DNA from: an uncultured Woeseiaceae bacterium
GTDB lineage: Bacteria > Pseudomonadota > Gammaproteobacteria > Steroidobacterales > Woeseiaceae
NCBI GenBank assembly: GCA_947259985.1
Contig: CAMYOJ010000015.1
Location: 27,546 to 91,545, forward strand
Direction: 5' to 3'
Length of the DNA: 64,000 nt
Under the pieces are notes generated by a model. It worked only from the letters and a program-made list of their open reading frames with translations. It was not told where the DNA came from and made no database searches. The position numbers and the translations under genes are program-made. Within the stretch, counting starts at the first letter, position 1, and every line of letters begins with the position of its first letter. Shown here in pieces: positions 1 through 64,000 of the stretch.

Positions 1-461
1 AGCTGCCGGTCGAAGCGTTCGTTGCTCGCCGTATTGAAGCGACCGCCCTTGGTGAATGGGCCGTAGAGGCAGAAAATTCCGCCAGGCCGCAAGGCTCGCG
101 CTACGAGGACCAGCATGTCGCGCACGGCGTCCGCGCTCATGATGTGGGCGGTGTTTGACGAGTAAATACCGTCGTAAGCGTCAGGCGGCAAATCTGCCGT
201 ACGCACGTCGACTGACAATGGCGCACGAATATTCATGACTCCGGCGTCCGCAATCCAGGCCTCGATGACCGCATGATTTTCGTCGAGATCGCTCGTCTGC
301 CATTGCAGGTGGTCCAGATCGGCCGCAAACGTAACGGCGTGCTGACCGGTTCCGGAACCGACCTCCAGGACCTCGGTGCAGTCACGAAACTCGTGCCGCA
401 ATACTTCGAGTATCGGCGCCGCGTTGTTGACCGCCGCCTGTGCGAAGGCGCGCTCAGTCAT
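1..461 (-). CDS. DUF938-type SAM-dependent methyltransferase, 3' part cut by window edge
   Basis: The reading frame opens on the minus strand at an ATG that overlaps the orn stop by 8 bases (ATGACTGA) and runs off the left edge, giving about 153 residues. The N-terminus ([17 protein letters not shown]), the motif [13 protein letters not shown] and a later [11 protein letters not shown] block match the DUF938 family of class I SAM-dependent methyltransferases; the GSGTGQH stretch is motif I, which binds SAM. The substrate is not known for this family. The overlap with orn suggests translational coupling. It is absent from the supplied ORF track because it has no stop in the window. The family call is from memory of the motif pattern. 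Confidence 0.8.
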
Positions 462-1041
462 CGGCCTTCCCGAGCGCCAGCGCAGCCGGGGACAGCAGGT
501 TATCGCGATACCAGGTGAGTTCTTCGATCGAATCGCGGATATCAGACAAGGCCAGGTGTTCGGATTCTTTCACAAACCCCCGGGCCACCTCCGGAGCCCA
601 CAGGCTCGCAAGGATCTTGAGCGTGCTTACGTCGAGATTACGGTAATGAAAGTAGCGCTCGAGGTCCGGCATTTCGCGCGCCAGGAAGCGTCGATCCTGG
701 CAGATACTGTTGCCGCACATGGGGGACGCTCCGGCATCGACCCACTTTGCGAGAAACTCGAGCGTCGCGGCCTCGGCGTCGGCCGCGCTCGTCTCACTCC
801 TGAGGACTCTGGCGGTCAGCCCGGACTGACCGTGTTGCCGCGTATTCCAGTCGTCCATGCCTTCCATGGTTTCCGGCGTTTGCCTGATCGCCAGCACCGG
901 TCCCTCCGCAAGTTCATTGAGGCGCATGTCCGTAACGATAGTGGCGATTTCGATAATCGAATCCTGTTCCGGGCTGAGGCCCGTCATCTCGAGATCGATC
1001 CATATCAGGTTCGCGGACCGGTCATCAACTGAGTTCGACAT
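454..1041 (-). CDS. orn: Oligoribonuclease
   Basis: A 3'-to-5' exoribonuclease that degrades 2-5 nucleotide RNAs, including pGpG from c-di-GMP turnover, to mononucleotides in the cytoplasm. The DEDDh motif I is visible as IDLEMTGL (D16, E18), with a [10 protein letters not shown] block and the C-terminal [16 protein letters not shown] containing the catalytic His and Asp. The ORF track starts 35 codons upstream, but the family is about 180 residues long and begins just before the exonuclease motif, so I place the start at [14 protein letters not shown], giving 195 residues. It is divergent from rsgA, as in many gammaproteobacteria, with about 100 bases between them. Confidence 0.95.
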
Positions 1042-1145
1042 TGCCTTTCCGATTACGATCAAAGCACGTAGTTTACATGCCTTCGCAGTGCAAGGCTGCT
1101 CGCGGATCGGCATACTCTTGCAGGACTCAACAGGACCCTCGCGCA

Positions 1146-2036
1146 ATGCCCCAGCAACACGCCATCGTTATCGCCACATTCAGCCGCAGAATGCGTTTGC
1201 GCCTGGACGACGGGACGGAAGCCGAAGCGCGCATCAAAGGCAAGCGCCTGAAACCCGTCTGCGGCGACCGCGTCACGACCGAGCGCATCGCGAATGAGTC
1301 GGACTGGCTGATTACCGACATTCAATCGCGCGATAACGAACTCACACGCCCGAACATGCGTGGCCAGGTCGAGGTACTGGCGGCTAACCTCGATTACCTC
1401 ATTGTCGTCGCGGCTGCGGAACCGAAGGCAGACTGGTTCATCGTCGACCGCTATCTGTGTGCCGCCGAGATCATGAATATTGCGGCGGCCGTTGTTTACA
1501 ACAAGATCGATCTCGACCCTGCTGCAGCTGTCGAAGAGTTGAATAACTACGCGGCTATCGGTTATGACACCGTTCAATGCAGCGCCGAAACGGGCCAGGG
1601 CATCGATGCCATCCGAAACTTGCTGGCCGAGCGCTGCGCAATCATTGTTGGCCAGTCAGGCGTAGGCAAGTCGAGCATCATCAACTGCCTGTTGGGAGAT
1701 TCGCTGCAAAAAACCTCCACCGTATCGGGCAAGACGGGCGAAGGACGACACACTACGGTCAATTCCGCAATGATTTCTCTGCCCGGCAGCGGTTCCGTGA
1801 TTGATTCTCCCGGCGTCAGGGACTATGCGCCTGCGCTCGAATCGACCACCCTCGCCGCGCAGGGATTTCGGGAAATCTCAAAGCTCGCGCAACACTGCCG
1901 ATTTGCCAATTGTCGACACCTGCGCGAACCAGGCTGCGCCGTGAAGGAAGCACTCGAAAACCGGACAATCTCGCCGCGCCGCTATGAAAGCTACAAGCGT
2001 ATCGTCAACCTGACCGAGCAGATCGCACGCAACTAG
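1146..2036 (+). CDS. rsgA: Ribosome small subunit-dependent GTPase A
   Basis: A circularly permuted GTPase that checks late maturation of the 30S subunit. The order of motifs shows the permutation: an N-terminal OB-fold region, G4 as NKID near residue 119, then G1 as GQSGVGKSS near 169, then G3 as DSPG, followed by a C-terminal zinc-binding segment with Cys-rich [15 protein letters not shown] chose the ATG of [12 protein letters not shown] (296 residues) over the upstream start in the ORF track because the extra 35 residues are shadow of the orn-rsgA intergenic region and do not look like the OB fold. It converges on the HIT gene with only 6 bases between stops. Confidence 0.94.
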
Positions 2037-2042
2037 CGAATC

Positions 2043-2393
2043 TCACCCCGGCGGCCAGCCCAGTCCGCGCCCACCAAGCAAATGGAGATGCAGATGGAAG
2101 ACGGTTTGTCCGGCCGCTGCATTGCAATTCATGACGACACGATATCCCTCTTCTGAGAGTCCTTCCTTTTTCGCAATCTCCCGGGCAGCCGAGAACAGGC
2201 TGCCAACAACAGGCTGATCTTCCACCCCGATGTCGTTGATCGTCGCGATATGCTGCCTGGGAATGATCACGACATGCGTTGGTGCCTGCGGATTGATGTC
2301 GCGAAACGCGATCGCGGTTTCCGACTCGAAGACGATGTCAGCAGGAATATCGCCAGCAAGGATTTTGCAGAACAGACAGTCATCGTGTGTCAC
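2043..2393 (-). CDS. HIT family nucleotide-binding hydrolase (HinT-like)
   Basis: A 116-residue histidine triad protein. The C-terminal HLHLHLLGGRGLGWPPG holds the HxHxHxx catalytic triad of purine nucleoside phosphoramidases such as HinT, and the N-terminus (DDCLFCKILAGDIPAD) has the conserved FCKI..G.IP block. Members hydrolyse adenosine phosphoramidates or acyl-adenylates in the cytoplasm; the physiological substrate here is unknown. It lies 12 bases downstream of recR on the same strand and may be read from the dnaX-ybaB-recR transcript. Confidence 0.9.
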   Translation of the reverse strand: MTHDDCLFCKILAGDIPADIVFESETAIAFRDINPQAPTHVVIIPRQHIATINDIGVEDQPVVGSLFSAAREIAKKEGLSEEGYRVVMNCNAAAGQTVFHLHLHLLGGRGLGWPPG

Positions 2394-2405
2394 TTTTCTC
2401 TCCTC

Positions 2406-3005
2406 CTAGTCCACAACGCGACGGCCGAAGAAAGCGTGGGACAAAGTGCCGCCGTCAACATATTCCAGTTCGCCACCCAGCGGGACGCCATGTGCGATAC
2501 GGCTGGCTTCGACCGAGTGTTTACCCGCGAGTTCAGCGAGATAATGCGCCGTGGCGTCGCCCTCCACGGTCGGATTGGTCGCGATGATGAGCTCCTGGAC
2601 TTCACCCTGCCGCAACCACGCTTCGAGTTGGTCGAGACCCAGCTCGTCGGGACCAATGCCGTCCAGCGGCGACAGGTGGCCCATGAGCACGAAGTAAAGG
2701 CCACGGAAACCCGTCGCGTCTTCGATCGCCATGACATCTGCCGGTGACTCGACGACGCAGAGCTGGGTCGCGTCCCGGCCGCTCGCCGCACAGATCGAGC
2801 ACAGCTCGTGCTCGGTAAACATGCGGCAGCGACTGCAGTGCCCTATGCCGCGCACCGCTTCGGCGAGTGCGCTGGACAGGTTATCAGCACCCTCCCGGTC
2901 GCGTTCGAGCAAGTGAAAAGCGATACGCTGAGCCGACTTCTGGCCAATTCCCGGCATACACCGAAGCCCATCGATCAGGCGCACAAGCAGTGGCGAATAA
3001 GACAT
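2406..3005 (-). CDS. recR: Recombination protein RecR
   Basis: A 199-residue DNA-binding protein of the RecFOR pathway that loads RecA at gaps. Visible parts are the N-terminal helix-hairpin-helix ([20 protein letters not shown]), the four-cysteine zinc finger ([16 protein letters not shown]) and the Toprim domain with [14 protein letters not shown]. The length is normal for the family. It follows ybaB by 13 bases, the conserved dnaX-ybaB-recR arrangement. Confidence 0.97.
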
Positions 3006-3018
3006 CCGATGGACTGCC

Positions 3019-3342
3019 TCAGAACGGCAATTTCATGCCGGGCGGAAGGCTCATGCCGGATGTCATGCCCGAGAATTTCTCCTGAACGGTCTTTTCGACC
3101 TTGCGCAGGGCGTCGTTGAATGCTGCCGTAATGAGGTCTTCGAGCATTTCCTTGTCGTCACCCACCAACGAATCATCAATCTCTACGGCCTGCACCTGGT
3201 GCTGACAGCTCATCGTGATGCGCACCATGCCTGCACCGGACTCACCTGTCACGGTCAGCGACGCCATCTCCTCCTGGGCTTTTTTCATATTGGCCTGCAT
3301 CTGCTGGGCCTGCTTCATCAATTGGCCGATGCCACCCTTCAT
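3019..3342 (-). CDS. ybaB: YbaB/EbfC family nucleoid-associated protein
   Basis: A 107-residue DNA-binding protein that forms tweezer-like dimers. The N-terminal [25 protein letters not shown] heptad region is the long helix and the end carries a Gly/Met/Pro-rich tail ([13 protein letters not shown]). The SD-like AGGAGAAT precedes the ATG. Its position between dnaX and recR is the usual one, which makes the assignment firm; its cellular role in nucleoid organisation or recombination is known only in part. Confidence 0.95.
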
Positions 3343-3358
3343 TCAATTCTCCTGACTG

Positions 3359-4966
3359 TTAGTCTGACTGCGGCGGATTGATCAGTTCGATCGTCTCGGT
3401 CTTGATCTCCGCGCCGAACATGTTCTTCATCGCCCGGACGTTGGGATCCGCTTCGAGTGTCTGCCTGGCCTGTTCCATCCGCTCATCGGTCATGCGCGAC
3501 TCCTGCTGCACGGGCGTCTCCCGCGACTCCGCCCCAAGCGTGATATCGACATTCAGGGCCTCACCGAAATGTTCAGAAAGTCGCGACGCCATCGCGTCTT
3601 TTCGTTGCTTCGTGAGCAGCGAGTCGGAGCGCGGGTCCAGGCCGAGGTACAAGGTATTGCCCTCGCGCCTCAGATACGCGCAATTACTCGCCAGCAACCG
3701 CACCGCTCCCGACAATCCGAGACCCGCAACCAGCTGGCTCCAATCCGGATCAGACCAGGTTTTCGCCTGCGGCGTCATTGCCGCAGAGCGTACCGCCGGC
3801 TTTGCGGCGGGCTCCACCTCAGCAACCGGCGCACTGCGCTTGCCGGGCGGGGCCGTCGCACCGCCGGTCATTGTCGACACATCCGCTGGCCGGAACGCGA
3901 GCATACGTAACAGCGTCATCTCGACCCCACTGCGTGGATCAGGCGCCAGGTGGATATCGCGCCTGCCCATGAGTGCAATCTGGTAGAAAAGCTGCACGTC
4001 GGTGGCGGGCAATGCCGCTGAAAGCTCGGCGTACTCCTGTTCGCTCATGTCGTCCTCGCTGTCGCAGGTACCAACGATCTGGTAGACAGCTATGCGCTGC
4101 AGGTCTCGGGCAAGATCCTCGAGCAGCCGCGCGTAGTTCGGAAACTGTTCGTCTATTTGCCGAATCGTGTCGATGAGCCCGCTCGCATCGTTGTCGGCGA
4201 GCAGGCGCAGCAAGCGCACAACGTGATCACGATCTATCGTGCCCAGCATCATTGCGACCTGATGCTCCTCGATTTTCCCACCGCAGTAGGCGATCGCCTG
4301 GTCGAGAAGGCTAAGCGCGTCGCGCATGCTGCCGTCTGCCGCTCGCGAGAGCATCGCCAGCGCTGCGACTTCAGCCTCGATCGACTCGGCTTCACAAATG
4401 TGCGTCAGGCGGTCGCAAATAAGGCGCGGCGTCATGCGCTTCAGGTTGAATTGCAGGCAACGTGACAAGACAGTGGCCGGCAGCTTCTGCGGGTCCGTTG
4501 TGGCCAGCAGGAACTTGACGTGTGGAGGTGGTTCTTCGAGGGTCTTCAGGAGAGCATTAAACGAGCTCTTCGACAACATGTGCACCTCGTCGATCAGGTA
4601 CACCTTGTAACGCCCTCGCGCCGGCGCGTACTGCACGTTGTCCAGAAGATCGCGCGTGTCGTCGACCTTGGTCTTGCTGGCGGCATCCACTTCAATCAGG
4701 TCGACGAAACGACCCTCGTCGATTTCGACACAGGCACTGCATTCGCCGCAGGGTTTCGACGTCACCCCGTTCTCGCAGTTGAGCGCCTTGGCCAGAATGC
4801 GCGCTATCGTGGTCTTGCCGACGCCCCGGGTGCCCGTAAACAGATAGGCGTGGTGCAAACGGCCCGAGTCAAGCGCATTGACCAGGGCCTGGAGCACATG
4901 CTCCTGGCCGACCGTATCCGAGAAGTCTTTGGGCCGCCATTTGCGGGCCAGGACAAGGTAACTCAT
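3359..4966 (-). CDS. dnaX: DNA polymerase III subunit tau/gamma
   Basis: Clamp-loader ATPase that loads the beta clamp and links polymerase cores at the fork. Residues 45-52 form the Walker A (GTRGVGKT), C64, C73, C76 and C79 bind zinc, LIDEVHML is the Walker B, and SRCLQFNLKR holds the SRC arginine finger. The C-terminal third has a Pro/Ala linker near residue 390 followed by a domain that in tau binds the polymerase core. At 535 residues it is shorter than E. coli tau. I found no A-rich slippery heptamer that would suggest programmed frameshifting to a gamma form. It lies directly downstream of the 4.5S RNA gene. Confidence 0.96.
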   Translation of the reverse strand: MSYLVLARKWRPKDFSDTVGQEHVLQALVNALDSGRLHHAYLFTGTRGVGKTTIARILAKALNCENGVTSKPCGECSACVEIDEGRFVDLIEVDAASKTKVDDTRDLLDNVQYAPARGRYKVYLIDEVHMLSKSSFNALLKTLEEPPPHVKFLLATTDPQKLPATVLSRCLQFNLKRMTPRLICDRLTHICEAESIEAEVAALAMLSRAADGSMRDALSLLDQAIAYCGGKIEEHQVAMMLGTIDRDHVVRLLRLLADNDASGLIDTIRQIDEQFPNYARLLEDLARDLQRIAVYQIVGTCDSEDDMSEQEYAELSAALPATDVQLFYQIALMGRRDIHLAPDPRSGVEMTLLRMLAFRPADVSTMTGGATAPPGKRSAPVAEVEPAAKPAVRSAAMTPQAKTWSDPDWSQLVAGLGLSGAVRLLASNCAYLRREGNTLYLGLDPRSDSLLTKQRKDAMASRLSEHFGEALNVDITLGAESRETPVQQESRMTDERMEQARQTLEADPNVRAMKNMFGAEIKTETIELINPPQSD

Positions 4967-5014
4967 AGAAAGTATGGCGCCTGAGGCTCGATTCCGAGTC
5001 GAACAGTGTAACTT

Positions 5015-5110
<96 letters not shown>

Positions 5111-5126
5111 AAGCCGACGCGGACCG

Positions 5127-5143
5127 GCGGCGATTATCGCCGC
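5127..5143. repeat. Perfect inverted repeat between ppk2 and ffs
   Basis: GCGGCGAT-T-ATCGCCGC, 8-base arms around one base. It sits between the ppk2 stop and the 5' end of the 4.5S RNA, both read leftwards. It could end ppk2 transcription (there is no clear U run) or lie in the ffs promoter, since a TTGACG hexamer is nearby at about 5147-5152. I cannot decide between these. Confidence 0.5.
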
Positions 5144-5168
5144 TCGCAGCCGTCAACACAAACCTCGC

Positions 5169-6116
5169 TCAACCCCAGAGATGGCGGTCTTTTTCGATCA
5201 CGTGCTCCGACGAGCCGACGATCAGCGGGTCAGGCCCGTGCACGACATGCTTGTCCTTGTCCGGGTAATTGAGTTCGGACAGGAAATGCTGCATGCAGTT
5301 CAGGCGCGCACGTTTCTTGTCGTCGGACTTGATGATGGTCCAGGGCGCGTCCGCGGTGTCCGTATAGAAGAACATCGCCTCCTTGGCCTCGGTGTACTCG
5401 GCCCACTTGTCCCGGGACTCCTGGTCGATCGGGCTCAGTTTCCACTGCTTCAGCGGATCCGACATGCGCGCCGTGAATCGCTGTTCCTGCTCATCGTGCG
5501 TAACCGAGAACCAGTACTTGAACAGCCGGATTCCGGAGCGCACGAGCATCCGTTCCAGATCGGGTACCTGCCGCATAAACTCGAGGTATTCGAGGGAGTC
5601 ACAAAAGCCCATTACGCGCTCGACGCCCGCCCGGTTGTACCAGGAGCGATCGAAGAAGACCATTTCTCCGGCCGTCGGCAGGTGTTTTACGTAGCGCTGA
5701 AAATACCATTGCCCTCGCTCATGATCGGTCGGCTTTTCGAGGGCTACGACGCGCGCCGCCCGCGGGTTCAGATGTTCCATGAAGCGCTTGATGGTACCGC
5801 CCTTGCCGGCTGCGTCCCGTCCTTCACAAATGACCACGATACGTTCGCCCGTCATCTTGACCCAGTTCTGAACCTTGAGCAGTTCGACCTGCAGTTCCTC
5901 TTTGTGTTGCTCGTAGGCTGTGCCCCGTATCCGGGTCTTGTAGGGATATGTGCCGCTTCGGAAAAGATCCTTGATCTTCTCCGGGTCGTGGCGCATCTGA
6001 CTGAAAAGACGTGCGGCAGAGGGCTGCTGCGTCTTTGCCCTGGCCACGTTCTGTGCGGAGTCTTCTTTCTTTATCGGAACAATGGATTCCGGCTGCCCTG
6101 CTTTGTTGTCCGTCAT
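5169..6116 (-). CDS. ppk2: Polyphosphate kinase 2
   Basis: A 315-residue single-domain PPK2 that uses polyphosphate to phosphorylate nucleoside diphosphates (or the reverse). The P-loop is CEGRDAAGKGGTIKRF, followed by the FFDRSWYNRAGVE Walker B block and an Arg-rich lid region (MSDPLKQWKLSPID). The first 45 residues are a charged, poorly conserved extension. The SD GGAGATT is a few bases upstream of the ATG. It stands alone; I see no ppk1 or exopolyphosphatase nearby. The exact nucleotide preference (class I, II or III) cannot be set from sequence by eye, though one domain and length fit class I. Confidence 0.93.
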   Translation of the reverse strand: MTDNKAGQPESIVPIKKEDSAQNVARAKTQQPSAARLFSQMRHDPEKIKDLFRSGTYPYKTRIRGTAYEQHKEELQVELLKVQNWVKMTGERIVVICEGRDAAGKGGTIKRFMEHLNPRAARVVALEKPTDHERGQWYFQRYVKHLPTAGEMVFFDRSWYNRAGVERVMGFCDSLEYLEFMRQVPDLERMLVRSGIRLFKYWFSVTHDEQEQRFTARMSDPLKQWKLSPIDQESRDKWAEYTEAKEAMFFYTDTADAPWTIIKSDDKKRARLNCMQHFLSELNYPDKDKHVVHGPDPLIVGSSEHVIEKDRHLWG

Positions 6117-6267
6117 GGTGCGTAATCTCCAGCCAAAACTATTTCGTTATTTTCGGCTTTTCTCCCGTAACTCAGAATACGGAAAATTGCCTATTGCCCC
6201 AGCTTACAATAATCCGGCGTTCTTTCTGCAATAATGCGCCTCCCGACGATTCAACAGGCCTGCATCA

Positions 6268-6864
6268 ATGAAATCACAGAGCGTCGCTTTTCGGGCGACT
6301 GCTATAGCGCTGGCGGTCCTGATATCGGCTTGCACGACAACGACGACGCAGAGTTTCAACGTCACCAGGAACCCTCGGGTCGAAGCCAGCGTTATTGCCG
6401 TCGACGCCGATTTCGGCCGTTATGACCGAATTCTCGCCAGCGACATGGGGATATTCTTTCCGGAGGACGCGGCGCCGTCGGACGCCGATCAGGAGCGCAC
6501 GCGGCAGATTTTTCGCAAGGCGTTTCTGGGCGAACTGGTCGGATACGAGATCGTGCGTGAAAAGGGACCCACGGCGCTCGAGGTTCAGCCCACGCTGATC
6601 GATCTCCGCAATGCAACGTCGCCCGAGTTACCCGGTATGCGACGCGAATTGCGCGAAATCGCGAGGCCGGGCGCGATCATCTTCCTGATGGAACTCAAGG
6701 ACTCGAAATCCGGCAAAATCCTTGCGCGCGGCGCGGACAGCGCGTCGGCGCCCGCATTCTCGACGTCCACGGCAACACTCACCGACTGGGGTGCCGTGGA
6801 GAATGCTGCCGCTCGTTGGGCGCGGTTGTTTCGCGAGTTCCTTGATGGGAACCTGAACAAGTAA
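6268..6864 (+). CDS. Predicted outer-membrane lipoprotein, DUF3313-like
   Basis: A 198-residue protein with a signal peptide and the lipobox LISAC followed by Thr residues, so it should be lipidated at Cys22. The mature part has an R-x-D-x-I-L opening (FGRYDRILASDMG), a charged middle helix (RTRQIFRKAFLGEL), and a C-terminal helix ending in WARLFREFLDG. This layout matches the minus-strand lipoprotein-like gene at 10.1-10.8 kb (YDKIMLQGVG, LKNTFREKFHEEL, WARILREQLDHY), which resembles DUF3313 proteins. I infer that the two are distant paralogues. Function unknown. It starts a possible two-gene unit with the next lipoprotein. Confidence 0.75.
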   Translation: MKSQSVAFRATAIALAVLISACTTTTTQSFNVTRNPRVEASVIAVDADFGRYDRILASDMGIFFPEDAAPSDADQERTRQIFRKAFLGELVGYEIVREKGPTALEVQPTLIDLRNATSPELPGMRRELREIARPGAIIFLMELKDSKSGKILARGADSASAPAFSTSTATLTDWGAVENAAARWARLFREFLDGNLNK

Positions 6865-6906
6865 TAGCTTGCGCGACGCTGGTTACGGCCGGCTGAGGAG
6901 GAACCT

Positions 6907-7542
6907 GTGCGCCGTACACGAAATGCAATTCGAGTTATTCTGCCTGCTCTCATCGCAACACTTGTTGCGTCGTGTTCGTCCGGCCCCAAGACCGTCGCGT
7001 CCGCGGACGTACCCAGCTACGCCGGCAGCGGCGTCAGGAAGATCCTGGTTGTCGGTGTTGCAGACAATTACGAGAGCCGCACACGCTTCGAGCGCAAGCT
7101 CGCGTCGGACCTCAGGTACGCCGGCGCACAAGCGACGGCCTACTACGTCCTCACAGGCGGCGATAAACCGATCATTCGTGAGGAAATCGAAGAAGCCGCG
7201 ACTGACGAGGGCTTTGACGCCGTCCTGATCTCGAGAGTCACCAACCGCGACTCCGACGCGAAAATGAAGTCGGGCCCGGCAGGCGCCAAGGCGACTCGAC
7301 GGGATGCGGACAAGCCTCTCGACCTGTTTCGCTACGACTACGAAGAGCTCAACGAACCGGACATGCTCGACGTTAACGTCAACATCACGATTCGGTCCGA
7401 GCTGTTTTCCCTTCCTGCCGGGGACAAGCTTTGGTCGGTCGAAACGAGCCTGTCAGATGTGAAGACGCTTGCGGAAATAATCAATGAAACCAGCGCGGCC
7501 GTGGTCGGGCGTCTGAAGTCCGACGGCCTGATTCGCGACTAG
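6907..7542 (+). CDS. Predicted lipoprotein, paralogue of the 13.9 kb lipoprotein
   Basis: A 211-residue lipoprotein. The start is a GTG preceded by the strong SD GAGGAGGAACCT, which decides it. The signal peptide ends at the lipobox LVASC. The mature domain begins with a beta strand KILVVGVADNYESRTRFER, followed by the charged segment REEIEEAATDEGFDAVLIS and ends VVGRLKSDGLIRD. The gene at 13939 has the same plan (VLVIALFESFDSRRYLEKE, ELDSEAVLVTQLAS, and VTRRLISDGMVR), so they are paralogues. The alpha/beta pattern recalls periplasmic CsgG/LpoB-like lipoprotein folds, but this is only a resemblance and no function is claimed. Confidence 0.78.
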   Translation: MRRTRNAIRVILPALIATLVASCSSGPKTVASADVPSYAGSGVRKILVVGVADNYESRTRFERKLASDLRYAGAQATAYYVLTGGDKPIIREEIEEAATDEGFDAVLISRVTNRDSDAKMKSGPAGAKATRRDADKPLDLFRYDYEELNEPDMLDVNVNITIRSELFSLPAGDKLWSVETSLSDVKTLAEIINETSAAVVGRLKSDGLIRD

Positions 7543-7601
7543 CTGGGGCCGACGCTCAGCCACCCGGTTGTTGTGCCGAGGCCACGCCCGGCAATGCCTG
7601 G

Positions 7602-10061
7602 CTAGCGCCGACGGCCGCGCATCCGTCCACCACGCGAGCGGTTCTGGAAAGAACGATTCGCGCTGCGCCGCTGGTTATAGCGGCTATTGCCATTCGTCCT
7701 GGCGTTATGGCTGCGATCGAGCTGACTGCGCCGGCTCGTATCGTAGCTACCACGGTTTCGTGCTGCGTCGTAGCTGCGATTCGACCACGCATCAGTCGAT
7801 TGCCGGCGTTCCGATAAGCCCGATGCATCGCGATTCTCGAAACCGCTTCGGCGTTCGGAAGCATTGCTGCGTGCCTGGTCCGTCTGCGCCGCGCGGTCTT
7901 CGGGCGCCGTGACCGGGTTCCAGCCGCCGTCATCGCCGCGCTGCTGCCATCCACTATCATCGCGCTTGTAGACTTCGCCGTCCCGTCCCGCGTACAGATC
8001 ACCTTCCGATGAGCGGGCGAAGCCGCCGGTCTGCCCGCTGCCCGTCTCATACTGGACGGCCCTGCCCTCCGAACCGCGATACGACTGCGTCGACAGCGTC
8101 TGGTCGCCGCGCTGGAATTCGCCAGTGCCCGTGACCGAGTCGCCGCTGCGCTCGCGGGTCAGCTGGCCCGTGGTTCCCTCGGACGTCCTGATGTCGGTGG
8201 TCATTTTGTTGTCCGACCATTCGCTGCGAGTCTCCATCCACTTGTCGTTCTGCGTGATCAGCGACTCGCCCCAGCCACCGTCTTCGTTGGCGTAGCGATG
8301 CGTGGCAACCCCCGTCCCTGTGCGCGGGTTGTAGGCAACGCCGCGACCGGCAATCTCGTTGCTGTCCCAGACCGCCTCCCCTCGTGCGTAGGTGCCGGTA
8401 CTGGGGTTGTAGGCGGAACCACGCCCGTAGCCGCCGTAAGGCCCGTACACGCTCGCCGAACGCCCGTACGTGCCCGTGTTCGGGTTGTACCAGGCGGACG
8501 CGCCGTAGCTGTAGGGATAGGGATAGTAGGGATAGCCGTAATAGCCACCGTAGCCGTAGTACGGCGGGTAGTACCAGCCGCTGCCGTAGACGACGACCCC
8601 GTAGCTGACGTAGGTTCCGTAATAGCCGCTGGTATAGCCCGTCGATACGTAGTCACTACCGGAGTCATACACTTTGACGTGGGTTACATGGTACATCGGC
8701 GACGAAGGCGGAATCGCGTAAATCGCGGCCGGAATATTGTCGGCAACGACCCAGGGCCCGGTCGCCACAGTTGCTCGATACCAGACTGCATCGAGGCACA
8801 GGTAGTACACGCCTTCGTAGAGCAGCACATCGTTAGGGCTGTTCAGGACGCGCTGTACGTCGGTTCCCTCGATAGGCACAAACTCCGGTTCGCCCTGGTA
8901 GACAACCGAGACGCTGTCGCCAGCGTCGCGCGAGACGCTGGCTTTCCTCGGAATCTCGGCTTCGAGCACAGCCAGCTGCGCCTCCTCGGAACCGGGCACG
9001 GCAACGAGCACATGACCCTTGGGACTGTCGGGCGGGATCCCGGAAAACTCCTCCGGCAGTTCCTTGACGTGGTGCCAGGGCCCCTTGAGTGATGCGGATT
9101 CGAACCAGCGGCCCGAGACCAGGTAGAAATACCGGCCATCGAGGCGGAACAAATCGCTCTCCGTATCGCGCACGTATTCGAGCCCCCCGGCCGTGATCGT
9201 GCCGAAGGAAGGTTGACCATCCGTGACGATAAGTTCCGCCGGTCGGTCGCTCACGAACACGGTCGGCAGCTCCTGGCTGTCTTTCGACGGCGGGATGGAG
9301 GCCTTCACCTCGGTCCAGTTGCCGTCGTCGGGCAGCTTCTTGAAATCGCGCGGCAAGGAGTCATCGAATTTCCAGCTATTCTTGAGGTCAGTGGCCTTGA
9401 GCCAGTGTCGGCCGTGCCGCAGGTACCATTCCTTCTCCTTGTAGCGAAACAGGTCCCAGTTCGTATTTACAGTGAACTCGAGACGCGTGTCGTCAATCGG
9501 CGTGAGTATCGGCTCGCCGTCGGTCATGACGAGAATTGCCGGCGTGCTGGAGTAGAAAATAGGCGGCGGTTCGAACGACAGCCCCTCCTCGGCCGGCGGA
9601 ACGATATCGAAAGCGACGTAAGACAGGACGACATCGAGTGGCACGTACTGACTGTTCTTGCGCACGGAATCACGCACGAGTGCCTGCAGCCTGGCAAGCC
9701 GCGCCCCATCCGCACCGGGGAAACTGACCCCCGTGATCTCCGGGTTGTCGATGGCCACGACCCTTTCTTCGACATTGGCCTCGGTATCGGCAGCAAACTC
9801 CGCGGTGCCGAGCACGGCATCGGTTTCACCATCGAGCGTCGCTTCCACAGCCACGCGGCCAGTGACACGCTCGAAATCCTCCCAGCTTTCGATCTGCGGC
9901 TCGTGAATCACGACCCATCCGTCCGCCGATTCAAAGACACGCGGATACAGCGGCACTTGATCGACAGCCCGCACCGTTTCCGGCTCGGTCGTGTCGGTTT
10001 CCGCGTGTGCCGGCAGCGCAACAAGGCCAAGCAGGACTAATGACAGGGCGAACTTTTTCAT
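7602..10061 (-). CDS. Large secreted protein with three aromatic WY-type repeats, Tyr/Gly-rich segment and Arg-rich tail
   Basis: An 819-residue protein with a clear Sec signal peptide (MKKFALSLVLLGLVALPAHA). Residues of about 160-430 hold three related units of roughly 85 residues. Each begins with P-x-x-x-V-x-x-G-x-P, goes on to a DLFR or DVLLYE strand and a WYL/YFYL plus GRW/AVWYRA block, and ends in GPW or SW and LP..F..IPP.SP. A Tyr/Gly-rich stretch follows, then YNPNTGTYG-type repeats, and last a Ser/Arg/Asn-rich tail ending GRMRGRRR. Such proteins occur in proteobacterial genomes and are sometimes called carbohydrate-binding, but I know of no tested function. The gene is divergent from nothing close; the DUF3313-like gene lies directly upstream on the same strand, so both may be read together. 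Confidence 0.82.
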   Translation of the reverse strand: MKKFALSLVLLGLVALPAHAETDTTEPETVRAVDQVPLYPRVFESADGWVVIHEPQIESWEDFERVTGRVAVEATLDGETDAVLGTAEFAADTEANVEERVVAIDNPEITGVSFPGADGARLARLQALVRDSVRKNSQYVPLDVVLSYVAFDIVPPAEEGLSFEPPPIFYSSTPAILVMTDGEPILTPIDDTRLEFTVNTNWDLFRYKEKEWYLRHGRHWLKATDLKNSWKFDDSLPRDFKKLPDDGNWTEVKASIPPSKDSQELPTVFVSDRPAELIVTDGQPSFGTITAGGLEYVRDTESDLFRLDGRYFYLVSGRWFESASLKGPWHHVKELPEEFSGIPPDSPKGHVLVAVPGSEEAQLAVLEAEIPRKASVSRDAGDSVSVVYQGEPEFVPIEGTDVQRVLNSPNDVLLYEGVYYLCLDAVWYRATVATGPWVVADNIPAAIYAIPPSSPMYHVTHVKVYDSGSDYVSTGYTSGYYGTYVSYGVVVYGSGWYYPPYYGYGGYYGYPYYPYPYSYGASAWYNPNTGTYGRSASVYGPYGGYGRGSAYNPSTGTYARGEAVWDSNEIAGRGVAYNPRTGTGVATHRYANEDGGWGESLITQNDKWMETRSEWSDNKMTTDIRTSEGTTGQLTRERSGDSVTGTGEFQRGDQTLSTQSYRGSEGRAVQYETGSGQTGGFARSSEGDLYAGRDGEVYKRDDSGWQQRGDDGGWNPVTAPEDRAAQTDQARSNASERRSGFENRDASGLSERRQSTDAWSNRSYDAARNRGSYDTSRRSQLDRSHNARTNGNSRYNQRRSANRSFQNRSRGGRMRGRRR

Positions 10062-10085
10062 TCGATGGTCTCCGTACGGGCCGGG

Positions 10086-10784
10086 CTAATTGGACGCATA
10101 GTGGTCCAGCTGCTCTCGCAGGATCCGGGCCCAGATGCCCGCGAGGCGACGGACTTCCGCCGTGTTTGTGGCCCTGTTGGATCGCTGAAACCTGTCCGCG
10201 ACGTCTTCCGCGGCCCGTCGATCGACGACCCTCGCAATAACCGCCTCCGAAGTGGAGTCACTGATCTCGAGGATCAGGGTCGCCTCGCCGATCCTGTCGA
10301 GGAAGATCTCGTAACTACCCGCCTGCTCGGGAGGCACGTAGGAAACGACGTCGATCAGGCCGCCCTTGATGAGCAGCACATCAGGTCCGGGCTCGCTGAC
10401 GACGGTGAAACGAGTGCTCTTGGCGAGCTCTTCGTGAAACTTCTCCCTGAAAGTGTTCTTGAGACGCTCCTTCTGGTCTGCATTCAATACGTAATAGTCT
10501 GTTGCACTCGTCGAGCGATTGAACCTTTTCGAAGCACCCGGTCGGTACTGGATTCCGACACCCTGCAACATGATTTTGTCATAGGCGCTGATATCCATAT
10601 CGGGCCTCGCCCATGCGGCGTCCGCGCGACTGCTCGATACAGGGTACAGACCGTCGTGACTCATCAGTTCGTCGGTCGCTGAAATCGCTTCAGTCGAGTC
10701 GTCGGCCGCACACACCGACACGAAAAAAACGGACACGACAATCGCCGCAGACCGCAGCGGCGAAGCGCTTGCATTGAGACGCAT
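10086..10784 (-). CDS. DUF3313-like secreted protein
   Basis: The ORF track opens far upstream, but the first plausible signal peptide begins at MRLNASASPLRSAAIVVSVFF, giving 232 residues; the SD-like GAGGTT lies just before this ATG. The signal peptide is followed by CAADD, so Cys may serve as a lipidation site (VSVC) though the lipobox is imperfect. The mature region has SAYDKIMLQGVGIQYRP, a long charged helix, a GPDVLLIKGGLIDV block and ends in WARILREQLDHYASN, the pattern I associate with DUF3313 lipoproteins. It lies upstream of the 819-residue secreted protein with 24 bases between, so a two-gene operon is likely. Function unknown. Confidence 0.75.
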   Translation of the reverse strand: MRLNASASPLRSAAIVVSVFFVSVCAADDSTEAISATDELMSHDGLYPVSSSRADAAWARPDMDISAYDKIMLQGVGIQYRPGASKRFNRSTSATDYYVLNADQKERLKNTFREKFHEELAKSTRFTVVSEPGPDVLLIKGGLIDVVSYVPPEQAGSYEIFLDRIGEATLILEISDSTSEAVIARVVDRRAAEDVADRFQRSNRATNTAEVRRLAGIWARILREQLDHYASN

Positions 10785-10873
10785 GGAACTAACCTCGATG
10801 TTCCTGGTGGTGGCGATTATTGGACCATCATTGTAGCACCGAGTTGCGTCTGAACTGTCCGTCGGGCCGCCAC

Positions 10874-12199
10874 ATGTACTATGCTTCGACTTGTCACGGG
10901 CCAAGAGAACTATCGTTGATATCGACACGCCGTTTATGCCGGGCCACGATTGCCGTAATTTCGGTAATTGCGGCAATCACATTCGCAGGGTGCGATTCGG
11001 CAACCACCGAACTACGCCTCGTGAAGCCAACAGAGGACGTCGACCTTTCCATCATCGAGGACGTTGCCGAACTGCTCGCAGATAGCGCCCGCGTCAACGT
11101 ACAACTCTCCGAGGAGGCGTTGTCCGAAGTCGCCGCACTCGACGCCGTTGCGTCTGGCGAGGCCGATCTCGCGCTCGTGTCGAACTACCTGCCTTTTCGC
11201 GGCGACATCGCCACCGTCATGCCTCTGTACCCGACCGTACTTCACATCCTTCGAAGGGACGGTGGTGACGTTTTTGACGTTATAGCGGGTCGTCAAATGG
11301 CGATCTATGCGGGTCCCGAGGGCTCGGCGTCGCGCCTCGTCTTCCGGCGCGTTGCGGAGCGCATGCACCTGGGAAGCGACGATTACCGATTCATCGAATC
11401 GCTGGAAGATACGCCCGACATCGTGATCGTTTTCGCCCCAATCACGCCAGGCAGGATCGACGAACTCCGTGAAATCAATGAGGAGATCCTGGAATTTCGC
11501 CTCGCCTCCATGGGCAGCGTGGACGATGTCGGCAAAGGTACGAGCATCGACGCGGCAGTCCTGCTTAATCCGCACATCGTCCCGTTCGTGATTCCCCTGG
11601 GCACCTACGGTGAAATGTCGCCAGAAGCAGCATTAACTGTTGCTGTCGACAAGATCCTCGTTGCCCGCCACGATCTCGACAGCGCCGTTGTCTATGACCT
11701 GATCAACGAAGTGTTGCGGCTAAGGCCGGCCCTTGCGGCGCGCCGACAAGGCGTATTTCAGAATCTGGAAGACGATTTCGATGTTAGTCGCTCGACGTTC
11801 GTCGTCCATCCGGGCACGCAATCCTATCTGCAACGGGACGCTCCAAGTGTCTACGAGCGTTATTCGGGCGTCGCGGAGGTCGTCGCCACTATCGTTCTCG
11901 GGTTAGTCAGCGCCATCTTCGGCGGAATGCGGCTTTACAAGATGCGCCGCAAGAACCGGATCGACACCTTTTACGTGCGGACGATCGCGCTGCAGCGCGC
12001 CATCAGCGAGCAGACGAGCGACGACGACCGCCAGCGCATCGCCGCCGAGGTCCGCGATCTCCAGACCCGAGCGTTCGACATGCTCATCGACGAGAAACTG
12101 GCCGCCGACGAGAGTTTCCGAATCTTCATCACGTTATCGAACGACGTGCTACGCCAGCTCGGGAACCCGGAGGCTGCAAGCCCTATCGGCGACACCTGA
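10874..12199 (+). CDS. TAXI-family TRAP solute-binding-like lipoprotein with C-terminal membrane anchor
   Basis: About 440 residues. A signal sequence ending ITFAGC gives a lipobox; the next 280 residues have the TAXI solute-receptor plan (KPTEDVDLSIIEDVAELL, GEADLALVSNY, a GPEGSASRLVFRRVAERM block). After HPGTQSYLQRDAPSVYERY comes a transmembrane helix (VVATIVLGLVSAIFGGM) and a basic cytoplasmic tail with a helical region. Start choice is open: a TTG at 10916 has an AAGAGAA SD and would begin the signal peptide directly at ISTRRLC, the ATG at 10874 is used here, and the ORF track begins at another TTG at 10820. No DctQ/DctM partner is adjacent, so transport by a TRAP system is not supported; a sensing or envelope role is equally possible. 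Confidence 0.75.
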   Translation: MYYASTCHGPRELSLISTRRLCRATIAVISVIAAITFAGCDSATTELRLVKPTEDVDLSIIEDVAELLADSARVNVQLSEEALSEVAALDAVASGEADLALVSNYLPFRGDIATVMPLYPTVLHILRRDGGDVFDVIAGRQMAIYAGPEGSASRLVFRRVAERMHLGSDDYRFIESLEDTPDIVIVFAPITPGRIDELREINEEILEFRLASMGSVDDVGKGTSIDAAVLLNPHIVPFVIPLGTYGEMSPEAALTVAVDKILVARHDLDSAVVYDLINEVLRLRPALAARRQGVFQNLEDDFDVSRSTFVVHPGTQSYLQRDAPSVYERYSGVAEVVATIVLGLVSAIFGGMRLYKMRRKNRIDTFYVRTIALQRAISEQTSDDDRQRIAAEVRDLQTRAFDMLIDEKLAADESFRIFITLSNDVLRQLGNPEAASPIGDT

Positions 12200-12200
12200 C

Positions 12201-12782
12201 CTACGGCGGCGGGAAGCCACCAAGAATCGAATTGACGGCCATATTCACTGTCTCGACGATCTGCTTGCGGTCCTTCTCCTGGATCGTCTTCGTCGCCACG
12301 GCGTGCCAGACCGGCCTGCGCTCTTTCACGTCGAATATGTCGACGGCGAGCATACCCTTCGTGTACTGGCGGACCGTCGTCTCGGTTCCCCCATAGCCGT
12401 AGTAGGAACGGCCCCAGCCGCCGGGACGAGCGGCGTAGTAGCCGCCTGACATCGTGGGATACGAGTCGACCCTGATCTTCTCGCGCGAGCCGACCGTGAA
12501 TGCCACAACGAAGTCCGCGGCCTGGGCATTCTGAACGAGACGAAATCCCTTCGCACGCAGGCCGCTCTCCATGGCGTTCATGACATGCGTCTCGAGCATG
12601 GGATTTACGACGCCCACGTTTTCAGCGACAACCATCGGGTGCTCCGATATCCAGGCAAACGTACGGTAGTTCGAGAAATCATGACTCCTGTCATGATCAT
12701 AGGTCGCTTCGAAAGTGGAGGCGCAGGCGGCCAGCACCATTGCCAGCGCAACCAGGAGTAGATGGTTCATACGATTTGCCAT
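12201..12782 (-). CDS. DUF4136 family lipoprotein
   Basis: A 193-residue lipoprotein with the lipobox LAAC and an early STFEATYDHDRSHDFSNYRTFAW segment, the opening typical of DUF4136 (a strand, then D-F-x-x-Y-x-T-F-x-W). A Gly/Tyr-rich loop (YYAARPGGWGRSYYGYGG) interrupts the domain before KGMLAVDIFDVKERRPVWH, and the C-terminus is a helix NMAVNSILGGFPP. The family is periplasmic or outer-membrane attached and has no settled function. It converges on the TAXI-like gene with one base between stops. A GGAAAA element precedes the ATG. Confidence 0.88.
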   Translation of the reverse strand: MANRMNHLLLVALAMVLAACASTFEATYDHDRSHDFSNYRTFAWISEHPMVVAENVGVVNPMLETHVMNAMESGLRAKGFRLVQNAQAADFVVAFTVGSREKIRVDSYPTMSGGYYAARPGGWGRSYYGYGGTETTVRQYTKGMLAVDIFDVKERRPVWHAVATKTIQEKDRKQIVETVNMAVNSILGGFPPP

Positions 12783-12886
12783 AAGTTTTTTCCTTTAATC
12801 GAAGCTTGACTGAAATTGGCCCTGATTAGTGTCGTCACAGGTTAGAATGCCACTAAACATCCGGACAAGGATCCTGTCAATCCCTT

Positions 12887-13525
12887 ATGCGTCATCTTCT
12901 ACGCCATATTCTCACGTTATCGGTGCTCTGCCTTCCGCTCGCCGCGCCCGTGGTGGCACAGGAACGCCTGGACTACGAACTCACCCCCTTCGCCGCCTAC
13001 CGTATGGGTGGGGATTTCGAGGATGACGATACCGGCGAGGAATTCGATCTGGACGATTCGAGTGCATTCGGTCTTATATTGAATATCAGCGCGAAACCCC
13101 AGGGGCAATGGGAGATCCTGTACGCTCAGCAATCCACCGAGGTCGATACGGCAGGCACGTTCGTCGCCACTGAATCGATCGATCTCGACGTGCAATATTT
13201 TCAGCTCGGCGGTACCTACCTCTACGACGGCGACAGAGTAGTGCCATTCATCGCGTTGACCCTGGGCGTGACACATTTCGATCCCCAGTTCGCCGACCTT
13301 GACTCCGAGAACTACTTCTCGGCTTCGTTTGGCGGCGGAATAAAAATGAATATGACAGAACGAATAGGGGTGCGGCTCGAGGGACGCGTCTACTCTACGT
13401 TTCTCGAAAGCGACAGCAGGATTTTTTGCAGCAGCAGCTTCGGCGCCGGGGAGTGCCTGATCCAGGCGAGCGGCACGACGTTTAATCAATGGGAAGCCCG
13501 CGCTGGCCTCGTATTCCTATTTTGA
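12887..13525 (+). CDS. Outer-membrane beta-barrel protein
   Basis: A 212-residue protein with a signal peptide ending APVVAQ and a mature sequence of alternating amphipathic strands: ELTPFAAYRMGGDF, LGGTYLYDGDRVVPFIALTLGV, YFSASFGGGIKMNMTERIGVRLEGRVYS, and a terminal QWEARAGLVFLF. The final Phe after alternating hydrophobic residues is the BAM recognition signature. This is an OmpW/OmpA-barrel-like small porin fold (about 8 strands). It has a small acidic loop near residues 45-55 (EDDDTGEEFDLDD) and two cysteines near the C-terminus. It is the first gene of the rightward group; ligand unknown. Confidence 0.85.
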   Translation: MRHLLRHILTLSVLCLPLAAPVVAQERLDYELTPFAAYRMGGDFEDDDTGEEFDLDDSSAFGLILNISAKPQGQWEILYAQQSTEVDTAGTFVATESIDLDVQYFQLGGTYLYDGDRVVPFIALTLGVTHFDPQFADLDSENYFSASFGGGIKMNMTERIGVRLEGRVYSTFLESDSRIFCSSSFGAGECLIQASGTTFNQWEARAGLVFLF

Positions 13526-13603
13526 AAGCTTACGGCACGGTCGATATTGGCACGAACGATTTTGCGTCCGGTGCTACACTAATCGGCTTCGGAGGGACCG
13601 CAC

Positions 13604-13942
13604 ATGAGTGAAGAAAAGCACAAATACTGGGGCCGACAGATCGACGGAATTGCACACGAGCTATCCAGGCTTGCCATCGCCTGCGACATCGAACTGGGCA
13701 AACCCGGCCTCGTCGAACGAGTACTGAAAAACGACGAATCGGTCTGCGGACGAAAGAATGCGCAAGCGTTCCAAATGATCCGCAAGCACCTGATGGCCTT
13801 GTTCTCGGTCGAGGAAGGCGCCATCGATCGAATCGGAGCCTCTGAGACCAAGGAGATCACCGATATGGTCCATGACGCGATCGTCAAGATCCGCTCGGCG
13901 GGCGGAGCCGGGCAAAGCCTGCCAAGGCGACAGGGAGAATGA
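13604..13942 (+). CDS. Conserved-looking small cytoplasmic protein, function unknown
   Basis: A 112-residue protein with no signal peptide or membrane segment, predicted mostly helical (IDGIAHELSRLAIACDIELG, MIRKHLMALFSVEEGAIDRIG, EITDMVHDAIVKIR). The SD GGAGGG lies 7 bases before the ATG, and the stop overlaps the next ATG (ATGA), so the frame is almost surely translated and coupled to the lipoprotein gene. I do not recognise the family. Confidence 0.7.
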   Translation: MSEEKHKYWGRQIDGIAHELSRLAIACDIELGKPGLVERVLKNDESVCGRKNAQAFQMIRKHLMALFSVEEGAIDRIGASETKEITDMVHDAIVKIRSAGGAGQSLPRRQGE

Positions 13943-14580
13943 TGAGACAACGAGCCGTTACACGAGTCCTGGCCGGTGCATTTCTGGCGATACTGGCCGC
14001 CTGTTCGTCGACACCCCAGGTCAGCAGAGTGGAGACGCAGGACAAGCCCACGGGCGCACCGTACGACAGAGTCCTCGTCATCGCGCTGTTCGAGTCCTTC
14101 GACTCCAGACGCTACCTCGAGAAAGAAATCGTCAAGATACTTTCCGCTAGAGGCGTCAATGCGGTTGCGAGTACGTCACTCATGGACACGAGGACGCCTG
14201 CCACACGAGAGACCTTCCTGGCCATGGTCGAGGAACTCGACTCCGAGGCGGTCCTCGTGACGCAACTTGCAAGCCTCGAGACCACGGCGAAGATGAAGGA
14301 CATGAATCCCGAGGTCACTTACAACGTCCGACCGACCTGGTACTTCAACGTCTGGAGTGTCGATCAAACCGAGTATGTGGAGCCGAAAGGCCTGCAACTC
14401 AAAGGCAAGCTCGTAATCGCATCGCAGCTCTACTCGGCGAAGACGAGAGAACCTGTCTGGGCGATCGAGGCAAAATCGAAGCTGAAGGTGAACTACGACC
14501 AATTCAGGGACTATTCGATATTCGTCAAGGAGGCCGAGGCGGTCACGCGGCGCCTGATCAGTGACGGCATGGTCCGATAA
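13939..14580 (+). CDS. Predicted lipoprotein, paralogue of the 6.9 kb lipoprotein
   Basis: A 213-residue lipoprotein with lipobox LAAC. The mature domain begins RVLVIALFESFDSRRYLEKE and ends FVKEAEAVTRRLISDGMVR, matching the plan of the 6907 gene. Its start overlaps the previous gene's stop by 4 bases, and the GH3 gene begins 12 bases after its stop, so all three are likely one transcript. A degenerate relic of the 3' end of a gene like this one lies beyond the GH3 gene at about 17004. Function unknown. Confidence 0.78.
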   Translation: MMRQRAVTRVLAGAFLAILAACSSTPQVSRVETQDKPTGAPYDRVLVIALFESFDSRRYLEKEIVKILSARGVNAVASTSLMDTRTPATRETFLAMVEELDSEAVLVTQLASLETTAKMKDMNPEVTYNVRPTWYFNVWSVDQTEYVEPKGLQLKGKLVIASQLYSAKTREPVWAIEAKSKLKVNYDQFRDYSIFVKEAEAVTRRLISDGMVR

Positions 14581-14592
14581 GGATCGGGGTAT

Positions 14593-16962
14593 ATGAAAAA
14601 AATGAGCGTTTGCCTGGCAGCCGCGCTGCTGCCCGTAGCAACCGCCGGCGCGGGGCATCCGGCCGGAGAGCAGGCCTGGTCGGATATGACTATTAGCCGC
14701 CTGCTATCCCGGATGAGCCTCGAAGAAAAAGTCATGCTGACTTCCGGCAGGGATGCGTGGAGTACGCAGCCGATCGATCGCCTGGGTATTCCCTACATCT
14801 GGATGGCCGACGGTCCCCATGGATTGAGAAGAGCACCGTCCACCGACACCTGGGGTTACGGAGACCAACTACCGGCCACCTGTTTTCCTACGGCTTCAGC
14901 TCTGTCCGCCACCTGGGACGTGGCGCTGTTGCGCGAGGTGGGAGAAGCACTTGGAGACGAGGCCAGTGCCTTGGGGGTCAACATGCTGCTCGGCCCCGGC
15001 GTCAACATCAAACGCTCCCCCCTTGGCGGCCGGAACTTCGAATACTTCTCCGAGGATCCGTACCTGTCCGGCAAGTTGGGCGCCGCCTATATTGAAGGTG
15101 TTCAGGCCCAGGGTGTTGGAACGTCGCTAAAGCACTTTGTTGCCAACAATGTGGAGACGGAGCGGATGTGGGCCAATTCCGACGTCGATGAGCGGACGCT
15201 CAACGAGATCTATATGACGCCGTTTGAAATAGCTGTCCGTGAGGCGCAACCCTGGTCGGTCATGGCCTGCTATAACCGTGTACAGGGTGTGTACGGCACC
15301 CAGTCGCCGGAAATGCTGACGGTCAAGCTGAAGGAGGAATGGGGCTTCGAGGGAATTGTCGTCTCGGACTGGGATGCAGTCATCGACAGGGTGGAAGGTA
15401 TTCGGGCGGGCATGCACCTGGAGATGCCCGGCAAGCCTGGCCACCTGACCAACCAGATGCTTATCGATGCGGTGAAGAATGGCGAACTCGAAGAAGCGCA
15501 GCTGGACCGGGTGGTACACGACATTCTCCGGGTAGTGTTAAGAGCCAACGCCGTAGCTGATTCGTCTCGCGACCAGAATCTCAACGGACACCATTCGCTT
15601 GCGCGCAGGGTCGCCTCGGAGGCTATTACGCTATTGAAGAACGATGGCGCGGTATTGCCACTAAGCGCGAACAGGTATCGCAAGATTGCCGTAATCGGCG
15701 AGTTCGCAATGAGCCCCCGCTACCAGGGCAATGGCAGCTCGGAGGTCTTACCTCCGCGGGTCGACAAGTTCATGGATATCATCGGGCAGGAGTATGGAGA
15801 CGACTTCGAGATTGAATACGCACAGGGTTACAACCTCGCCGATGATGCTGACTTCACACTGATAGACGCGGCTGCCCGCGTGGCGGCAGAGGCTGACGTC
15901 GCCGTGGTACTGGCCGGCTTGCCCCTGCATTATGAATCCGAAGGTATAGACCGCCATCACATCAACCTGCCACCCTCGCACAATCGCCTGATCGAGGCGA
16001 TAGCAGAGAGGCAGCCGAATACGGTGGTCGTGCTGACGAATGGCAGCGCCGTTGCAATGCCCTGGGTTGACGGTGTGCCGGCTATCGTCGAAGCCTGGCT
16101 GGGCGGCCAGGCGGGTGCCGGCGCCGTTGCGGACGTCGTCTTTGGCAAGGTGAATCCCTCGGGCAAACTGGCCGAGACCTTCCCGGTACGCCTGGAAGAC
16201 ACTCCGGCCTTCCTGAATTTCCCGGCCGAAGATGGTGAAGTGCTCTATGGAGAGCGCGTCTTCGTAGGCTATCGTTACTTCGACAAGCGAAAGATCGCCC
16301 CGTTGTTTCCCTTTGGCCATGGCCTTTCCTACACCGACTTTTCCTACAGCGACCTGGGAGTTTCGTCGGAGCGCCTGTCGGATAAGGATTCACTGACGGT
16401 TGCCGTCACGGTGACCAATTCGGGTGACATCGCGGGCAAGGAAGTGGTGCAGCTGTACGTGAAGGATCTGGAAGCCAGCGTGCAGCGGCCAGAGAAGGAA
16501 CTCAGGGGATTTCACAAGCTGGAGCTTGCGCCGGGTGAAAGCCGAGAAATTCGATTTGTACTCTCCGATAGGGACTTCTCCTTTTACAGCACACGACACG
16601 GGCGCTGGATCGCCGAGAGCGGCGACTACGAGCTACTCGTTGGCGCATCGTCCCGTGATATTCGCGTGCAACACGGGGTGACGCTGCAATCTACCGAGAA
16701 ACTGAACTACCGCTTCAGCGAATACAGCTTCTTCAGGGAGTTCTGGTCCAACCCGGACCTGAAGCCGCTGTTGATCGAGCTGATGCCAGAGTGGCTCGGA
16801 AGCCAGGCAGCGGATGGCCAGCCGCTCGAAGAGGCTGTGATCCAGGACTTCCTCCAGGACCAGCCCATGATCAAGTTCCCCTACTTCACGATGGGCGAGG
16901 TGAATGCGGAACAGGTCAGCGCGTTTATCGCGCGATGCAACGCTATGACTTACACGCCCTAG
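14593..16962 (+). CDS. Secreted glycoside hydrolase family 3 (beta-glucosidase-like)
   Basis: A 789-residue periplasmic or exported GH3 enzyme that would hydrolyse beta-linked glycosides with retention. A signal peptide (MKKMSVCLAAALLPVATAGA) precedes the TIM barrel; the nucleophile Asp is D259 in GIVVSDWDAV and the substrate loop GRNFEYFSEDP is intact. A second alpha/beta domain contains VVVLTNGSAVAMPW and GQAGAGAVADVVFGKVNPSGKL, and a Fn3-like domain starts near SVAVTVTNSGDIAGKEVV-type sequence (VAVTVTNSGDIAGKEVVQLY). The last 70 residues are an extra helical segment. The SD AAGGA is 9 bases upstream. Substrate cannot be read from sequence; beta-glucoside or beta-xyloside are the usual choices. 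Confidence 0.94.
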   Translation: MKKMSVCLAAALLPVATAGAGHPAGEQAWSDMTISRLLSRMSLEEKVMLTSGRDAWSTQPIDRLGIPYIWMADGPHGLRRAPSTDTWGYGDQLPATCFPTASALSATWDVALLREVGEALGDEASALGVNMLLGPGVNIKRSPLGGRNFEYFSEDPYLSGKLGAAYIEGVQAQGVGTSLKHFVANNVETERMWANSDVDERTLNEIYMTPFEIAVREAQPWSVMACYNRVQGVYGTQSPEMLTVKLKEEWGFEGIVVSDWDAVIDRVEGIRAGMHLEMPGKPGHLTNQMLIDAVKNGELEEAQLDRVVHDILRVVLRANAVADSSRDQNLNGHHSLARRVASEAITLLKNDGAVLPLSANRYRKIAVIGEFAMSPRYQGNGSSEVLPPRVDKFMDIIGQEYGDDFEIEYAQGYNLADDADFTLIDAAARVAAEADVAVVLAGLPLHYESEGIDRHHINLPPSHNRLIEAIAERQPNTVVVLTNGSAVAMPWVDGVPAIVEAWLGGQAGAGAVADVVFGKVNPSGKLAETFPVRLEDTPAFLNFPAEDGEVLYGERVFVGYRYFDKRKIAPLFPFGHGLSYTDFSYSDLGVSSERLSDKDSLTVAVTVTNSGDIAGKEVVQLYVKDLEASVQRPEKELRGFHKLELAPGESREIRFVLSDRDFSFYSTRHGRWIAESGDYELLVGASSRDIRVQHGVTLQSTEKLNYRFSEYSFFREFWSNPDLKPLLIELMPEWLGSQAADGQPLEEAVIQDFLQDQPMIKFPYFTMGEVNAEQVSAFIARCNAMTYTP

Positions 16963-16976
16963 GGCGGGCGTTCACA

Positions 16977-17000
16977 AGAAGGGGACAGTGACCCTAATTC
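16977..17000 (+). repeat. REP-like element, half copy
   Basis: The string AAGGGGACAGTGACCCTAATTC, after the GH3 stop, is the same as the arms of the palindrome at 18.9 kb except for one C-for-T change. This GGGGACAGTGACC...AATTC motif recalls the termini of REP-associated (RAYT) elements of gammaproteobacteria, from general knowledge. It is solitary here. Confidence 0.6.
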
Positions 17001-17073
17001 AACGACTACTCGATTCTCGTCAAGGAAGCCGGCCATCATCTGTCGGCTCGCGAAAGACGACACGATGCACTAA
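17001..17073 (+). pseudogene. Relic of the 3' end of a 13.9 kb-type lipoprotein gene
   Basis: GACTACTCGATTCTCGTCAAGGAAGCC aligns with the end of the 13939 gene at 24 of 28 bases; three of the four changes are silent, and both encode DYSI-(F/L)-VKEA. Both copies also reach a TAA about 70 bases later (72 versus 70), but the relic is out of frame there. The upstream part is replaced by the REP-like repeat, so it is a truncated, decayed copy. The alignment is by eye. Confidence 0.55.
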
Positions 17074-17075
17074 GA

Positions 17076-17099
17076 ACAAGGCCCCATGAGGGGCCTTGT
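17076..17099. terminator. Hairpin terminator between convergent GH3 and sulfatase genes
   Basis: ACAAGGCCCC-ATGA-GGGGCCTTGT is a perfect 10-bp stem with a 4-base loop. It lies between the 3' ends of two convergent transcripts and is followed on the minus strand by TTCTTAG, which is a weak U-rich tail. It likely ends both transcripts. Confidence 0.7.
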
Positions 17100-17129
17100 C
17101 GATATAGCACCTCTGGTCAGCACCGCGTT

Positions 17130-18722
17130 CTAATTATGCGCCGGGGTACTGATCATCTTGAGCGCGTCACCGACACTGAAGCTTGCCGGCAGCGCACGCG
17201 GCGGATATTCCTTGAACGACATGACGAACTTGCCGACGATGCCTTGAGCGGGCACGAACAGGTACGCGCGGCGGAACATCCATTCATCATAGTTCCAGCT
17301 CGCATTGGGCTGAACTGCGAACTCATAAGGATCTTCCCGCAGGTTGGTAATACGCGGGGCGCGATGTGGCTTGAATTCGCAGTCCCAGACATCGAAGCCG
17401 TTGCAGGACTGGGTCATGAACGAGATCTTCCATTTGTCATAACGGAACGCAGCGTAATCGCCGTCATCGGTTATGTAGTGGAACTCTCTACGTGCACCCG
17501 GCCCCCTACCCGCCAGCAATTCCGTCTGGTCATAGCTGTCCAGGTGGACTTTGTAGGTCTTGCGCCCGGCCTTGTGACCCTTCAGCAGCTTTTCCTTGAT
17601 ACCGGGTTCGCCAGCCGCCGTGAGAAATGTCGGGAACCAATCGCTATGGTGAAAAATATCGTTGATCACTGTGCCAGCCTTGACGGTACCCGGCCAACGC
17701 ACCATGGCGGGAACTCGAACACCGGCCTCCCAGGTCGTCGCTTTCTCGCCCTGGAACGGTGAAGTCGCCCCGTCAGGCCAGCTGAACTTCATGGCGCCGT
17801 TATCGGACGTGAAAACGACGATCGTGTTGTCATCCACGCCGAGATCCTCGAGCTCTTTCAACAAGGCTCCGACCGTATCGTCCAGCTCGGTCATGGCAGC
17901 CCCCATGAGCCCCTTCTCGGGAATCATGTCAGCATATTTCTTCCGCAGATGGGTGAAGGCATGCGTACGCGTGGTGTTGTGCCAGACGAAGAAGGGCTTG
18001 TCGTCCTTGACGGCTCGCCGCATGAAATCGATCGACTGAGCAAGGGTCTCGTCGTCATAGGTCTTCATGCGCTCGATGGTCATCTTGCCGCGATCCTCGA
18101 TCCTCTGCTTGCCGACGACACCCCATCGTGGGTGTTCAGTCTTGTCGACCTTGTCTGTCGCCCAGGTATAGATCACGTTGCGCGGCCCGAATTTCGCGAA
18201 GAACTCGGGGTTCTTCGGGTAATCGACGTTCTCGGGCTCCTCTAACGCATTGAGATGGTAAAGCACACCCGAGTACTCATCGAACCCGTGCACGGTGGGC
18301 AGATACTCATTGCGGTCGCCGAGATGGTTCTTGCCAAACTGTCCGGAGGTGTAACCCAGGGGCTTCAGCAGCTCCGCGATCGTCGGGTCTTCAGAGCTGA
18401 TACCCGACTTGGCCCCTGGCATGCCCACTTTAGTCAGACCGACGCGGAAGGGGCTCTGGCCCGTGATGAAGGTCGAGCGGCCTGCCGTGCAGCTCTGCTC
18501 GCCATAATAATCCGTGAACATTGCTCCTTCGTCGGCGATCCTGTCGATATTCGGCGTCTGGTAGCCCATCAGCCCATGGCTGTAGGCGCTGATGTTCGTT
18601 ATGCCGACATCGTCGCCCATTATCACAAGAATATTGGGTCTATCCTGTGCGTGCGCTGCGCCGGCGGATAAACAGAGCGCGCCCAGCAGTAGCGTAAAGA
18701 TAGATTTGATCAGGTATTTCAT
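17130..18722 (-). CDS. Secreted type I sulfatase (arylsulfatase family)
   Basis: A 530-residue sulfatase. The ORF track start is 23 codons too far upstream; the ATG at 18722 gives a clean signal peptide (MKYLIKSIFTLLLGALCLSAGAAHAQ). The catalytic motif C-T-A-G-R begins at Cys78, which must be oxidised to formylglycine by a sulfatase-maturating enzyme, and the metal site residues DD follow RPNILVIMGDD. Conserved HNTTRTHAFTH and SDNGAMKFSWPDG blocks are present. An FGE or anSME gene is not in this window. It converges on the GH3 gene, and REP-like sequences bracket it. Target sulfate esters are unknown. Confidence 0.95.
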   Translation of the reverse strand: MKYLIKSIFTLLLGALCLSAGAAHAQDRPNILVIMGDDVGITNISAYSHGLMGYQTPNIDRIADEGAMFTDYYGEQSCTAGRSTFITGQSPFRVGLTKVGMPGAKSGISSEDPTIAELLKPLGYTSGQFGKNHLGDRNEYLPTVHGFDEYSGVLYHLNALEEPENVDYPKNPEFFAKFGPRNVIYTWATDKVDKTEHPRWGVVGKQRIEDRGKMTIERMKTYDDETLAQSIDFMRRAVKDDKPFFVWHNTTRTHAFTHLRKKYADMIPEKGLMGAAMTELDDTVGALLKELEDLGVDDNTIVVFTSDNGAMKFSWPDGATSPFQGEKATTWEAGVRVPAMVRWPGTVKAGTVINDIFHHSDWFPTFLTAAGEPGIKEKLLKGHKAGRKTYKVHLDSYDQTELLAGRGPGARREFHYITDDGDYAAFRYDKWKISFMTQSCNGFDVWDCEFKPHRAPRITNLREDPYEFAVQPNASWNYDEWMFRRAYLFVPAQGIVGKFVMSFKEYPPRALPASFSVGDALKMISTPAHN

Positions 18723-18894
18723 GGATTTACTCCTCCTCGGCCGGCCCGTGAAACGCCTGCGCCTCAATATCGCCCAAAGTACTGCAGCCATTGAAAACGG
18801 CTACCGTACTCAGTGTATGGTCCCGGAGCAAGCCTTCAGGCTATTCCGTGCCACCGGACTGCCGGCATGTACCTATGGAACAGGGGGGGGAAAC

Positions 18895-18917
18895 AAGGGG
18901 GACAGTGACCTTCTAAT
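18895..18917 (+). repeat. REP-like element, direct copy
   Basis: AAGGGGGACAGTGACCTTCTAAT. It is a direct copy of the left arm of the following palindrome up to its last 6 bases. It lies 5' of the sulfatase gene and next to tRNA-Ser. Confidence 0.6.
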
Positions 18918-18920
18918 AGG

Positions 18921-18961
18921 GGGACAGTGACCTTAATTCAGCGAATTAAGGTCACTGTCCC
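18921..18961. repeat. REP-like perfect palindrome
   Basis: Arms of 19 bases, GGGACAGTGACCTTAATTC and its exact reverse complement, around a 3-base loop (AGC). It ends 12 bases from the 3' end of tRNA-Ser, so it may stop its transcription, but the sequence match with the copies at 16977 and 18895 marks it as a dispersed element, not a local terminator. It recalls the ends of RAYT transposon-like elements. Confidence 0.75.
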
Positions 18962-18972
18962 TTTCTTGTTAC

Positions 18973-19063
<91 letters not shown>

Positions 19064-19085
19064 GAATTTTATTGATCGTGTCTTT

Positions 19086-19349
19086 CTAGCTATCCGTCAG
19101 CACCGACGGCGGCAACTCGATGCAGCGCGAGCCCTCCGGACGCACCGGTGCATTTTCAGGCTTTGGTATCGGCATCTCGACAAATTCGTTGAGCGGATCC
19201 AGCCCCTCGGGAGGCTCCACCCGCTTCCCGGCCGTCACTTCCTGGTACCGCTGTGACTCGTCACACTTGTAGCTGAGGTTTTTGTTCCCGAAACAGGCCG
19301 ACAGGCCGCAAAGCATCGCTACGACGATAAGAAACCGCTTAATCATCAT
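19086..19349 (-). CDS. Small lipoprotein in the bamC position (BamC N-terminus-like)
   Basis: An 87-residue lipoprotein with lipobox LSAC (Cys19) and no folded domain evident. The mature part, DESQRYQEVTAGKRVEPPEGLDPLNEF followed by VEMPIPKPE, has the Y-x(n)-L/V-x-x-P-x-GL-x(n)-IP rhythm of the unstructured N-terminal segment of BamC, the part that binds BamD. The gene overlaps dapA by 4 bases (ATGA), the place of bamC in E. coli. Full BamC has two helix-grip domains (over 330 residues), which are absent. I infer a reduced BamC-like protein; a lipoprotein of another family cannot be excluded. Confidence 0.6.
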   Translation of the reverse strand: MMIKRFLIVVAMLCGLSACFGNKNLSYKCDESQRYQEVTAGKRVEPPEGLDPLNEFVEMPIPKPENAPVRPEGSRCIELPPSVLTDS

Positions 19350-20236
19350 TCATTGTCCTTCACGGCAACGCCCACTGCGCGCATCGCCGAACGCATTTCT
19401 TCATGGTATCGCTCTGAATACGGCGTCAGCGGTAGTCGAATGTACGGGGCCATCAGGCCCATTTCGCTAACCGCCCATTTTACCGGAATCGGGTTCGACT
19501 CCACGAACAGGGCTTTGTTGAGCCTTTGCAGGTCGTCGTCAAGTGCCCTGGCCGCGTCTTTTTCACCTGACGATGCGAGCTGGCAGAGCCGCGCAACCTG
19601 CGCCGGCGCCACATTGCCGCTCACGGTCACCACACCGTGACCGCCCTGCTCTATAAACGGCCGCAGCGTAAAATCGTCGCCGCTGTATAGCATAAAATCT
19701 TCATCGACGAGCGCCTGAATCGCTTTCAGGCGCTCAATGTCGCCCGTGGCTTCCTTGATACCGAATATATTCTGATGCTGCGCCAGCCTGGCCACCGTCT
19801 CGGGCAACATGTCGGCCACTGTGCGCCCCGGAACGTTGTACATCATGACGGGCTTGTCGACCGTATCCGCAACCGCCGTGAAGTGCTGAAACAGGCCTTC
19901 CTGCGTCGGCTTGTTGTAATAAGGCACAACCACGAGATAGGCAGCGATACCCGGGTCGGCGACGGCCAAAGACAGCTCAATGGTCTGTGCCGTCGAGTTC
20001 GATCCCGTACCCGCGATGATCGGCAGTCGTCCGGCGGCGATTTCTATGGCCCTGCCGATGAGTTCGATGTGCTCGGAACGCTTTAGCGTGGCCGACTCAC
20101 CCGTCGTACCGGCAATCACCAGCCCATTGCTGCCATGCTCGACATGGAAGTCGATCAGCCGCTTGAGACTCGTGTAATCGACCCGATTATTGCCATCGAA
20201 TGGCGTCACGAGAGCGACCAGGCTGCCCTTGAACAC
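19346..20236 (-). CDS. dapA: 4-hydroxy-tetrahydrodipicolinate synthase
   Basis: Condenses aspartate semialdehyde with pyruvate, the first step of lysine and diaminopimelate synthesis. The Schiff-base lysine is in FGIKEATGD, the Thr-Thr pair in AGTTGESATL, and the Tyr in MYNVPGRT. I use a GTG at 20236 (start FKGSLVALVTPF, 296 residues), which matches the usual N-terminus, in place of the TTG six codons upstream in the ORF track. The downstream small lipoprotein overlaps by 4 bases. The divergent gcvR gene starts about 150 bases away. This repeats the dapA-gcvR-bcp order of E. coli. Confidence 0.95.
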   Translation of the reverse strand: MFKGSLVALVTPFDGNNRVDYTSLKRLIDFHVEHGSNGLVIAGTTGESATLKRSEHIELIGRAIEIAAGRLPIIAGTGSNSTAQTIELSLAVADPGIAAYLVVVPYYNKPTQEGLFQHFTAVADTVDKPVMMYNVPGRTVADMLPETVARLAQHQNIFGIKEATGDIERLKAIQALVDEDFMLYSGDDFTLRPFIEQGGHGVVTVSGNVAPAQVARLCQLASSGEKDAARALDDDLQRLNKALFVESNPIPVKWAVSEMGLMAPYIRLPLTPYSERYHEEMRSAMRAVGVAVKDNE

Positions 20237-20370
20237 AAATGTATCTCGCCACAAATAAGGCGGCGATGTTACTGTTCATGTCCGGTGCTGGCAAGAACTG
20301 CGGGTCAATCAGACAATCCTCTGATTAAGCGCTGTCTCAAAAGCGCCTCATACACCGAATTTCATTAAAG

Positions 20371-20376
20371 TAGAAT
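20371..20376 (+). promoter_or_regulatory. Possible -10 element for gcvR, very short leader
   Basis: TAGAAT ends 8 bases before the gcvR ATG. If used it would give an almost leaderless transcript. No good -35 is seen at 16-18 bases, so this is weak. Confidence 0.25.
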
Positions 20377-20384
20377 AGAGTAAA

Positions 20385-20915
20385 ATGTCACAACTTATTG
20401 TTATTTCAGCGGTTGGAACCGACCGAACAGGCGTGGTCCAGGATCTGAGCAAGGTCATCCTGTCCTGCGGCGGCAATATCGAGGAAAGCCGCATGACAAC
20501 GCTGGGGTCGGAATTCGCGATGTTGCTGCTCGTGTCCGGCAACTGGCATACGCTGAGCCGACTCGAACAAGGCCTGGATAAGCTCTGCAAAGATGACAAG
20601 CTCACAGTGTCGATTCGCAAGACGGATGCCAAGCCGCCCGAGGAAGATCGCATGCCCTACGCGGTCGATGTGGTCGCCCTCGACCAGCAGGGCATTGTTT
20701 ATAACCTCGCCGATTTCTTCTCCTCGCGCGATATCGAGATCGCTGACGTCGCAACCCGCAGCTACGCGGCGGCGCATACCGGTGCGCCGATGTTCGCCGT
20801 GCAAATGGCCGTGAACGTGCCATCGTCGATACACATCGCGCAGCTACGTGAGGAATTCCTCGAGGTTTGCGACCGTCTCAATCTCGACGCCATCATCGAA
20901 CCGGTCAAAGGCTGA
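20385..20915 (+). CDS. gcvR: Glycine cleavage system transcriptional repressor, ACT-domain protein
   Basis: A 176-residue protein of two ACT domains. Domain 1 opens VISAVGTDRTGVVQDLSKVI and carries GGNIEESRMT; domain 2 opens YAVDVVALDQQGIVYNLADFFSSRDI and ends with the helix LREEFLEVCDRLNLD. In E. coli GcvR binds GcvA and glycine and represses the gcv operon. Here no gcv genes are in the window; the name rests on the dapA-gcvR-bcp gene order and the domain layout. A general glycine or serine-sensing ACT regulator is the alternative. Confidence 0.87.
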   Translation: MSQLIVISAVGTDRTGVVQDLSKVILSCGGNIEESRMTTLGSEFAMLLLVSGNWHTLSRLEQGLDKLCKDDKLTVSIRKTDAKPPEEDRMPYAVDVVALDQQGIVYNLADFFSSRDIEIADVATRSYAAAHTGAPMFAVQMAVNVPSSIHIAQLREEFLEVCDRLNLDAIIEPVKG

Positions 20916-20934
20916 GAACTGACAGGAGCCAAGT

Positions 20935-21402
20935 TTGAGCGCACCAGCAATGAATCGCGTCGTCGCTGATTTCAAGGCCGACGCCACCCGTAACAAGACG
21001 ATCCGGCTCAAAGACCTGCGCGGCCAGAATGTCGTGCTGTACTTCTACCCGAAGGACAGTACGCCCGGCTGCACGACAGAGGGACGCGATTTCAGCGAGC
21101 TGCACGCGCGATTCCGGCGCCAGAATACCGTCATTTTCGGTATATCGAGGGACAGCCTTGCGTCGCACGAGAAGTTCAGGGACAAACAGGGCTTCAAGTT
21201 CGACCTGATCTCCGATCCTGACGAAAAGTTATGTAAGAAATTCGACGTCATCCACGAGAAGACGCTTTACGGTAGGAAGTTCATGGGTGTCGTGCGCAGT
21301 ACCTTCCTTATCGATGCCGACGGCAAGCTGCGCAAGGAATGGCGCAAGCTCAAGGTCAAGGGCCACGCCGAGGAAGTACTCGAAGCCGTGAAGGCGCTGT
21401 AA
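20935..21402 (+). CDS. bcp: Thioredoxin-dependent peroxiredoxin (Bcp/PrxQ family)
   Basis: A 155-residue thiol peroxidase that reduces peroxides in the cytoplasm. The peroxidatic cysteine lies in YPKDSTPGCTTEGRDF. The resolving cysteine usually 5 residues later (GCTxxxC) is missing: the residues are T-T-E-G-R. Another cysteine occurs near residue 100 (DEKLCKKF), which may resolve instead, or the enzyme is of 1-Cys type. The start is a TTG 9 bases after an AGGAG. It follows gcvR as in E. coli. Confidence 0.92.
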   Translation: MSAPAMNRVVADFKADATRNKTIRLKDLRGQNVVLYFYPKDSTPGCTTEGRDFSELHARFRRQNTVIFGISRDSLASHEKFRDKQGFKFDLISDPDEKLCKKFDVIHEKTLYGRKFMGVVRSTFLIDADGKLRKEWRKLKVKGHAEEVLEAVKAL

Positions 21403-21470
21403 TCCGGGGAACACCTCGGCAGGCACGGGGTCCGAGAGTCAGGGACACTGTAAAATTGAGCCAGGAACGA

Positions 21471-22973
21471 ATGAACTCAAATATCATCACAGGCGCCTCG
21501 ATTGCGCTGTTGCTCGCCTCGCTGGTGTTTATCAGCGGCGCCGGCGCGGATGATATTGATCTCCCGGACATGGGCAGCCCTGCCGACGCCATTCTGTCCA
21601 AGAATGCGGAAAAGCAGTTTGGCCGCGCAATCATGCGGGATATCCGGCGCAGCGGCCAGGTCGTCGAAGACCCGCTGGTGACCGAGTATCTGAACGAGAT
21701 CGGCAGCCGCATAGTGGCGCAGACCAACGACGGTGACCACGACTTCACGTTTTTTGCGGTCAAGGACGGGCGCATAAACGCCTTTGCCCTGCCCGGCGGC
21801 TACATCGGCGTGCACACGGGCCTGCTCGAGGCGACTCGCAGTGAGGACGAACTGGCGGGCGTTATCGCGCACGAAGTTGCGCACGTTACGCAGCGCCATA
21901 TCGCGCGCGCCATTCATGCGAATTCACGCCAGAGTATCCTGACGACGGCCATGATGCTCGGAGCAATCATCGTGGCCGCGGCAGGCGGTAGTTCGGACGC
22001 CGCCCAGGGTGCCATGGCGGTTGCGCAGGGCGCTGCAGTGCAGCAACAGATCAATTTCACACGCAGCAACGAGTATGAGGCGGATCGTGTCGGCATTGCG
22101 GCACTGGCCGACGCCGGATTCGATCCCTATGGGATGGCCTCGTTTTTCGAAGTCATGTCCCGACAGACGACGACAAGTCCTGAGATGCGCGCGCCCGAGT
22201 TTTTGCGAACTCACCCAGTGACGACGGCGCGAATCGCCGAGTCGCGCAACCGGGCAAGATCCTATCCGCCGATCCGCAGCGACGATTCGACGAGCTACGG
22301 TATTGCACGCATGCGCGTGCTTGTAGACCGGTACGATACGTCGAAAGAGGCTGTCGCCTATTTCGAAAAACGCCCCTACGAGAACCAGAATGATATTGAG
22401 CGCTATGGCCGTGCCGTCGCCTACCAGCGCGCCGGTCGCTATTGGGAGGCGCTGGACATCTTCCGCGACCTGCTCGACAAGGATAAGTCCGTCATCGCCT
22501 ATCACATCGGCCTTGGGCAGACGCTGGTAGCCCTCGATCAACCGCGTGACGCCATCAACGCCTACGAACGCGCGATCGGCCTGTTCCCGCGAAACGTGCC
22601 TCTTGTCCTGGATTACGGTGAGCAACTGCTACAATTAGGACAGGCAACAAAGGCGCACACGATGCTGCTGGACCTGATGAACAACGTGCCACCGACGCCG
22701 GAGCAGGTGCGCCTGATTGCCCGGGCTGCGAACATGGCCGGCGAAGACGCCGAGTCGCTCTATTACCTGTCCGAATATCGCCTGATGATAGGCGACCTGA
22801 CCGGGGGCATCGGCTACCTGCAGCAGGCGCTGCGTTTGCCTGAACTCAACGAAATTCAGCGCATTCGCTTTGAAGCGCGCATCAATCTCATCCGCGAGTT
22901 CATGACAGAAGAACAGCTGAAGCGCATGCAGCGCGACGAACCGGTCGGCGTATCGGCCCGGAGAGCGCAATAG
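21471..22973 (+). CDS. bepA: BepA-like M48 metalloprotease with TPR domain
   Basis: A 500-residue periplasmic protein that in E. coli monitors LptD assembly and degrades stalled outer-membrane proteins. The ORF track start is too early; the ATG at 21471 has AGGAA upstream and gives a signal peptide (MNSNIITGASIALLLASLVFISGAGA). The zinc motif is AGVIAHEVAHVTQ (HExxH) with the downstream glutamate in SNEYEADRVG. The C-terminal half consists of TPR-like helices. It lies directly upstream of mlaA, so outer-membrane quality functions are grouped. Confidence 0.9.
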   Translation: MNSNIITGASIALLLASLVFISGAGADDIDLPDMGSPADAILSKNAEKQFGRAIMRDIRRSGQVVEDPLVTEYLNEIGSRIVAQTNDGDHDFTFFAVKDGRINAFALPGGYIGVHTGLLEATRSEDELAGVIAHEVAHVTQRHIARAIHANSRQSILTTAMMLGAIIVAAAGGSSDAAQGAMAVAQGAAVQQQINFTRSNEYEADRVGIAALADAGFDPYGMASFFEVMSRQTTTSPEMRAPEFLRTHPVTTARIAESRNRARSYPPIRSDDSTSYGIARMRVLVDRYDTSKEAVAYFEKRPYENQNDIERYGRAVAYQRAGRYWEALDIFRDLLDKDKSVIAYHIGLGQTLVALDQPRDAINAYERAIGLFPRNVPLVLDYGEQLLQLGQATKAHTMLLDLMNNVPPTPEQVRLIARAANMAGEDAESLYYLSEYRLMIGDLTGGIGYLQQALRLPELNEIQRIRFEARINLIREFMTEEQLKRMQRDEPVGVSARRAQ

Positions 22974-22976
22974 ATC

Positions 22977-23723
22977 ATGAATAGATCTGACTCTTCGCCG
23001 CCGTGGCGAACGCTTGCGCTGTGCGCTCTGCTGCTCGGAGGTTGCGCCAGTGTCCCTGAAGACGCCCGCTCGGAGGCGGATCCCTGGGAGCCCATGAATC
23101 GCCCACTGTTCGCCTTCAATCGCGGTCTCGACAAGGTTACAACCAAGCCGCTAGCGAAGGGCTACGATAAGGTCGTTCCGCGACCGGCACGAAAAGGGAT
23201 CACCAATTTCTTCAAGAATCTCCGCACGCCCGCTTCGTCGATCAACAATTTCCTGCAGGGCAAGCCCAAGCGCGGGTTCTCGGAGCTGGGACGATTCGTT
23301 TTCAACAGCACGCTGGGTGTTGGCGGGATCTTCGACATTGCGACGGCGGGCGGCCTGGAGGCGCACCCCGAAGATTTTGGTCAGACCGCGGCAGTCTGGG
23401 GCGTCCCGGACGGACCTTACGTGATGATGCCGATTCTCGGCCCATCTACGTTGCGTGACGCGTTGCTCTTCCCGTTATCTATCGTGTCCAATCCATTGTA
23501 CTACTACGACAATACCTCGGTGCGTGACAAGCTGAGAGTCCTGCGAATTATCGAGCTCCGTGCGCGATTATTGCCGCTCGAAAGTACGCTGGAAGAATCG
23601 AAAGACCCGTACCTGACCCTGCGCGAGTCCTACCTGCAGAACCGAGAGTTCGAGATTTACGATGGAGAGCCGCCGGAGGACGATGAGTTCTACGACGAGT
23701 TTCTCGAGGAAGACGACGACTAG
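22977..23723 (+). CDS. mlaA: Outer-membrane lipid asymmetry lipoprotein MlaA
   Basis: A 248-residue lipoprotein (lipobox LLGGC). MlaA removes phospholipids from the outer leaflet and passes them to MlaC. Conserved blocks are DPWEPMNRPLFAFNRGLDK, FFKNLRTPASSINNFLQG, and PYVMMPILGPSTLRD. An acidic tail (PEDDEFYDEFLEEDDD) ends it. The TAG stop shares a palindromic CTAG with the mlaB stop on the other strand, so the genes converge and overlap by 4 bases. Confidence 0.96.
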   Translation: MNRSDSSPPWRTLALCALLLGGCASVPEDARSEADPWEPMNRPLFAFNRGLDKVTTKPLAKGYDKVVPRPARKGITNFFKNLRTPASSINNFLQGKPKRGFSELGRFVFNSTLGVGGIFDIATAGGLEAHPEDFGQTAAVWGVPDGPYVMMPILGPSTLRDALLFPLSIVSNPLYYYDNTSVRDKLRVLRIIELRARLLPLESTLEESKDPYLTLRESYLQNREFEIYDGEPPEDDEFYDEFLEEDDD

Positions 23724-24055
23724 CCTTCGGGCGCCTCGATAAATCCTGCCCAGCGTTCACCCCGCGTCAGCAAGCCTTCCACTTCGGTGGTCTTCGCAAT
23801 CGCCATTACACGCTCAGGAAGTCCCGTGAACCGCACTTCGCGCACCGTGTGATTAGCCCACGTCACCCACTCCAGCAACAGCGCCAGCCCGGCCGAGTCA
23901 CTTGCCGTGACGCCGGAAAGGTCGATCTCGAGCTGCGTATGCTCCTCGAACGGCTCCTCGCTTTCCTTGAGAATGCGCTCAGCCGTATCGAAGGTCATCT
24001 CGCCGCTAAGCGCGAAGCATCCATCGCCTTTGTCTTCGAGTTCGTAGTCAGCCAT
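23720..24055 (-). CDS. mlaB: STAS-domain protein MlaB of the Mla ABC transporter
   Basis: A 111-residue STAS-domain protein, the cytoplasmic partner of MlaF needed for its stability and ATPase activity. The pattern LEIDLSGVTASDSAGLALLLEWV contains the strand-Asp-Ser loop that is the STAS signature. The start is MADYELEDKG; the ORF track's 12 extra residues are rejected because this ATG overlaps the mlaC stop by 8 bases. It is the last gene of the leftward mla operon. Confidence 0.9.
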   Translation of the reverse strand: MADYELEDKGDGCFALSGEMTFDTAERILKESEEPFEEHTQLEIDLSGVTASDSAGLALLLEWVTWANHTVREVRFTGLPERVMAIAKTTEVEGLLTRGERWAGFIEAPEG

Positions 24056-24656
24056 CGGCAGCGCGTTCCGCTTCGCCCTCCAGGCGCGCAATCACGGCAT
24101 CGAGGCTCGAGCTACGAATTTCGGCGTCGAGTTCGGTGCGATAGTTGCGAACGTAGGACACGCCCTCGATGACGACGTTGAAGACGAGCCAGCCGTTCTC
24201 GCGCTTGACGAGATCGTAATCGACAGCTGCTTTGCTGCCGTCGTCGAGTGCTATGGTCGTTCTGACTTTCGTTCGTTTCTTGGTTTCGTCGCCACGGTAC
24301 GGCAGCACCGTAATCTTGTCCGGATCGAATTCCAGCACGCCATCGGCGTAGCGCCTGACGAGCGCCTGGTAGAACGCCTCGATAAAGCGTGACTTTTGTT
24401 CGTCGCTCGCGGTACGCCAATGCTTTGCCAGTACCACCTGTGCCGCAAACCGGCGGTCAAATCGAGGCAACAGAATTTCGTCGATCAACGCATACAAGGC
24501 CTGGCGGTCCGCAGCAAGCTCTTCCTTGCGTCCGTCGAGCTTCTCGGTGAGCAGTGCAACGGACTCCTCGATGACTGTGTTCGGCGAGGCCTCAGCGACA
24601 CCCGTCGCGATTGCGATAACCATTGCGGCGAGTACCGTGAATTTCAATCGTCTCAT
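24048..24656 (-). CDS. mlaC: Periplasmic phospholipid carrier MlaC
   Basis: A 202-residue periplasmic protein with a signal peptide (MRRLKFTVLAAMVIAIATGVAEA) that ferries phospholipid between MlaA and MlaFEDB. DEILLPRFDRRFAAQVVLAKHW and the ending NVVIEGVSYVRNYRTE follow the family. The ORF track starts 13 codons further upstream; this ATG gives the correct signal peptide. It lies between mlaD and mlaB with short spacing. Confidence 0.93.
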   Translation of the reverse strand: MRRLKFTVLAAMVIAIATGVAEASPNTVIEESVALLTEKLDGRKEELAADRQALYALIDEILLPRFDRRFAAQVVLAKHWRTASDEQKSRFIEAFYQALVRRYADGVLEFDPDKITVLPYRGDETKKRTKVRTTIALDDGSKAAVDYDLVKRENGWLVFNVVIEGVSYVRNYRTELDAEIRSSSLDAVIARLEGEAERAADG

Positions 24657-24675
24657 GGTCTGGCTCCCGTATGGA

Positions 24676-25140
24676 TCAGTCTTCGCCACCGGCATTCACG
24701 AGAAATTTACCGATCAGATTTTCGAGCAGGATTGCCGACTGCGTAAACAGGACTTCGCTGCCATCCTCGAGATAGGTATCGGACCCGCCTGCCTGCAGGC
24801 CAATGTACTGGCTGCCGAGGATTCCCGACGTCAATATGGTGGCGTCCGAGTCGTCCGGTATCTGGTCGTACTGGCTGTCGATAACAAATACGACGACCGC
24901 TTCGAGATTCTCCCTATCGAAAGAAATACTCGTGACACGCCCGATCGTGACGCCCGACATCGCGATCGGCGCTCGGGGTCGCAGACTGCCGACGTTCTCG
25001 AAGCGCGCTTCCACCGTGAAGATTTCATCTGCGTCGAAGTCGTCGCCACCCGTCGTCTGGGTCGTCAGGAAAAATAACGCCCCCATCCCCAGCAACACAA
25101 AGAGTCCCGTGCCGATTTCAACCGTTCGTGTCTGTAGCAT
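24676..25140 (-). CDS. mlaD: Mla transporter MCE-domain subunit MlaD
   Basis: A 154-residue inner-membrane protein: one N-terminal transmembrane helix (IGTGLFVLLGMGALFFL) then an MCE domain, which forms a hexameric ring that binds lipids. Signature pieces are VEARFENVGSLRPRAPIAMSGVTIGRV and SGILGSQYIGLQAGG. It sits between mlaE and mlaC. Confidence 0.95.
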   Translation of the reverse strand: MLQTRTVEIGTGLFVLLGMGALFFLTTQTTGGDDFDADEIFTVEARFENVGSLRPRAPIAMSGVTIGRVTSISFDRENLEAVVVFVIDSQYDQIPDDSDATILTSGILGSQYIGLQAGGSDTYLEDGSEVLFTQSAILLENLIGKFLVNAGGED

Positions 25141-25149
25141 CTTGTCGCC

Positions 25150-25923
25150 TCAAATCATCGCTGCCGTGATCATGAAATCGAACACGAGCACTGCAATCGC
25201 CGTTATCACCACCGTTCGGGTTGTTGCCCTGCCGACGCCTTCAGCGGTCGGAATCGCATTATAGCCTTCCCATACCGCGATGTGACTCGCCGTAACACCG
25301 AACACCACGCTCTTGAGGATACCCTCATTGATGTCCTCTATATCTACCGTATTTTGCATCTGCTGCCAGAAAGCGCCGACATCTACGTTCAGCAGTTCCA
25401 CCGCGACAAGGTGCGTTCCGAACAAACCAACCGCACTGAAAACGGCGGCCAACAACGGCATCGCAATCACGCCACCGAGAAAACGGGGTACCAGTACGCG
25501 TCGCACCGGATTAACCGCCATCATCTCCATCGCTGACAACTGGTCGGTCGCTTTCATAAGGCCGATTTCCGAGGCGAGTGAGGTCCCAGCCCGGCCGGCG
25601 AACAACAAGGCCGTGATGACGGGTCCGAGTTCTTTTGTCAGCCCAAACGCCGCAAACACGCCAATCGAGTCCTCGGCATTGAAGCGCGCGAGATTCGAGT
25701 AGCCCTGTAGCCCGAGCACGCCACCGACGAAAAGTCCGCAGATCATGATGATGACCAGGGACAGCGCGCCCGCGTTGTAGACCTGCTTGACGACGAGATC
25801 AAAGCGAGTCGCCAGTATCGCGGGCGAGTGTTTCACGAGCTTCAGGAAGAACAGCTGAAACGCGCCGAAGGTTCTCACGAACTCGAGCAGCGTGTTGTAA
25901 ATGTCGCGCAGCATGCGATTCAT
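25150..25923 (-). CDS. mlaE: Mla ABC transporter permease MlaE
   Basis: A 257-residue inner-membrane permease (DUF140/MlaE family) with several long hydrophobic helices. Conserved elements are ELGPVITALLFAGRAGTSLASEIGLMKATDQLSAMEMMAVNP and the C-terminal ATTRTVVITAIAVLVFDFM. The start overlaps the mlaF stop by 4 bases, a coupled pair. Confidence 0.95.
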   Translation of the reverse strand: MNRMLRDIYNTLLEFVRTFGAFQLFFLKLVKHSPAILATRFDLVVKQVYNAGALSLVIIMICGLFVGGVLGLQGYSNLARFNAEDSIGVFAAFGLTKELGPVITALLFAGRAGTSLASEIGLMKATDQLSAMEMMAVNPVRRVLVPRFLGGVIAMPLLAAVFSAVGLFGTHLVAVELLNVDVGAFWQQMQNTVDIEDINEGILKSVVFGVTASHIAVWEGYNAIPTAEGVGRATTRTVVITAIAVLVFDFMITAAMI

Positions 25924-26735
25924 TCGGAATCCCTGCCCAGTAGCTGTTCTTCATAGCCCGGCGCCTGGAAATGAAACGCGACGGGCCCATCGGCCATGCC
26001 ATGCATGAACTGCCTGACAAGTTCCGACTTGGCGGTGCGCAGCTCATCGGGGCTGCCCGATGCGGCGACTCTACCCTCGGAGATCAGGAAGCTGCGGTCA
26101 GCGACGGTCGACACTTCTGCAACGTCGTGGCTGACGATGATGCTGGTGATACCGAGCGCGTCATTCATGCGCCGTACGAGCCGCACGATCACACCCATAG
26201 AGATAGGATCGAGGCCCACGAAGGGTTCGTCGTAGATCAGTATTTCGGGATCCATGACCATGGCGCGTGCGAGCGCGACGCGACGCGCCATTCCGCCGGA
26301 TAACTGTGCGGGCATCATGTCGGCCGCACCACGCAGGCCCACAGCGTGCAGCTTGGTCAGCACGACATGCCGGATAAGACGATTCGTCAGCTTGGTGTGT
26401 TCTCGCAGCGGGAACGCGACGTTCTCGAAAACGCTGATGTCGGTCAGCAATGCCCCGTTCTGGAACAGCATTCCAAATTGCTGGCGCATCTCGTACAGTT
26501 TACGAATATTCAGCGTGGAAATGTCCACACCGTTGACGTAGATCACACCGTGCTGAGGAATGAGCTGGCGCGTAATCAGGCGCAGCAGCGTGGTCTTGCC
26601 CGTGCCGCTCGGCCCCATCAGCGCCGTGATCTCGCCGCGCTTGATAGTCAGGTTCATACCCTCGAATATCGGCCGCGGACCGCGCGAGTACTTGAGGTCG
26701 TGAATCTCGATCAGGTTTTCTGAAGTTTCGTCCAA
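25920..26735 (-). CDS. mlaF: Mla ABC transporter ATP-binding protein MlaF
   Basis: A 271-residue ATPase. The Walker A is GPSGTGKTT, the signature motif QLSGGMARRVALARAM, and the Walker B ILIYDEPFVGLDP, followed by a switch His in VSHDVAEV. The start is a TTG with no convincing SD. A direct repeat TTTATTGGTG (twice, 26740-26759) lies in the leader. It begins the leftward mlaFEDCB operon, divergent from the iscR-like gene. Confidence 0.95.
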   Translation of the reverse strand: MDETSENLIEIHDLKYSRGPRPIFEGMNLTIKRGEITALMGPSGTGKTTLLRLITRQLIPQHGVIYVNGVDISTLNIRKLYEMRQQFGMLFQNGALLTDISVFENVAFPLREHTKLTNRLIRHVVLTKLHAVGLRGAADMMPAQLSGGMARRVALARAMVMDPEILIYDEPFVGLDPISMGVIVRLVRRMNDALGITSIIVSHDVAEVSTVADRSFLISEGRVAASGSPDELRTAKSELVRQFMHGMADGPVAFHFQAPGYEEQLLGRDSE

Positions 26736-26828
26736 GGGCTTTATTGGTGTTTATTGGTGCTCTCGTCGTTCCCGAGCATACCAAGAATTTCGCCGCCAAA
26801 GTCACCTGAATCGTACCGCGGGTATGGC

Positions 26829-26856
26829 TTGAGCGGATAAATAGGACTAAAATAGT
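26829..26856 (+). promoter_or_regulatory. Predicted promoter of the iscR-suf operon
   Basis: A -35-like TTGAGC (26829-26834), 16 bases, and a -10-like AATAGT (26851-26856). The -10 overlaps the operator below, which would let a bound repressor block RNA polymerase. Each box has about four of six consensus bases. Confidence 0.45.
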
Positions 26857-26858
26857 CC
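26844..26858. promoter_or_regulatory. IscR type 1-like Fe-S operator
   Basis: GGACTAAAATAGTCC is a palindrome whose core GACTAAAATAGTC matches the E. coli IscR type 1 core GACTRWWWYAGTC at all 13 positions. The outer bases are less good: the right flank CCTTAT keeps the TAT, the left flank is AAATAG. It lies 29 bases before the iscR-like start and overlaps the -10. Autorepression by the Fe-S form of the regulator is inferred. Confidence 0.7.
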
Positions 26859-26886
26859 CTTATTTCGACCCTCAAGGGAACATAGC

Positions 26887-27348
26887 GTGCTCAGAATCAG
26901 CAAACTCACAGACTACGGTACCGTCTTGCTGGCGCACCTCGCCGCGCATGAACGGACGGTCTGTAGCGCAGCGGAGGTGGCGGATGCGACTGGAATCGCG
27001 TTGCCGACTGTCAGCAAGCTGCTGAAGTCGCTGGCCCGTTCCGGGCTCGTGACCTCGACGCGTGGCGCCAATGGCGGCTACCAGCTGGCCCGCAACCCGA
27101 ACGACATTAGCGCCGCCGATGTCATCGACGCGCTCGAAGGGCCCGTATCGATAACGGAGTGCAGTTCGGGCGACAGCCTCTGTGAGCACGAGGACGTTTG
27201 CACCGTTGGCGGCGCCTGGCAGCGGATCAACGTCGCCATTCGACGCGCGCTGGACGATGTTTCCCTCAATGACCTGTTGCGAACAAACAGTCAGGTACCG
27301 CAATTCCGCTTCGCGGGGCTGCCGATCAACGTGGAATCAAAGAACTGA
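26887..27348 (+). CDS. iscR: Rrf2-family Fe-S regulator (IscR-type) of the SUF operon
   Basis: A 153-residue Rrf2 transcription factor. The winged-helix part ([47 protein letters not shown]) is followed by three cysteines, C92, C99 and C105, at the positions where IscR binds [2Fe-2S]. The start is GTG behind AGGGAA. It heads the suf operon with 4 bases to the sufB ATG. In apo form such regulators no longer recognise type 1 sites, so suf should rise under iron shortage or oxidative damage. It may also be called SufR by function. Confidence 0.92.
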
Positions 27349-27352
27349 GTAC

Positions 27353-28801
27353 ATGGCCACTGAATCTGAAAATATTGAAAGTCTTGTCAATCGACGCTAC
27401 GAACACGGCTTCGTCACAGACATTGCGACGGATAGCCTGCCGCCGGGTCTCGACGAAGGTGTCGTCCGGGCTATCTCGGCGCGCAAGAACGAGCCCGAGT
27501 TCATGCTCGAATGGCGCCTGCAGGCCTATCGCCAGTGGCTCACGATGCGGGAGCCCGAATGGGCGCACGTGCACTATCCCAAGATCGACTTCAACGCGAT
27601 CTCGTACTTTGCCGCGCCGAAGTCGGACGAAGACCGTCCCAAGAGTCTCGATGAGGTCGACCCGAAGCTGCTGGAAACCTATGACAAGCTCGGTATTCCG
27701 CTGCACGAGCGCGCCCGCCTGGCGGGCGTCGCCGTCGATGCCGTATTCGACAGTGTGTCGGTGGCGACCACGTTCAAGGAGAAGCTCTCCGAGGCAGGCG
27801 TGATTTTCTGTTCGTTTTCCGAGGCAGTAATCGAGCATCCGGAACTCGTGCAGAAGTACCTGGGCTCCGTGGTGCCGCGCCGCGACAACTTCTATGCGGC
27901 GCTCAACTCGGCCGTCTTCAGCGATGGCTCGTTCGTCTACATTCCCAAGGGCGTACGCTGCCCGATGGAACTCTCGACCTACTTCCGCATCAACGCCGCG
28001 AACACGGGCCAATTCGAGCGCACTCTGATCGTCGCGGACGAAGGCAGCCACGTGAGCTACCTCGAAGGCTGCACGGCGCCGATGCGCGACGAAAACCAGC
28101 TGCACGCAGCGGTTGTGGAGCTCGTGGCGCTCAAGGACGCCGAAATCAAGTACTCGACCGTGCAGAATTGGTATCCCGGCGATGAAAACGGCAAGGGCGG
28201 CATCTACAACTTCGTTACCAAGCGTGGCGACTGCCGCGGCGCCAACTCGAAGATCTCCTGGACCCAGGTCGAGACCGGATCGGCCATTACCTGGAAATAC
28301 CCAAGCTGCCTGCTGCGCGGCGAGAACTCGGTCGGCGAGTTCTATTCGGTCGCGGTCACGAACAACCTGCAGCAGGCCGACACGGGCACCAAGATGATTC
28401 ACATCGGGCGCAATACCAGCAGCACGATTGTCTCGAAGGGCATTTCGGCCGGCAAGGCACAGCAGGCCTATCGCGGGCTCGTGCGCATCATGCCGCAGGC
28501 CGAAGGCGCGCGTAATCACACTCAATGCGACTCCCTGCTGATCGGCAAGGAGTGCGGCGCGCACACGTTTCCTTACATGGAAATAAAGAACCCGTCGGCC
28601 AGGGTCGAACACGAAGCTACGACGTCGAAGATATCGGCGAACCAGCTGTTCTACTGCCGGCAACGCGGCATCTCCGAAGAGGATGCCGTCAACATGATCG
28701 TCAACGGCTTCTGCAAGGAAGTCTTCAAGGAATTACCGATGGAATTCGCAGTTGAAGCTCAGGCGCTCCTGAACGTCAGCCTCGAAGGCGCCGTCGGCTA
28801 A
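27353..28801 (+). CDS. sufB: Fe-S assembly scaffold protein SufB
   Basis: A 482-residue protein that with SufD and SufC makes the scaffold complex for new [4Fe-4S] clusters. I take the ATG ([12 protein letters not shown]), which lies 4 bases after the iscR stop, over the ORF track's start inside iscR. Family blocks are present: [48 protein letters not shown], and the conserved C-terminal [25 protein letters not shown]. This is a full-length gene next to a damaged sufC. Confidence 0.97.
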
Positions 28802-28818
28802 GGAATTAAGGAACCAGA

Positions 28819-29484
<666 letters not shown>

Positions 29485-29488
<4 letters not shown>

Positions 29489-30678
29489 GTCGACAGCCAC
29501 ACTCCATCGACGAGTTGCAGGACATCGTCAGCCGACTGCCGTCGACCCGCAACGAGGACTGGAAATACACCGATCTCGCCAGTGCACGGGATATATCCTC
29601 CCGCTGGCTCGCGGCGGGCCGCGAATCCCTGTCGCTCGCATTACAGGACGAGGTAGAGGCCGTCACCCATGCGATCGACGCGAACTGGATTGTCATAGCG
29701 AATGGCGAACTGCAGCATCCTGTCGACGTCAATGGCGCGTCGCGCCTCGACGACGCACCCTCGTCGGATACGGCTCTCGCGGAGCTCAATGCCGCTCTCC
29801 TTAAGGATGGCCTGCGGCTGCGAGTCGAAGACGCGCTCGACAAGCCGATCGGGATCCTCATGATTGACGGTACTGAAGATGCATCTGTATCGCAGGCCTA
29901 CGTCGAGATCGAGTTCGCACCCGGTGCATCCGGGGAAATAATCGAGTATCACGCGTCGAAGGGCGACGCCGATCAGTACGCGAACACGATCGTCTCGGTT
30001 GCGGTCGGCGACGCTGCCTCTGCCAGGCACCTGCGCGTTCAGAACAGGGCTGCGCATCATGTCCAGACCGGCCACACGTCAGTCAGCGTTGGCCGGGATG
30101 CGAATTACACGATGTCGGGCTTCGATCTGGGTGGGGGCCTGATTCGCAACGACGTCATTATCGACATCGCTGCGGCGGGTGCCGAGGTGTCTTTTGACGG
30201 TCTTTATCTCGCCGGCGAAGGCCAGCACATAGACAACCACACACGAGTCGATCATCGGGTCGGGCCTGCACGATCGCGCCAGGAGTATCGGGGGATCCTC
30301 AACGGACATTGCCGCTGCGTATGGAACGGCAAGGCCATCGTCCATGAGGGTGCCGACGGCACAGACGCTGACCAGGCCAATCACAACCTGTTGTTGTCCG
30401 AGAAGGCCGAAATCGACGCCAAGCCCGAGCTCGAGATTTACACCGACGACGTAAAATGCAGTCACGGAACGACGGTCGGGCAGCTCGACGAGACCTCCCT
30501 CTTCTACCTGCGGTCACGCGGCCTCGACAAACGTCACGCGACGCAGGTGCTAACGCATGCCTTTGCGTCCGATCTCGTCGCACGTATGCCCGTCGATGCG
30601 GCAAAGGAAGCACTGGCAACGGTAGTCGAGCATCGACTTGCCGAGTTGCTCGACTCGGACCCGGATACGTTTTCATGA
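29485..30678 (+). CDS. sufD: Fe-S assembly protein SufD
   Basis: A 397-residue SufB paralogue that completes the SufBC2D scaffold and helps iron entry. GNGHCRCVWNGK-type sequence (RGILNGHCRCVWNGKAIVHE) and TDADQANHNLLLSEKAEIDAKPELEIYTDDVKCSHGTTVGQLD are SufD/SufB-family blocks. It overlaps the sufC stop by 4 bases and sufS by 4 bases, so the operon stays coupled even though sufC is damaged. Confidence 0.96.
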
Positions 30679-31916
30679 CGCAGGCCCAGGCTCAACTTGG
30701 CGCATCCGCCGAAGACTGGCGCAAGGATTTCCCGATCCTCGATCAGTCGGTGAGCGGCCATGCGCTCGTTTACCTCGACAGCGCGGCCTCCGCGCAGCAG
30801 CCGCAGTCGGTTATCGATGCCGTCGCCCGCTATCACCAGGAAGACCATGCCAATGTGCATCGCGGCGTGCATACGCTGAGCCACCGCGCCACGGAAGCCT
30901 ACGAGGGCGCACGCGACAAGATCCGCGGGTTTATCAACGCCTCGAGTCGCACCGAGATTGTACTCACGAGCGGCACGACAGAATCGATCAATCTCGTCGC
31001 GCAGAGTTTTTGTCGACCGCGTGTGGGCCCCGGCGACAAGGTCCTGATCACGCATCTCGAACACCACGCGAATATCGTGCCCTGGCAACTGGTTTGCGAA
31101 CAGACCGGCGCCGAACTCGTGGTCGCGCCTATCGACGACGATGGCCAGCTGGAGCTCGAAGCACTGCGTGCGCTCCTGACCGATGATGTCTTCATCCTCG
31201 CCATGGGGCATGTTTCGAACGCGCTCGGCACGGTCAACCCGGTCAAAGAGATTATCGCGGAAGCCCGACAGCGGGACATTCCCGTGCTCATCGACGGGGC
31301 GCAAGGCGTGCCGCACATGCCGATCGATGTTCAGGACCTCGACTGCGACTTCTACGCGTTCTCGGGCCACAAGATGTTCGGGCCGACGGGAACCGGCGTC
31401 CTGTACGCCCGTGAATCGCTGCTGGACGCCATGCCGCCTTACCAGGGCGGCGGCGACATGATTCTCGAAGTCAGTTTCGATGGGACGATCTATAACGAAC
31501 TGCCCTACAAGTTCGAGGCCGGCACGCCGAATATTTCCGGTGTCATCGGCGTCGGCGCCGCGGTCGACTACCTGCAGTCCATCGGCATGGAGCGCGTCGC
31601 CGCATCGGAACAGGTGCTGCACGACTACATGGTGGAGTCGCTCTCGGAAATTGACGGCATGCGTCTGATCGGCACGGCGGGAAACAAGACCAGCGTGCAG
31701 TCCTTCCTGCTCGACGACATCCATTCTCACGACCTGGGCACGATACTCGATCACCAGGGCGTCGCCATCCGCACCGGGCATCACTGCGCGATGCCGGTCA
31801 TGACCCGCTTCGGCATCTCGGGCACGGCGCGCGCTTCGGTGGCCTTGTACAACAACCTCGACGATGTCGATCGACTCGTCGAGGCGCTCCGGAAGGCCCA
31901 GCAGATTTTCGCATGA
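30675..31916 (+). CDS. sufS: Cysteine desulfurase SufS
   Basis: A 413-residue PLP enzyme that takes sulfur from cysteine as a persulfide. PLP Lys is in FSGHKMFGPTG; the catalytic cysteine is in RTGHHCAMPVM, with the C-terminal region typical of SufS/group II. The ATG (MTQAQAQLGAS) overlaps the sufD stop by 4 bases; the longer ORF track start lies inside sufD. Here the transfer partner is SufU, not SufE. Confidence 0.96.
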   Translation: MTQAQAQLGASAEDWRKDFPILDQSVSGHALVYLDSAASAQQPQSVIDAVARYHQEDHANVHRGVHTLSHRATEAYEGARDKIRGFINASSRTEIVLTSGTTESINLVAQSFCRPRVGPGDKVLITHLEHHANIVPWQLVCEQTGAELVVAPIDDDGQLELEALRALLTDDVFILAMGHVSNALGTVNPVKEIIAEARQRDIPVLIDGAQGVPHMPIDVQDLDCDFYAFSGHKMFGPTGTGVLYARESLLDAMPPYQGGGDMILEVSFDGTIYNELPYKFEAGTPNISGVIGVGAAVDYLQSIGMERVAASEQVLHDYMVESLSEIDGMRLIGTAGNKTSVQSFLLDDIHSHDLGTILDHQGVAIRTGHHCAMPVMTRFGISGTARASVALYNNLDDVDRLVEALRKAQQIFA

Positions 31917-32377
31917 ACCAGCAATCCGACGATCTCCGCGAACTTTATCGCGAGCTGATACTCGATCACGCGCGCAGCCCGCGGCATTTCGGGCGGCTCG
32001 AGCATGCCACGCACCAGGCCGCTGGCATCAATCCCTTGTGCGGTGACAAGCTCCGACTGTACTTGCAGGTGGATGCCGATAACCGCATCGAGGACACGAG
32101 CTTCGAGGGCACCGGCTGCGCAATCTCTGTCGCCTCGGCCTCTTTGCTTACCGACACGATCATCGGACAACCCGTGGACAAGGCCGAGGCGTATTTCGAA
32201 TCCATTACAAAACGACTGACTCATGGCGAGCCCGCCGAACTGGACCAGAATCTCGAGAAACTCAGGGCCCTCGATGGCGTCAGGGAATTCCCTTCACGCG
32301 TCAAGTGCGCAACGCTTGCCTGGCATGCGTTGCACTCGGCATTGAATCAGCAGGAAGAACCCGCTACTACGGAGTAA
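31913..32377 (+). CDS. sufU: SUF-type sulfur-transfer protein SufU
   Basis: A 154-residue zinc protein of the SufU/IscU fold that receives sulfur from SufS. The metal ligands C43 and D45 (NPLCGDKL), C69 (GTGCAIS) and C132 (RVKCATLAWH) are all present. The group resembles the SufU of Gram-positive bacteria more than the IscU scaffold, and no sufE occurs in the operon. Overlaps sufS by 4 bases. Confidence 0.93.
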   Translation: MNQQSDDLRELYRELILDHARSPRHFGRLEHATHQAAGINPLCGDKLRLYLQVDADNRIEDTSFEGTGCAISVASASLLTDTIIGQPVDKAEAYFESITKRLTHGEPAELDQNLEKLRALDGVREFPSRVKCATLAWHALHSALNQQEEPATTE

Positions 32378-32937
32378 TGCGCAGGATGTTTGGCCATACC
32401 AACGAACCTTTCTCCTTATCGCGTGACGTCTCGGCGATCATTATCCCTGTCGGCGAACAGGTGACGCTTCGTGAGGGCACGAGCGGGTTCATCACGCAGG
32501 CGCTGGGCGGCAGTTTTACGGTGTATGTCGAAGGCAACCTGTTCCGCGTATCAGGAACCGACGCCGATGCGCTCGGCAAGGAGCCCGTGCCACCACCTGA
32601 AGTCCCCGAGAATGCGACCGACGCAGACATCGAAGCCGTAATCTGGGACCAGCTCAAGACCTGCTACGACCCCGAAATTCCCGTGGACATCGTCAACCTC
32701 GGCCTGATCTATCGCTGCGAGGTGACGCCGCTCGGTAATGGCGACCGCTCGGTCAGCGTGGATATGACGCTAACGGCACCGGGCTGCGGCATGGGCGACG
32801 TTCTCGTAGAGGATGCGCGGGAGAAGATTGCGATTATTCCTACGATCTCGGAGGTGCGGGTCGAACTCGTATTTGACCCGCCGTGGAATGTTGGCATGAT
32901 GACGGAGGAAGCCCGACTGCAAACCGGCCTCATGTAA
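32377..32937 (+). CDS. sufT: Fe-S maturation protein SufT (MIP18/DUF59 family)
   Basis: A 186-residue protein whose N-terminal half is a SufT-specific domain and whose C-terminal half is the MIP18 domain (DPEIPVDIVNLGLIYRCEV, LTAPGCGMGDVLVEDAREKI). Such proteins help load Fe-S clusters on targets. The ATG overlaps the sufU stop (TAATG), so I prefer it to the far-upstream ORF track start. It is the last clear suf gene. Confidence 0.9.
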   Translation: MRRMFGHTNEPFSLSRDVSAIIIPVGEQVTLREGTSGFITQALGGSFTVYVEGNLFRVSGTDADALGKEPVPPPEVPENATDADIEAVIWDQLKTCYDPEIPVDIVNLGLIYRCEVTPLGNGDRSVSVDMTLTAPGCGMGDVLVEDAREKIAIIPTISEVRVELVFDPPWNVGMMTEEARLQTGLM

Positions 32938-32951
32938 GACGAGGTGCGACG

Positions 32952-33446
32952 ATGAAGATCCTGACACTGGTAAGGCACGCCAAATCAAGCTGGAAAGACA
33001 CTGGCCTGCGAGACCGGGACCGGCCCTTGAACAAGCGCGGCCAGCGCGATGCGCCGATCATGGGCAAGCGGCTGCACGATCACGGCATCCGCCCGTCACT
33101 GATTGTCAGCAGCCCGGCGAACCGCGCATGGACGACGGCGAAGATCTTCGCGAAAGAACTCTCCTACCCGCTCGAATTTCTGCAGCGCGACGACAACCTC
33201 TATCTCGCTTCCGTGGACCGCATACTCGACGTCGTTGTTTCCCAGGACGAGGGATTCAACAGCCTCATGATCGTAGGCCACAACCCTGGATTCACCGATT
33301 TCGCGAATTTCCTGTCGCCGAGTCTGACGTACAACCTGCCTACCGCCGGCGTCGTTTCAGTGAGCATCGACCAGGACCACTGGAATCTCTATGAGCAACC
33401 ACGGACAGAACTGCTCGTGCACGATTGGCCCAAGAAGACGCAATAA
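32952..33446 (+). CDS. sixA: SixA-type histidine phosphatase
   Basis: A 164-residue protein with the RHG-superfamily motif LTLVRHAKSSW, an Arg in LIVSSPANRAWTTA, and the late MIVGHNPGFTDFANFL with the second catalytic His. SixA dephosphorylates His residues on phosphorelay proteins such as ArcB or NPr; the target here is unknown. It lies 14 bases after sufT and may belong to the same transcript. The start is the ATG of MKILTLVRHA, 23 codons into the ORF track's frame. Confidence 0.9.
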   Translation: MKILTLVRHAKSSWKDTGLRDRDRPLNKRGQRDAPIMGKRLHDHGIRPSLIVSSPANRAWTTAKIFAKELSYPLEFLQRDDNLYLASVDRILDVVVSQDEGFNSLMIVGHNPGFTDFANFLSPSLTYNLPTAGVVSVSIDQDHWNLYEQPRTELLVHDWPKKTQ

Positions 33447-33493
33447 GCTCCATCGGAGGTATCCCTCGTGCTCGTGCCCGTAATCTGGCCGCT

Positions 33494-33769
33494 CTAAGCG
33501 ATGTCACTTACGTCCTGGTCTTCTTTCAGGGCCTTTGTTGGAATGATGAGCATGGGGCATTTTGCCTCGCGCATGACACCTTCACTGACGCTGCCCACCA
33601 GTCTCTTGTAAAGCCCGCCGCGGCCGTGGGCCCCCATGACGATCAGGTCGGCTTTTGCCGCTACGACTTCGCGCATGATGGCGCGAACCCGATCGCCACG
33701 TACAAGCAGCGGCGTTACGGCCACGCCGGCGTCTTCGAGCCGTTTCGCACAGTCCGTATCGGATGACCG
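33494..33769 (-). pseudogene. Truncated universal stress protein (C-terminal part)
   Basis: The frame reads ...CAKRLEDAGVAVTPLLVRGDRV then ADLIVMGAHGRGGLYKRLVGSVSEGVMREAKCPMLIIP, the C-terminal half of a UspA-type protein with the G-x2-G-x9-G-S/T nucleotide-binding motif. Upstream there is an in-frame TAG at 33770 and no start, so the first 55-60 residues of the family are missing. A GTG at 33724 gives the 76-residue ORF in the track. It abuts tRNA-Val, which suggests loss of its 5' part. It may also be a cut fragment still expressed as a short protein. Confidence 0.7.
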
Positions 33770-33813
33770 CTACTGTCTTGAACCGGCTTTGGAGTAAACT
33801 ACGGGAACCGGGC

Positions 33814-33889
33814 GGGCGATTAGCTCAGTTGGGAGAGCGCTGCATTCACATTGCAGAGGTCACTGGTTCGAGACCGGTATCGCCCACCA
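33814..33889 (+). tRNA. tRNA-Val (CAC anticodon)
   Basis: 76 bases with acceptor GGGCGAT/ATCGCCC, D arm AGCTCAGTTGGGAGAGC, anticodon stem CTGCA/TGCAG around TTCACAT (anticodon CAC, reading GUG), T arm GGTTCGAGACC and an encoded CCA. All arms pair well. A CAC valine isoacceptor is common in GC-rich genomes. Confidence 0.97.
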
Positions 33890-33992
33890 CTTCATCCTGC
33901 ATGTGCCCTGCTACCGCCCGGCATGGCCCTCGAAAATGCCGCAGAAACTTTCCAGAACTTACTTTAAATAAGAATTATACGTTATTGTTTTT

Positions 33993-35351
33993 TCAACATT
34001 CTGGGACATTCACGGCGAGGCCGCCCTGGGACGTTTCCTTGTAGTGCGATGACATGTCGAGGCCGGTCTGGCGCATCGTCTCGATGACCTGGTCGAGCGT
34101 GACCTTGTGCGTGCCGTCACCGTGCATTGCGAGTTTTGCGGCGTTAATTGCCTTGACCGCGCCCATCGCGTTGCGCTCGATGCACGGGATCTGTACGAGC
34201 CCGCCGATCGGATCGCAGGTCAGGCCCAGGTTGTGCTCCATGCCGATCTCCGCGGCCTCCTCCACGTGATCGTTGGAGCCACCGAGCACCGCGGCCAGCC
34301 CGCCTGCCGCCATCGAACAGGCGACCCCTACTTCGCCCTGGCAGCCCATCTCGGCACCTGATATCGAGGCATTGACCTTGTAGAGAATGCCAATAGCCCC
34401 GGCCGTCAAAATGAAACGCCGTATACCTTCCTTGTCGGCGTCCGGGACAAAGCGATCATAGAACATGAGTACAGCCGGGATGATGCCTGCCGCACCGTTG
34501 GTCGGTGACGTGACCACGCGGCCACCCGCCGCATTCTCCTCGTTGACGGCAATCGCGAACGTATTGACCCATTCCATGGCGTCGAGCGGTGCCGGTTCGC
34601 CGCGTGCGGACAGGCTGCGGTGCAGCTTTGGCGCACGGCGGATGACTGCCATCTTGCCGGGCAGTACGCCTTCCGTACGCAGGCCACGATCTATGCAGTC
34701 GCTCATCGCGGCCCAGATCGAATCGATGCGCCGGAAAACCTCCTCCTTACTGCGCCAGGATGTCTCATTCGCCAAAACGAGCTCGGCAATACTCAGGTTC
34801 TCGGCAGCCGCCGTCTCGAGCAGCGCTTCGCTGGTCACGAACGGCAGCGGCGGTTCGCCCTCCTGCTCCGCCGGCTCTTCCTCGTCATTACGGGCGATAA
34901 AGCCACCGCCTAAGGAGAAGAAGTTCTCCTCGAGCAACACTGCACCGTCCTTACCGTAGGCCAGGAAGTGCATGCCGTTGGTGTGTCGCGACAACTCGCG
35001 CTCGAAGTCGAAGCGCAGATCGGTCTCGGGATCGAAGCGCATGAGACCGATGCCTGGCACATCGATCTCGCGATTCTCGCGAATCGCCGCCAACAGGCCA
35101 TCGACAGCATCGGGATCGATCGTTTCGGGCAGTAAGCCCGACAACCCGAGCAATACAGCAGAGTCAGTACCGTGGCCCTTGCCCGTCCAGGCAAGCGAGC
35201 CGTGCAAAGCCACCTCTATACGATGCACATCAGCTGCGACGGTTTCGAGATCCGCGACAAACGCGCAAGCGGCTTTCATTGGCCCCACCGTGTGGGAACT
35301 CGACGGGCCGATACCGATCTTGAAGATATCGAATATGCTGATCGTTGCCAT
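33993..35351 (-). CDS. sdaA: L-serine ammonia-lyase, iron-sulfur dependent
   Basis: A 452-residue single-chain enzyme that turns L-serine into pyruvate and ammonia with a [4Fe-4S] cluster. N-terminal domain [14 protein letters not shown] and C-terminal [18 protein letters not shown] are typical; cluster cysteines occur in [18 protein letters not shown] and IPCIERN. The protein ends in NVPEC, the C-terminal Cys that reaches into the active site in this family. Its start shares one base with the putA stop (TAATG). It would itself depend on the suf products. Threonine from kbl-tdh supplies glycine nearby. Confidence 0.94.
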
Positions 35352-38300
35352 TAGTCGGAGCTGAGCGTCAGCAGGCTAGCGTTACCGCCCACGGCCGAGA
35401 TGTTATTGCTGACCGTGTACTCGGTACCCATTCTCTGCAGGTAATGCGGCCCACCGGCCTTCGGGCCCGTGCCGGACAGGCCACGACCGCCGAACGGTTG
35501 CACGCCAACGACAGCGCCAATCATGTTTCGATTGATGTAAATATTGCCCGCACCCGAGTCCATGACGAGCCCGGCCGCGCGCGAGTCAATGCGGCTGTGC
35601 AGACCCATCGTCAGGCCGAATCCCGTGCCATTGACGGCAGCGACCATCTTGTCGAGGTGGCGGCTCTTGAACTTGATGACGTGCAGCACGGGACCGAAGA
35701 CCTCTTCGGTCAGGACGCTGATATCGTCGATCTCGACGAGCGTCGGCGCGAAGAATGTACCCGCCTCGGTCCACTCCGGCATGCTGCAGCGATGCACGAT
35801 CCTGGCCTTGGGTTCTTTCTCCATGCGCTCGACATGTGCCTGCAATATCTCGCGGGACGGCTCGTCTATCGCCGGACCGACATCTGTCGACAGGTGCCGC
35901 GGATCCCCGATATCGAGCTCTTCCATGTAGCCCTTTAGCAAATCGAGCGTACGCGGCTCTATGTCATCCTGCACGCAAAGCAGCCGCAGCGCCGAACAAC
36001 GCTGACCCGCGCTGTTGAACGCCGAATAAATCGCGTCGTGCACGACCTGCTCGGGCAGCGCCGAACTGTCGACAAACATCGCGTTTTGTCCGCCGGTTTC
36101 GGCGATCAGCGTGCCGATGGGGCCGTCTTTGTGGGCGAGCGTCTGGTTGATCGTCTGCGCGACGCCCGTCGATCCCGTGAATACGACGCCCGTGAGCCGC
36201 GGGTCGGCCGTAGCGCGGCCGCCGATTCGCGACCCGGAACCCGGCATGAAATGCAGTACCTCACCCGGCACGCCGGCTTCGTGCATGAGCTGGATGGCGC
36301 GATATCCAATCAGCGGCGTCGGCGCCGCCGGTTTCGCAATCACGGCGTTGCCCGCTGCGAGAGCCGCGGCAACCTGGCCCGTGAAGATCGCGAGCGGGAA
36401 ATTCCACGGGCTGATACAGATGAACACGCCCTTGCCGCGCAGGCCATAGGTGTTGCGCTCTCCTGTCGGTCCAGGCATCACGAGCGGGGCGCCAAAATGC
36501 CGCTTCGCTTGCGCACCGTAGTAGCGCAGGAAGTCCACGGCCTCGCGGAGCTCGGAGATGGCGTCGGGGATGGTGCGTCCGCCCTCCCTGACCACCAGCC
36601 CCAACAACTCGGCGTGGTGTTCTTCGAACAGGTCCGCCGCGCGACTGAGCACCCGGGCACGCTCATCGGCCCCGGCGCGATCCCAGGCTACCTGGCCGAC
36701 GACGGCCATCTCCAGAGCGGCATCGACATGCTCCTCCGAGGCCAGGTGGCACATTCCGACGACTTCCGAGGTATTCGTCGGATTGACCGACGGTTGTTCG
36801 ACGCCGGTCACCTCTTTGCCACCTATGATCGGCTTGCCCGTTATGGGGCTCGCGGCAGCCGCTTCGAGATCCCCCAACAGCCGGCGACTGATGTTGCGGT
36901 CAGCGACATTGAAGCCGTGCGAGTTGTCGCGTTCCGGTTGGAATATATCCACGGGCCGCGGGATCTTCGGGTGCGCCTTGAAGTCGTGATGGGCCGCCAG
37001 CTTGAGCGGATCGGCAATGATGTCATCCACGGCAATCGATTCGTCGATGATCTTGTTGACGAACGACGTGTTCGAGCCGTTTTCAAGCAGCCGCCTCACG
37101 AGGTAAGGCAGCAGATCCTCGTGATTACCAACGGGTGCATAAACGCGACAGGGCCGATCGTGTTTTGCCGGATCCACGACCTCCGCGTACAGCTCCTCTC
37201 CCATACCGTGGAGCCGCTGGAACTCATAGTCCCGCCGTGCGCCGGCATAGTGCAGGACGCTCGCCAAAGTGTGCGCGTTGTGGGTCGCGAATTGCGCATA
37301 TATCTTGTCCCCGGCCGCCAGCGCCGCCTGCGCGCAGGCCAGGTAAGACACGTCGGAGTGCGACTTGCGCGTGAACACGGGATAGCTCTCGATACCCTGT
37401 TCCTGCGCCCACTTGACCTCGCTGTCCCAGTAGGCGCCCTTGACGAGCCGCACGGGAATACGGCGGCCTACGTCAGCGGCCAGCTCTTCGACGAAGCGCA
37501 TCGTGTCGCGACCGCGACGCTGGTAGGTCTGCACGGCGAGACCGAATCCGTCCCAACCGTCGAGCGCCTTGTCGCGGTAAATTCGTTCGAAAATCTCGAG
37601 CCACATTTCGAGGCGATGGGCCTCTTCGGAATCGATGGTCAGACCGATGCCGACGTCCTTCGCATGCGTGGCCAGCTCGAGTACCGAGGGCACGAGTTCG
37701 GCCATGACGCGTTCCTGGTGGGTGTACTCGTAACGCGGGTGCAACGCCGATAACTTCACCGAGATGCCGGGCGCCGAGAATACGTCTGGCGCGTCGATTT
37801 GCGGGCCGCTGGCAATGCTGTCGATGCCTTCGTGGTAGTTCTCGAGGTAGCGGCTCGCATCGGCCGCAGTCAGCGCCGACTCGCCGAGCATGTCGAACGA
37901 GTAACGGTACGGAAGCTTCTCGTTCTTGAGCGAGCGTTTCAGTGCCTCGCCAATCGTGCGCCCCATGACGAACTGGTGCCCCATGATCTTCATGGCCTGG
38001 CGCATGGCCGTGCGCACGAGCGGCTCACCCGCGCGGCTGACCAGCTTGCCGAGCACCTGACCAGGGTTGCTCGTGGCGATCTCATCGAGGGTCAGGATCT
38101 TCCCCGTGAGCATCAGCCCCCAGGTAGAAGCATTGACGAACAGCGAATCGCTGGCACCGATGTGGTCTTTCCAGTGCGCCGACGCAATCTTGTCGGCGAT
38201 GAGACGGTCTGCGGTATCCGCATCGGGAATACGCAACAGTGCCTCGGCAATACACATGAGCAGGACACCCTCATCCGACGACAGGTCGTACTGCTGCAGG

Positions 38301-38509
38301 AAAGCCTCGATGCCACCGTCCGTCTTCGTATTCTCGCGCACGGCGCGCACCAGTTGGGCCGCAGTCTCCTGGATCTTGCTGCGAACGCTGGCGCCCGGGT
38401 CGGCCTCTGCAGCAAGCTCCTTTACGAGCTTTTCCTCGTCGGCGAGATAGCGGTCATTGATATAGGAAATGCTGCTTTCCCGAGCAGCAGGCTGATCAAC
38501 AAAGCTCAT
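35351..38509 (-). CDS. putA: Bifunctional proline dehydrogenase / P5C dehydrogenase PutA
   Basis: A 1052-residue enzyme that oxidises proline to glutamate via pyrroline-5-carboxylate. The start is the ATG of MSFVDQPAARE; the extra 78 residues in the ORF track are rejected. Residues up to about 480 form the FAD-binding PRODH barrel (LVKGAYWDSEVKWAQ, RVYAPVGNHEDLLPYLVRRLLENGSN). The second half is an aldehyde dehydrogenase: FISPWNFPLAIFTGQ-type sequence, GSTGVAQTINQ, the Glu in LIAETGGQNAMF and nucleophile Cys in SAGQRCSALR. There is no ribbon-helix-helix, so it lacks the DNA-binding function of E. coli PutA and is of the short type. Confidence 0.95.
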   Translation of the reverse strand: MSFVDQPAARESSISYINDRYLADEEKLVKELAAEADPGASVRSKIQETAAQLVRAVRENTKTDGGIEAFLQQYDLSSDEGVLLMCIAEALLRIPDADTADRLIADKIASAHWKDHIGASDSLFVNASTWGLMLTGKILTLDEIATSNPGQVLGKLVSRAGEPLVRTAMRQAMKIMGHQFVMGRTIGEALKRSLKNEKLPYRYSFDMLGESALTAADASRYLENYHEGIDSIASGPQIDAPDVFSAPGISVKLSALHPRYEYTHQERVMAELVPSVLELATHAKDVGIGLTIDSEEAHRLEMWLEIFERIYRDKALDGWDGFGLAVQTYQRRGRDTMRFVEELAADVGRRIPVRLVKGAYWDSEVKWAQEQGIESYPVFTRKSHSDVSYLACAQAALAAGDKIYAQFATHNAHTLASVLHYAGARRDYEFQRLHGMGEELYAEVVDPAKHDRPCRVYAPVGNHEDLLPYLVRRLLENGSNTSFVNKIIDESIAVDDIIADPLKLAAHHDFKAHPKIPRPVDIFQPERDNSHGFNVADRNISRRLLGDLEAAAASPITGKPIIGGKEVTGVEQPSVNPTNTSEVVGMCHLASEEHVDAALEMAVVGQVAWDRAGADERARVLSRAADLFEEHHAELLGLVVREGGRTIPDAISELREAVDFLRYYGAQAKRHFGAPLVMPGPTGERNTYGLRGKGVFICISPWNFPLAIFTGQVAAALAAGNAVIAKPAAPTPLIGYRAIQLMHEAGVPGEVLHFMPGSGSRIGGRATADPRLTGVVFTGSTGVAQTINQTLAHKDGPIGTLIAETGGQNAMFVDSSALPEQVVHDAIYSAFNSAGQRCSALRLLCVQDDIEPRTLDLLKGYMEELDIGDPRHLSTDVGPAIDEPSREILQAHVERMEKEPKARIVHRCSMPEWTEAGTFFAPTLVEIDDISVLTEEVFGPVLHVIKFKSRHLDKMVAAVNGTGFGLTMGLHSRIDSRAAGLVMDSGAGNIYINRNMIGAVVGVQPFGGRGLSGTGPKAGGPHYLQRMGTEYTVSNNISAVGGNASLLTLSSD

Positions 38510-38618
38510 GAAAGGACTCCAGTCACCCACTCTTGCGGTGGATTCAAAATGCAACACAAGGGCGGCGATTATAGGGTATTGGAAGCGAAACAGGCATCGG
38601 TATTCGCCCGGATTCCCG

Positions 38619-39005
38619 TCAGTTCCCGCGGTTCCGGTCACGCAGTTTGCGGCGCGTATGCTTGTCGGGCTTTCCGCTCGTCGTGGGCATCTGCATCCGG
38701 TCTCGTCGCAGCTCGGCAACCGTCTGCTCGCGGCGGGCGACACTCTCCGGGGACTCCTCGTAACAGGCTTGCGCCTCCCTGGCAGGTCCCCGCCTCGCTG
38801 GCAATGCGAGTACCGTCAATTCCCAGGTCAACTGCTGGCGAACGAGACGAATCCGGTCACCGACGCGCACGCGAAACGAGGTCCGCGCCGTCTCGCCATT
38901 GACGCGCACGTGGCCACCGTGCACGGCGGCACTCGCGGCTGTCCGTGTCTTGTAAAATCGCGTGAACCACAGCCAGCGATCCAGCCGTAGCGAGTCGTTG
39001 GACAA
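38619..39005 (-). CDS. hslR: S4-domain RNA-binding heat shock protein Hsp15
   Basis: A 128-residue protein that binds free 50S subunits carrying peptidyl-tRNA. The S4 motif LDRWLWFTRFYKTRTAASAAVHGGHVRVNG is clear and the tail is Arg/Lys-rich (RRKLRDRNRGN). It lies 109 bases upstream of putA on the same strand, probably a separate unit. Confidence 0.92.
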   Translation of the reverse strand: MSNDSLRLDRWLWFTRFYKTRTAASAAVHGGHVRVNGETARTSFRVRVGDRIRLVRQQLTWELTVLALPARRGPAREAQACYEESPESVARREQTVAELRRDRMQMPTTSGKPDKHTRRKLRDRNRGN

Positions 39006-39065
39006 CGCCTTTCTCCCTGGTCCTCCTGATATACTTTGCGTCCTTTCAACTGAGAGAGCAATCCC

Positions 39066-40265
39066 GTGTCAACGTCCTTTCTCGAATCCCTCGCGGGGCA
39101 AACCGAAGCGCTGAAGAGTGAGGGGCTGTTCAAGTCCGAGAGACTCATAACAGGGCCGCAGCAGGCCGCCATCGACGTGCGTGCCAACGGCGGCACAGAC
39201 CATGTCCTGAACCTGTGTGCCAACAATTATCTTGGCCTTGCCAATCATCCCGAGGTCATACAGGCCGCGCACAAGGCGCTCGACGAGTACGGCTACGGCA
39301 TGGCCTCCGTGCGCTTCATTTGCGGCACGCAGACGATCCACAAGGAACTCGAAGCGCGCATCAGCGAATTCCTCGGCACCGAGGACACGATCCTCTATCC
39401 ATCCTGCTTCGATGCCAACGGCGGCCTCTTCGAGACCCTCCTCGGAAAGTCGGACGCCGTCATAAGCGACGCTTTGAATCACGCCAGCATCATCGACGGC
39501 ATCAGGCTGTGCAAAGCGGGCCGCTATCGCTATGCCAACAACGACATGCAGGATCTCAAGAAAGCTTTGCAGGATGCCTCCGGTGCCGACGTACGCCTGG
39601 TCGTGACCGACGGCGTGTTCTCGATGGACGGCACAATCGCCGACCTGGGCGGCATCTGCGAACTCGCCGACGAGCACGACGCATTGACGATGATCGACGA
39701 TTGCCACGCGGCCGGTTTCCTGGGAGAGCGCGGCCGTGGCACACACGAATATCGTGGCGTAATGGGGCGTATCGACATAATTACGGGGACGCTCGGCAAA
39801 GCGCTCGGGGGCGCTTCGGGCGGCTACACCTCCGGACGCAAGGAAATTGTGGGCTGGCTAAGGCAACGCTCGCGCCCCTACCTGTTTTCGAACTCGGTGG
39901 CGCCCATGATCGCGGCATCGTCTATTGCCGTCCTCGACTTGCTCGAACGTGACAATTCGCTGCAGCAACAGCTGCATGAAAACGCCGACTATTTTCGCAG
40001 CCAGATGACCGAACGCGGTTTCGAGATAAAACCGGGCGAGCACCCGATCATTCCGGTCATGCTCGGCGACGCGAAACTCGCAACCACGATGGCAGACAAG
40101 CTGCTCGAGCGCGGCATCTATGTCATCGGCTTCGCCTACCCGGTCGTGCCCAGGGGCCAGGCCAGGATACGCACACAGATGTCGGCGGGACTGACCCGCG
40201 AGCATCTCGACTCGGCTATTGATGCTTTTACTGATGTCGGCCGCGAACTCGGCGTAATAGACTGA
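39066..40265 (+). CDS. kbl: Glycine C-acetyltransferase (2-amino-3-ketobutyrate CoA ligase)
   Basis: A 399-residue PLP enzyme that splits 2-amino-3-oxobutyrate with CoA into glycine and acetyl-CoA. The PLP Lys is in [15 protein letters not shown], and [17 protein letters not shown] is the family's Asp motif. GTG start. With tdh, 26 bases downstream, it degrades threonine. Confidence 0.96.
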
Positions 40266-40291
40266 CCTGACCAGTTCCCGAGGGCACTACG

Positions 40292-41317
40292 ATGAAAGCA
40301 CTCGTCAAAGCCAAACCTGAGCGCGGCATCTGGATGGAAGACATAGCGGTCCCGGAAGTCGGCCACAATGACGTCCTGATCAAAATCAACCGCACAGCCA
40401 TATGCGGCACCGATATACATATCTTCAAGTGGGACGACTGGGCGCAGGCAACCATTCCCGTGCCAATGGCGGTTGGCCACGAATTCAGTGGAGAAATCAT
40501 CGACCTAGGGATCGAGGTGCGCGGCTTCGAGGTCGGCGACCGCGTGTCGGCTGAAGGCCATATAACCTGCGGCTATTGCCGCAACTGTCGCGCCGGCCGA
40601 CGGCACCTGTGCATGCACGCGATCGGAGTCGGTGTGAACCGACCGGGGGCCTTTGCCGAATACCTGGCCGTGCCGGCGTTCAACGTTTTCAAGCTGCCCG
40701 ACATGATCACGGACGACATGGCGTCGATTCTCGATCCGCTCGGCAACGCGACTCATACGGCATTGTCATTCGACCTCGTCGGCGAAGACGTCCTGATTAC
40801 CGGAGCTGGCCCGATCGGCGTCATGGCGGTTGCCATCGCCCGATACGCGGGCGCGCGTCATATCGTGATTACGGACGTCAACGACTACCGACTGGGACTG
40901 GCTCGGGAAATGGGTGCATCGCGGGCAATCAACGTGACACGCGAGACTATTGACGACACGATGCAGGAACTCGGCATGGTCGAGGGTTTCGACGTCGGCA
41001 TGGAGATGTCAGGTAACCCGCAGGCATTCCGCGACATGCTCAAAGCGATGCACCATGGCGGCAAGATATCGATGCTCGGGATTCCACCGGGTGACATGGC
41101 GATCGACTGGAACGAGGTGATCTTCAAAGGACTGGTCATCAAGGGCATCTACGGCCGTGAGATGTTCGAGACCTGGTACAAGATGTCGAGCATGCTACAG
41201 AGCGGGCTCAACATGGATCCGATCATCACCCATCATTTCAACATCGACGAATTCCAGCCGGCCTTCGAACTCATGGAGTCCGGCCAGAGCGGCAAGGTCA
41301 TCCTGCACTGGAATTGA
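40292..41317 (+). CDS. tdh: L-threonine 3-dehydrogenase
   Basis: A 341-residue zinc-dependent medium-chain dehydrogenase oxidising threonine at C3 with NAD+. The catalytic zinc ligands appear in [15 protein letters not shown] and VGHEFSGE; the structural zinc cysteines in [15 protein letters not shown]. Rossmann motif is [15 protein letters not shown]. It follows kbl as in E. coli. Converges on sppA with 5 bases between. Confidence 0.96.
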
Positions 41318-41322
41318 TTGCG

Positions 41323-43170
41323 TCAGTCGATCCGGCAGAAGCAGTGCGCGTAGGCGCCTTTCGGGTCATTGAAGCGCGTCGCGATTGAAAGCAGCTCCTG
41401 TAGCCTGCCCGCAAAGGTCGCGATCGGCGTCGGCGCGACAACAAAGACCGCGGGGTCGAGACCCGTGCTCCTGACCACGCTCAGCAGGTCGAGAATCATC
41501 TGCTCGGTGGGCGACAGTCGCGGCACTATCAGCTTCTGGCCATATTCGTCGAGGCCGGCGAGTTCCGCCGCAGCGGCAATTGCGTCGTCGAGGTCACCGA
41601 GTTCATCTACGAGCCCGTTCTCGAGCGCATCGCTGCCTGTCCAGACCTGCCCCTGGCCAATGCTGTCGACAGTCTGCTTGTCCATATCCCGATGTTCAGA
41701 GACTCCCGAAATGAAATCGTCGTAACCATTTTCGATGATGATCTGGAAAAGCTGCTTGCTGCGATCGGACATTTCGCGATCGGGCCGAAACTCTCCCGCC
41801 CAGGGTGTCGTCCCGACACCATCGGTCGCGACGCCAACGAGATCCATGGTTCTTTGAAAGGTCGGGAACATGCCGAAGATACCGATTGAGCCAGTCACGG
41901 TCGTCGGATTGGCAATGATCTTGTCGGCGACGACCGAGATCCAGTAGCCGCCGGACGCCGCAACGCTGCTCATCGATGCGACAACAGGCTTGCCGGCTGC
42001 CTGCAGTGTCTCGATCTCGTGGGCGATAACCTCGGAAGCAAACAGGCTGCCACCCGGACTGTCTACACGCAGCACCACCGACTTGACCGAGTCGTCGTTG
42101 AGGGCACGACGCAGCAATGCAGCCGTCGAATCGCCGCCAATCTTGCCGGGCGGTTGAGTACCATTCAGAATGTCGCCCGACGCAACTACGACGGCGACGT
42201 TCTGGTCATCCGCCTTGTCGCCGTGCAACAGGCGCAGTTGACCGAGATACTCAGCCATCGAGACTGACGCATACATCGCCTTATCGTCGCTGCTTTCACC
42301 GGCATAGACCTTGATACGGTCCCGAAGCTCTGCCCGGCTGAGCAGTTCATCGACGAGGCCGGCATCGAGCGTCGCAGTAGCAATATCACCGTCGGCGTTG
42401 GCCACGTGTTCAACGAGGTTCTGCGTGAACTCATCGATGGTGCCCTCTTCGAGTCCTCGCGCCGAAACAACATCATTCCGGTAGGCCGACCAGAACTGTT
42501 CAATCAGCCGTCCACGCGACTCCCTGTCCTCGGGCGACATGTCCATGCGCGTATAGGGTTCGACGTAAGACTTGTGAGTTCCGACGCGAAAAACGTTCCA
42601 GTCAATACGAAGCATCTCGATCGCATCGCGATAATAATTGCGGTACGCGCCAAAACCCTGCAGGAAAACGAAGCCCTCCGGATGCATGTACAACTCGTCC
42701 GCATGCGCACCGAGGTAATAGCCTTGCTGCGCGAAATAATCGCCGCTCGCGATGACCCGTTTGCCACTTTCACGAAACGCTGCGATCGCCGCAGCCACGC
42801 GCTGCAACTTGTCGAGACCTGCGGATCCCAGGGCGCTGAGTTCGAGGTGCACAACCGTGATGCGCTCATCCGTCGCTGCATATTCCAGTGCATCGACTAC
42901 GTCCTGCACGAGCGTCTGCGGCGGCGCGTCGCCAAACAATTCCGCAAGTGCACGATCGTAGGGATCACCCGCCAACTGCTCGACCAGCGCCCCCGAGGGC
43001 TGGATGAACAATGCCGCCTTCTTCGGCAATAGTGGTGGCGCCCCCGACATCGCACCGAAGAACAGCAGAAATATGAACAGCAACAACAGGAGGTGCATTA
43101 CCTTGCGCAGACCGTCGGCGCCATGCCAGAGCGCCGTCATCAGGCGAACGAAGATGTTGCGGCTATTCAT
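41323..43170 (-). CDS. sppA: Signal peptide peptidase SppA (67K type)
   Basis: A 615-residue inner-membrane protease with one N-terminal transmembrane helix that clears signal peptides left in the membrane. The Ser nucleophile lies in SMSSVAASGGYWISV, the general-base Lys in VGTHKSYVEPYTRMD, and VDSPGGSLFASEV is the first SDH-like loop. The length fits the long duplicated form of proteobacteria. Start overlaps the sugar dehydrogenase stop (TCATGA). Confidence 0.95.
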   Translation of the reverse strand: MNSRNIFVRLMTALWHGADGLRKVMHLLLLLFIFLLFFGAMSGAPPLLPKKAALFIQPSGALVEQLAGDPYDRALAELFGDAPPQTLVQDVVDALEYAATDERITVVHLELSALGSAGLDKLQRVAAAIAAFRESGKRVIASGDYFAQQGYYLGAHADELYMHPEGFVFLQGFGAYRNYYRDAIEMLRIDWNVFRVGTHKSYVEPYTRMDMSPEDRESRGRLIEQFWSAYRNDVVSARGLEEGTIDEFTQNLVEHVANADGDIATATLDAGLVDELLSRAELRDRIKVYAGESSDDKAMYASVSMAEYLGQLRLLHGDKADDQNVAVVVASGDILNGTQPPGKIGGDSTAALLRRALNDDSVKSVVLRVDSPGGSLFASEVIAHEIETLQAAGKPVVASMSSVAASGGYWISVVADKIIANPTTVTGSIGIFGMFPTFQRTMDLVGVATDGVGTTPWAGEFRPDREMSDRSKQLFQIIIENGYDDFISGVSEHRDMDKQTVDSIGQGQVWTGSDALENGLVDELGDLDDAIAAAAELAGLDEYGQKLIVPRLSPTEQMILDLLSVVRSTGLDPAVFVVAPTPIATFAGRLQELLSIATRFNDPKGAYAHCFCRID

Positions 43171-44258
43171 GATCCGTCAGCACCGACAGGCCCGTCGTAG
43201 GTTATTCGGTAGAGCTTGCCTGACAGATCGTCGCTAACGAGCATCGATCCGTCATCGAGTACCAGCAGGTCGACAGGCCGTCCCGACACCGATTCACCTT
43301 GCAGCCATCCCTCGGCGAAGGGCTCATAGGACACAGGCGCGCCATTCTCGAGGCGTACCAGCGTGATTCGATAGCCGATTTTCTCGGTCCGGTTCCAGGA
43401 ACCATGTTCCGCAATGAAAATCTGGCCGCGATACTGTTCGGGAAACATGTCGCCCGTGTAGAACCTGACCCCGAGCGGCGCGACATGCGGACCGAGTTTT
43501 TGTGCCGGAGCCGTGTAATCGGCGCAGCGCTTTCCTTCACCGAATTTCGGGTCCAGCAGGTCGCCCGCATGACAGTAGGGGAAGCCGAAATGCATGCCCT
43601 GTTGCGGCGCGTGATTGAGTTCGCAGGCCGGCAGATTGTCGCCGAGCATGTCGCGGCCATTGTCGGTAAACCACAGTTCCTGCGTATCCGGGTGCCATGT
43701 AAAACCGACGGAGTTGCGAATGCCTGATGCGTAGGTCTCTCGCTCCGAACCGTCCGCATTCATGCGAATGATCTCGGCGAAGCCCGGCTCGTCACAAACG
43801 TTGCAGGGAGCTCCGATCGAAATGTACAACTTCTCATCGGGACCGAAACCGATGTAGCGCCAGCCGTGGTGGCGCTTCGACGGTAGTTCGATAGCGAGTT
43901 CTTCGGCCTCGGGAACGTCTTCGAGCCGGTTCTCGATATCTGCGTAACGAGTTACGCGTTCTATCTCGGCAACGTACAGATCCCCATTGTGAACGGCTAT
44001 GCCATTGGGCGCGTTCATGCCCTTCGTGAGTTTGATCGTGCGCGTGCCTTTGTCTCCCGGCACGACGGCATAGACCGATCGTCCTTTGCGATTCGACACG
44101 AATACGGTCCCGTTTTCGCCCAGAGCCAGCGAGCGCGCATTGGGGACCTCGGCATACTCTTCGATCGAGAAACCGGCGGGTAAGGAGATGTCTTCAAGTG
44201 CATGCGCCCAGAGCGGCGATAATACTGCGATACAGAACAGGCTTAGTCTTGCGCGCAC
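43167..44258 (-). CDS. PQQ-type sugar dehydrogenase (sorbosone dehydrogenase family), exported
   Basis: A 363-residue beta-propeller enzyme with a signal peptide (MRARLSLFCIAVLSPLWAHA). Family pieces are PNARSLALGENGTVFVSNR, HHGWRYIGFGPDEKLYISIG and FTDNGRDMLGDNLPACELNH, with EHGSWNRTEKIGYRIT near the end. The family oxidises aldoses or sorbosone with PQQ in the periplasm, but no PQQ-synthesis genes are in the window. GTG start with GAGGTG upstream. Its overlap with sppA and tight spacing to dctM (30 bases) suggest one transcript with the TRAP genes. Confidence 0.88.
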   Translation of the reverse strand: MRARLSLFCIAVLSPLWAHALEDISLPAGFSIEEYAEVPNARSLALGENGTVFVSNRKGRSVYAVVPGDKGTRTIKLTKGMNAPNGIAVHNGDLYVAEIERVTRYADIENRLEDVPEAEELAIELPSKRHHGWRYIGFGPDEKLYISIGAPCNVCDEPGFAEIIRMNADGSERETYASGIRNSVGFTWHPDTQELWFTDNGRDMLGDNLPACELNHAPQQGMHFGFPYCHAGDLLDPKFGEGKRCADYTAPAQKLGPHVAPLGVRFYTGDMFPEQYRGQIFIAEHGSWNRTEKIGYRITLVRLENGAPVSYEPFAEGWLQGESVSGRPVDLLVLDDGSMLVSDDLSGKLYRITYDGPVGADGS

Positions 44259-44288
44259 GTTGCACCTCTTATGCGATATTGCGATCCG

Positions 44289-45551
44289 TTAACTGTTCGA
44301 CAGGAAGAATAGCGACAGTTCCGGCAGGAATGTTATCAGGACGACGGACAAAATGAGGATAATCAGGAACGGGAACGTCGCCGAATACACGTGCATGATC
44401 GACTTATCGAATCGATAGCTCGCGATGAACAGGTTGAGTCCGACAGGAGGTGTCAGGTAGCCGAGCTGCATCGCTGCGAGGAACACGATGCCAAGGTGCA
44501 CCTCGTTCACGCCGAATCCGGCCGCGATAGGCAGGATCAACGGCACGACGAGCACGATGGCCGAGAAGATGTCCAGGATTGCGCCGAGAACCAGCAGGAA
44601 AACGAGCAACAGGATCAGGAACGAAGTTGGACTGCTCACGAGTTCTGCGACGAGCGCAAGCAGGCGCTGTGGCACCTCGGCTTCAATCATGTAGTTCGTT
44701 GACGCAAGCGATACGCCGAGGATGATCAGGATTCCGCCGACCAGCACCATCGATTCCCGGATGACGCGCGGCAGGTCCGCAATGTGAATTTCCCGATGCA
44801 CGACGACCTCGACGAAGAACACGTACAGGGCCGTCACGGCCGCCGCCTCCGAGACCGCGAAATAGCCCGAGTAGATACCACCGAGCACGACGATCGGCAA
44901 GGGAATCTCCCAGGCCGTCTCGCGCAGCGCCTTACCCACGGCTTTCCAGGAGAACGTACTGAGCGGTTTGCGATTCCCGCGATTGACCCAGATGCTCCAG
45001 CCCGAGAGCATCAACAGCATCACGAATCCGGGCAGGATTCCGGCGAGAAAGAGGTCGTCAATCTGCACCGATGCTACAACGCCGTAGAGGATCAGCGGCA
45101 GCGACGGAGGAAACAGCAATCCGAGACTACCCGATGACGTCACCAGCCCGAGGTTGAACTTGTCGTCGTAGCCATCCTGTTTGAGCGCTGGGTACAGGAT
45201 CGCGCCTAACGCGATAATCGTGACACCCGAGGCCCCGGTGAACGCGGTGAAGAACGCGCAGGCAGCCAGGCATACGAGCGCCAGCCCCCCCGGCATCCAG
45301 CCGAGCAGCGCATTGGTCAGGCGAACCAGGCGTTTCGGCGCTTCGCTCTCACTGAGCAGGTAACCCGCAAACGTGAACAGTGGAATGGCCGCCAGGAACG
45401 GCATCTGCGCAATACTCAGGAGCTCCAGCGCGATCGTCATGAGATCGGTCTCGATCGCCTGGAACCCCAGCATTGCGCTGCTTGCGATCACGGCAAAAAG
45501 TGGCGCGCCGAGGATCGCAAGCAAGACGAGAATGATGCTGAAGACAATCAC
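44289..45551 (-). CDS. dctM: TRAP transporter large permease DctM
   Basis: A 420-residue protein of about 11-12 transmembrane helices, the ion-transporting subunit of a TRAP transporter. Start is a GTG (IVFSIILVLLAILGAPLFA) sharing GTGA with the dctQ stop; the ORF track begins within dctQ. Conserved features include PFLAAIPLFTFAGYLLSES, ASGVTIIALGAILYPAL and TPPVGLNLFIASYR. Confidence 0.95.
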   Translation of the reverse strand: MIVFSIILVLLAILGAPLFAVIASSAMLGFQAIETDLMTIALELLSIAQMPFLAAIPLFTFAGYLLSESEAPKRLVRLTNALLGWMPGGLALVCLAACAFFTAFTGASGVTIIALGAILYPALKQDGYDDKFNLGLVTSSGSLGLLFPPSLPLILYGVVASVQIDDLFLAGILPGFVMLLMLSGWSIWVNRGNRKPLSTFSWKAVGKALRETAWEIPLPIVVLGGIYSGYFAVSEAAAVTALYVFFVEVVVHREIHIADLPRVIRESMVLVGGILIILGVSLASTNYMIEAEVPQRLLALVAELVSSPTSFLILLLVFLLVLGAILDIFSAIVLVVPLILPIAAGFGVNEVHLGIVFLAAMQLGYLTPPVGLNLFIASYRFDKSIMHVYSATFPFLIILILSVVLITFLPELSLFFLSNS

Positions 45552-46057
45552 GCGGCGTCCTCGACCGACGTGCCGCTCACCATGGCATGGATCTTCGATG
45601 CTACCGACACGAGGAAACGGTAACTGATCAACAGAAACGCGGCTGGAACGATGGCGTGCGCAATCCACGCCGGCAGGTCCTCGAGCACGGTCTCCTGCCA
45701 CTCGATTTCGATTTGCAGGTAACGCCAGGCTTGCCAGGCAATCACAGCGCACACAGCCGCCGCAAACAGGTCGACGACGACACGGCTCAGGATCACCAGC
45801 TTGGCCGGCAGCACGTGCGACAGCACGTCAATACGGATATGGCGATTGTCGCGTGCCGCTGCAATCGAGCCCACCATTGCGAGCCACAAGACGATTATCT
45901 TGACGAGTTCGTCAGCCCATCCAATGCCGCTGTCGAAGAACTGGCGCAGCACGATCTGGGTAAATGCCAATACGACCATCGATCCGAGCAACACGACCAG
46001 GGCCGTGTCCTCGGCAATACGACCGATTCTTTCCAGCAGGGAGAGGAATGATCTCAA
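45548..46057 (-). CDS. dctQ: TRAP transporter small permease DctQ
   Basis: A 169-residue protein of four transmembrane helices. The segment RQFFDSGIGWADELVKIIVLWLAMVGS is the DctQ signature. Between dctP and dctM on the same strand, overlapping dctM. Confidence 0.94.
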   Translation of the reverse strand: MRSFLSLLERIGRIAEDTALVVLLGSMVVLAFTQIVLRQFFDSGIGWADELVKIIVLWLAMVGSIAAARDNRHIRIDVLSHVLPAKLVILSRVVVDLFAAAVCAVIAWQAWRYLQIEIEWQETVLEDLPAWIAHAIVPAAFLLISYRFLVSVASKIHAMVSGTSVEDAA

Positions 46058-46069
46058 GAAGACGGCTCT

Positions 46070-47077
46070 TTATTCGGCGACGCTGGCCGCTTGCCCGCTC
46101 CGGTATTCCTGGATGTAGCCCAGCATTTCGTCGTACATCTCGAGCGAGAACCCGCCGTTTTCGCCGATAGAGCGATTCGATGCCGCAAGCACCTTCCGAA
46201 TGGCTTGATACTCGGCCTCGTCGTAGGGGACGCTCTCGATACCCGAATTGATCAGCGCATCCCTGGCGCCGTGATTATCATCCAGGTTCGCCTTGTCGAA
46301 TTTTCGATAGGAATCCTCCATGACCTCGCGGAAGATCGCCTGGTCCGCGGCACTGATCTTATTGAAGGCTCGCTTGTCGATGGCCATGAAACCCATCGTG
46401 TAAACAAGCGGCAACTCGGTGATGTATTTGACCTTGGTGTGCCATTGCAGTACCAGCGCGCCGATTGGCGACATGGCGACAATGTCGATAAGCCCGGTCT
46501 GCAGGCCTGTCAGTACGTCCGTTAACGGCAACGTGACCGGCGACAGGGACAGCGCCGCCATCGAGTCATAACTGACAGTATCGCCCTCAGGCACCCAGAC
46601 TTTCTTGCCCTTGAGGTCATCGAGTTCATCAACCGGTGAATTCGACATCAGGATGGCAAAGCCACCCGTAGCGAAGCCGAAAGACACGAAACCTGCTTCT
46701 TCGAGGCCTTTCCTGAGTTTGTCGTCCATGCGTTCCCGGACGTAAGCCGCCTCTTCTTCGGAGTCGAAGATCAGCGGCAAGCCATACAGGTTGAGCTCGG
46801 GATACTGGCCGGCCAATGCGACCGGCGTAAACGCGCCGCCCTGCAGTGTGCCGATACGGATACGTCCCAGCACCTTGGTGTCGTTGCCCATGATGCCGCC
46901 GCCGTAGTACTTGATCTGCACGCGGCCCTCGGTGCGCTCCTTTATCTCCGTTGCGCTGGCGCGCATGTCCTTCATCCACTGCGTGCCTTCGGGCGTGACC
47001 GTGGCGATCTTCAGCGTCACAGCAAACGCGGGCAGGCTGAACAAAGACGCAATAACAATTAGAAACAGCTTTTTCAT
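46070..47077 (-). CDS. dctP: TRAP transporter substrate-binding protein DctP
   Basis: A 335-residue periplasmic DctP-type binding protein with signal peptide MKKLFLIVIASLFSLPAFA. IKYYGGGIMGNDTKVLGRIRIGTLQGG and EAGFVSFGFATGGFAILMS match the family, with the conserved Arg (ligand carboxylate clamp) expected near VRERMDDKLR. Ligand unknown, probably an organic acid; the sugar dehydrogenase and TatT neighbours do not resolve it. Confidence 0.95.
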   Translation of the reverse strand: MKKLFLIVIASLFSLPAFAVTLKIATVTPEGTQWMKDMRASATEIKERTEGRVQIKYYGGGIMGNDTKVLGRIRIGTLQGGAFTPVALAGQYPELNLYGLPLIFDSEEEAAYVRERMDDKLRKGLEEAGFVSFGFATGGFAILMSNSPVDELDDLKGKKVWVPEGDTVSYDSMAALSLSPVTLPLTDVLTGLQTGLIDIVAMSPIGALVLQWHTKVKYITELPLVYTMGFMAIDKRAFNKISAADQAIFREVMEDSYRKFDKANLDDNHGARDALINSGIESVPYDEAEYQAIRKVLAASNRSIGENGGFSLEMYDEMLGYIQEYRSGQAASVAE

Positions 47078-47087
47078 GATTCACTCG

Positions 47088-47960
47088 TCAAAAATAGTCG
47101 TCGGCTTCCGCCATCAATATGAGAGCATCTTCTTGTGCAAGAACATTGCTTAACGTGAAGCCGTCCTGATGGGGATCTGCTTCGAGGACTTCATTAAGAA
47201 GCCGGTCATGCAGTTCCCGTTCGTACAACAACTTCGCATACCCCCGCGCGAACTCGACCTTGGCGCTCAAGTCGCGGCCTTCGCTCGCGGCAATCGCTTT
47301 CTCGAAGTACTCACGAGCCAGTTCCGGTTTGCCGCCGAGCGCTGGTGGCATGATCGTCAGTAATATTCCCATGTAGGTGTAGACGCTACTGTCAACTTCG
47401 TCACCGCTTATGTCCAAATAGCGGTTAAACAAGGCCTCGATATGCGGCAACTCCGCGAGCGAGTTCATGTCGGAGCTATGTGCCTGCAGAAAAGCCAGTG
47501 ACGCGAAACCGTAGGTATAGAGATACTCCGCCTCCCTGGGTCCGACGCCCTCCAGCGAGGCAACAAATTCATCGTAGGTCAAGCTCGACCATCCGCAGGC
47601 AGCAGCGTAGGTCTCGCACATCGCGGCAAGCGCGTAGCGTCTGCCGCGCGTCGTAAGGCGCGATGCGCGCACCTCGTCATCGGCGAACACGGCGCCGTAG
47701 GTCGCGTACAAGGTTGCTCCCGCAGACAGTATGGCGGGATCGTCAGGACTGCCCTCGATGAAGCTGTCAAGCAACAGCAGGTAGGACGGGGCGCCGGCGC
47801 GAACGAGTTCAGGATCGTCCTGGTTGACTATCGCCGTGGACAGGTTGTCGGCGAGATTCGTAGCCGCCGACGAGATCATTGCCGCACAGCCGCTCAGAAA
47901 AGCGCCACAAAAGAGCAACAGGGTGACTCTGAGCACAGATAATGAACTTGCGATTCTCAT
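47088..47960 (-). CDS. TatT-like TRAP-associated TPR lipoprotein
   Basis: A 290-residue lipoprotein (lipobox LSGC) that is alpha-helical and repeat-rich (LFNRYLDISGDEVDSSVYTYMGILL, AREYFEKAIAASEGR). Its position directly upstream of dctP and the helical repeats fit the T component (TatT) first described in Treponema, thought to form a trimer with DctP. The start is the ATG of MRIASSLSVLRV, 13 codons inside the ORF track's frame. It is the first gene of the tatT-dctP-dctQ-dctM unit. Confidence 0.8.
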   Translation of the reverse strand: MRIASSLSVLRVTLLLFCGAFLSGCAAMISSAATNLADNLSTAIVNQDDPELVRAGAPSYLLLLDSFIEGSPDDPAILSAGATLYATYGAVFADDEVRASRLTTRGRRYALAAMCETYAAACGWSSLTYDEFVASLEGVGPREAEYLYTYGFASLAFLQAHSSDMNSLAELPHIEALFNRYLDISGDEVDSSVYTYMGILLTIMPPALGGKPELAREYFEKAIAASEGRDLSAKVEFARGYAKLLYERELHDRLLNEVLEADPHQDGFTLSNVLAQEDALILMAEADDYF

Positions 47961-48026
47961 GTCACGAAGGACCCCGCCAGGGCAAATTGGTTCACGCAAA
48001 GTGCTCGAACAGACTGCATTATGTGC

Positions 48027-48049
48027 ACTCCGGCCACAGTGGCTGGAGT
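48027..48049. terminator. Hairpin after rplS
   Basis: ACTCCGGCCA-CAG-TGGCTGGAGT, a 10-bp stem with one G-U pair and a 3-base loop, 16 bases past the rplS stop. No U tract follows, so it may be Rho-dependent or an RNA-stability hairpin. Confidence 0.45.
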
Positions 48050-48065
48050 ACGGCTGCTCGGGAAA

Positions 48066-48410
48066 CTAGATCTTTTCCTTGATACGCGCGGCCTTGCCGG
48101 TACGACCACGCAGGTAATACAGCTTGGCACGACGCACGTCGCCACGACGCTTGACCTTGACCGAATCAACGACCGGGCTGTATGTCTGGAAAACGCGTTC
48201 CACGCCTTCGCCATGCGAAATCTTGCGTACCGTGAACGAAGAGTTCAGGCCGCGATTACGTTTGGCAATAACGACACCTTCGAAGGCCTGCAGGCGCTCA
48301 CGGTTACCTTCCTTTACCTTGACCTGGACAACGACGGTATCGCCCGGAGCAAACTCGGGGACTTCCTTGCCCATCTGCTCGTTTTCGATCGCTTCAATAA
48401 TTTTGCTCAT
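48066..48410 (-). CDS. rplS: 50S ribosomal protein L19
   Basis: A 114-residue ribosomal protein at the 30S-50S interface. [26 protein letters not shown] and [13 protein letters not shown] are diagnostic. It is the last gene of rpsP-rimM-trmD-rplS and overlaps trmD by 4 bases. Confidence 0.98.
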
Positions 48411-49147
48411 TTTCTCTGCTCTTTCAAAAATTCGTCGAGCAGCACGCGCTGCTCGTCATTCAATTCCAACTTGTCCAGCAGGTCAGGCCGGCGCAAGTAG
48501 CTCCGTCCCAAAGACTGCTTCATTCTCCACCTCGCGATTTTCGCGTGGTCTCCGGACAGCAATACTTCCGGCACGGTACGCCCGTCAACAAGCTCGGGCC
48601 GCGTGTAATGCGGACAGTCCAGCAGTCCCTCCGTAAAGGAGTCCTGCGCCGCCGATTCGTCGTCACCCAATACGTCGGGCAGCAGACGAACCACGGCATC
48701 GGCGACCGCCATCGCCGCGATTTCGCCGCCCGAAAGCACAAAATCACCGAGCGACAGTTCTTCATCAACATGCGCCTCAATGAGCCGCTCATCGATGCCC
48801 TCGTAGCGTCCGGCCAGCAAGATCATGCCTGGCATGGCCGCTAAGCGTTGCGCCTCGCCCTGGTCAAACACCCTGCCCTGCGGCGACAGGTACACAACCG
48901 GGCTACCTTCCGGCGACGACGCTCGCGCAGCCTGCAAAGCCTTCGCCAGCGGCTCGAACTTCATCACCATTCCCGGACCGCCACCGTAAGGCCGGTCGTC
49001 GACCGTACGATGTACATCGTCCGTGTAATCGCGCGGATTCTCGATCTGCAGCGCGACCAGTTTTCGCTGTCGTGCGCGGCCGACGACCCCGTATTCGGCA
49101 ATCGTCGACACCATCTCGGGAAAAAGGCTGATTACGCCAATATGCAT
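48407..49147 (-). CDS. trmD: tRNA (guanine-N1)-methyltransferase
   Basis: A 246-residue SPOUT methyltransferase that makes m1G37 in tRNAs and prevents frameshifting. The trefoil-knot residues [15 protein letters not shown] and [12 protein letters not shown] bind SAM. The ATG ([12 protein letters not shown]) overlaps the rimM stop by 1 base (TGATG), so the ORF track's extra three codons are rejected. Confidence 0.97.
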
Positions 49148-49650
49148 CAGTCCCAATCCCAGTCGACCGTGATTACGCCAGCGGCAAGATCCACGTCGAG
49201 CACTATGTCATCGATGACAAATGGCACCAGGTATTCCTGCTCACCCTTGATCACCATGACGTCGTTGGCACCGGTTTCGAGGAGGTATTCGACCTCGCCG
49301 AGTTCGGTGCCGTTCTTCGTCACTACGCGCAAGCCTTCGAGATCCGACCAGTAGTACTGGCCGTCATCCGTTTCCGGCAGTTCATCGCGCGGTATCCCGA
49401 TGTCGCGACCAATTAGCTCCGCTGCCTGGTCGCGGTCATCAATGCCTTCAATCCGTGCAATAACCGCTTTGCCGTGTCGCTTGCCTTCAGCAACCTCCGC
49501 CGCCTGCCATCCACCTTTGTCCGAAAGCAGCCAGCATTTGTAATTCAATACCGCTTCTCGCGGTTCGGTGTATGAAAACACCTTGACCCAACCCCGTACG
49601 CCGAAGAAACCGGATATCCGGCCCAGCACGACGGGTTCAGGCATTATCAA
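49147..49650 (-). CDS. rimM: Ribosome maturation factor RimM
   Basis: A 167-residue 16S processing factor that binds S19. [20 protein letters not shown] is the first beta-barrel, and [16 protein letters not shown] the PRC domain. A second in-frame ATG lies two codons in. Overlaps trmD and rpsP (4 bases). Confidence 0.96.
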
Positions 49651-49904
49651 TCGCTCGTGGCCGCCTTACGGTGCTTTTTCAGCAGCGACGCGACGCGATC
49701 CGACGGCTGCGCACCCTGGCCAATCCAGTATTCCGCTCGCTCGAGGTCGATCCTCAGGTTCTCCTCGTGCTCACGTCCCACCGGGTTGAAATACCCAATA
49801 CGCTCGATATACCGGCCGTCACGACGATTACGAGAATCGGTGACCACCAGGTGATAAAAAGGACGCTTTTTCGCGCCTGCGCGCGAAAGTCTGATACTAA
49901 CCAT
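49647..49904 (-). CDS. rpsP: 30S ribosomal protein S16
   Basis: An 85-residue protein. [41 protein letters not shown] is diagnostic. The ORF track opens 10 codons upstream, but this ATG gives the standard N-terminus. First gene of the operon; the leader downstream of ffh is only 150 bases. Confidence 0.98.
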
Positions 49905-50055
49905 TACTTTTCCTGTGCAAAGAGAGGCAGACATGCCTTGACTCGGGTTTTGTGGGCTAAAATCCGCTTCTTTTTCAGTGACTTATGACTTTCCGGCCAG
50001 CAAAGGGGGCAGAAAACCCGAAAATTAGCGGCGATTGGCGCCCGATCGGGCCGAT

Positions 50056-51432
50056 TTAACGGAATCCGGGCGGCATTCCTCCGGGCGGCATGCCCCCTCC
50101 GGGCATGCCGCGCATGAACTTCTTCATGCCGCCCCTGGAGACCTTTTTCATCATCTTTTCCATCTGCAGATGCTGCTTCAGGAGGCGGTTCACGTCCTGG
50201 ATCTGTTGCCCGGCGCCCGCCGCTATGCGCTTCTTACGCGAGCCATTGATTGTCTTCGGGAAGCGCCTTTCGACCGGTGTCATTGAGTTGATGATCGCAA
50301 TCTGACGGCGAATCTTCTGCTCATTGGCGCTGTCCTGGAGCGCAGCCGGATTGACGTTGCCCGGCAGCGGCAGCTTCTCGAGCATGGACGCGAGCCCGCC
50401 CATGTTCATCATTTGCTCGAGCTGATCCCTGAGATCTGAAAGATCGAATCCGCGACCCTTCTTGAGTTTCCTGGCGAGCTTCTCGGTCTTCTCCTTGCTG
50501 ACCTTCTGCTCGATCTCCTCAACGAGCGACAGGACGTCGCCCATGCCGAGAATACGGGACGCCATGCGGTCCGGATGAAACGCTTCGAGCGCGTCGACCT
50601 TTTCGCCGACACCCATGAACCGAATCGGCTTTCCGGTAACCTCGCGCACCGACAAAGCGACGCCGCCTTTGGCGTCGCCATCGGCCTTGGTCAGCACGAC
50701 GCCTGTGAGCGGCAGACTCTCGTTGAACGATGTCGCCGCATTGACTGCGTCCTGGCCGGCCATACTGTCGACCACGAACAAGGTTTCCTGTGGCCCGGCC
50801 GCGCTATGAACCTCGATGACCTCACGCATCATTTCGGCGTCGATGTGCAGGCGGCCGGCCGTATCAACGATCAAAACGTCGGCGTGCAGTCGCCGCGCCT
50901 CATCCAGCGCGCGATCGACGATACTTGTTGGCTTCTCCTTGTCGTCGCTGGCGCAATGCAGTGCACCAATCTCGCCGGCAAGCGTTTGCAACTGCAGTAT
51001 CGCGGCAGGCCGGTGCACGTCGACGCTGACGAGCATGACCTTCTTCCTGTCGACGTCGATCAACCTCTTGGCGAGTTTTGCCGCCGTTGTGGTCTTGCCA
51101 GCGCCCTGCAGGCCCGCCAGCAGAATGACGACCGGCGGTTGCGCCCTGAGGTCGAGGGGCGCCGTGTCACTACCGAGAATGCGCACAAGTTCGGCATGGA
51201 TTATCTTGACCAGGGCCTGCCCCGGCGTGAGGCTCTTGCCAACCTCCTCGCCCAGCGCGCGCTCGCGAATGCGCTCGATAAACGTCTTGACGACAGGCAG
51301 AGCGACGTCCGCCTCCAGCAGCGCGAGTCGCACCTGCCGCAGCGTATCCTTGATGTTTTGCTCGGTGAGCCTGCCCTTGCCCGTGAGTTGACGGGCGGCA
51401 TCGGACAAACGACCGCTCAGATTGTCAAACAT
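50056..51432 (-). CDS. ffh: Signal recognition particle protein Ffh
   Basis: A 458-residue SRP GTPase that binds the 4.5S RNA (encoded at 5 kb) and nascent signal peptides. NG domain: GLQGAGKTTTAAKLAK (G1), DTAGRLHID (G3), LTKADGDAKGG (G4). The C-terminal M domain is Met-rich and ends GGMPPGGMPPGFR. Normal length. Confidence 0.97.
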   Translation of the reverse strand: MFDNLSGRLSDAARQLTGKGRLTEQNIKDTLRQVRLALLEADVALPVVKTFIERIRERALGEEVGKSLTPGQALVKIIHAELVRILGSDTAPLDLRAQPPVVILLAGLQGAGKTTTAAKLAKRLIDVDRKKVMLVSVDVHRPAAILQLQTLAGEIGALHCASDDKEKPTSIVDRALDEARRLHADVLIVDTAGRLHIDAEMMREVIEVHSAAGPQETLFVVDSMAGQDAVNAATSFNESLPLTGVVLTKADGDAKGGVALSVREVTGKPIRFMGVGEKVDALEAFHPDRMASRILGMGDVLSLVEEIEQKVSKEKTEKLARKLKKGRGFDLSDLRDQLEQMMNMGGLASMLEKLPLPGNVNPAALQDSANEQKIRRQIAIINSMTPVERRFPKTINGSRKKRIAAGAGQQIQDVNRLLKQHLQMEKMMKKVSRGGMKKFMRGMPGGGMPPGGMPPGFR

Positions 51433-51441
51433 GCGCGCATT

Positions 51442-52209
51442 CTAAACCGTCAGAACGGTACCGCGCGAGAGCATCTTGATGTTTTTGTCCGGGGCGGCCG
51501 CGAGGACCTGATCGTAGATCTTCGACTCTTCGCCTGGTTTCATCCCGGTGAGCCAGATCTCGGGTTCATGGCGCAGGCGCTTGAGATCATCGGTCAGCGT
51601 TCTGGGCGTGTAGTGACCCGAGTCCGCCGCCAGCTCAGCCATCTCGTCGGGAAAAGAAACCTCGATCACGAGTACTCGCAGGTCGTCACAGGCGTTGAGC
51701 ACGGGCCAAAGTGTTTCGTTGGTCTTGGTGTCGCCACTTACAGCGAAGACGCCTCCCGAGTTCTGCACCGTGAAACCGAGTGACGGGACCGAGTGCATGA
51801 CATCGACGGCATAGAAATCACGGTAACCAATCCTGATCGTGTCGCCGGGACTGCAGACCCGGTAGCGCAGCATCGGATTATGCGCGTTGGGCAACCTGGA
51901 GAAGTCAGGCCAGATTATCCCGTTGAACAAGTGATCCTGAACGGCACGCAGGGTCTCCTCGCGCGCATAAACCGTCAGCGGTGTTTCGAAATTTTCGTCA
52001 AAAACGCGATCGGCGAGCATTGGCAGCCCCGCGATATGATCGAGATGCGCGTGCGTCAGGAACACGTGCCGTATCGAGTCGAGATCCTCGAGTCCCAGGT
52101 CACCGATTCCAGTGCCTGCGTCGATCAGCACATCGCTGTCAACCAGCATCGCGGACGTCCGCGAGCCGGCGCCGATACCGCCGCTGCAACCTAGTACGCG
52201 AATTCGCAT
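51442..52209 (-). CDS. Metallo-beta-lactamase fold hydrolase (class II cyclic nucleotide phosphodiesterase-like)
   Basis: A 255-residue protein with the MBL zinc motif FLTHAHLDHIAGLP. The later MHSVPSLGFTV, AVSGDTK and IEVSFPD blocks resemble fungal and bacterial class II cAMP phosphodiesterases; RNase Z-like enzymes are the alternative. No signal peptide, so it should act in the cytoplasm. It sits between ffh and a YpjD-like gene read the other way; its SD is not obvious. Confidence 0.82.
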   Translation of the reverse strand: MRIRVLGCSGGIGAGSRTSAMLVDSDVLIDAGTGIGDLGLEDLDSIRHVFLTHAHLDHIAGLPMLADRVFDENFETPLTVYAREETLRAVQDHLFNGIIWPDFSRLPNAHNPMLRYRVCSPGDTIRIGYRDFYAVDVMHSVPSLGFTVQNSGGVFAVSGDTKTNETLWPVLNACDDLRVLVIEVSFPDEMAELAADSGHYTPRTLTDDLKRLRHEPEIWLTGMKPGEESKIYDQVLAAAPDKNIKMLSRGTVLTV

Positions 52210-52277
52210 GACGAGGGTTCTCTTGAACTTGTGCTTGTGGGATGATCAGACGTTAGGTTAATGCCTGCCGGGTTTCT

Positions 52278-53084
52278 GTGTCTCAAATCACAATTCTTTT
52301 GCTGTACGCGTTGGCAGCCGTGGCTTTCACGCTGAGTCGCCTGCCCAGGTTTGCTGCGCAGGCGCGGCCGTATTTCTTCGTTGCCTGCCTGCTTGCGGCC
52401 ATCGCAATCGTGCTTCACGGCGATGCGCTGTTCCCCCTCATCCTGCCTGAAAACGGGTTCGACCTGTCGATCGGCAGCGCCGCCTCTATGATCGGCCTCG
52501 AACTCGCTATTATCGCGTTGATCGCGTCACTCGAGCCGACGCTACGCGGCATGAGTGCCGGCCTGCTGCTGCTGTCGGCGGCAACATCGCTGTTACTGGG
52601 CGCCTCGGGCGACGCCACCGCAGGCGTCGACCTGGACTGGCAGATACGTGCGCACATACTCGTGGCGCTGCTTTCCTACGGCCTGTTGACAGTGGGCGCC
52701 ATCGTTGCCGTCTTTGCCCTCATACAGGAGCGCCGACTACAGTCCGTAAGAATTACGCCGATGAACCAGTTGTTTGCGCCGCTCGAGACCACTGAGAAGC
52801 TGCTGATCGGCGTCGCCGCGGCGGGCTTTGCGGGGCTGACTTTGGCAATCGCCTCAGGTTCATCGTTCATCAGCAATCTCGTTGAGCAACATCTTGCCCA
52901 CAAATTCGGCCTGTCCCTGCTCGCCTGGGTGATTTTTGGTGTGCTGCTCGTAGGGCGATTTTTCGCCGGTTGGCGTGGCAAGCGTGCCGTCAAGCTGTAC
53001 CTGTGGGGATTCGCGACGCTGTGCCTCGCCTATTTCGGCAGTCGCGTCATCCTCGAAGAGATTTTCAACCGTAGCTGGGGCTGA
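52278..53084 (+). CDS. YpjD-like membrane protein of the CcmC/CcsA fold
   Basis: A 268-residue protein with about eight hydrophobic helices. The segment HILVALLSYGLLTVGAIVAVFALIQER recalls the cytochrome c assembly (CcmC/CcsA) superfamily, with His residues HILVALLSY and EQHLAHKFGLSLLAWVIF in the conserved positions. The family sits next to ffh and a CBS-CorC gene in gammaproteobacteria, as here, and is a component of a Mg/metal-linked system (YpjD/CorE-like). No haem role is shown. GTG start. Confidence 0.8.
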   Translation: MSQITILLLYALAAVAFTLSRLPRFAAQARPYFFVACLLAAIAIVLHGDALFPLILPENGFDLSIGSAASMIGLELAIIALIASLEPTLRGMSAGLLLLSAATSLLLGASGDATAGVDLDWQIRAHILVALLSYGLLTVGAIVAVFALIQERRLQSVRITPMNQLFAPLETTEKLLIGVAAAGFAGLTLAIASGSSFISNLVEQHLAHKFGLSLLAWVIFGVLLVGRFFAGWRGKRAVKLYLWGFATLCLAYFGSRVILEEIFNRSWG

Positions 53085-53152
53085 GACGCCCGTTCTTGAC
53101 AGTCCGGTACCGGGCTGTTGAACTGGCCGGGTATTGAACCTACGGAGGCCCC

Positions 53153-54424
53153 TTGGGCGACGACGTTCCATTAGCAGGCTTGCTGAGCCTGCTCACATTA
53201 CTGCTGGTCCTTTCCGCGTTTTTCTCTGGCTCGGAAACGGCCCTCATGAGCCTCAACCGCTACCAGCTGCGCCATAAATCCCGCGAAGGCCACCGCGGCG
53301 CCCGGCTTGCCGAAAAGCTGCTCAAACGTCCGGACCGCGTGATCGGCCTGATCCTACTCGGCAACAATCTCGTCAATTTCTCAGCGGCTTCACTCGTCGC
53401 GATTATCGCTTTCAAGATTGGCGGAGAACCGGCTGTCGCGCTTGGCGCTGTTGTGCTGACGCTTTTGGTTCTTATCTTTTCCGAAACAGCACCAAAAACG
53501 CTCGCCGCCCTGCATCCGGAACGCGTCGCGTTTCCAGCCGCAATCATTTACTACCCACTGCTCAAGATAACCTACCCGATCGTCTGGCTCACCAACGTCG
53601 CTGCAAATGGCGTGCTGTTCCTGTTCGGCGTGCGAGCGAAACACACCGGGCTCCAGGCACTGACGCGCGAAGAATTGCGCACGGTCGTACACGAGGCAGG
53701 TTCCAGGATCGCCAGCCAATACCGGCAAATGCTCATCAGCATCCTCGATCTCGAAAAGGTGACTATCGACGACGTGATGGTGCCCCATAACGAGATCATC
53801 GGTATTGACCTGGACGACGATGACGACGCAGTCGAAGCGATCATCAAGAACAGCGAGCACACGCGCCTGCCGGTCTTCCGCGACAACATCGACAATGTCG
53901 TCGGCGTATTGCATCTGCGCAAACTCGCGAACCTGGCGCAACAGGAGATGACCAAGGACCGGCTGCAGCGGCTCTTGTCCGAGCCCTATTTCGTACCCGA
54001 GGGCACGCCGCTGAGCACTCAGCTCGTCCAGTTCCAGCGTCGGCGCGAGCGCATCGCGCTCGTCGTCGATGAATATGGCGATATCCAGGGCATCGTGACG
54101 CTCGAAGACATTCTCGAGGAGATTGTCGGCGAATTCACGACGGACCCCGCCGACGATGGCGAGGACGTAGTGAGTGAGGGGACGGACACCTTCCTCGTCG
54201 ATGCCAGCGCCAATATTCGCGAGATCAATCGCTCGCAGAACTGGGAATTGCCGACGGAAGGACCGAAGACCATCAATGGCCTGATCGTGGAATTGCTCGA
54301 GACGATTCCCGAACCGCAAACCTGTCTCAAGATCAACGGTTATCCGATAGAGATCGTGGAAACGGACGACAATCGCATACGTTCGGTGAGGATCGGAGAA
54401 CGCTTGCCCGAAGACACCGAATAG
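53153..54424 (+). CDS. CNNM/CBS-pair/CorC_HlyC domain membrane protein (YfjD-like)
   Basis: A 423-residue protein. An N-terminal CNNM transmembrane domain (LLSLLTLLLVLSAFFSGSETALMSLN, GNNLVNFSAASLVAI) is followed by a CBS pair (EHTRLPVFRDNIDNVVGVLHLRKL, RERIALVVDEYGDIQGIVTLED) and a CorC_HlyC domain. Such proteins act in Mg2+/Co2+ efflux or uptake. Start is TTG with GGAGG five bases before. Follows the YpjD-like gene by about 68 bases, an arrangement also seen in E. coli. Confidence 0.93.
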   Translation: MGDDVPLAGLLSLLTLLLVLSAFFSGSETALMSLNRYQLRHKSREGHRGARLAEKLLKRPDRVIGLILLGNNLVNFSAASLVAIIAFKIGGEPAVALGAVVLTLLVLIFSETAPKTLAALHPERVAFPAAIIYYPLLKITYPIVWLTNVAANGVLFLFGVRAKHTGLQALTREELRTVVHEAGSRIASQYRQMLISILDLEKVTIDDVMVPHNEIIGIDLDDDDDAVEAIIKNSEHTRLPVFRDNIDNVVGVLHLRKLANLAQQEMTKDRLQRLLSEPYFVPEGTPLSTQLVQFQRRRERIALVVDEYGDIQGIVTLEDILEEIVGEFTTDPADDGEDVVSEGTDTFLVDASANIREINRSQNWELPTEGPKTINGLIVELLETIPEPQTCLKINGYPIEIVETDDNRIRSVRIGERLPEDTE

Positions 54425-54430
54425 GAGGCA

Positions 54431-55771
54431 CTACCAGGCCGCGTCTAATGCCTCGCTGAGCCGGCGCACGCCGATCACCTCTATCCCCCTGGACCCTCTT
54501 TTGGGCACGTTTCCTACGGGAACGATGGCCTGAGTGAAACCCTGCTTGGCAGCCGCGGCAATGCGCTCGGTGCCGAATCGGACCGGCCGGATTTCGCCCG
54601 CAAGACCGATCTCGCCGAAACACACCAGGCGCTCGGCCAGTGCCCGGTCACGAAAACTCGAGACAATGGCGAACAGCGTTGGCAAGTCGACCGCGGTCTC
54701 ATTGATTCGCAAACCACCAACGACATTGACGAATACGTCCTCGTCGCCGATCGCATGACTGCCATGACGCTGCAGCACCGCGAGCAACAATGCCAGGCGG
54801 TTCTGGTCAACGCCCTGGGCGAGACGCTTTGCGTAATTGCTGTTACCGTCGGCGACAAGTGCCTGGATCTCGACCAGCAATGGGCGGCTGCCCTCCCACG
54901 CGACGGAAACCACGCTTCCCGGTTCGTTGACCGAATCGCGCGACAGGAAAATAGCGGACGGATTACTGACCTCGCGAAAACCTGTCTCTGTCATCGCGAA
55001 TACGCCCATTTCGCCGCTGGCTCCGAATCGATTCTTGACCGAACGAATCATCGTGTAGCGGCTCGCAGGATCGCTCTCGAAGTAAAGCACCGTATCGACC
55101 ATGTGTTCGACGACGCGTGGGCCGGCAATTGCGCCTTCCTTGGTCACATGTCCAATGATGAAAACCGACACCTCGTTTTGCTTCGCGAACTGCACAATGC
55201 GGCCGACGCTTTCCCGCATTTGTGCGACGGATCCGGGTGCAGACGGCAATTGCTCGCAGGTCATGGTCTGTATCGAGTCAATGACAAGTACTCGCGCATT
55301 GCAGCGTACGGCCTGCTCCAATACGTTTTCCAGTGACGTGTCGGCAAGCAGATTCATGGCGGCGGCTTCCAGCCCGAGCCGCAGCGAGCGCTGCCCGATT
55401 TGTCGCAGCGACTCTTCTCCCGTGGCGTAACAGATCGAAAGCCCGGTCATCAAATTGGCCGAAACCTGTTGCAACAGCGTGGATTTGCCGACGCCTGGAT
55501 CGCCGCCCAGCAACACGACGGCGCCGGGCACCAGGCCGCCGCCGAGCACCCGGTCGAACTCCTGGAAGCCGCATCGGTGTCGGGCCTCCACGTCGTCGGG
55601 GAGTTCGTCGAGCCGTTTCGCGGACACCGCCGCCTGCGCGTGTTTCGTGGGCGCGCTGAACGTAGTCTCGCTGAGCGTATTCCAGGCCGTACAGTCCGGG
55701 CACTGGCCAGCCCACTTGACGCTGTGGGCGCCGCACTCACTGCAAACGTACGCTGTCTTCGCCTTTGGCAC
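54431..55771 (-). CDS. radA: DNA repair protein RadA
   Basis: A 446-residue RecA-like branch-migration helicase. Zinc ligands C10, C13, C24 and C27; Walker A GGDPGVGKST; the RadA-specific KNRFGASGEMGVF; and the C-terminal Lon-like domain (VNVVGGLRINETAVDL). Converges on the CorC-like gene with 6 bases between. Confidence 0.97.
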   Translation of the reverse strand: MPKAKTAYVCSECGAHSVKWAGQCPDCTAWNTLSETTFSAPTKHAQAAVSAKRLDELPDDVEARHRCGFQEFDRVLGGGLVPGAVVLLGGDPGVGKSTLLQQVSANLMTGLSICYATGEESLRQIGQRSLRLGLEAAAMNLLADTSLENVLEQAVRCNARVLVIDSIQTMTCEQLPSAPGSVAQMRESVGRIVQFAKQNEVSVFIIGHVTKEGAIAGPRVVEHMVDTVLYFESDPASRYTMIRSVKNRFGASGEMGVFAMTETGFREVSNPSAIFLSRDSVNEPGSVVSVAWEGSRPLLVEIQALVADGNSNYAKRLAQGVDQNRLALLLAVLQRHGSHAIGDEDVFVNVVGGLRINETAVDLPTLFAIVSSFRDRALAERLVCFGEIGLAGEIRPVRFGTERIAAAAKQGFTQAIVPVGNVPKRGSRGIEVIGVRRLSEALDAAW

Positions 55772-55938
55772 GGCGTTGAATCCCCTGGATCGGTGGTTGC
55801 GGGCGGATGACGCGACTCCCGCCCCGATTATTGTTAAATTCGCCCTGAACGGCGAGAAGTCAATAATAGCACCGGCTCCGGGGCGTGTATGACATAAAAA
55901 GTGCCAACCCTATCTCATTACGGCCGCCGGCATTTACC

Positions 55939-55944
55939 TATAAT
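55939..55944 (+). promoter_or_regulatory. Possible -10 box of the kinase gene
   Basis: A consensus TATAAT lies 31 bases before the TTG start of the kinase gene. No matching -35 was found at 16-18 bases, so it could need an activator. Confidence 0.4.
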
Positions 55945-55974
55945 TTTGCCCTTAAAACAGGTACATGAACCATT

Positions 55975-58065
55975 TTGAAGACCCGGAACACCCAAAAACG
56001 CAATAGACTGATCGCACTCTCTTTCGTCTGCGTCCTGTTACTGCTCATTTACGGGCCGCTTGCGCAGTGGTTCGTTGCAGCTGACAGGCTGCTCTACGAT
56101 ACGTTTGCAGGCGCCCTCCCGAATGATCCGCTGGAGGATGCCTACATCATCAGCATCGACCCACAGCGTGTTGGCGCATCCGAAGTGCTGAACCAGTATG
56201 GCGTCGTTCTGCAGGAGCTGCAGGACCGTGAGGTAGGGAGGATTATCCTCGCGCAGCCGCCGGAATTTGCAGAGTCGGCGGAACTTCCCGGCTGGACTGC
56301 CGTACTGGCGTCCAGAGTTCCCGTGTTCGTGCCGGCACGCCACCGATTTGCCGATATTTCGCCCAACGAGGGATTTGTCGAGATTGCCAGCGACAGTGAC
56401 GGTGTACTGCGCCGCTCGGTACTCTGGCACCGTAACGGCGATGTCATGTCTCCTGCCCTGCCGCTCGCTGTAGCGTTCGCCCAGTCTACGACAGCCACAG
56501 CCCCGCGCATGTCGAGTAGCGACGATGCGATCTACCTCTCCAACTTCGCCGAATTGCCGCGACTCAGCGTTTCCGAGCTGCTGAGTCGATCGAAACACGC
56601 GATGCTCAAAGGCGCGACGGTATTTGTGGACGCCGACCCGGCCCTGGTTGGCGCTTCAGCGCTCCTGCCCTCCGGCCAGTTCGTTACAAACTCCGAGTTG
56701 ACCGCGACTTTGCTTGCAGATATCGAGAACGATCGCATGATTATCGCGCCCGCGTGGGTACGCGCCATGGAATGGTTAGCGCCGGCGCTGCTAGCCATCA
56801 TCTCGGTGCTCTTCATGCCCGACCGAAATCGACGGGAAATTGCCGTCATGGCGGTTGGCGGCGTGGTCTTGCTGCTGCTGTTCGAGGCAATGCTGCTGAT
56901 GGCTCTCCACATTCGCATCGACCTGGGTCGGCCGATCCTGATATTTGCGGGCGTCGCCTTATTGAGCGGCTATCTTGTCGCCGACGTCAGGAAGGTTTCT
57001 TACGACGCGTTCAAGAAGGGATCCGCCTTCCTGTCGGCAGGGCGCCTCGAGCCGGCCTTCGCCGAGTTTCGTCGCTGCGATCCGTCGGAGACCGTGGCGG
57101 CAGTAATGTACAAACTTTCACTGGCCTTCGAAGAGCAGGCCAAGCCGGAGCGCGCCGAAGCCGTGCTCGAATGGATGAAACGCACGTATTCGGGGCACGT
57201 GGACAGCCACCTGGCGAAACAGAAGCTCGGCGGCGGGACACCGCAGAGACTGGGCCGCTATGTGATTCAACGACGCATTGGTCGCGGCGCGATGGGCGCC
57301 GTGTACCTGGGCAAGGACCCCCGCATCAACCGCCCGGTCGCCGTAAAGGCCATTCCTATCGAGAAAGAATTTGAGGACGACGAACTCAAAGAGGCACGCC
57401 TGCGCTTCTACCGGGAGGCCGAGTCCGCCGGCCGCCTCACGCACCCGAATATCATTACCGTGTTTGACGCGGGGGAAGACAAGGGTCTTGCCTACATCGC
57501 GATGGAGTTTGTGCCTGGAACGCCGCTAAAGGAATTTACCGACCCCAAACGGCTGCTTGCGCCGAAACGAGCGCTGGAACTGTGCGCCGCGACGGCCGAA
57601 GCCCTCGACTATGCCCACAACCAGGGAGTCATCCACCGCGACATCAAACCGGCGAACCTGCTCTACAATCCCAAGGACGGCTCCCTCAAGATCAGCGACT
57701 TCGGAGTGGCCCGGATGACCGACAACAACCGCACGAAGACCGGCATTGTACTGGGAACGCCCATGTACATGTCGCCCGAACAGCTTGGAGCCGAAAATCT
57801 TACCGGCCTATCGGACTTGTTTTCACTTGGTGTTACCCTATACGAGCTGCTGGTCGGTGAGGTGCCGTTCCGCGCTTCGAACATCGCTGTGTTAATGACA
57901 AAGATAACGACTGAAGATCCGGCCGCGGTGTCGACCCGGCGTGCGGGTATACCACCGAGCGTCGACGCCGTCCTCGCGAAAGCGTTGGCGAAAAAACCCA
58001 AAGATCGCTTTTCCTGCGGTGCCGAGATGGCTATCGCGCTCAGGAACTGTGCGAGAATTTCATAA
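55975..58065 (+). CDS. CHASE2-domain membrane Ser/Thr protein kinase
   Basis: A 696-residue protein. N-terminal helix, then an extracytoplasmic CHASE2 sensor (about residues 35-255), three transmembrane helices (about 260-345), a TPR-like linker (FLSAGRLEPAFAEFRRCD, EERAEAVLEWM-like) and a Hanks-type kinase from about residue 420: G-loop GRGAMGAVYLG, Lys in PVAVKAIP, HRDIKPANLLY near 553, ISDFGVARM near 575 and GTPMYMSPEQ. It is a full catalytic kinase. Start TTG with poor SD. Phosphatase and FHA protein follow closely. Signal unknown. Confidence 0.92.
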   Translation: MKTRNTQKRNRLIALSFVCVLLLLIYGPLAQWFVAADRLLYDTFAGALPNDPLEDAYIISIDPQRVGASEVLNQYGVVLQELQDREVGRIILAQPPEFAESAELPGWTAVLASRVPVFVPARHRFADISPNEGFVEIASDSDGVLRRSVLWHRNGDVMSPALPLAVAFAQSTTATAPRMSSSDDAIYLSNFAELPRLSVSELLSRSKHAMLKGATVFVDADPALVGASALLPSGQFVTNSELTATLLADIENDRMIIAPAWVRAMEWLAPALLAIISVLFMPDRNRREIAVMAVGGVVLLLLFEAMLLMALHIRIDLGRPILIFAGVALLSGYLVADVRKVSYDAFKKGSAFLSAGRLEPAFAEFRRCDPSETVAAVMYKLSLAFEEQAKPERAEAVLEWMKRTYSGHVDSHLAKQKLGGGTPQRLGRYVIQRRIGRGAMGAVYLGKDPRINRPVAVKAIPIEKEFEDDELKEARLRFYREAESAGRLTHPNIITVFDAGEDKGLAYIAMEFVPGTPLKEFTDPKRLLAPKRALELCAATAEALDYAHNQGVIHRDIKPANLLYNPKDGSLKISDFGVARMTDNNRTKTGIVLGTPMYMSPEQLGAENLTGLSDLFSLGVTLYELLVGEVPFRASNIAVLMTKITTEDPAAVSTRRAGIPPSVDAVLAKALAKKPKDRFSCGAEMAIALRNCARIS

Positions 58066-58095
58066 GTTTCTTTTGAGCGATAAAGAACCGACCCA

Positions 58096-58923
58096 ATGAG
58101 CCTGCGCGGAAAAATAGATTTTGCCGAAATAACCGACACGGGTCGGGTGCGCGAGCATAACGAGGACGCGATCGGCTCCAATCCGGACATCGGCCTCTTG
58201 GTCCTGGCCGACGGCATGGGGGGCTATAACGCCGGCGAGGTCGCCAGCGGCATTGCCGTGCAAATCGTCACCGACCTCGCTGCGGACGGCGCCAACCGCG
58301 AAGAGCGCCACGATATTGACCCGCACAGCGGCATGATGAGGCAATCGATCGTCCTGCGTGACGCCGTTTACAGGGCCAACAAGATCATCTTCCAGACAGC
58401 ACAGAGCCAGACACACTGCGAAGGCATGGGCACTACGATCGTCGCGTGCATGTTCTACGACGACAAGGTATCGATCGCACATGTCGGCGACTCCCGGGCT
58501 TACCGCCTCAGGGGCGGGCAACTCGACCAGATGACGCTCGACCATTCGCTGTTGCAGGAGCTTGTGGACCGCGGCTTCTACTCCGAGGAGGAGGCACAAC
58601 GGTCCACCAACCGTAATTACGTAACCCGGGCACTTGGTGTGGAGCCGACCGTGGAGGTCGAGGTTCACGAGCACGACGTGCTCCCGGACGATGTATACCT
58701 GCTGTGTTCGGACGGCTTGCCGGACATGGTTGAAGATGACGATATTCACTTAACTATCAGTACTTTTAATGCTAGTCTTGACGTGGTTGGTCAACAGCTT
58801 GTCGACTTGGCCAACGACCACGGCGGGCGAGACAACGTCTCAGTAATGCTTGCGCAGGTAAAAGAACCCTTTCCCGCCCGGAAAGGGTTACTTGCAAAGA
58901 TTGCTGGCTGGTTTCGTTCGTAG
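58096..58923 (+). CDS. PP2C-family Ser/Thr protein phosphatase
   Basis: A 275-residue phosphatase that would reverse the kinase. Metal-binding motifs are complete: REHNEDAIGSNPD, VLADGMGGYNAGEVAS, VGDSRAYRLR, LCSDGLPDMVEDDDI and GGRDNVSVML. 30 bases after the kinase gene, so it is co-transcribed. Confidence 0.95.
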   Translation: MSLRGKIDFAEITDTGRVREHNEDAIGSNPDIGLLVLADGMGGYNAGEVASGIAVQIVTDLAADGANREERHDIDPHSGMMRQSIVLRDAVYRANKIIFQTAQSQTHCEGMGTTIVACMFYDDKVSIAHVGDSRAYRLRGGQLDQMTLDHSLLQELVDRGFYSEEEAQRSTNRNYVTRALGVEPTVEVEVHEHDVLPDDVYLLCSDGLPDMVEDDDIHLTISTFNASLDVVGQQLVDLANDHGGRDNVSVMLAQVKEPFPARKGLLAKIAGWFRS

Positions 58924-58952
58924 GGATGCGGCGGTCTTAAGAGCGAGAAAAA

Positions 58953-59816
58953 ATGGCACGTTTAATTCTTAGCCTGGACAATCAGGTTCTGGCTGAATAC
59001 AACATGACCAAGGAACGCTACACCATTGGGCGTCTTCCTGATAATGATGTAAGAATCGACAATCCGGCGGTGAGCGGACATCACTCCCTGATTATCAATA
59101 TCCTCAACGATTCTTTCCTAGAGGATCTCAACAGCACCAACGGCACTTACGTCAACGGCAAGCTGATCAAGAAACATGCCTTGCAGCATGGTGACGTCAT
59201 TACGATCGGTCACCACCAGCTGCGATTCTCGGATCAGCAGACCAACGAGTCCGAGCAGGACGAATTCGAAAAGACCATGGTCATACCGGCCGGGCAGCAA
59301 AACGCCGAGCAGCTCGCAAAGGCTGAAAAGGCCGCCGAAGCCGCTGCCGCGGAAGCGATCGCCCAGGAAGCCAAACCCGACATCGCTGCCGCCGTCAAGC
59401 TCGATCCGGAAGAGGCGGCCGCTCTCGAAGACACGCCACCGCCTCCTCCGCCCAGGAAAGAGCCCCCTGCTCACACGGCTACTCAAGCCCCTGCTCACTC
59501 GGCCACTCAAGCCGGCATTGACCCGGCCACTGCGCCCAGCGCTTTGCCACTTGCCAAGCTACAGGTATTGAGCGGTGCTTTCGCAGGGCGCGAACTGGAA
59601 CTGACCAAGGCATTGACCACGCTGGGGCGTCCCGGCGTGCAGGTGGCCGCCGTCACGCGTCGCGCCGAGGGCTATTACATCGTGCACGTGGAGTCCGGCA
59701 CCGAAGGCGACTTCCCGCTCGTGAATGGCCAGCCAATTGGTGCCCAGGCGCGCAAGCTCGAAGATAACGATGTCGTGCAGCTTGCGGGCGTGAAGATGGG
59801 ATTCTTCGCGGCCTAG
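58953..59816 (+). CDS. Double FHA-domain protein with Ala/Pro linker
   Basis: A 287-residue protein. The first FHA domain (residues 20-92) is canonical: TIGRLPDNDVRI, the VSGHHSLI phosphothreonine-contact SxxH, and LNSTNGTYVNG. A Glu/Ala-rich helix and a Pro/Thr-rich linker with repeated PAHTATQ units follow, then a second FHA-like domain (LSGAFAGRELELTKALTTLGRPG) that lacks SxxH and may not bind phosphothreonine. It is the likely target or adaptor of the kinase. Its TAG and the alr stop share CTAG, a 4-base overlap. Confidence 0.9.
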   Translation: MARLILSLDNQVLAEYNMTKERYTIGRLPDNDVRIDNPAVSGHHSLIINILNDSFLEDLNSTNGTYVNGKLIKKHALQHGDVITIGHHQLRFSDQQTNESEQDEFEKTMVIPAGQQNAEQLAKAEKAAEAAAAEAIAQEAKPDIAAAVKLDPEEAAALEDTPPPPPPRKEPPAHTATQAPAHSATQAGIDPATAPSALPLAKLQVLSGAFAGRELELTKALTTLGRPGVQVAAVTRRAEGYYIVHVESGTEGDFPLVNGQPIGAQARKLEDNDVVQLAGVKMGFFAA

Positions 59817-60913
59817 GCGATCTCGCTGTCCTCGCGGTGCATGACACCGCATACGAGTTCATAAGGAATGGCGTCTGCCCAGGGCGCGACCTCCTCGACG
59901 GGCAGGCCGTCGCCCCATAAAGTCGCAATGTCGCCAACCGAATCCGTTGCGTCGGGACCCAGGTCCACTGCGATCATGTCCATCGATACATTACCAATCA
60001 ACGGCACGTTGCGGTCGTTTATACGGACCGGCGTCCCACTGCGGAAGTGTCTCGTATAGCCGTCGCCGTAACCGGCCGAGATTATGCCGAGGCGCGTGTT
60101 CCGGTCGCTGATATAAGTACCCTTGTAACCGACCTTCGCGCCGGCGTGGAGCCGCTTTACAGCGATCAGCCGCGCCTCGAACTGCATGACCGGCTTGAGG
60201 CCGAGATCGGCCCCGCATTCATCGGGGAATGGTGAAATACCGAAAAGCGCCAGGCCGGGACGTATCCAGTTGTCGCCCGTAAACCCAAACTCTCGTTGCG
60301 CGTCGGCAACGGCCGGCCATCCGAACGTGGCGGGCGTATTGCCAATACTGACCGAACCGTTGAAGCCGTCGATAATCGGCCGAAATCGTTGCAACTGTTG
60401 TTCGGTACTTGGCGATTGCAGCTCGTCGGCACTGGACAAATGCGTCATGAGCCTGAGTTCACTAACTGCCTTTGCGGCGACCAGGCGACCGATCACGTGG
60501 GTGGCTTCTTCAGGCTCGAAGCCGAGGCGATTCATGCCCGTATCGAATTTCAGCCAGGCCGTGACTGACCCCGCCTGCGAATCGTGCAACAGCTCGAGTT
60601 GCTCATGACAATGGACGACGGGCTCGAAGCCGCCGTCGACAGCGGCCTGCAGCTCGGCTTCATTCATGACGCCAGCCAGCAAAACGATGGGGCTGTCGAT
60701 GCCGTTTTCCCTGAGCTCAATAGCTTCGGGCACCCTGGCAACGGCAAATGCGTCGACGTCAGCAAGCTGCTGCGCCACCGTCACCATGCCATGCCCGTAG
60801 GCATTGGCTTTTATGACGGCCATGACCCGGGAACCCGGCGCCGCGGCGCGTATGACTTCGAGATTGTGTTCCAGTGCGCCGAGCCTGATCAGTGCCCGTG
60901 CTCCAAAACTCAC
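59813..60913 (-). CDS. alr: Alanine racemase
   Basis: A 366-residue PLP enzyme supplying D-alanine for peptidoglycan. PLP Lys35 is in VIKANAYGHG and the catalytic Tyr region GIISAGYGDGYTRHF is present. It overlaps the dnaB stop by 4 bases and closes the dnaB-alr unit. Confidence 0.96.
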   Translation of the reverse strand: MSFGARALIRLGALEHNLEVIRAAAPGSRVMAVIKANAYGHGMVTVAQQLADVDAFAVARVPEAIELRENGIDSPIVLLAGVMNEAELQAAVDGGFEPVVHCHEQLELLHDSQAGSVTAWLKFDTGMNRLGFEPEEATHVIGRLVAAKAVSELRLMTHLSSADELQSPSTEQQLQRFRPIIDGFNGSVSIGNTPATFGWPAVADAQREFGFTGDNWIRPGLALFGISPFPDECGADLGLKPVMQFEARLIAVKRLHAGAKVGYKGTYISDRNTRLGIISAGYGDGYTRHFRSGTPVRINDRNVPLIGNVSMDMIAVDLGPDATDSVGDIATLWGDGLPVEEVAPWADAIPYELVCGVMHREDSEIA

Positions 60914-62316
60914 TGATAACCCTCGTCCGGGAAATCGCCGTAGGTGTCGGGTACCCAGTTTTCGAACTTGGTATACCGGCCAACGAAAGTCAGCGGAAAG
61001 TCGCCGATGGGTCCGTTTCTTTGTTTCGCGATAGAAATATCAGCGATGCCCTTGCGTGGCGTGTCCTGGTTGTAAACTTCTTCGCGGTAAATGAAGATGA
61101 TCAGGTCGGCGTCCTGCTCGATCGCGCCGGACTCACGCAGATCGGACATGACCGGGCGTTTGTCAGTGCGTTGTTCGACGCTGCGATTGAGCTGCGACAG
61201 CGCCACAACGGGCAGCGACAACTCCTTGGCCAGCGCCTTCAAGCCGCGGGATATCTCCGATATTTCAGTGGCACGATTCTCTTTGGTGCCGTCGACCTGC
61301 ATGAGCTGCAGGTAGTCAACGACGATCAGCCCAAGCCCGTGCTCGCGCTGCAGGCGCCTGGCACGCGCCCGAATTTCGGTCGGCGACATGCCCGGCGTAT
61401 CGTCGATGAAAATCGGCGCTTCGGACATCAGCTGCACGGCCGTGTTGATGCGCGACCAGTCCTCGTCGGGGAAGTTACCAGTCCGGAGATGGGTCTGGTC
61501 GACGCGCCCCAGCGACGAGATCATGCGGAAGGCGAGCTGCTGCGACGGCATTTCCATCGAAAATATGGCTGTCGGGACCTTGGAGCCGATCGCCGCATTC
61601 TCGGCGATGTTGATGGCCAGTGTCGTCTTGCCCATCGACGGTCTTCCGGCAACGATGACGAGATCGCCTGCCTGCAAGCCCGCCGTCAACTTGTCAAATT
61701 CGGTGTAGCCGGTCGATATTCCGGTAATACTGCCGTCCGACTGGTGCAGCAGATCGATCCGGTCGACTGCATCGGGAAGGATCTGTTTGAGTGACTGAAA
61801 TCCCTTGCGCCCGCGGCTACCCTTTTCGGCAATTTCGAAGACAAGTCGCTCGGCATCGTCGAGGACCTGAGAGGCAGTGCGGCCATCGGAGGCGAAGGCG
61901 CTGCCGCTAATCACGTTGCCGGCGTTGATCAGCGCCCTTAGCGTGGCTCTCTCACGCAGTATCTTGGCGTAAGCCCGGGCATTGGCGGCGCCAGCCGTTT
62001 CATTGGCGAGCGTGGCAAGGTACTCCAGACCACCAGCTTGCTCGAGCTCACCGCGATTGTCGAGGTGTTCGGAAACGGTAACGACGTCGCAGGGACTACC
62101 GTCCTCGATGAGGTTTCCGATCGCCTTGAATATGAGGCGATGGTCCTTGCGGTAGAAGTCCTCGCCGATAACGACATCGGCAACCTTGTCCCAGGCCTCG
62201 GCATTGAGCATCAATCCGCCGAGCAAGGCCTGCTCAGCTTCGATGGAGTTCGGCGGTATTTTGAGGCGCTGCTCTGCGCCCCCGTCAGTAAAGCCGTCGT
62301 CCACAGCTCGGACCAT
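60910..62316 (-). CDS. dnaB: Replicative DNA helicase DnaB
   Basis: A 468-residue hexameric helicase. N-terminal domain PPNSIEAEQALLGGLMLN, then RecA fold with IVAGRPSMGKTTLAINIAENAA and the late LSQLNRSVEQRTDKRPVMSDLRESGAIEQDADL. No intein is seen. Near rplI and alr as in other gammaproteobacteria. Confidence 0.97.
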   Translation of the reverse strand: MVRAVDDGFTDGGAEQRLKIPPNSIEAEQALLGGLMLNAEAWDKVADVVIGEDFYRKDHRLIFKAIGNLIEDGSPCDVVTVSEHLDNRGELEQAGGLEYLATLANETAGAANARAYAKILRERATLRALINAGNVISGSAFASDGRTASQVLDDAERLVFEIAEKGSRGRKGFQSLKQILPDAVDRIDLLHQSDGSITGISTGYTEFDKLTAGLQAGDLVIVAGRPSMGKTTLAINIAENAAIGSKVPTAIFSMEMPSQQLAFRMISSLGRVDQTHLRTGNFPDEDWSRINTAVQLMSEAPIFIDDTPGMSPTEIRARARRLQREHGLGLIVVDYLQLMQVDGTKENRATEISEISRGLKALAKELSLPVVALSQLNRSVEQRTDKRPVMSDLRESGAIEQDADLIIFIYREEVYNQDTPRKGIADISIAKQRNGPIGDFPLTFVGRYTKFENWVPDTYGDFPDEGYQ

Positions 62317-62370
62317 TCTATGAGTTCCCGTAAGATTTCAACCCTGGCTCAAAGGTAACACAGCGGGTCC

Positions 62371-62820
62371 TTAGTCGGCAGCAACAACGTGCACCATGAC
62401 CTCGGCACTAACCTCGGAATGCAGATGAATGCCGACAGGAAAATCGCCAAGCTCATGAATCGGGCCTTCGGGCATGCGAATCTCGGAGCGCTCGACGTCG
62501 ACCTGCACAGCGGCAAGCGCCTCCGCAATATCGATCGGGCCCACAGAGCCAAACAGCTTGCCCTCGCTGCCGGCATTCGCCTTGATGACGAGTTCGAGGC
62601 CTTCGAAAGCCCGCGAACGCTCCTTGGCCTTCGCCAGTTCTGCGGCGGCGGCCTTCTCCAGATCTGCACGGCGCGCTTCGATCGCCTCCATGTTCTTGGG
62701 CGTCGCCAATGCAGCCTTGCCCTGCGCCAACAGGAAGTTGCGGCCATAGCCCGGCTTGACCTTCACGAGATCGCCGATGCCACCGAGATTTTCAACGTTT
62801 TCCAACAAAATAACGTTCAT
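62371..62820 (-). CDS. rplI: 50S ribosomal protein L9
   Basis: A 149-residue protein: MNVILLENVENLGGIGDLVKVKPGYGRNFL is the N-terminal domain, a long helix of Ala/Glu/Lys connects, and GSEGKLFGSVGPIDIAEAL starts the C-terminal domain. Upstream of dnaB. Confidence 0.98.
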   Translation of the reverse strand: MNVILLENVENLGGIGDLVKVKPGYGRNFLLAQGKAALATPKNMEAIEARRADLEKAAAAELAKAKERSRAFEGLELVIKANAGSEGKLFGSVGPIDIAEALAAVQVDVERSEIRMPEGPIHELGDFPVGIHLHSEVSAEVMVHVVAAD

Positions 62821-62832
62821 ATTTTCGACCTT

Positions 62833-63699
62833 TTAAGCTCTCTTCATGCGACGCCGGAATTCAAACCAGGCGTCGGTGTATCCAAATACCGCCAGTGCCG
62901 TCATGAGCAATACCTGCAGAAACGGCAATAACGCGTAGACTGCAATCAGGGCCGCCAGCGGCAACATGCCCTGCCCGTGCAACCAGTGCACGATTGCGAG
63001 ACCCTGCACCCAGAACATCACGAACAAGACGAACGCAACGTTCTGTAGCGAGGCCACGTCGACCAGGAACGCCAGCACCGAAGCCAGTGCCAGAGTCAAC
63101 GCGATGACGCGACCAAAATTCAAATCACGAAAGCGGCCAAATTCACCCGTTTCGCGCGGCAAGCGCCTGTACAACGCATAGCCGAGTAACAAACCGATGA
63201 TGTACAACATCCAGAACGCCAGTGCGGCCGATATTGTCATCACCTCCGCGCTGAACAGCTCAGTGTTCAACTGCAGATTATTCTGCCTGGCCAGCTCCGT
63301 CATTTGCAGCACATACGGCTGCCAGAAAGCGGCCGGATCGTCGACGACGACGTAGAAGCCAAGCAACGCCACGACCGTGACAATCACCGACACCTGCATG
63401 GTCAACGTCAGCGACCGCGCGACCAGCAACAGCATCGCCAGCAACAGCACCGGCACCCACGTCCCGACTATCAGCGCCGTCATTGACACTATCGAAACGC
63501 CGAACAACAGCGAAACGGTCAACAACACAGCGGCAGCAATCAGCGCTTCGATCACCGCGAGCCGGGTTCCCTGAGCGAGTACCAGCAGCACCATGATGAC
63601 GCCGCTGGTGAGCTGGGGCGCCGGCAACAACAGCGTGACGGCGAGTCCCAGCACGGCATTCTGTGGTCGCAGAACGAGCCACGAGGCCAGCGCCTGCAC
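62833..63699 (-). CDS. DUF2232 membrane protein
   Basis: A 288-residue protein with about nine hydrophobic helices and no known enzyme motif. Its position between rpsR and rplI is typical of gammaproteobacterial DUF2232 (YybS-like) proteins. It ends EFRRRMKRA. Function unknown. Confidence 0.85.
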   Translation of the reverse strand: MQALASWLVLRPQNAVLGLAVTLLLPAPQLTSGVIMVLLVLAQGTRLAVIEALIAAAVLLTVSLLFGVSIVSMTALIVGTWVPVLLLAMLLLVARSLTLTMQVSVIVTVVALLGFYVVVDDPAAFWQPYVLQMTELARQNNLQLNTELFSAEVMTISAALAFWMLYIIGLLLGYALYRRLPRETGEFGRFRDLNFGRVIALTLALASVLAFLVDVASLQNVAFVLFVMFWVQGLAIVHWLHGQGMLPLAALIAVYALLPFLQVLLMTALAVFGYTDAWFEFRRRMKRA

Positions 63700-63711
63700 T
63701 GTCGTCTCCGG

Positions 63712-63936
63712 CTAGTGCCGATCCGTGTACGGCAGCAGCGCGAGGTAACGTGCCCGCTTTACCGCGGTCGCCAGCTGACGCTGGTAGTGTGACTTGGTAC
63801 CCGTGATGCGGCTCGGAACGATTTTTCCGGTTTCGGTGACATACGCCTTAAGCAGGTTGAGATCCTTGTAATCGATCTCCTTGATGCCTTCGGCGGTAAA
63901 ACGACAGTACTTGCGCCTGCGCGAATAACGACTCAT
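63712..63936 (-). CDS. rpsR: 30S ribosomal protein S18
   Basis: A 74-residue protein, with [62 protein letters not shown] diagnostic in parts. Between rpsF and DUF2232, 11 bases from the rpsF stop. Confidence 0.98.
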
Positions 63937-63947
63937 GACAATTCTCC

Positions 63948-64000
63948 TCAGGCGCTCTTGGCAGCCGCTTCCGCTGCCTCTTCATTGTTTTCTTCCGGCG
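63948..64000 (-). CDS. rpsF: 30S ribosomal protein S6, C-terminal end only
   Basis: The minus frame gives [16 protein letters not shown] and a TGA 11 bases before the rpsR start. Acidic, Ala/Glu-rich tails of this kind end S6 in gammaproteobacteria, and the position directly upstream of rpsR is the usual one. The rest lies beyond the right edge. Confidence 0.75.

Follow-up and report, generated by a model that had tools for sequence, protein, structure and literature searches.

The suf locus

The window (the whole stretch of DNA analysed, 64,000 nucleotides from an uncultured Woeseiaceae bacterium) contains a suf operon headed by the gene of an Rrf2-type regulator, with a palindrome just upstream of that gene (Table 1). 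sufB directly follows the regulator gene, as it does in 78 of 80 relatives (the remaining two loci are truncated), and is followed by sufC, sufD, sufS, sufU and sufT. The divergent neighbour on the opposite strand is mlaF (mlaFEDCB), starting at 26735. The earlier note on this DNA had placed an IscR type 1-like operator before an Rrf2 gene with three cysteines; that gene is present as described, with a GTG start at 26887 and with Cys92, Cys99 and Cys105.

The sufC frame is disturbed between 28819 and 28913, where about 76 bases ahead of the Walker A motif are missing and the frame is shifted, while relatives encode a full SufC. Since no other SufC in the genome scores above cut-off, an assembly error in the MAG is likelier than a real loss.

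Table 1. Features of the regulator-suf region (positions in the window; scores are from the family models named)
Feature	Position	Strand	Basis
-35-like element TGGCTT (relatives TnGCCT), weak, 17 nt upstream of the -10-like element	26825-26830	+	conservation
Extended 25-bp operator, AAATA-GGACTAAAATAGTCC-CTTAT	26839-26863	.	outer A/T positions kept in relatives
Operator core, palindrome GGACTA-AAA-TAGTCC (GGACTAAAATAGTCC)	26844-26858	.	sequence and conservation
-10-like element TAAAAT, inside the palindrome	26848-26853	+	sequence; kept in relatives
Ribosome-binding-site-like AAGGGA	26874-26879	+	sequence
sufR-type Rrf2 regulator, 153 aa, GTG start; Cys92, Cys99, Cys105, Asp9	26887-27348	+	TIGR02944
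sufB	27353-28801	+	NF008773, 931.7 bits
sufC, frame interrupted near start	28819-29488	+	TIGR01978
sufD	29485-30678	+	TIGR01981
sufS, cysteine desulfurase	30672-31916	+	TIGR01979
sufU	31913-32377	+	TIGR01994, 149 bits (cut-off 92.5)
sufT	32371-32937	+	TIGR03406, 255.6 bits (cut-off 202.6)

Family and candidate cluster ligands of the regulator

The regulator scores 165.3 bits against TIGR02944 (suf_reg_Xantho, the gammaproteobacterial SUF regulator, cut-off 110.65), but only 80.4 bits against the IscR model TIGR02010 (cut-off 207.55) and 64.4 bits against the NsrR model (cut-off 182). By these profile scores it is a TIGR02944 SUF regulator and not IscR. Besides the score, it has the family's position at the head of the suf operon and its three cysteines, and differs in nothing at the level of the protein.

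Cys92, Cys99, Cys105 and Asp9 are invariant in all 57 orthologues, and at the position of IscR His107 the regulator and its orthologues have Gly or other residues, and no His. In the alignment, Ser40, Glu43 and Gln44 of IscR correspond to Pro40, Ser43 and Lys44, and Asp9 falls on E. coli NsrR Asp8, with a matching offset in the alignment to S. coelicolor NsrR. In the solved structure of S. coelicolor NsrR, the [4Fe-4S] cluster takes Asp8 from the other subunit as its fourth ligand, and Ala and Lys stand in for Glu43 and Gln44 of IscR (PMC5411485). The regulator appears to possess this NsrR-type ligand set (the Asp8 equivalent and three Cys), and its cluster is probably held in the NsrR manner, by Cys92, Cys99 and Cys105 together with an Asp9 contributed by the partner subunit, rather than in the Cys3-His manner of IscR, whose ligands are Cys92, Cys98, Cys104 and His107. 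The invariant Asp at the NsrR Asp8 position makes a [4Fe-4S] sensor of the NsrR/RisR kind likelier than a [2Fe-2S] sensor of the IscR kind. In IscR, Glu43 keeps the apo-protein off type 1 sites (PMC5411485); with Ser43 in its place here, any cluster dependence must come from elsewhere. The suggestion that the same Fe-S feedback operates here as in E. coli IscR thus claims too close a likeness for the protein, a TIGR02944 member with neither His107 nor the Ser40/Glu43/Gln44 set.

The operator and its promoter

The 13-base core of the E. coli IscR type 1 site had been reported as an exact match, and this is borne out: GACTAAAATAGTC occupies positions 26845-26857, within the 15-bp palindrome GGACTAAAATAGTCC, and is the sole match in the window to GACTRWWWYAGTC at up to one mismatch (shuffled sequences give an expectation of 0.46). 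Exact GACTAAAATAGTC occurs once in the 2.5 Mb genome; GGACTAAAATAGTCC, too, has a single copy in the window and no other in the genome.

Also as claimed, the palindrome overlaps a -10 element, since TAAAAT (five of six consensus positions) lies inside it. A standard sigma-70 scan found no promoter above threshold, because the -35 element is weak. Its columns are conserved nonetheless, with T at -19 in 52 and G at -17 in 47 of 55 aligned loci, and in relatives the motif T-n-G-C-C-T lies exactly 17 nt upstream of TAAAAT, which places the palindrome on the -10 of a probable promoter. The spacing between operator and regulator start is nearly fixed across loci, mostly 23-28 nt. Only 3 nt separate the palindrome from the regulator ATG at four loci (L147, L149, L160 and L179), and with TAAAAT as the -10 a leaderless transcript is implied there.

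Conservation of the operator

Conservation was followed in two sets of relatives, the upstream regions of 57 regulator orthologues from the genus and order, and 80 loci from named GTDB records that include Woeseiaceae, Steroidobacter and Peristeroidobacter. The 15-mer is found with at most four changes in 55 of the 57 regions; in the named set it is identical in 47/80, within two changes in 76/80 and within three in 80/80. The loss of the core from orthologous upstream regions, named in advance as grounds for giving up the operator, is therefore not what is seen. Across the 55 aligned loci, eight columns of the 15-mer are invariant and the rest each hold about 1.2 bits or more, against mostly 0.0-0.5 bits in the flanking columns. 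The outer A/T positions (-5 to -1 and +17 to +19) are conserved as well, extending the element to 25 bp, and in 55/55 loci the core is bordered by a G and, at its opposite end, by a C. Judged from these alignments, conservation across orthologous upstream regions rules out a chance occurrence of the operator.

A looser pattern, G[GT]AC-N7-GT[AC]C, was searched within 250 nt upstream of the regulator genes, with the reversed pattern as control. It is present at 55 of the 57 genus and order loci and at 78 of the 80 named loci, the reversed pattern at none in either set. A TIGR02944 member above cut-off was detected in 65 of 232 sampled genomes of the class, and 50 of these 65 members have the pattern (reversed, 1/65). 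The strict pattern is absent within 250 nt in about a quarter of the class-wide members, several of which show close variants by eye, e.g. ATACTAAATTAGTAT. Two loci from a single family, L202 and L203, whose TIGR02944 scores are very high, have GTAC-N7-GTAC/GTCC with a different centre (GTACAATTTCGGTAC, GTACAATTTTGGTCC), which suggests a lineage-specific form of the box.

Relation to known Rrf2 systems

Holo-IscR represses from type 1 sites that cover the -10 (PMC12594620, PMC6599224), and for the E. coli type 1 site a 25-bp consensus, ATASYYGACTRWWWYAGTCRRSTAT, has been given (PMC6599224). The site here shares with it the GACT-N5-AGTC core and its spacing, the 25-bp span and the outer A/T positions, and the regulators share three cysteines and repression at the promoter, the last presumed for the present case. 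Against the full consensus, however, the site matches only 18 of 25 positions and fails at all six SYY/RRS positions. By comparison, 24 and 22 positions match in the two sites of E. coli iscR, and a score of at least 18 is reached by 18 window 25-mers when both strands are counted. The match is therefore to the core only, and of the type 1-like operator that had been proposed, the exact core stands while the rest of the motif does not. IscR differs further in its His107, Glu43 and Gln44 and in its protein family, and the operon downstream here is suf rather than isc.

A further parallel is RisR (MXAN_1152, Rrf2 group IS6) of M. xanthus, whose box T(t/g)GAC-N7-GTCC(t/a) has been footprinted over the suf promoter (PMC9973013). 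Holo-RisR is a suf repressor acting at a site that covers the -10, and probably contains a [4Fe-4S] cluster (PMC9973013). Both systems have an Rrf2 regulator upstream of sufBCDSUT and a site of GGAC-N7-GTCC architecture over the -10. The operator here reads GGAC-TAAAATA-GTCC with AT-rich flanks, over the promoter, with A in place of the published outer T; the G and C beside the core are as in the RisR box and unlike the Y/R of E. coli type 1 sites. The cysteines are C92-C102-C108 in RisR and C92-C99-C105 here, and the RisR targets include isc, a system missing here. GAC-N7-GTC spacing is common to E. coli type 1 sites, the RisR box and the present operator. The case shows how regulators that differ in their cluster ligands can use one and the same Rrf2 operator spacing.

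NsrR ([4Fe-4S], Cys3-Asp8; PMC5411485) resembles the regulator in the Asp at the Asp8 position, the Lys at the position of Lys45 in the S. coelicolor protein and a similar cysteine spacing. It differs in its operator and in its context of NO detoxification rather than Fe-S assembly, and its model scores below cut-off on the regulator. A comparable case, going by the papers that cite it, is the gammaproteobacterium Xanthomonas campestris, which has SUF only and for whose regulator, called IscR, a type 1 site has been characterised (PMC6599224 and PMC8593673, citing Fuangthong et al. 2015). SUF-headed Rrf2 regulators are also found in the isc-suf operons of alphaproteobacteria (PMC11475020, PMC4618611). 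Rrf2 regulation headed by SUF is thus already known from TIGR02944, RisR, the alphaproteobacterial isc-suf operons and X. campestris, and the operator is an ordinary, very well conserved case of a known control type. In the open literature searched, we found neither an operator sequence for the TIGR02944 family nor the literal sequence of this operator. TIGR02944 regulators occur in many gammaproteobacteria, and a defined class-wide operator makes the control of cluster supply directly testable in them. For annotation it follows that IscR cannot be assumed from a perfect IscR core.

Proposed control and alternative explanations

We propose, with a probability of roughly 0.8, that the palindrome is the operator of the adjacent downstream TIGR02944 regulator, through which the holo-dimer would repress its own gene and sufBCDSUT until the cluster is lost. 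The cluster-loaded dimer would bind the two GGACTA half-sites, covering the -10 box and the start region and so repressing the regulator gene and sufBCDSUT. Under Fe-S scarcity (iron limitation, oxidants), the regulator would lose its cluster and leave the operator, and the operon would be expressed until clusters are restored. Binding, the direction of control and the cluster type are here modelled on RisR, IscR and NsrR.

The exact 13-base core, the three cysteines, the -10 overlap and the type 1 site reported, according to PMC6599224, from SUF-only X. campestris would also suit a genuine type 1 site under an IscR-like regulator with a [2Fe-2S] cluster and Cys3-His ligation, which would make this the E. 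coli circuit transferred to suf. We consider this unlikely, given an IscR score of 80 bits against the required 207.55, the lack of His107 and Ser40/Glu43/Gln44 equivalents, a match of 0/6 at SYY/RRS and 18/25 overall, and, beside the core, a G/C that is invariant in 55 aligned loci, in contrast to the Y/R of E. coli type 1 sites. A broader reading, to which we give even odds with its parts included, takes the gammaproteobacterial SUF regulator for a separate sensor class, with a Cys3-Asp [4Fe-4S] cluster, its own class-wide box G[GT]AC-N7-GT[AC]C and no Glu43 switch. The type 1 core would then be held in common with IscR through Rrf2 spacing, by descent or convergence, and the circuit would be a nearly single-target loop, with fur added in at least one genus.

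Two further explanations give the site another role. A role for the site in transcription of the divergent mlaFEDCB, instead of or besides suf, is suggested by the mlaF start on the other strand and by the presence of a divergent mlaF at 50 of 80 loci; however, the site keeps a near-constant distance from the regulator start, the -10 and -35 point to sufR, and the operator tracks sufR-sufB (78/80) rather than the divergent mla genes. Because more than a dozen loci with no mlaF detected nearby retain the site, we regard such a role as very improbable. The palindrome might instead work at the RNA level by forming a small leader hairpin or terminator, and a terminator scan does return a match at exactly 26844-26858. 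The stem, however, comprises six pairs only, and where the palindrome ends 3 nt before the ATG it would be left untranscribed if TAAAAT is the -10. The -35-like element exactly 17 nt from the inner TAAAAT also speaks against it, as do unpaired T-C, G-A and C-A combinations at stem positions (at the second pair in 23 of 160 sites, and as four C-A at the fifth); such frequent mispairing fits independent DNA half-sites, and a function in RNA is the least credible of the explanations weighed here.

Missing isc genes and other sites

The segment had been noted to lack isc genes, and in 60 related genomes IscR and IscU are likewise without a hit above cut-off. The lineage thus depends on SUF, whose wiring is ancestral; a rewired or transferred isc control was rejected on the same grounds, and the idea that isc control had been wired to suf gives way to an arrangement that is standard in the order.

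Matches with at most one mismatch in the 60 related genomes are nearly all the suf site itself. At up to three mismatches, this genome has 15 matches in all against 23 for the reversed control, i.e. no excess, and all of the non-suf matches lie in or overlap open frames. GGACCAAAATAGTCC is found upstream of fur in two genomes of another genus in the order, at a distance of 52 nt and with a bamE-like gene on its far side (L095, positions 1501-1515, and L265/L266); the fur genes of the other relatives examined have no such site upstream. The SUF regulator may possibly extend to iron control through fur in that genus.
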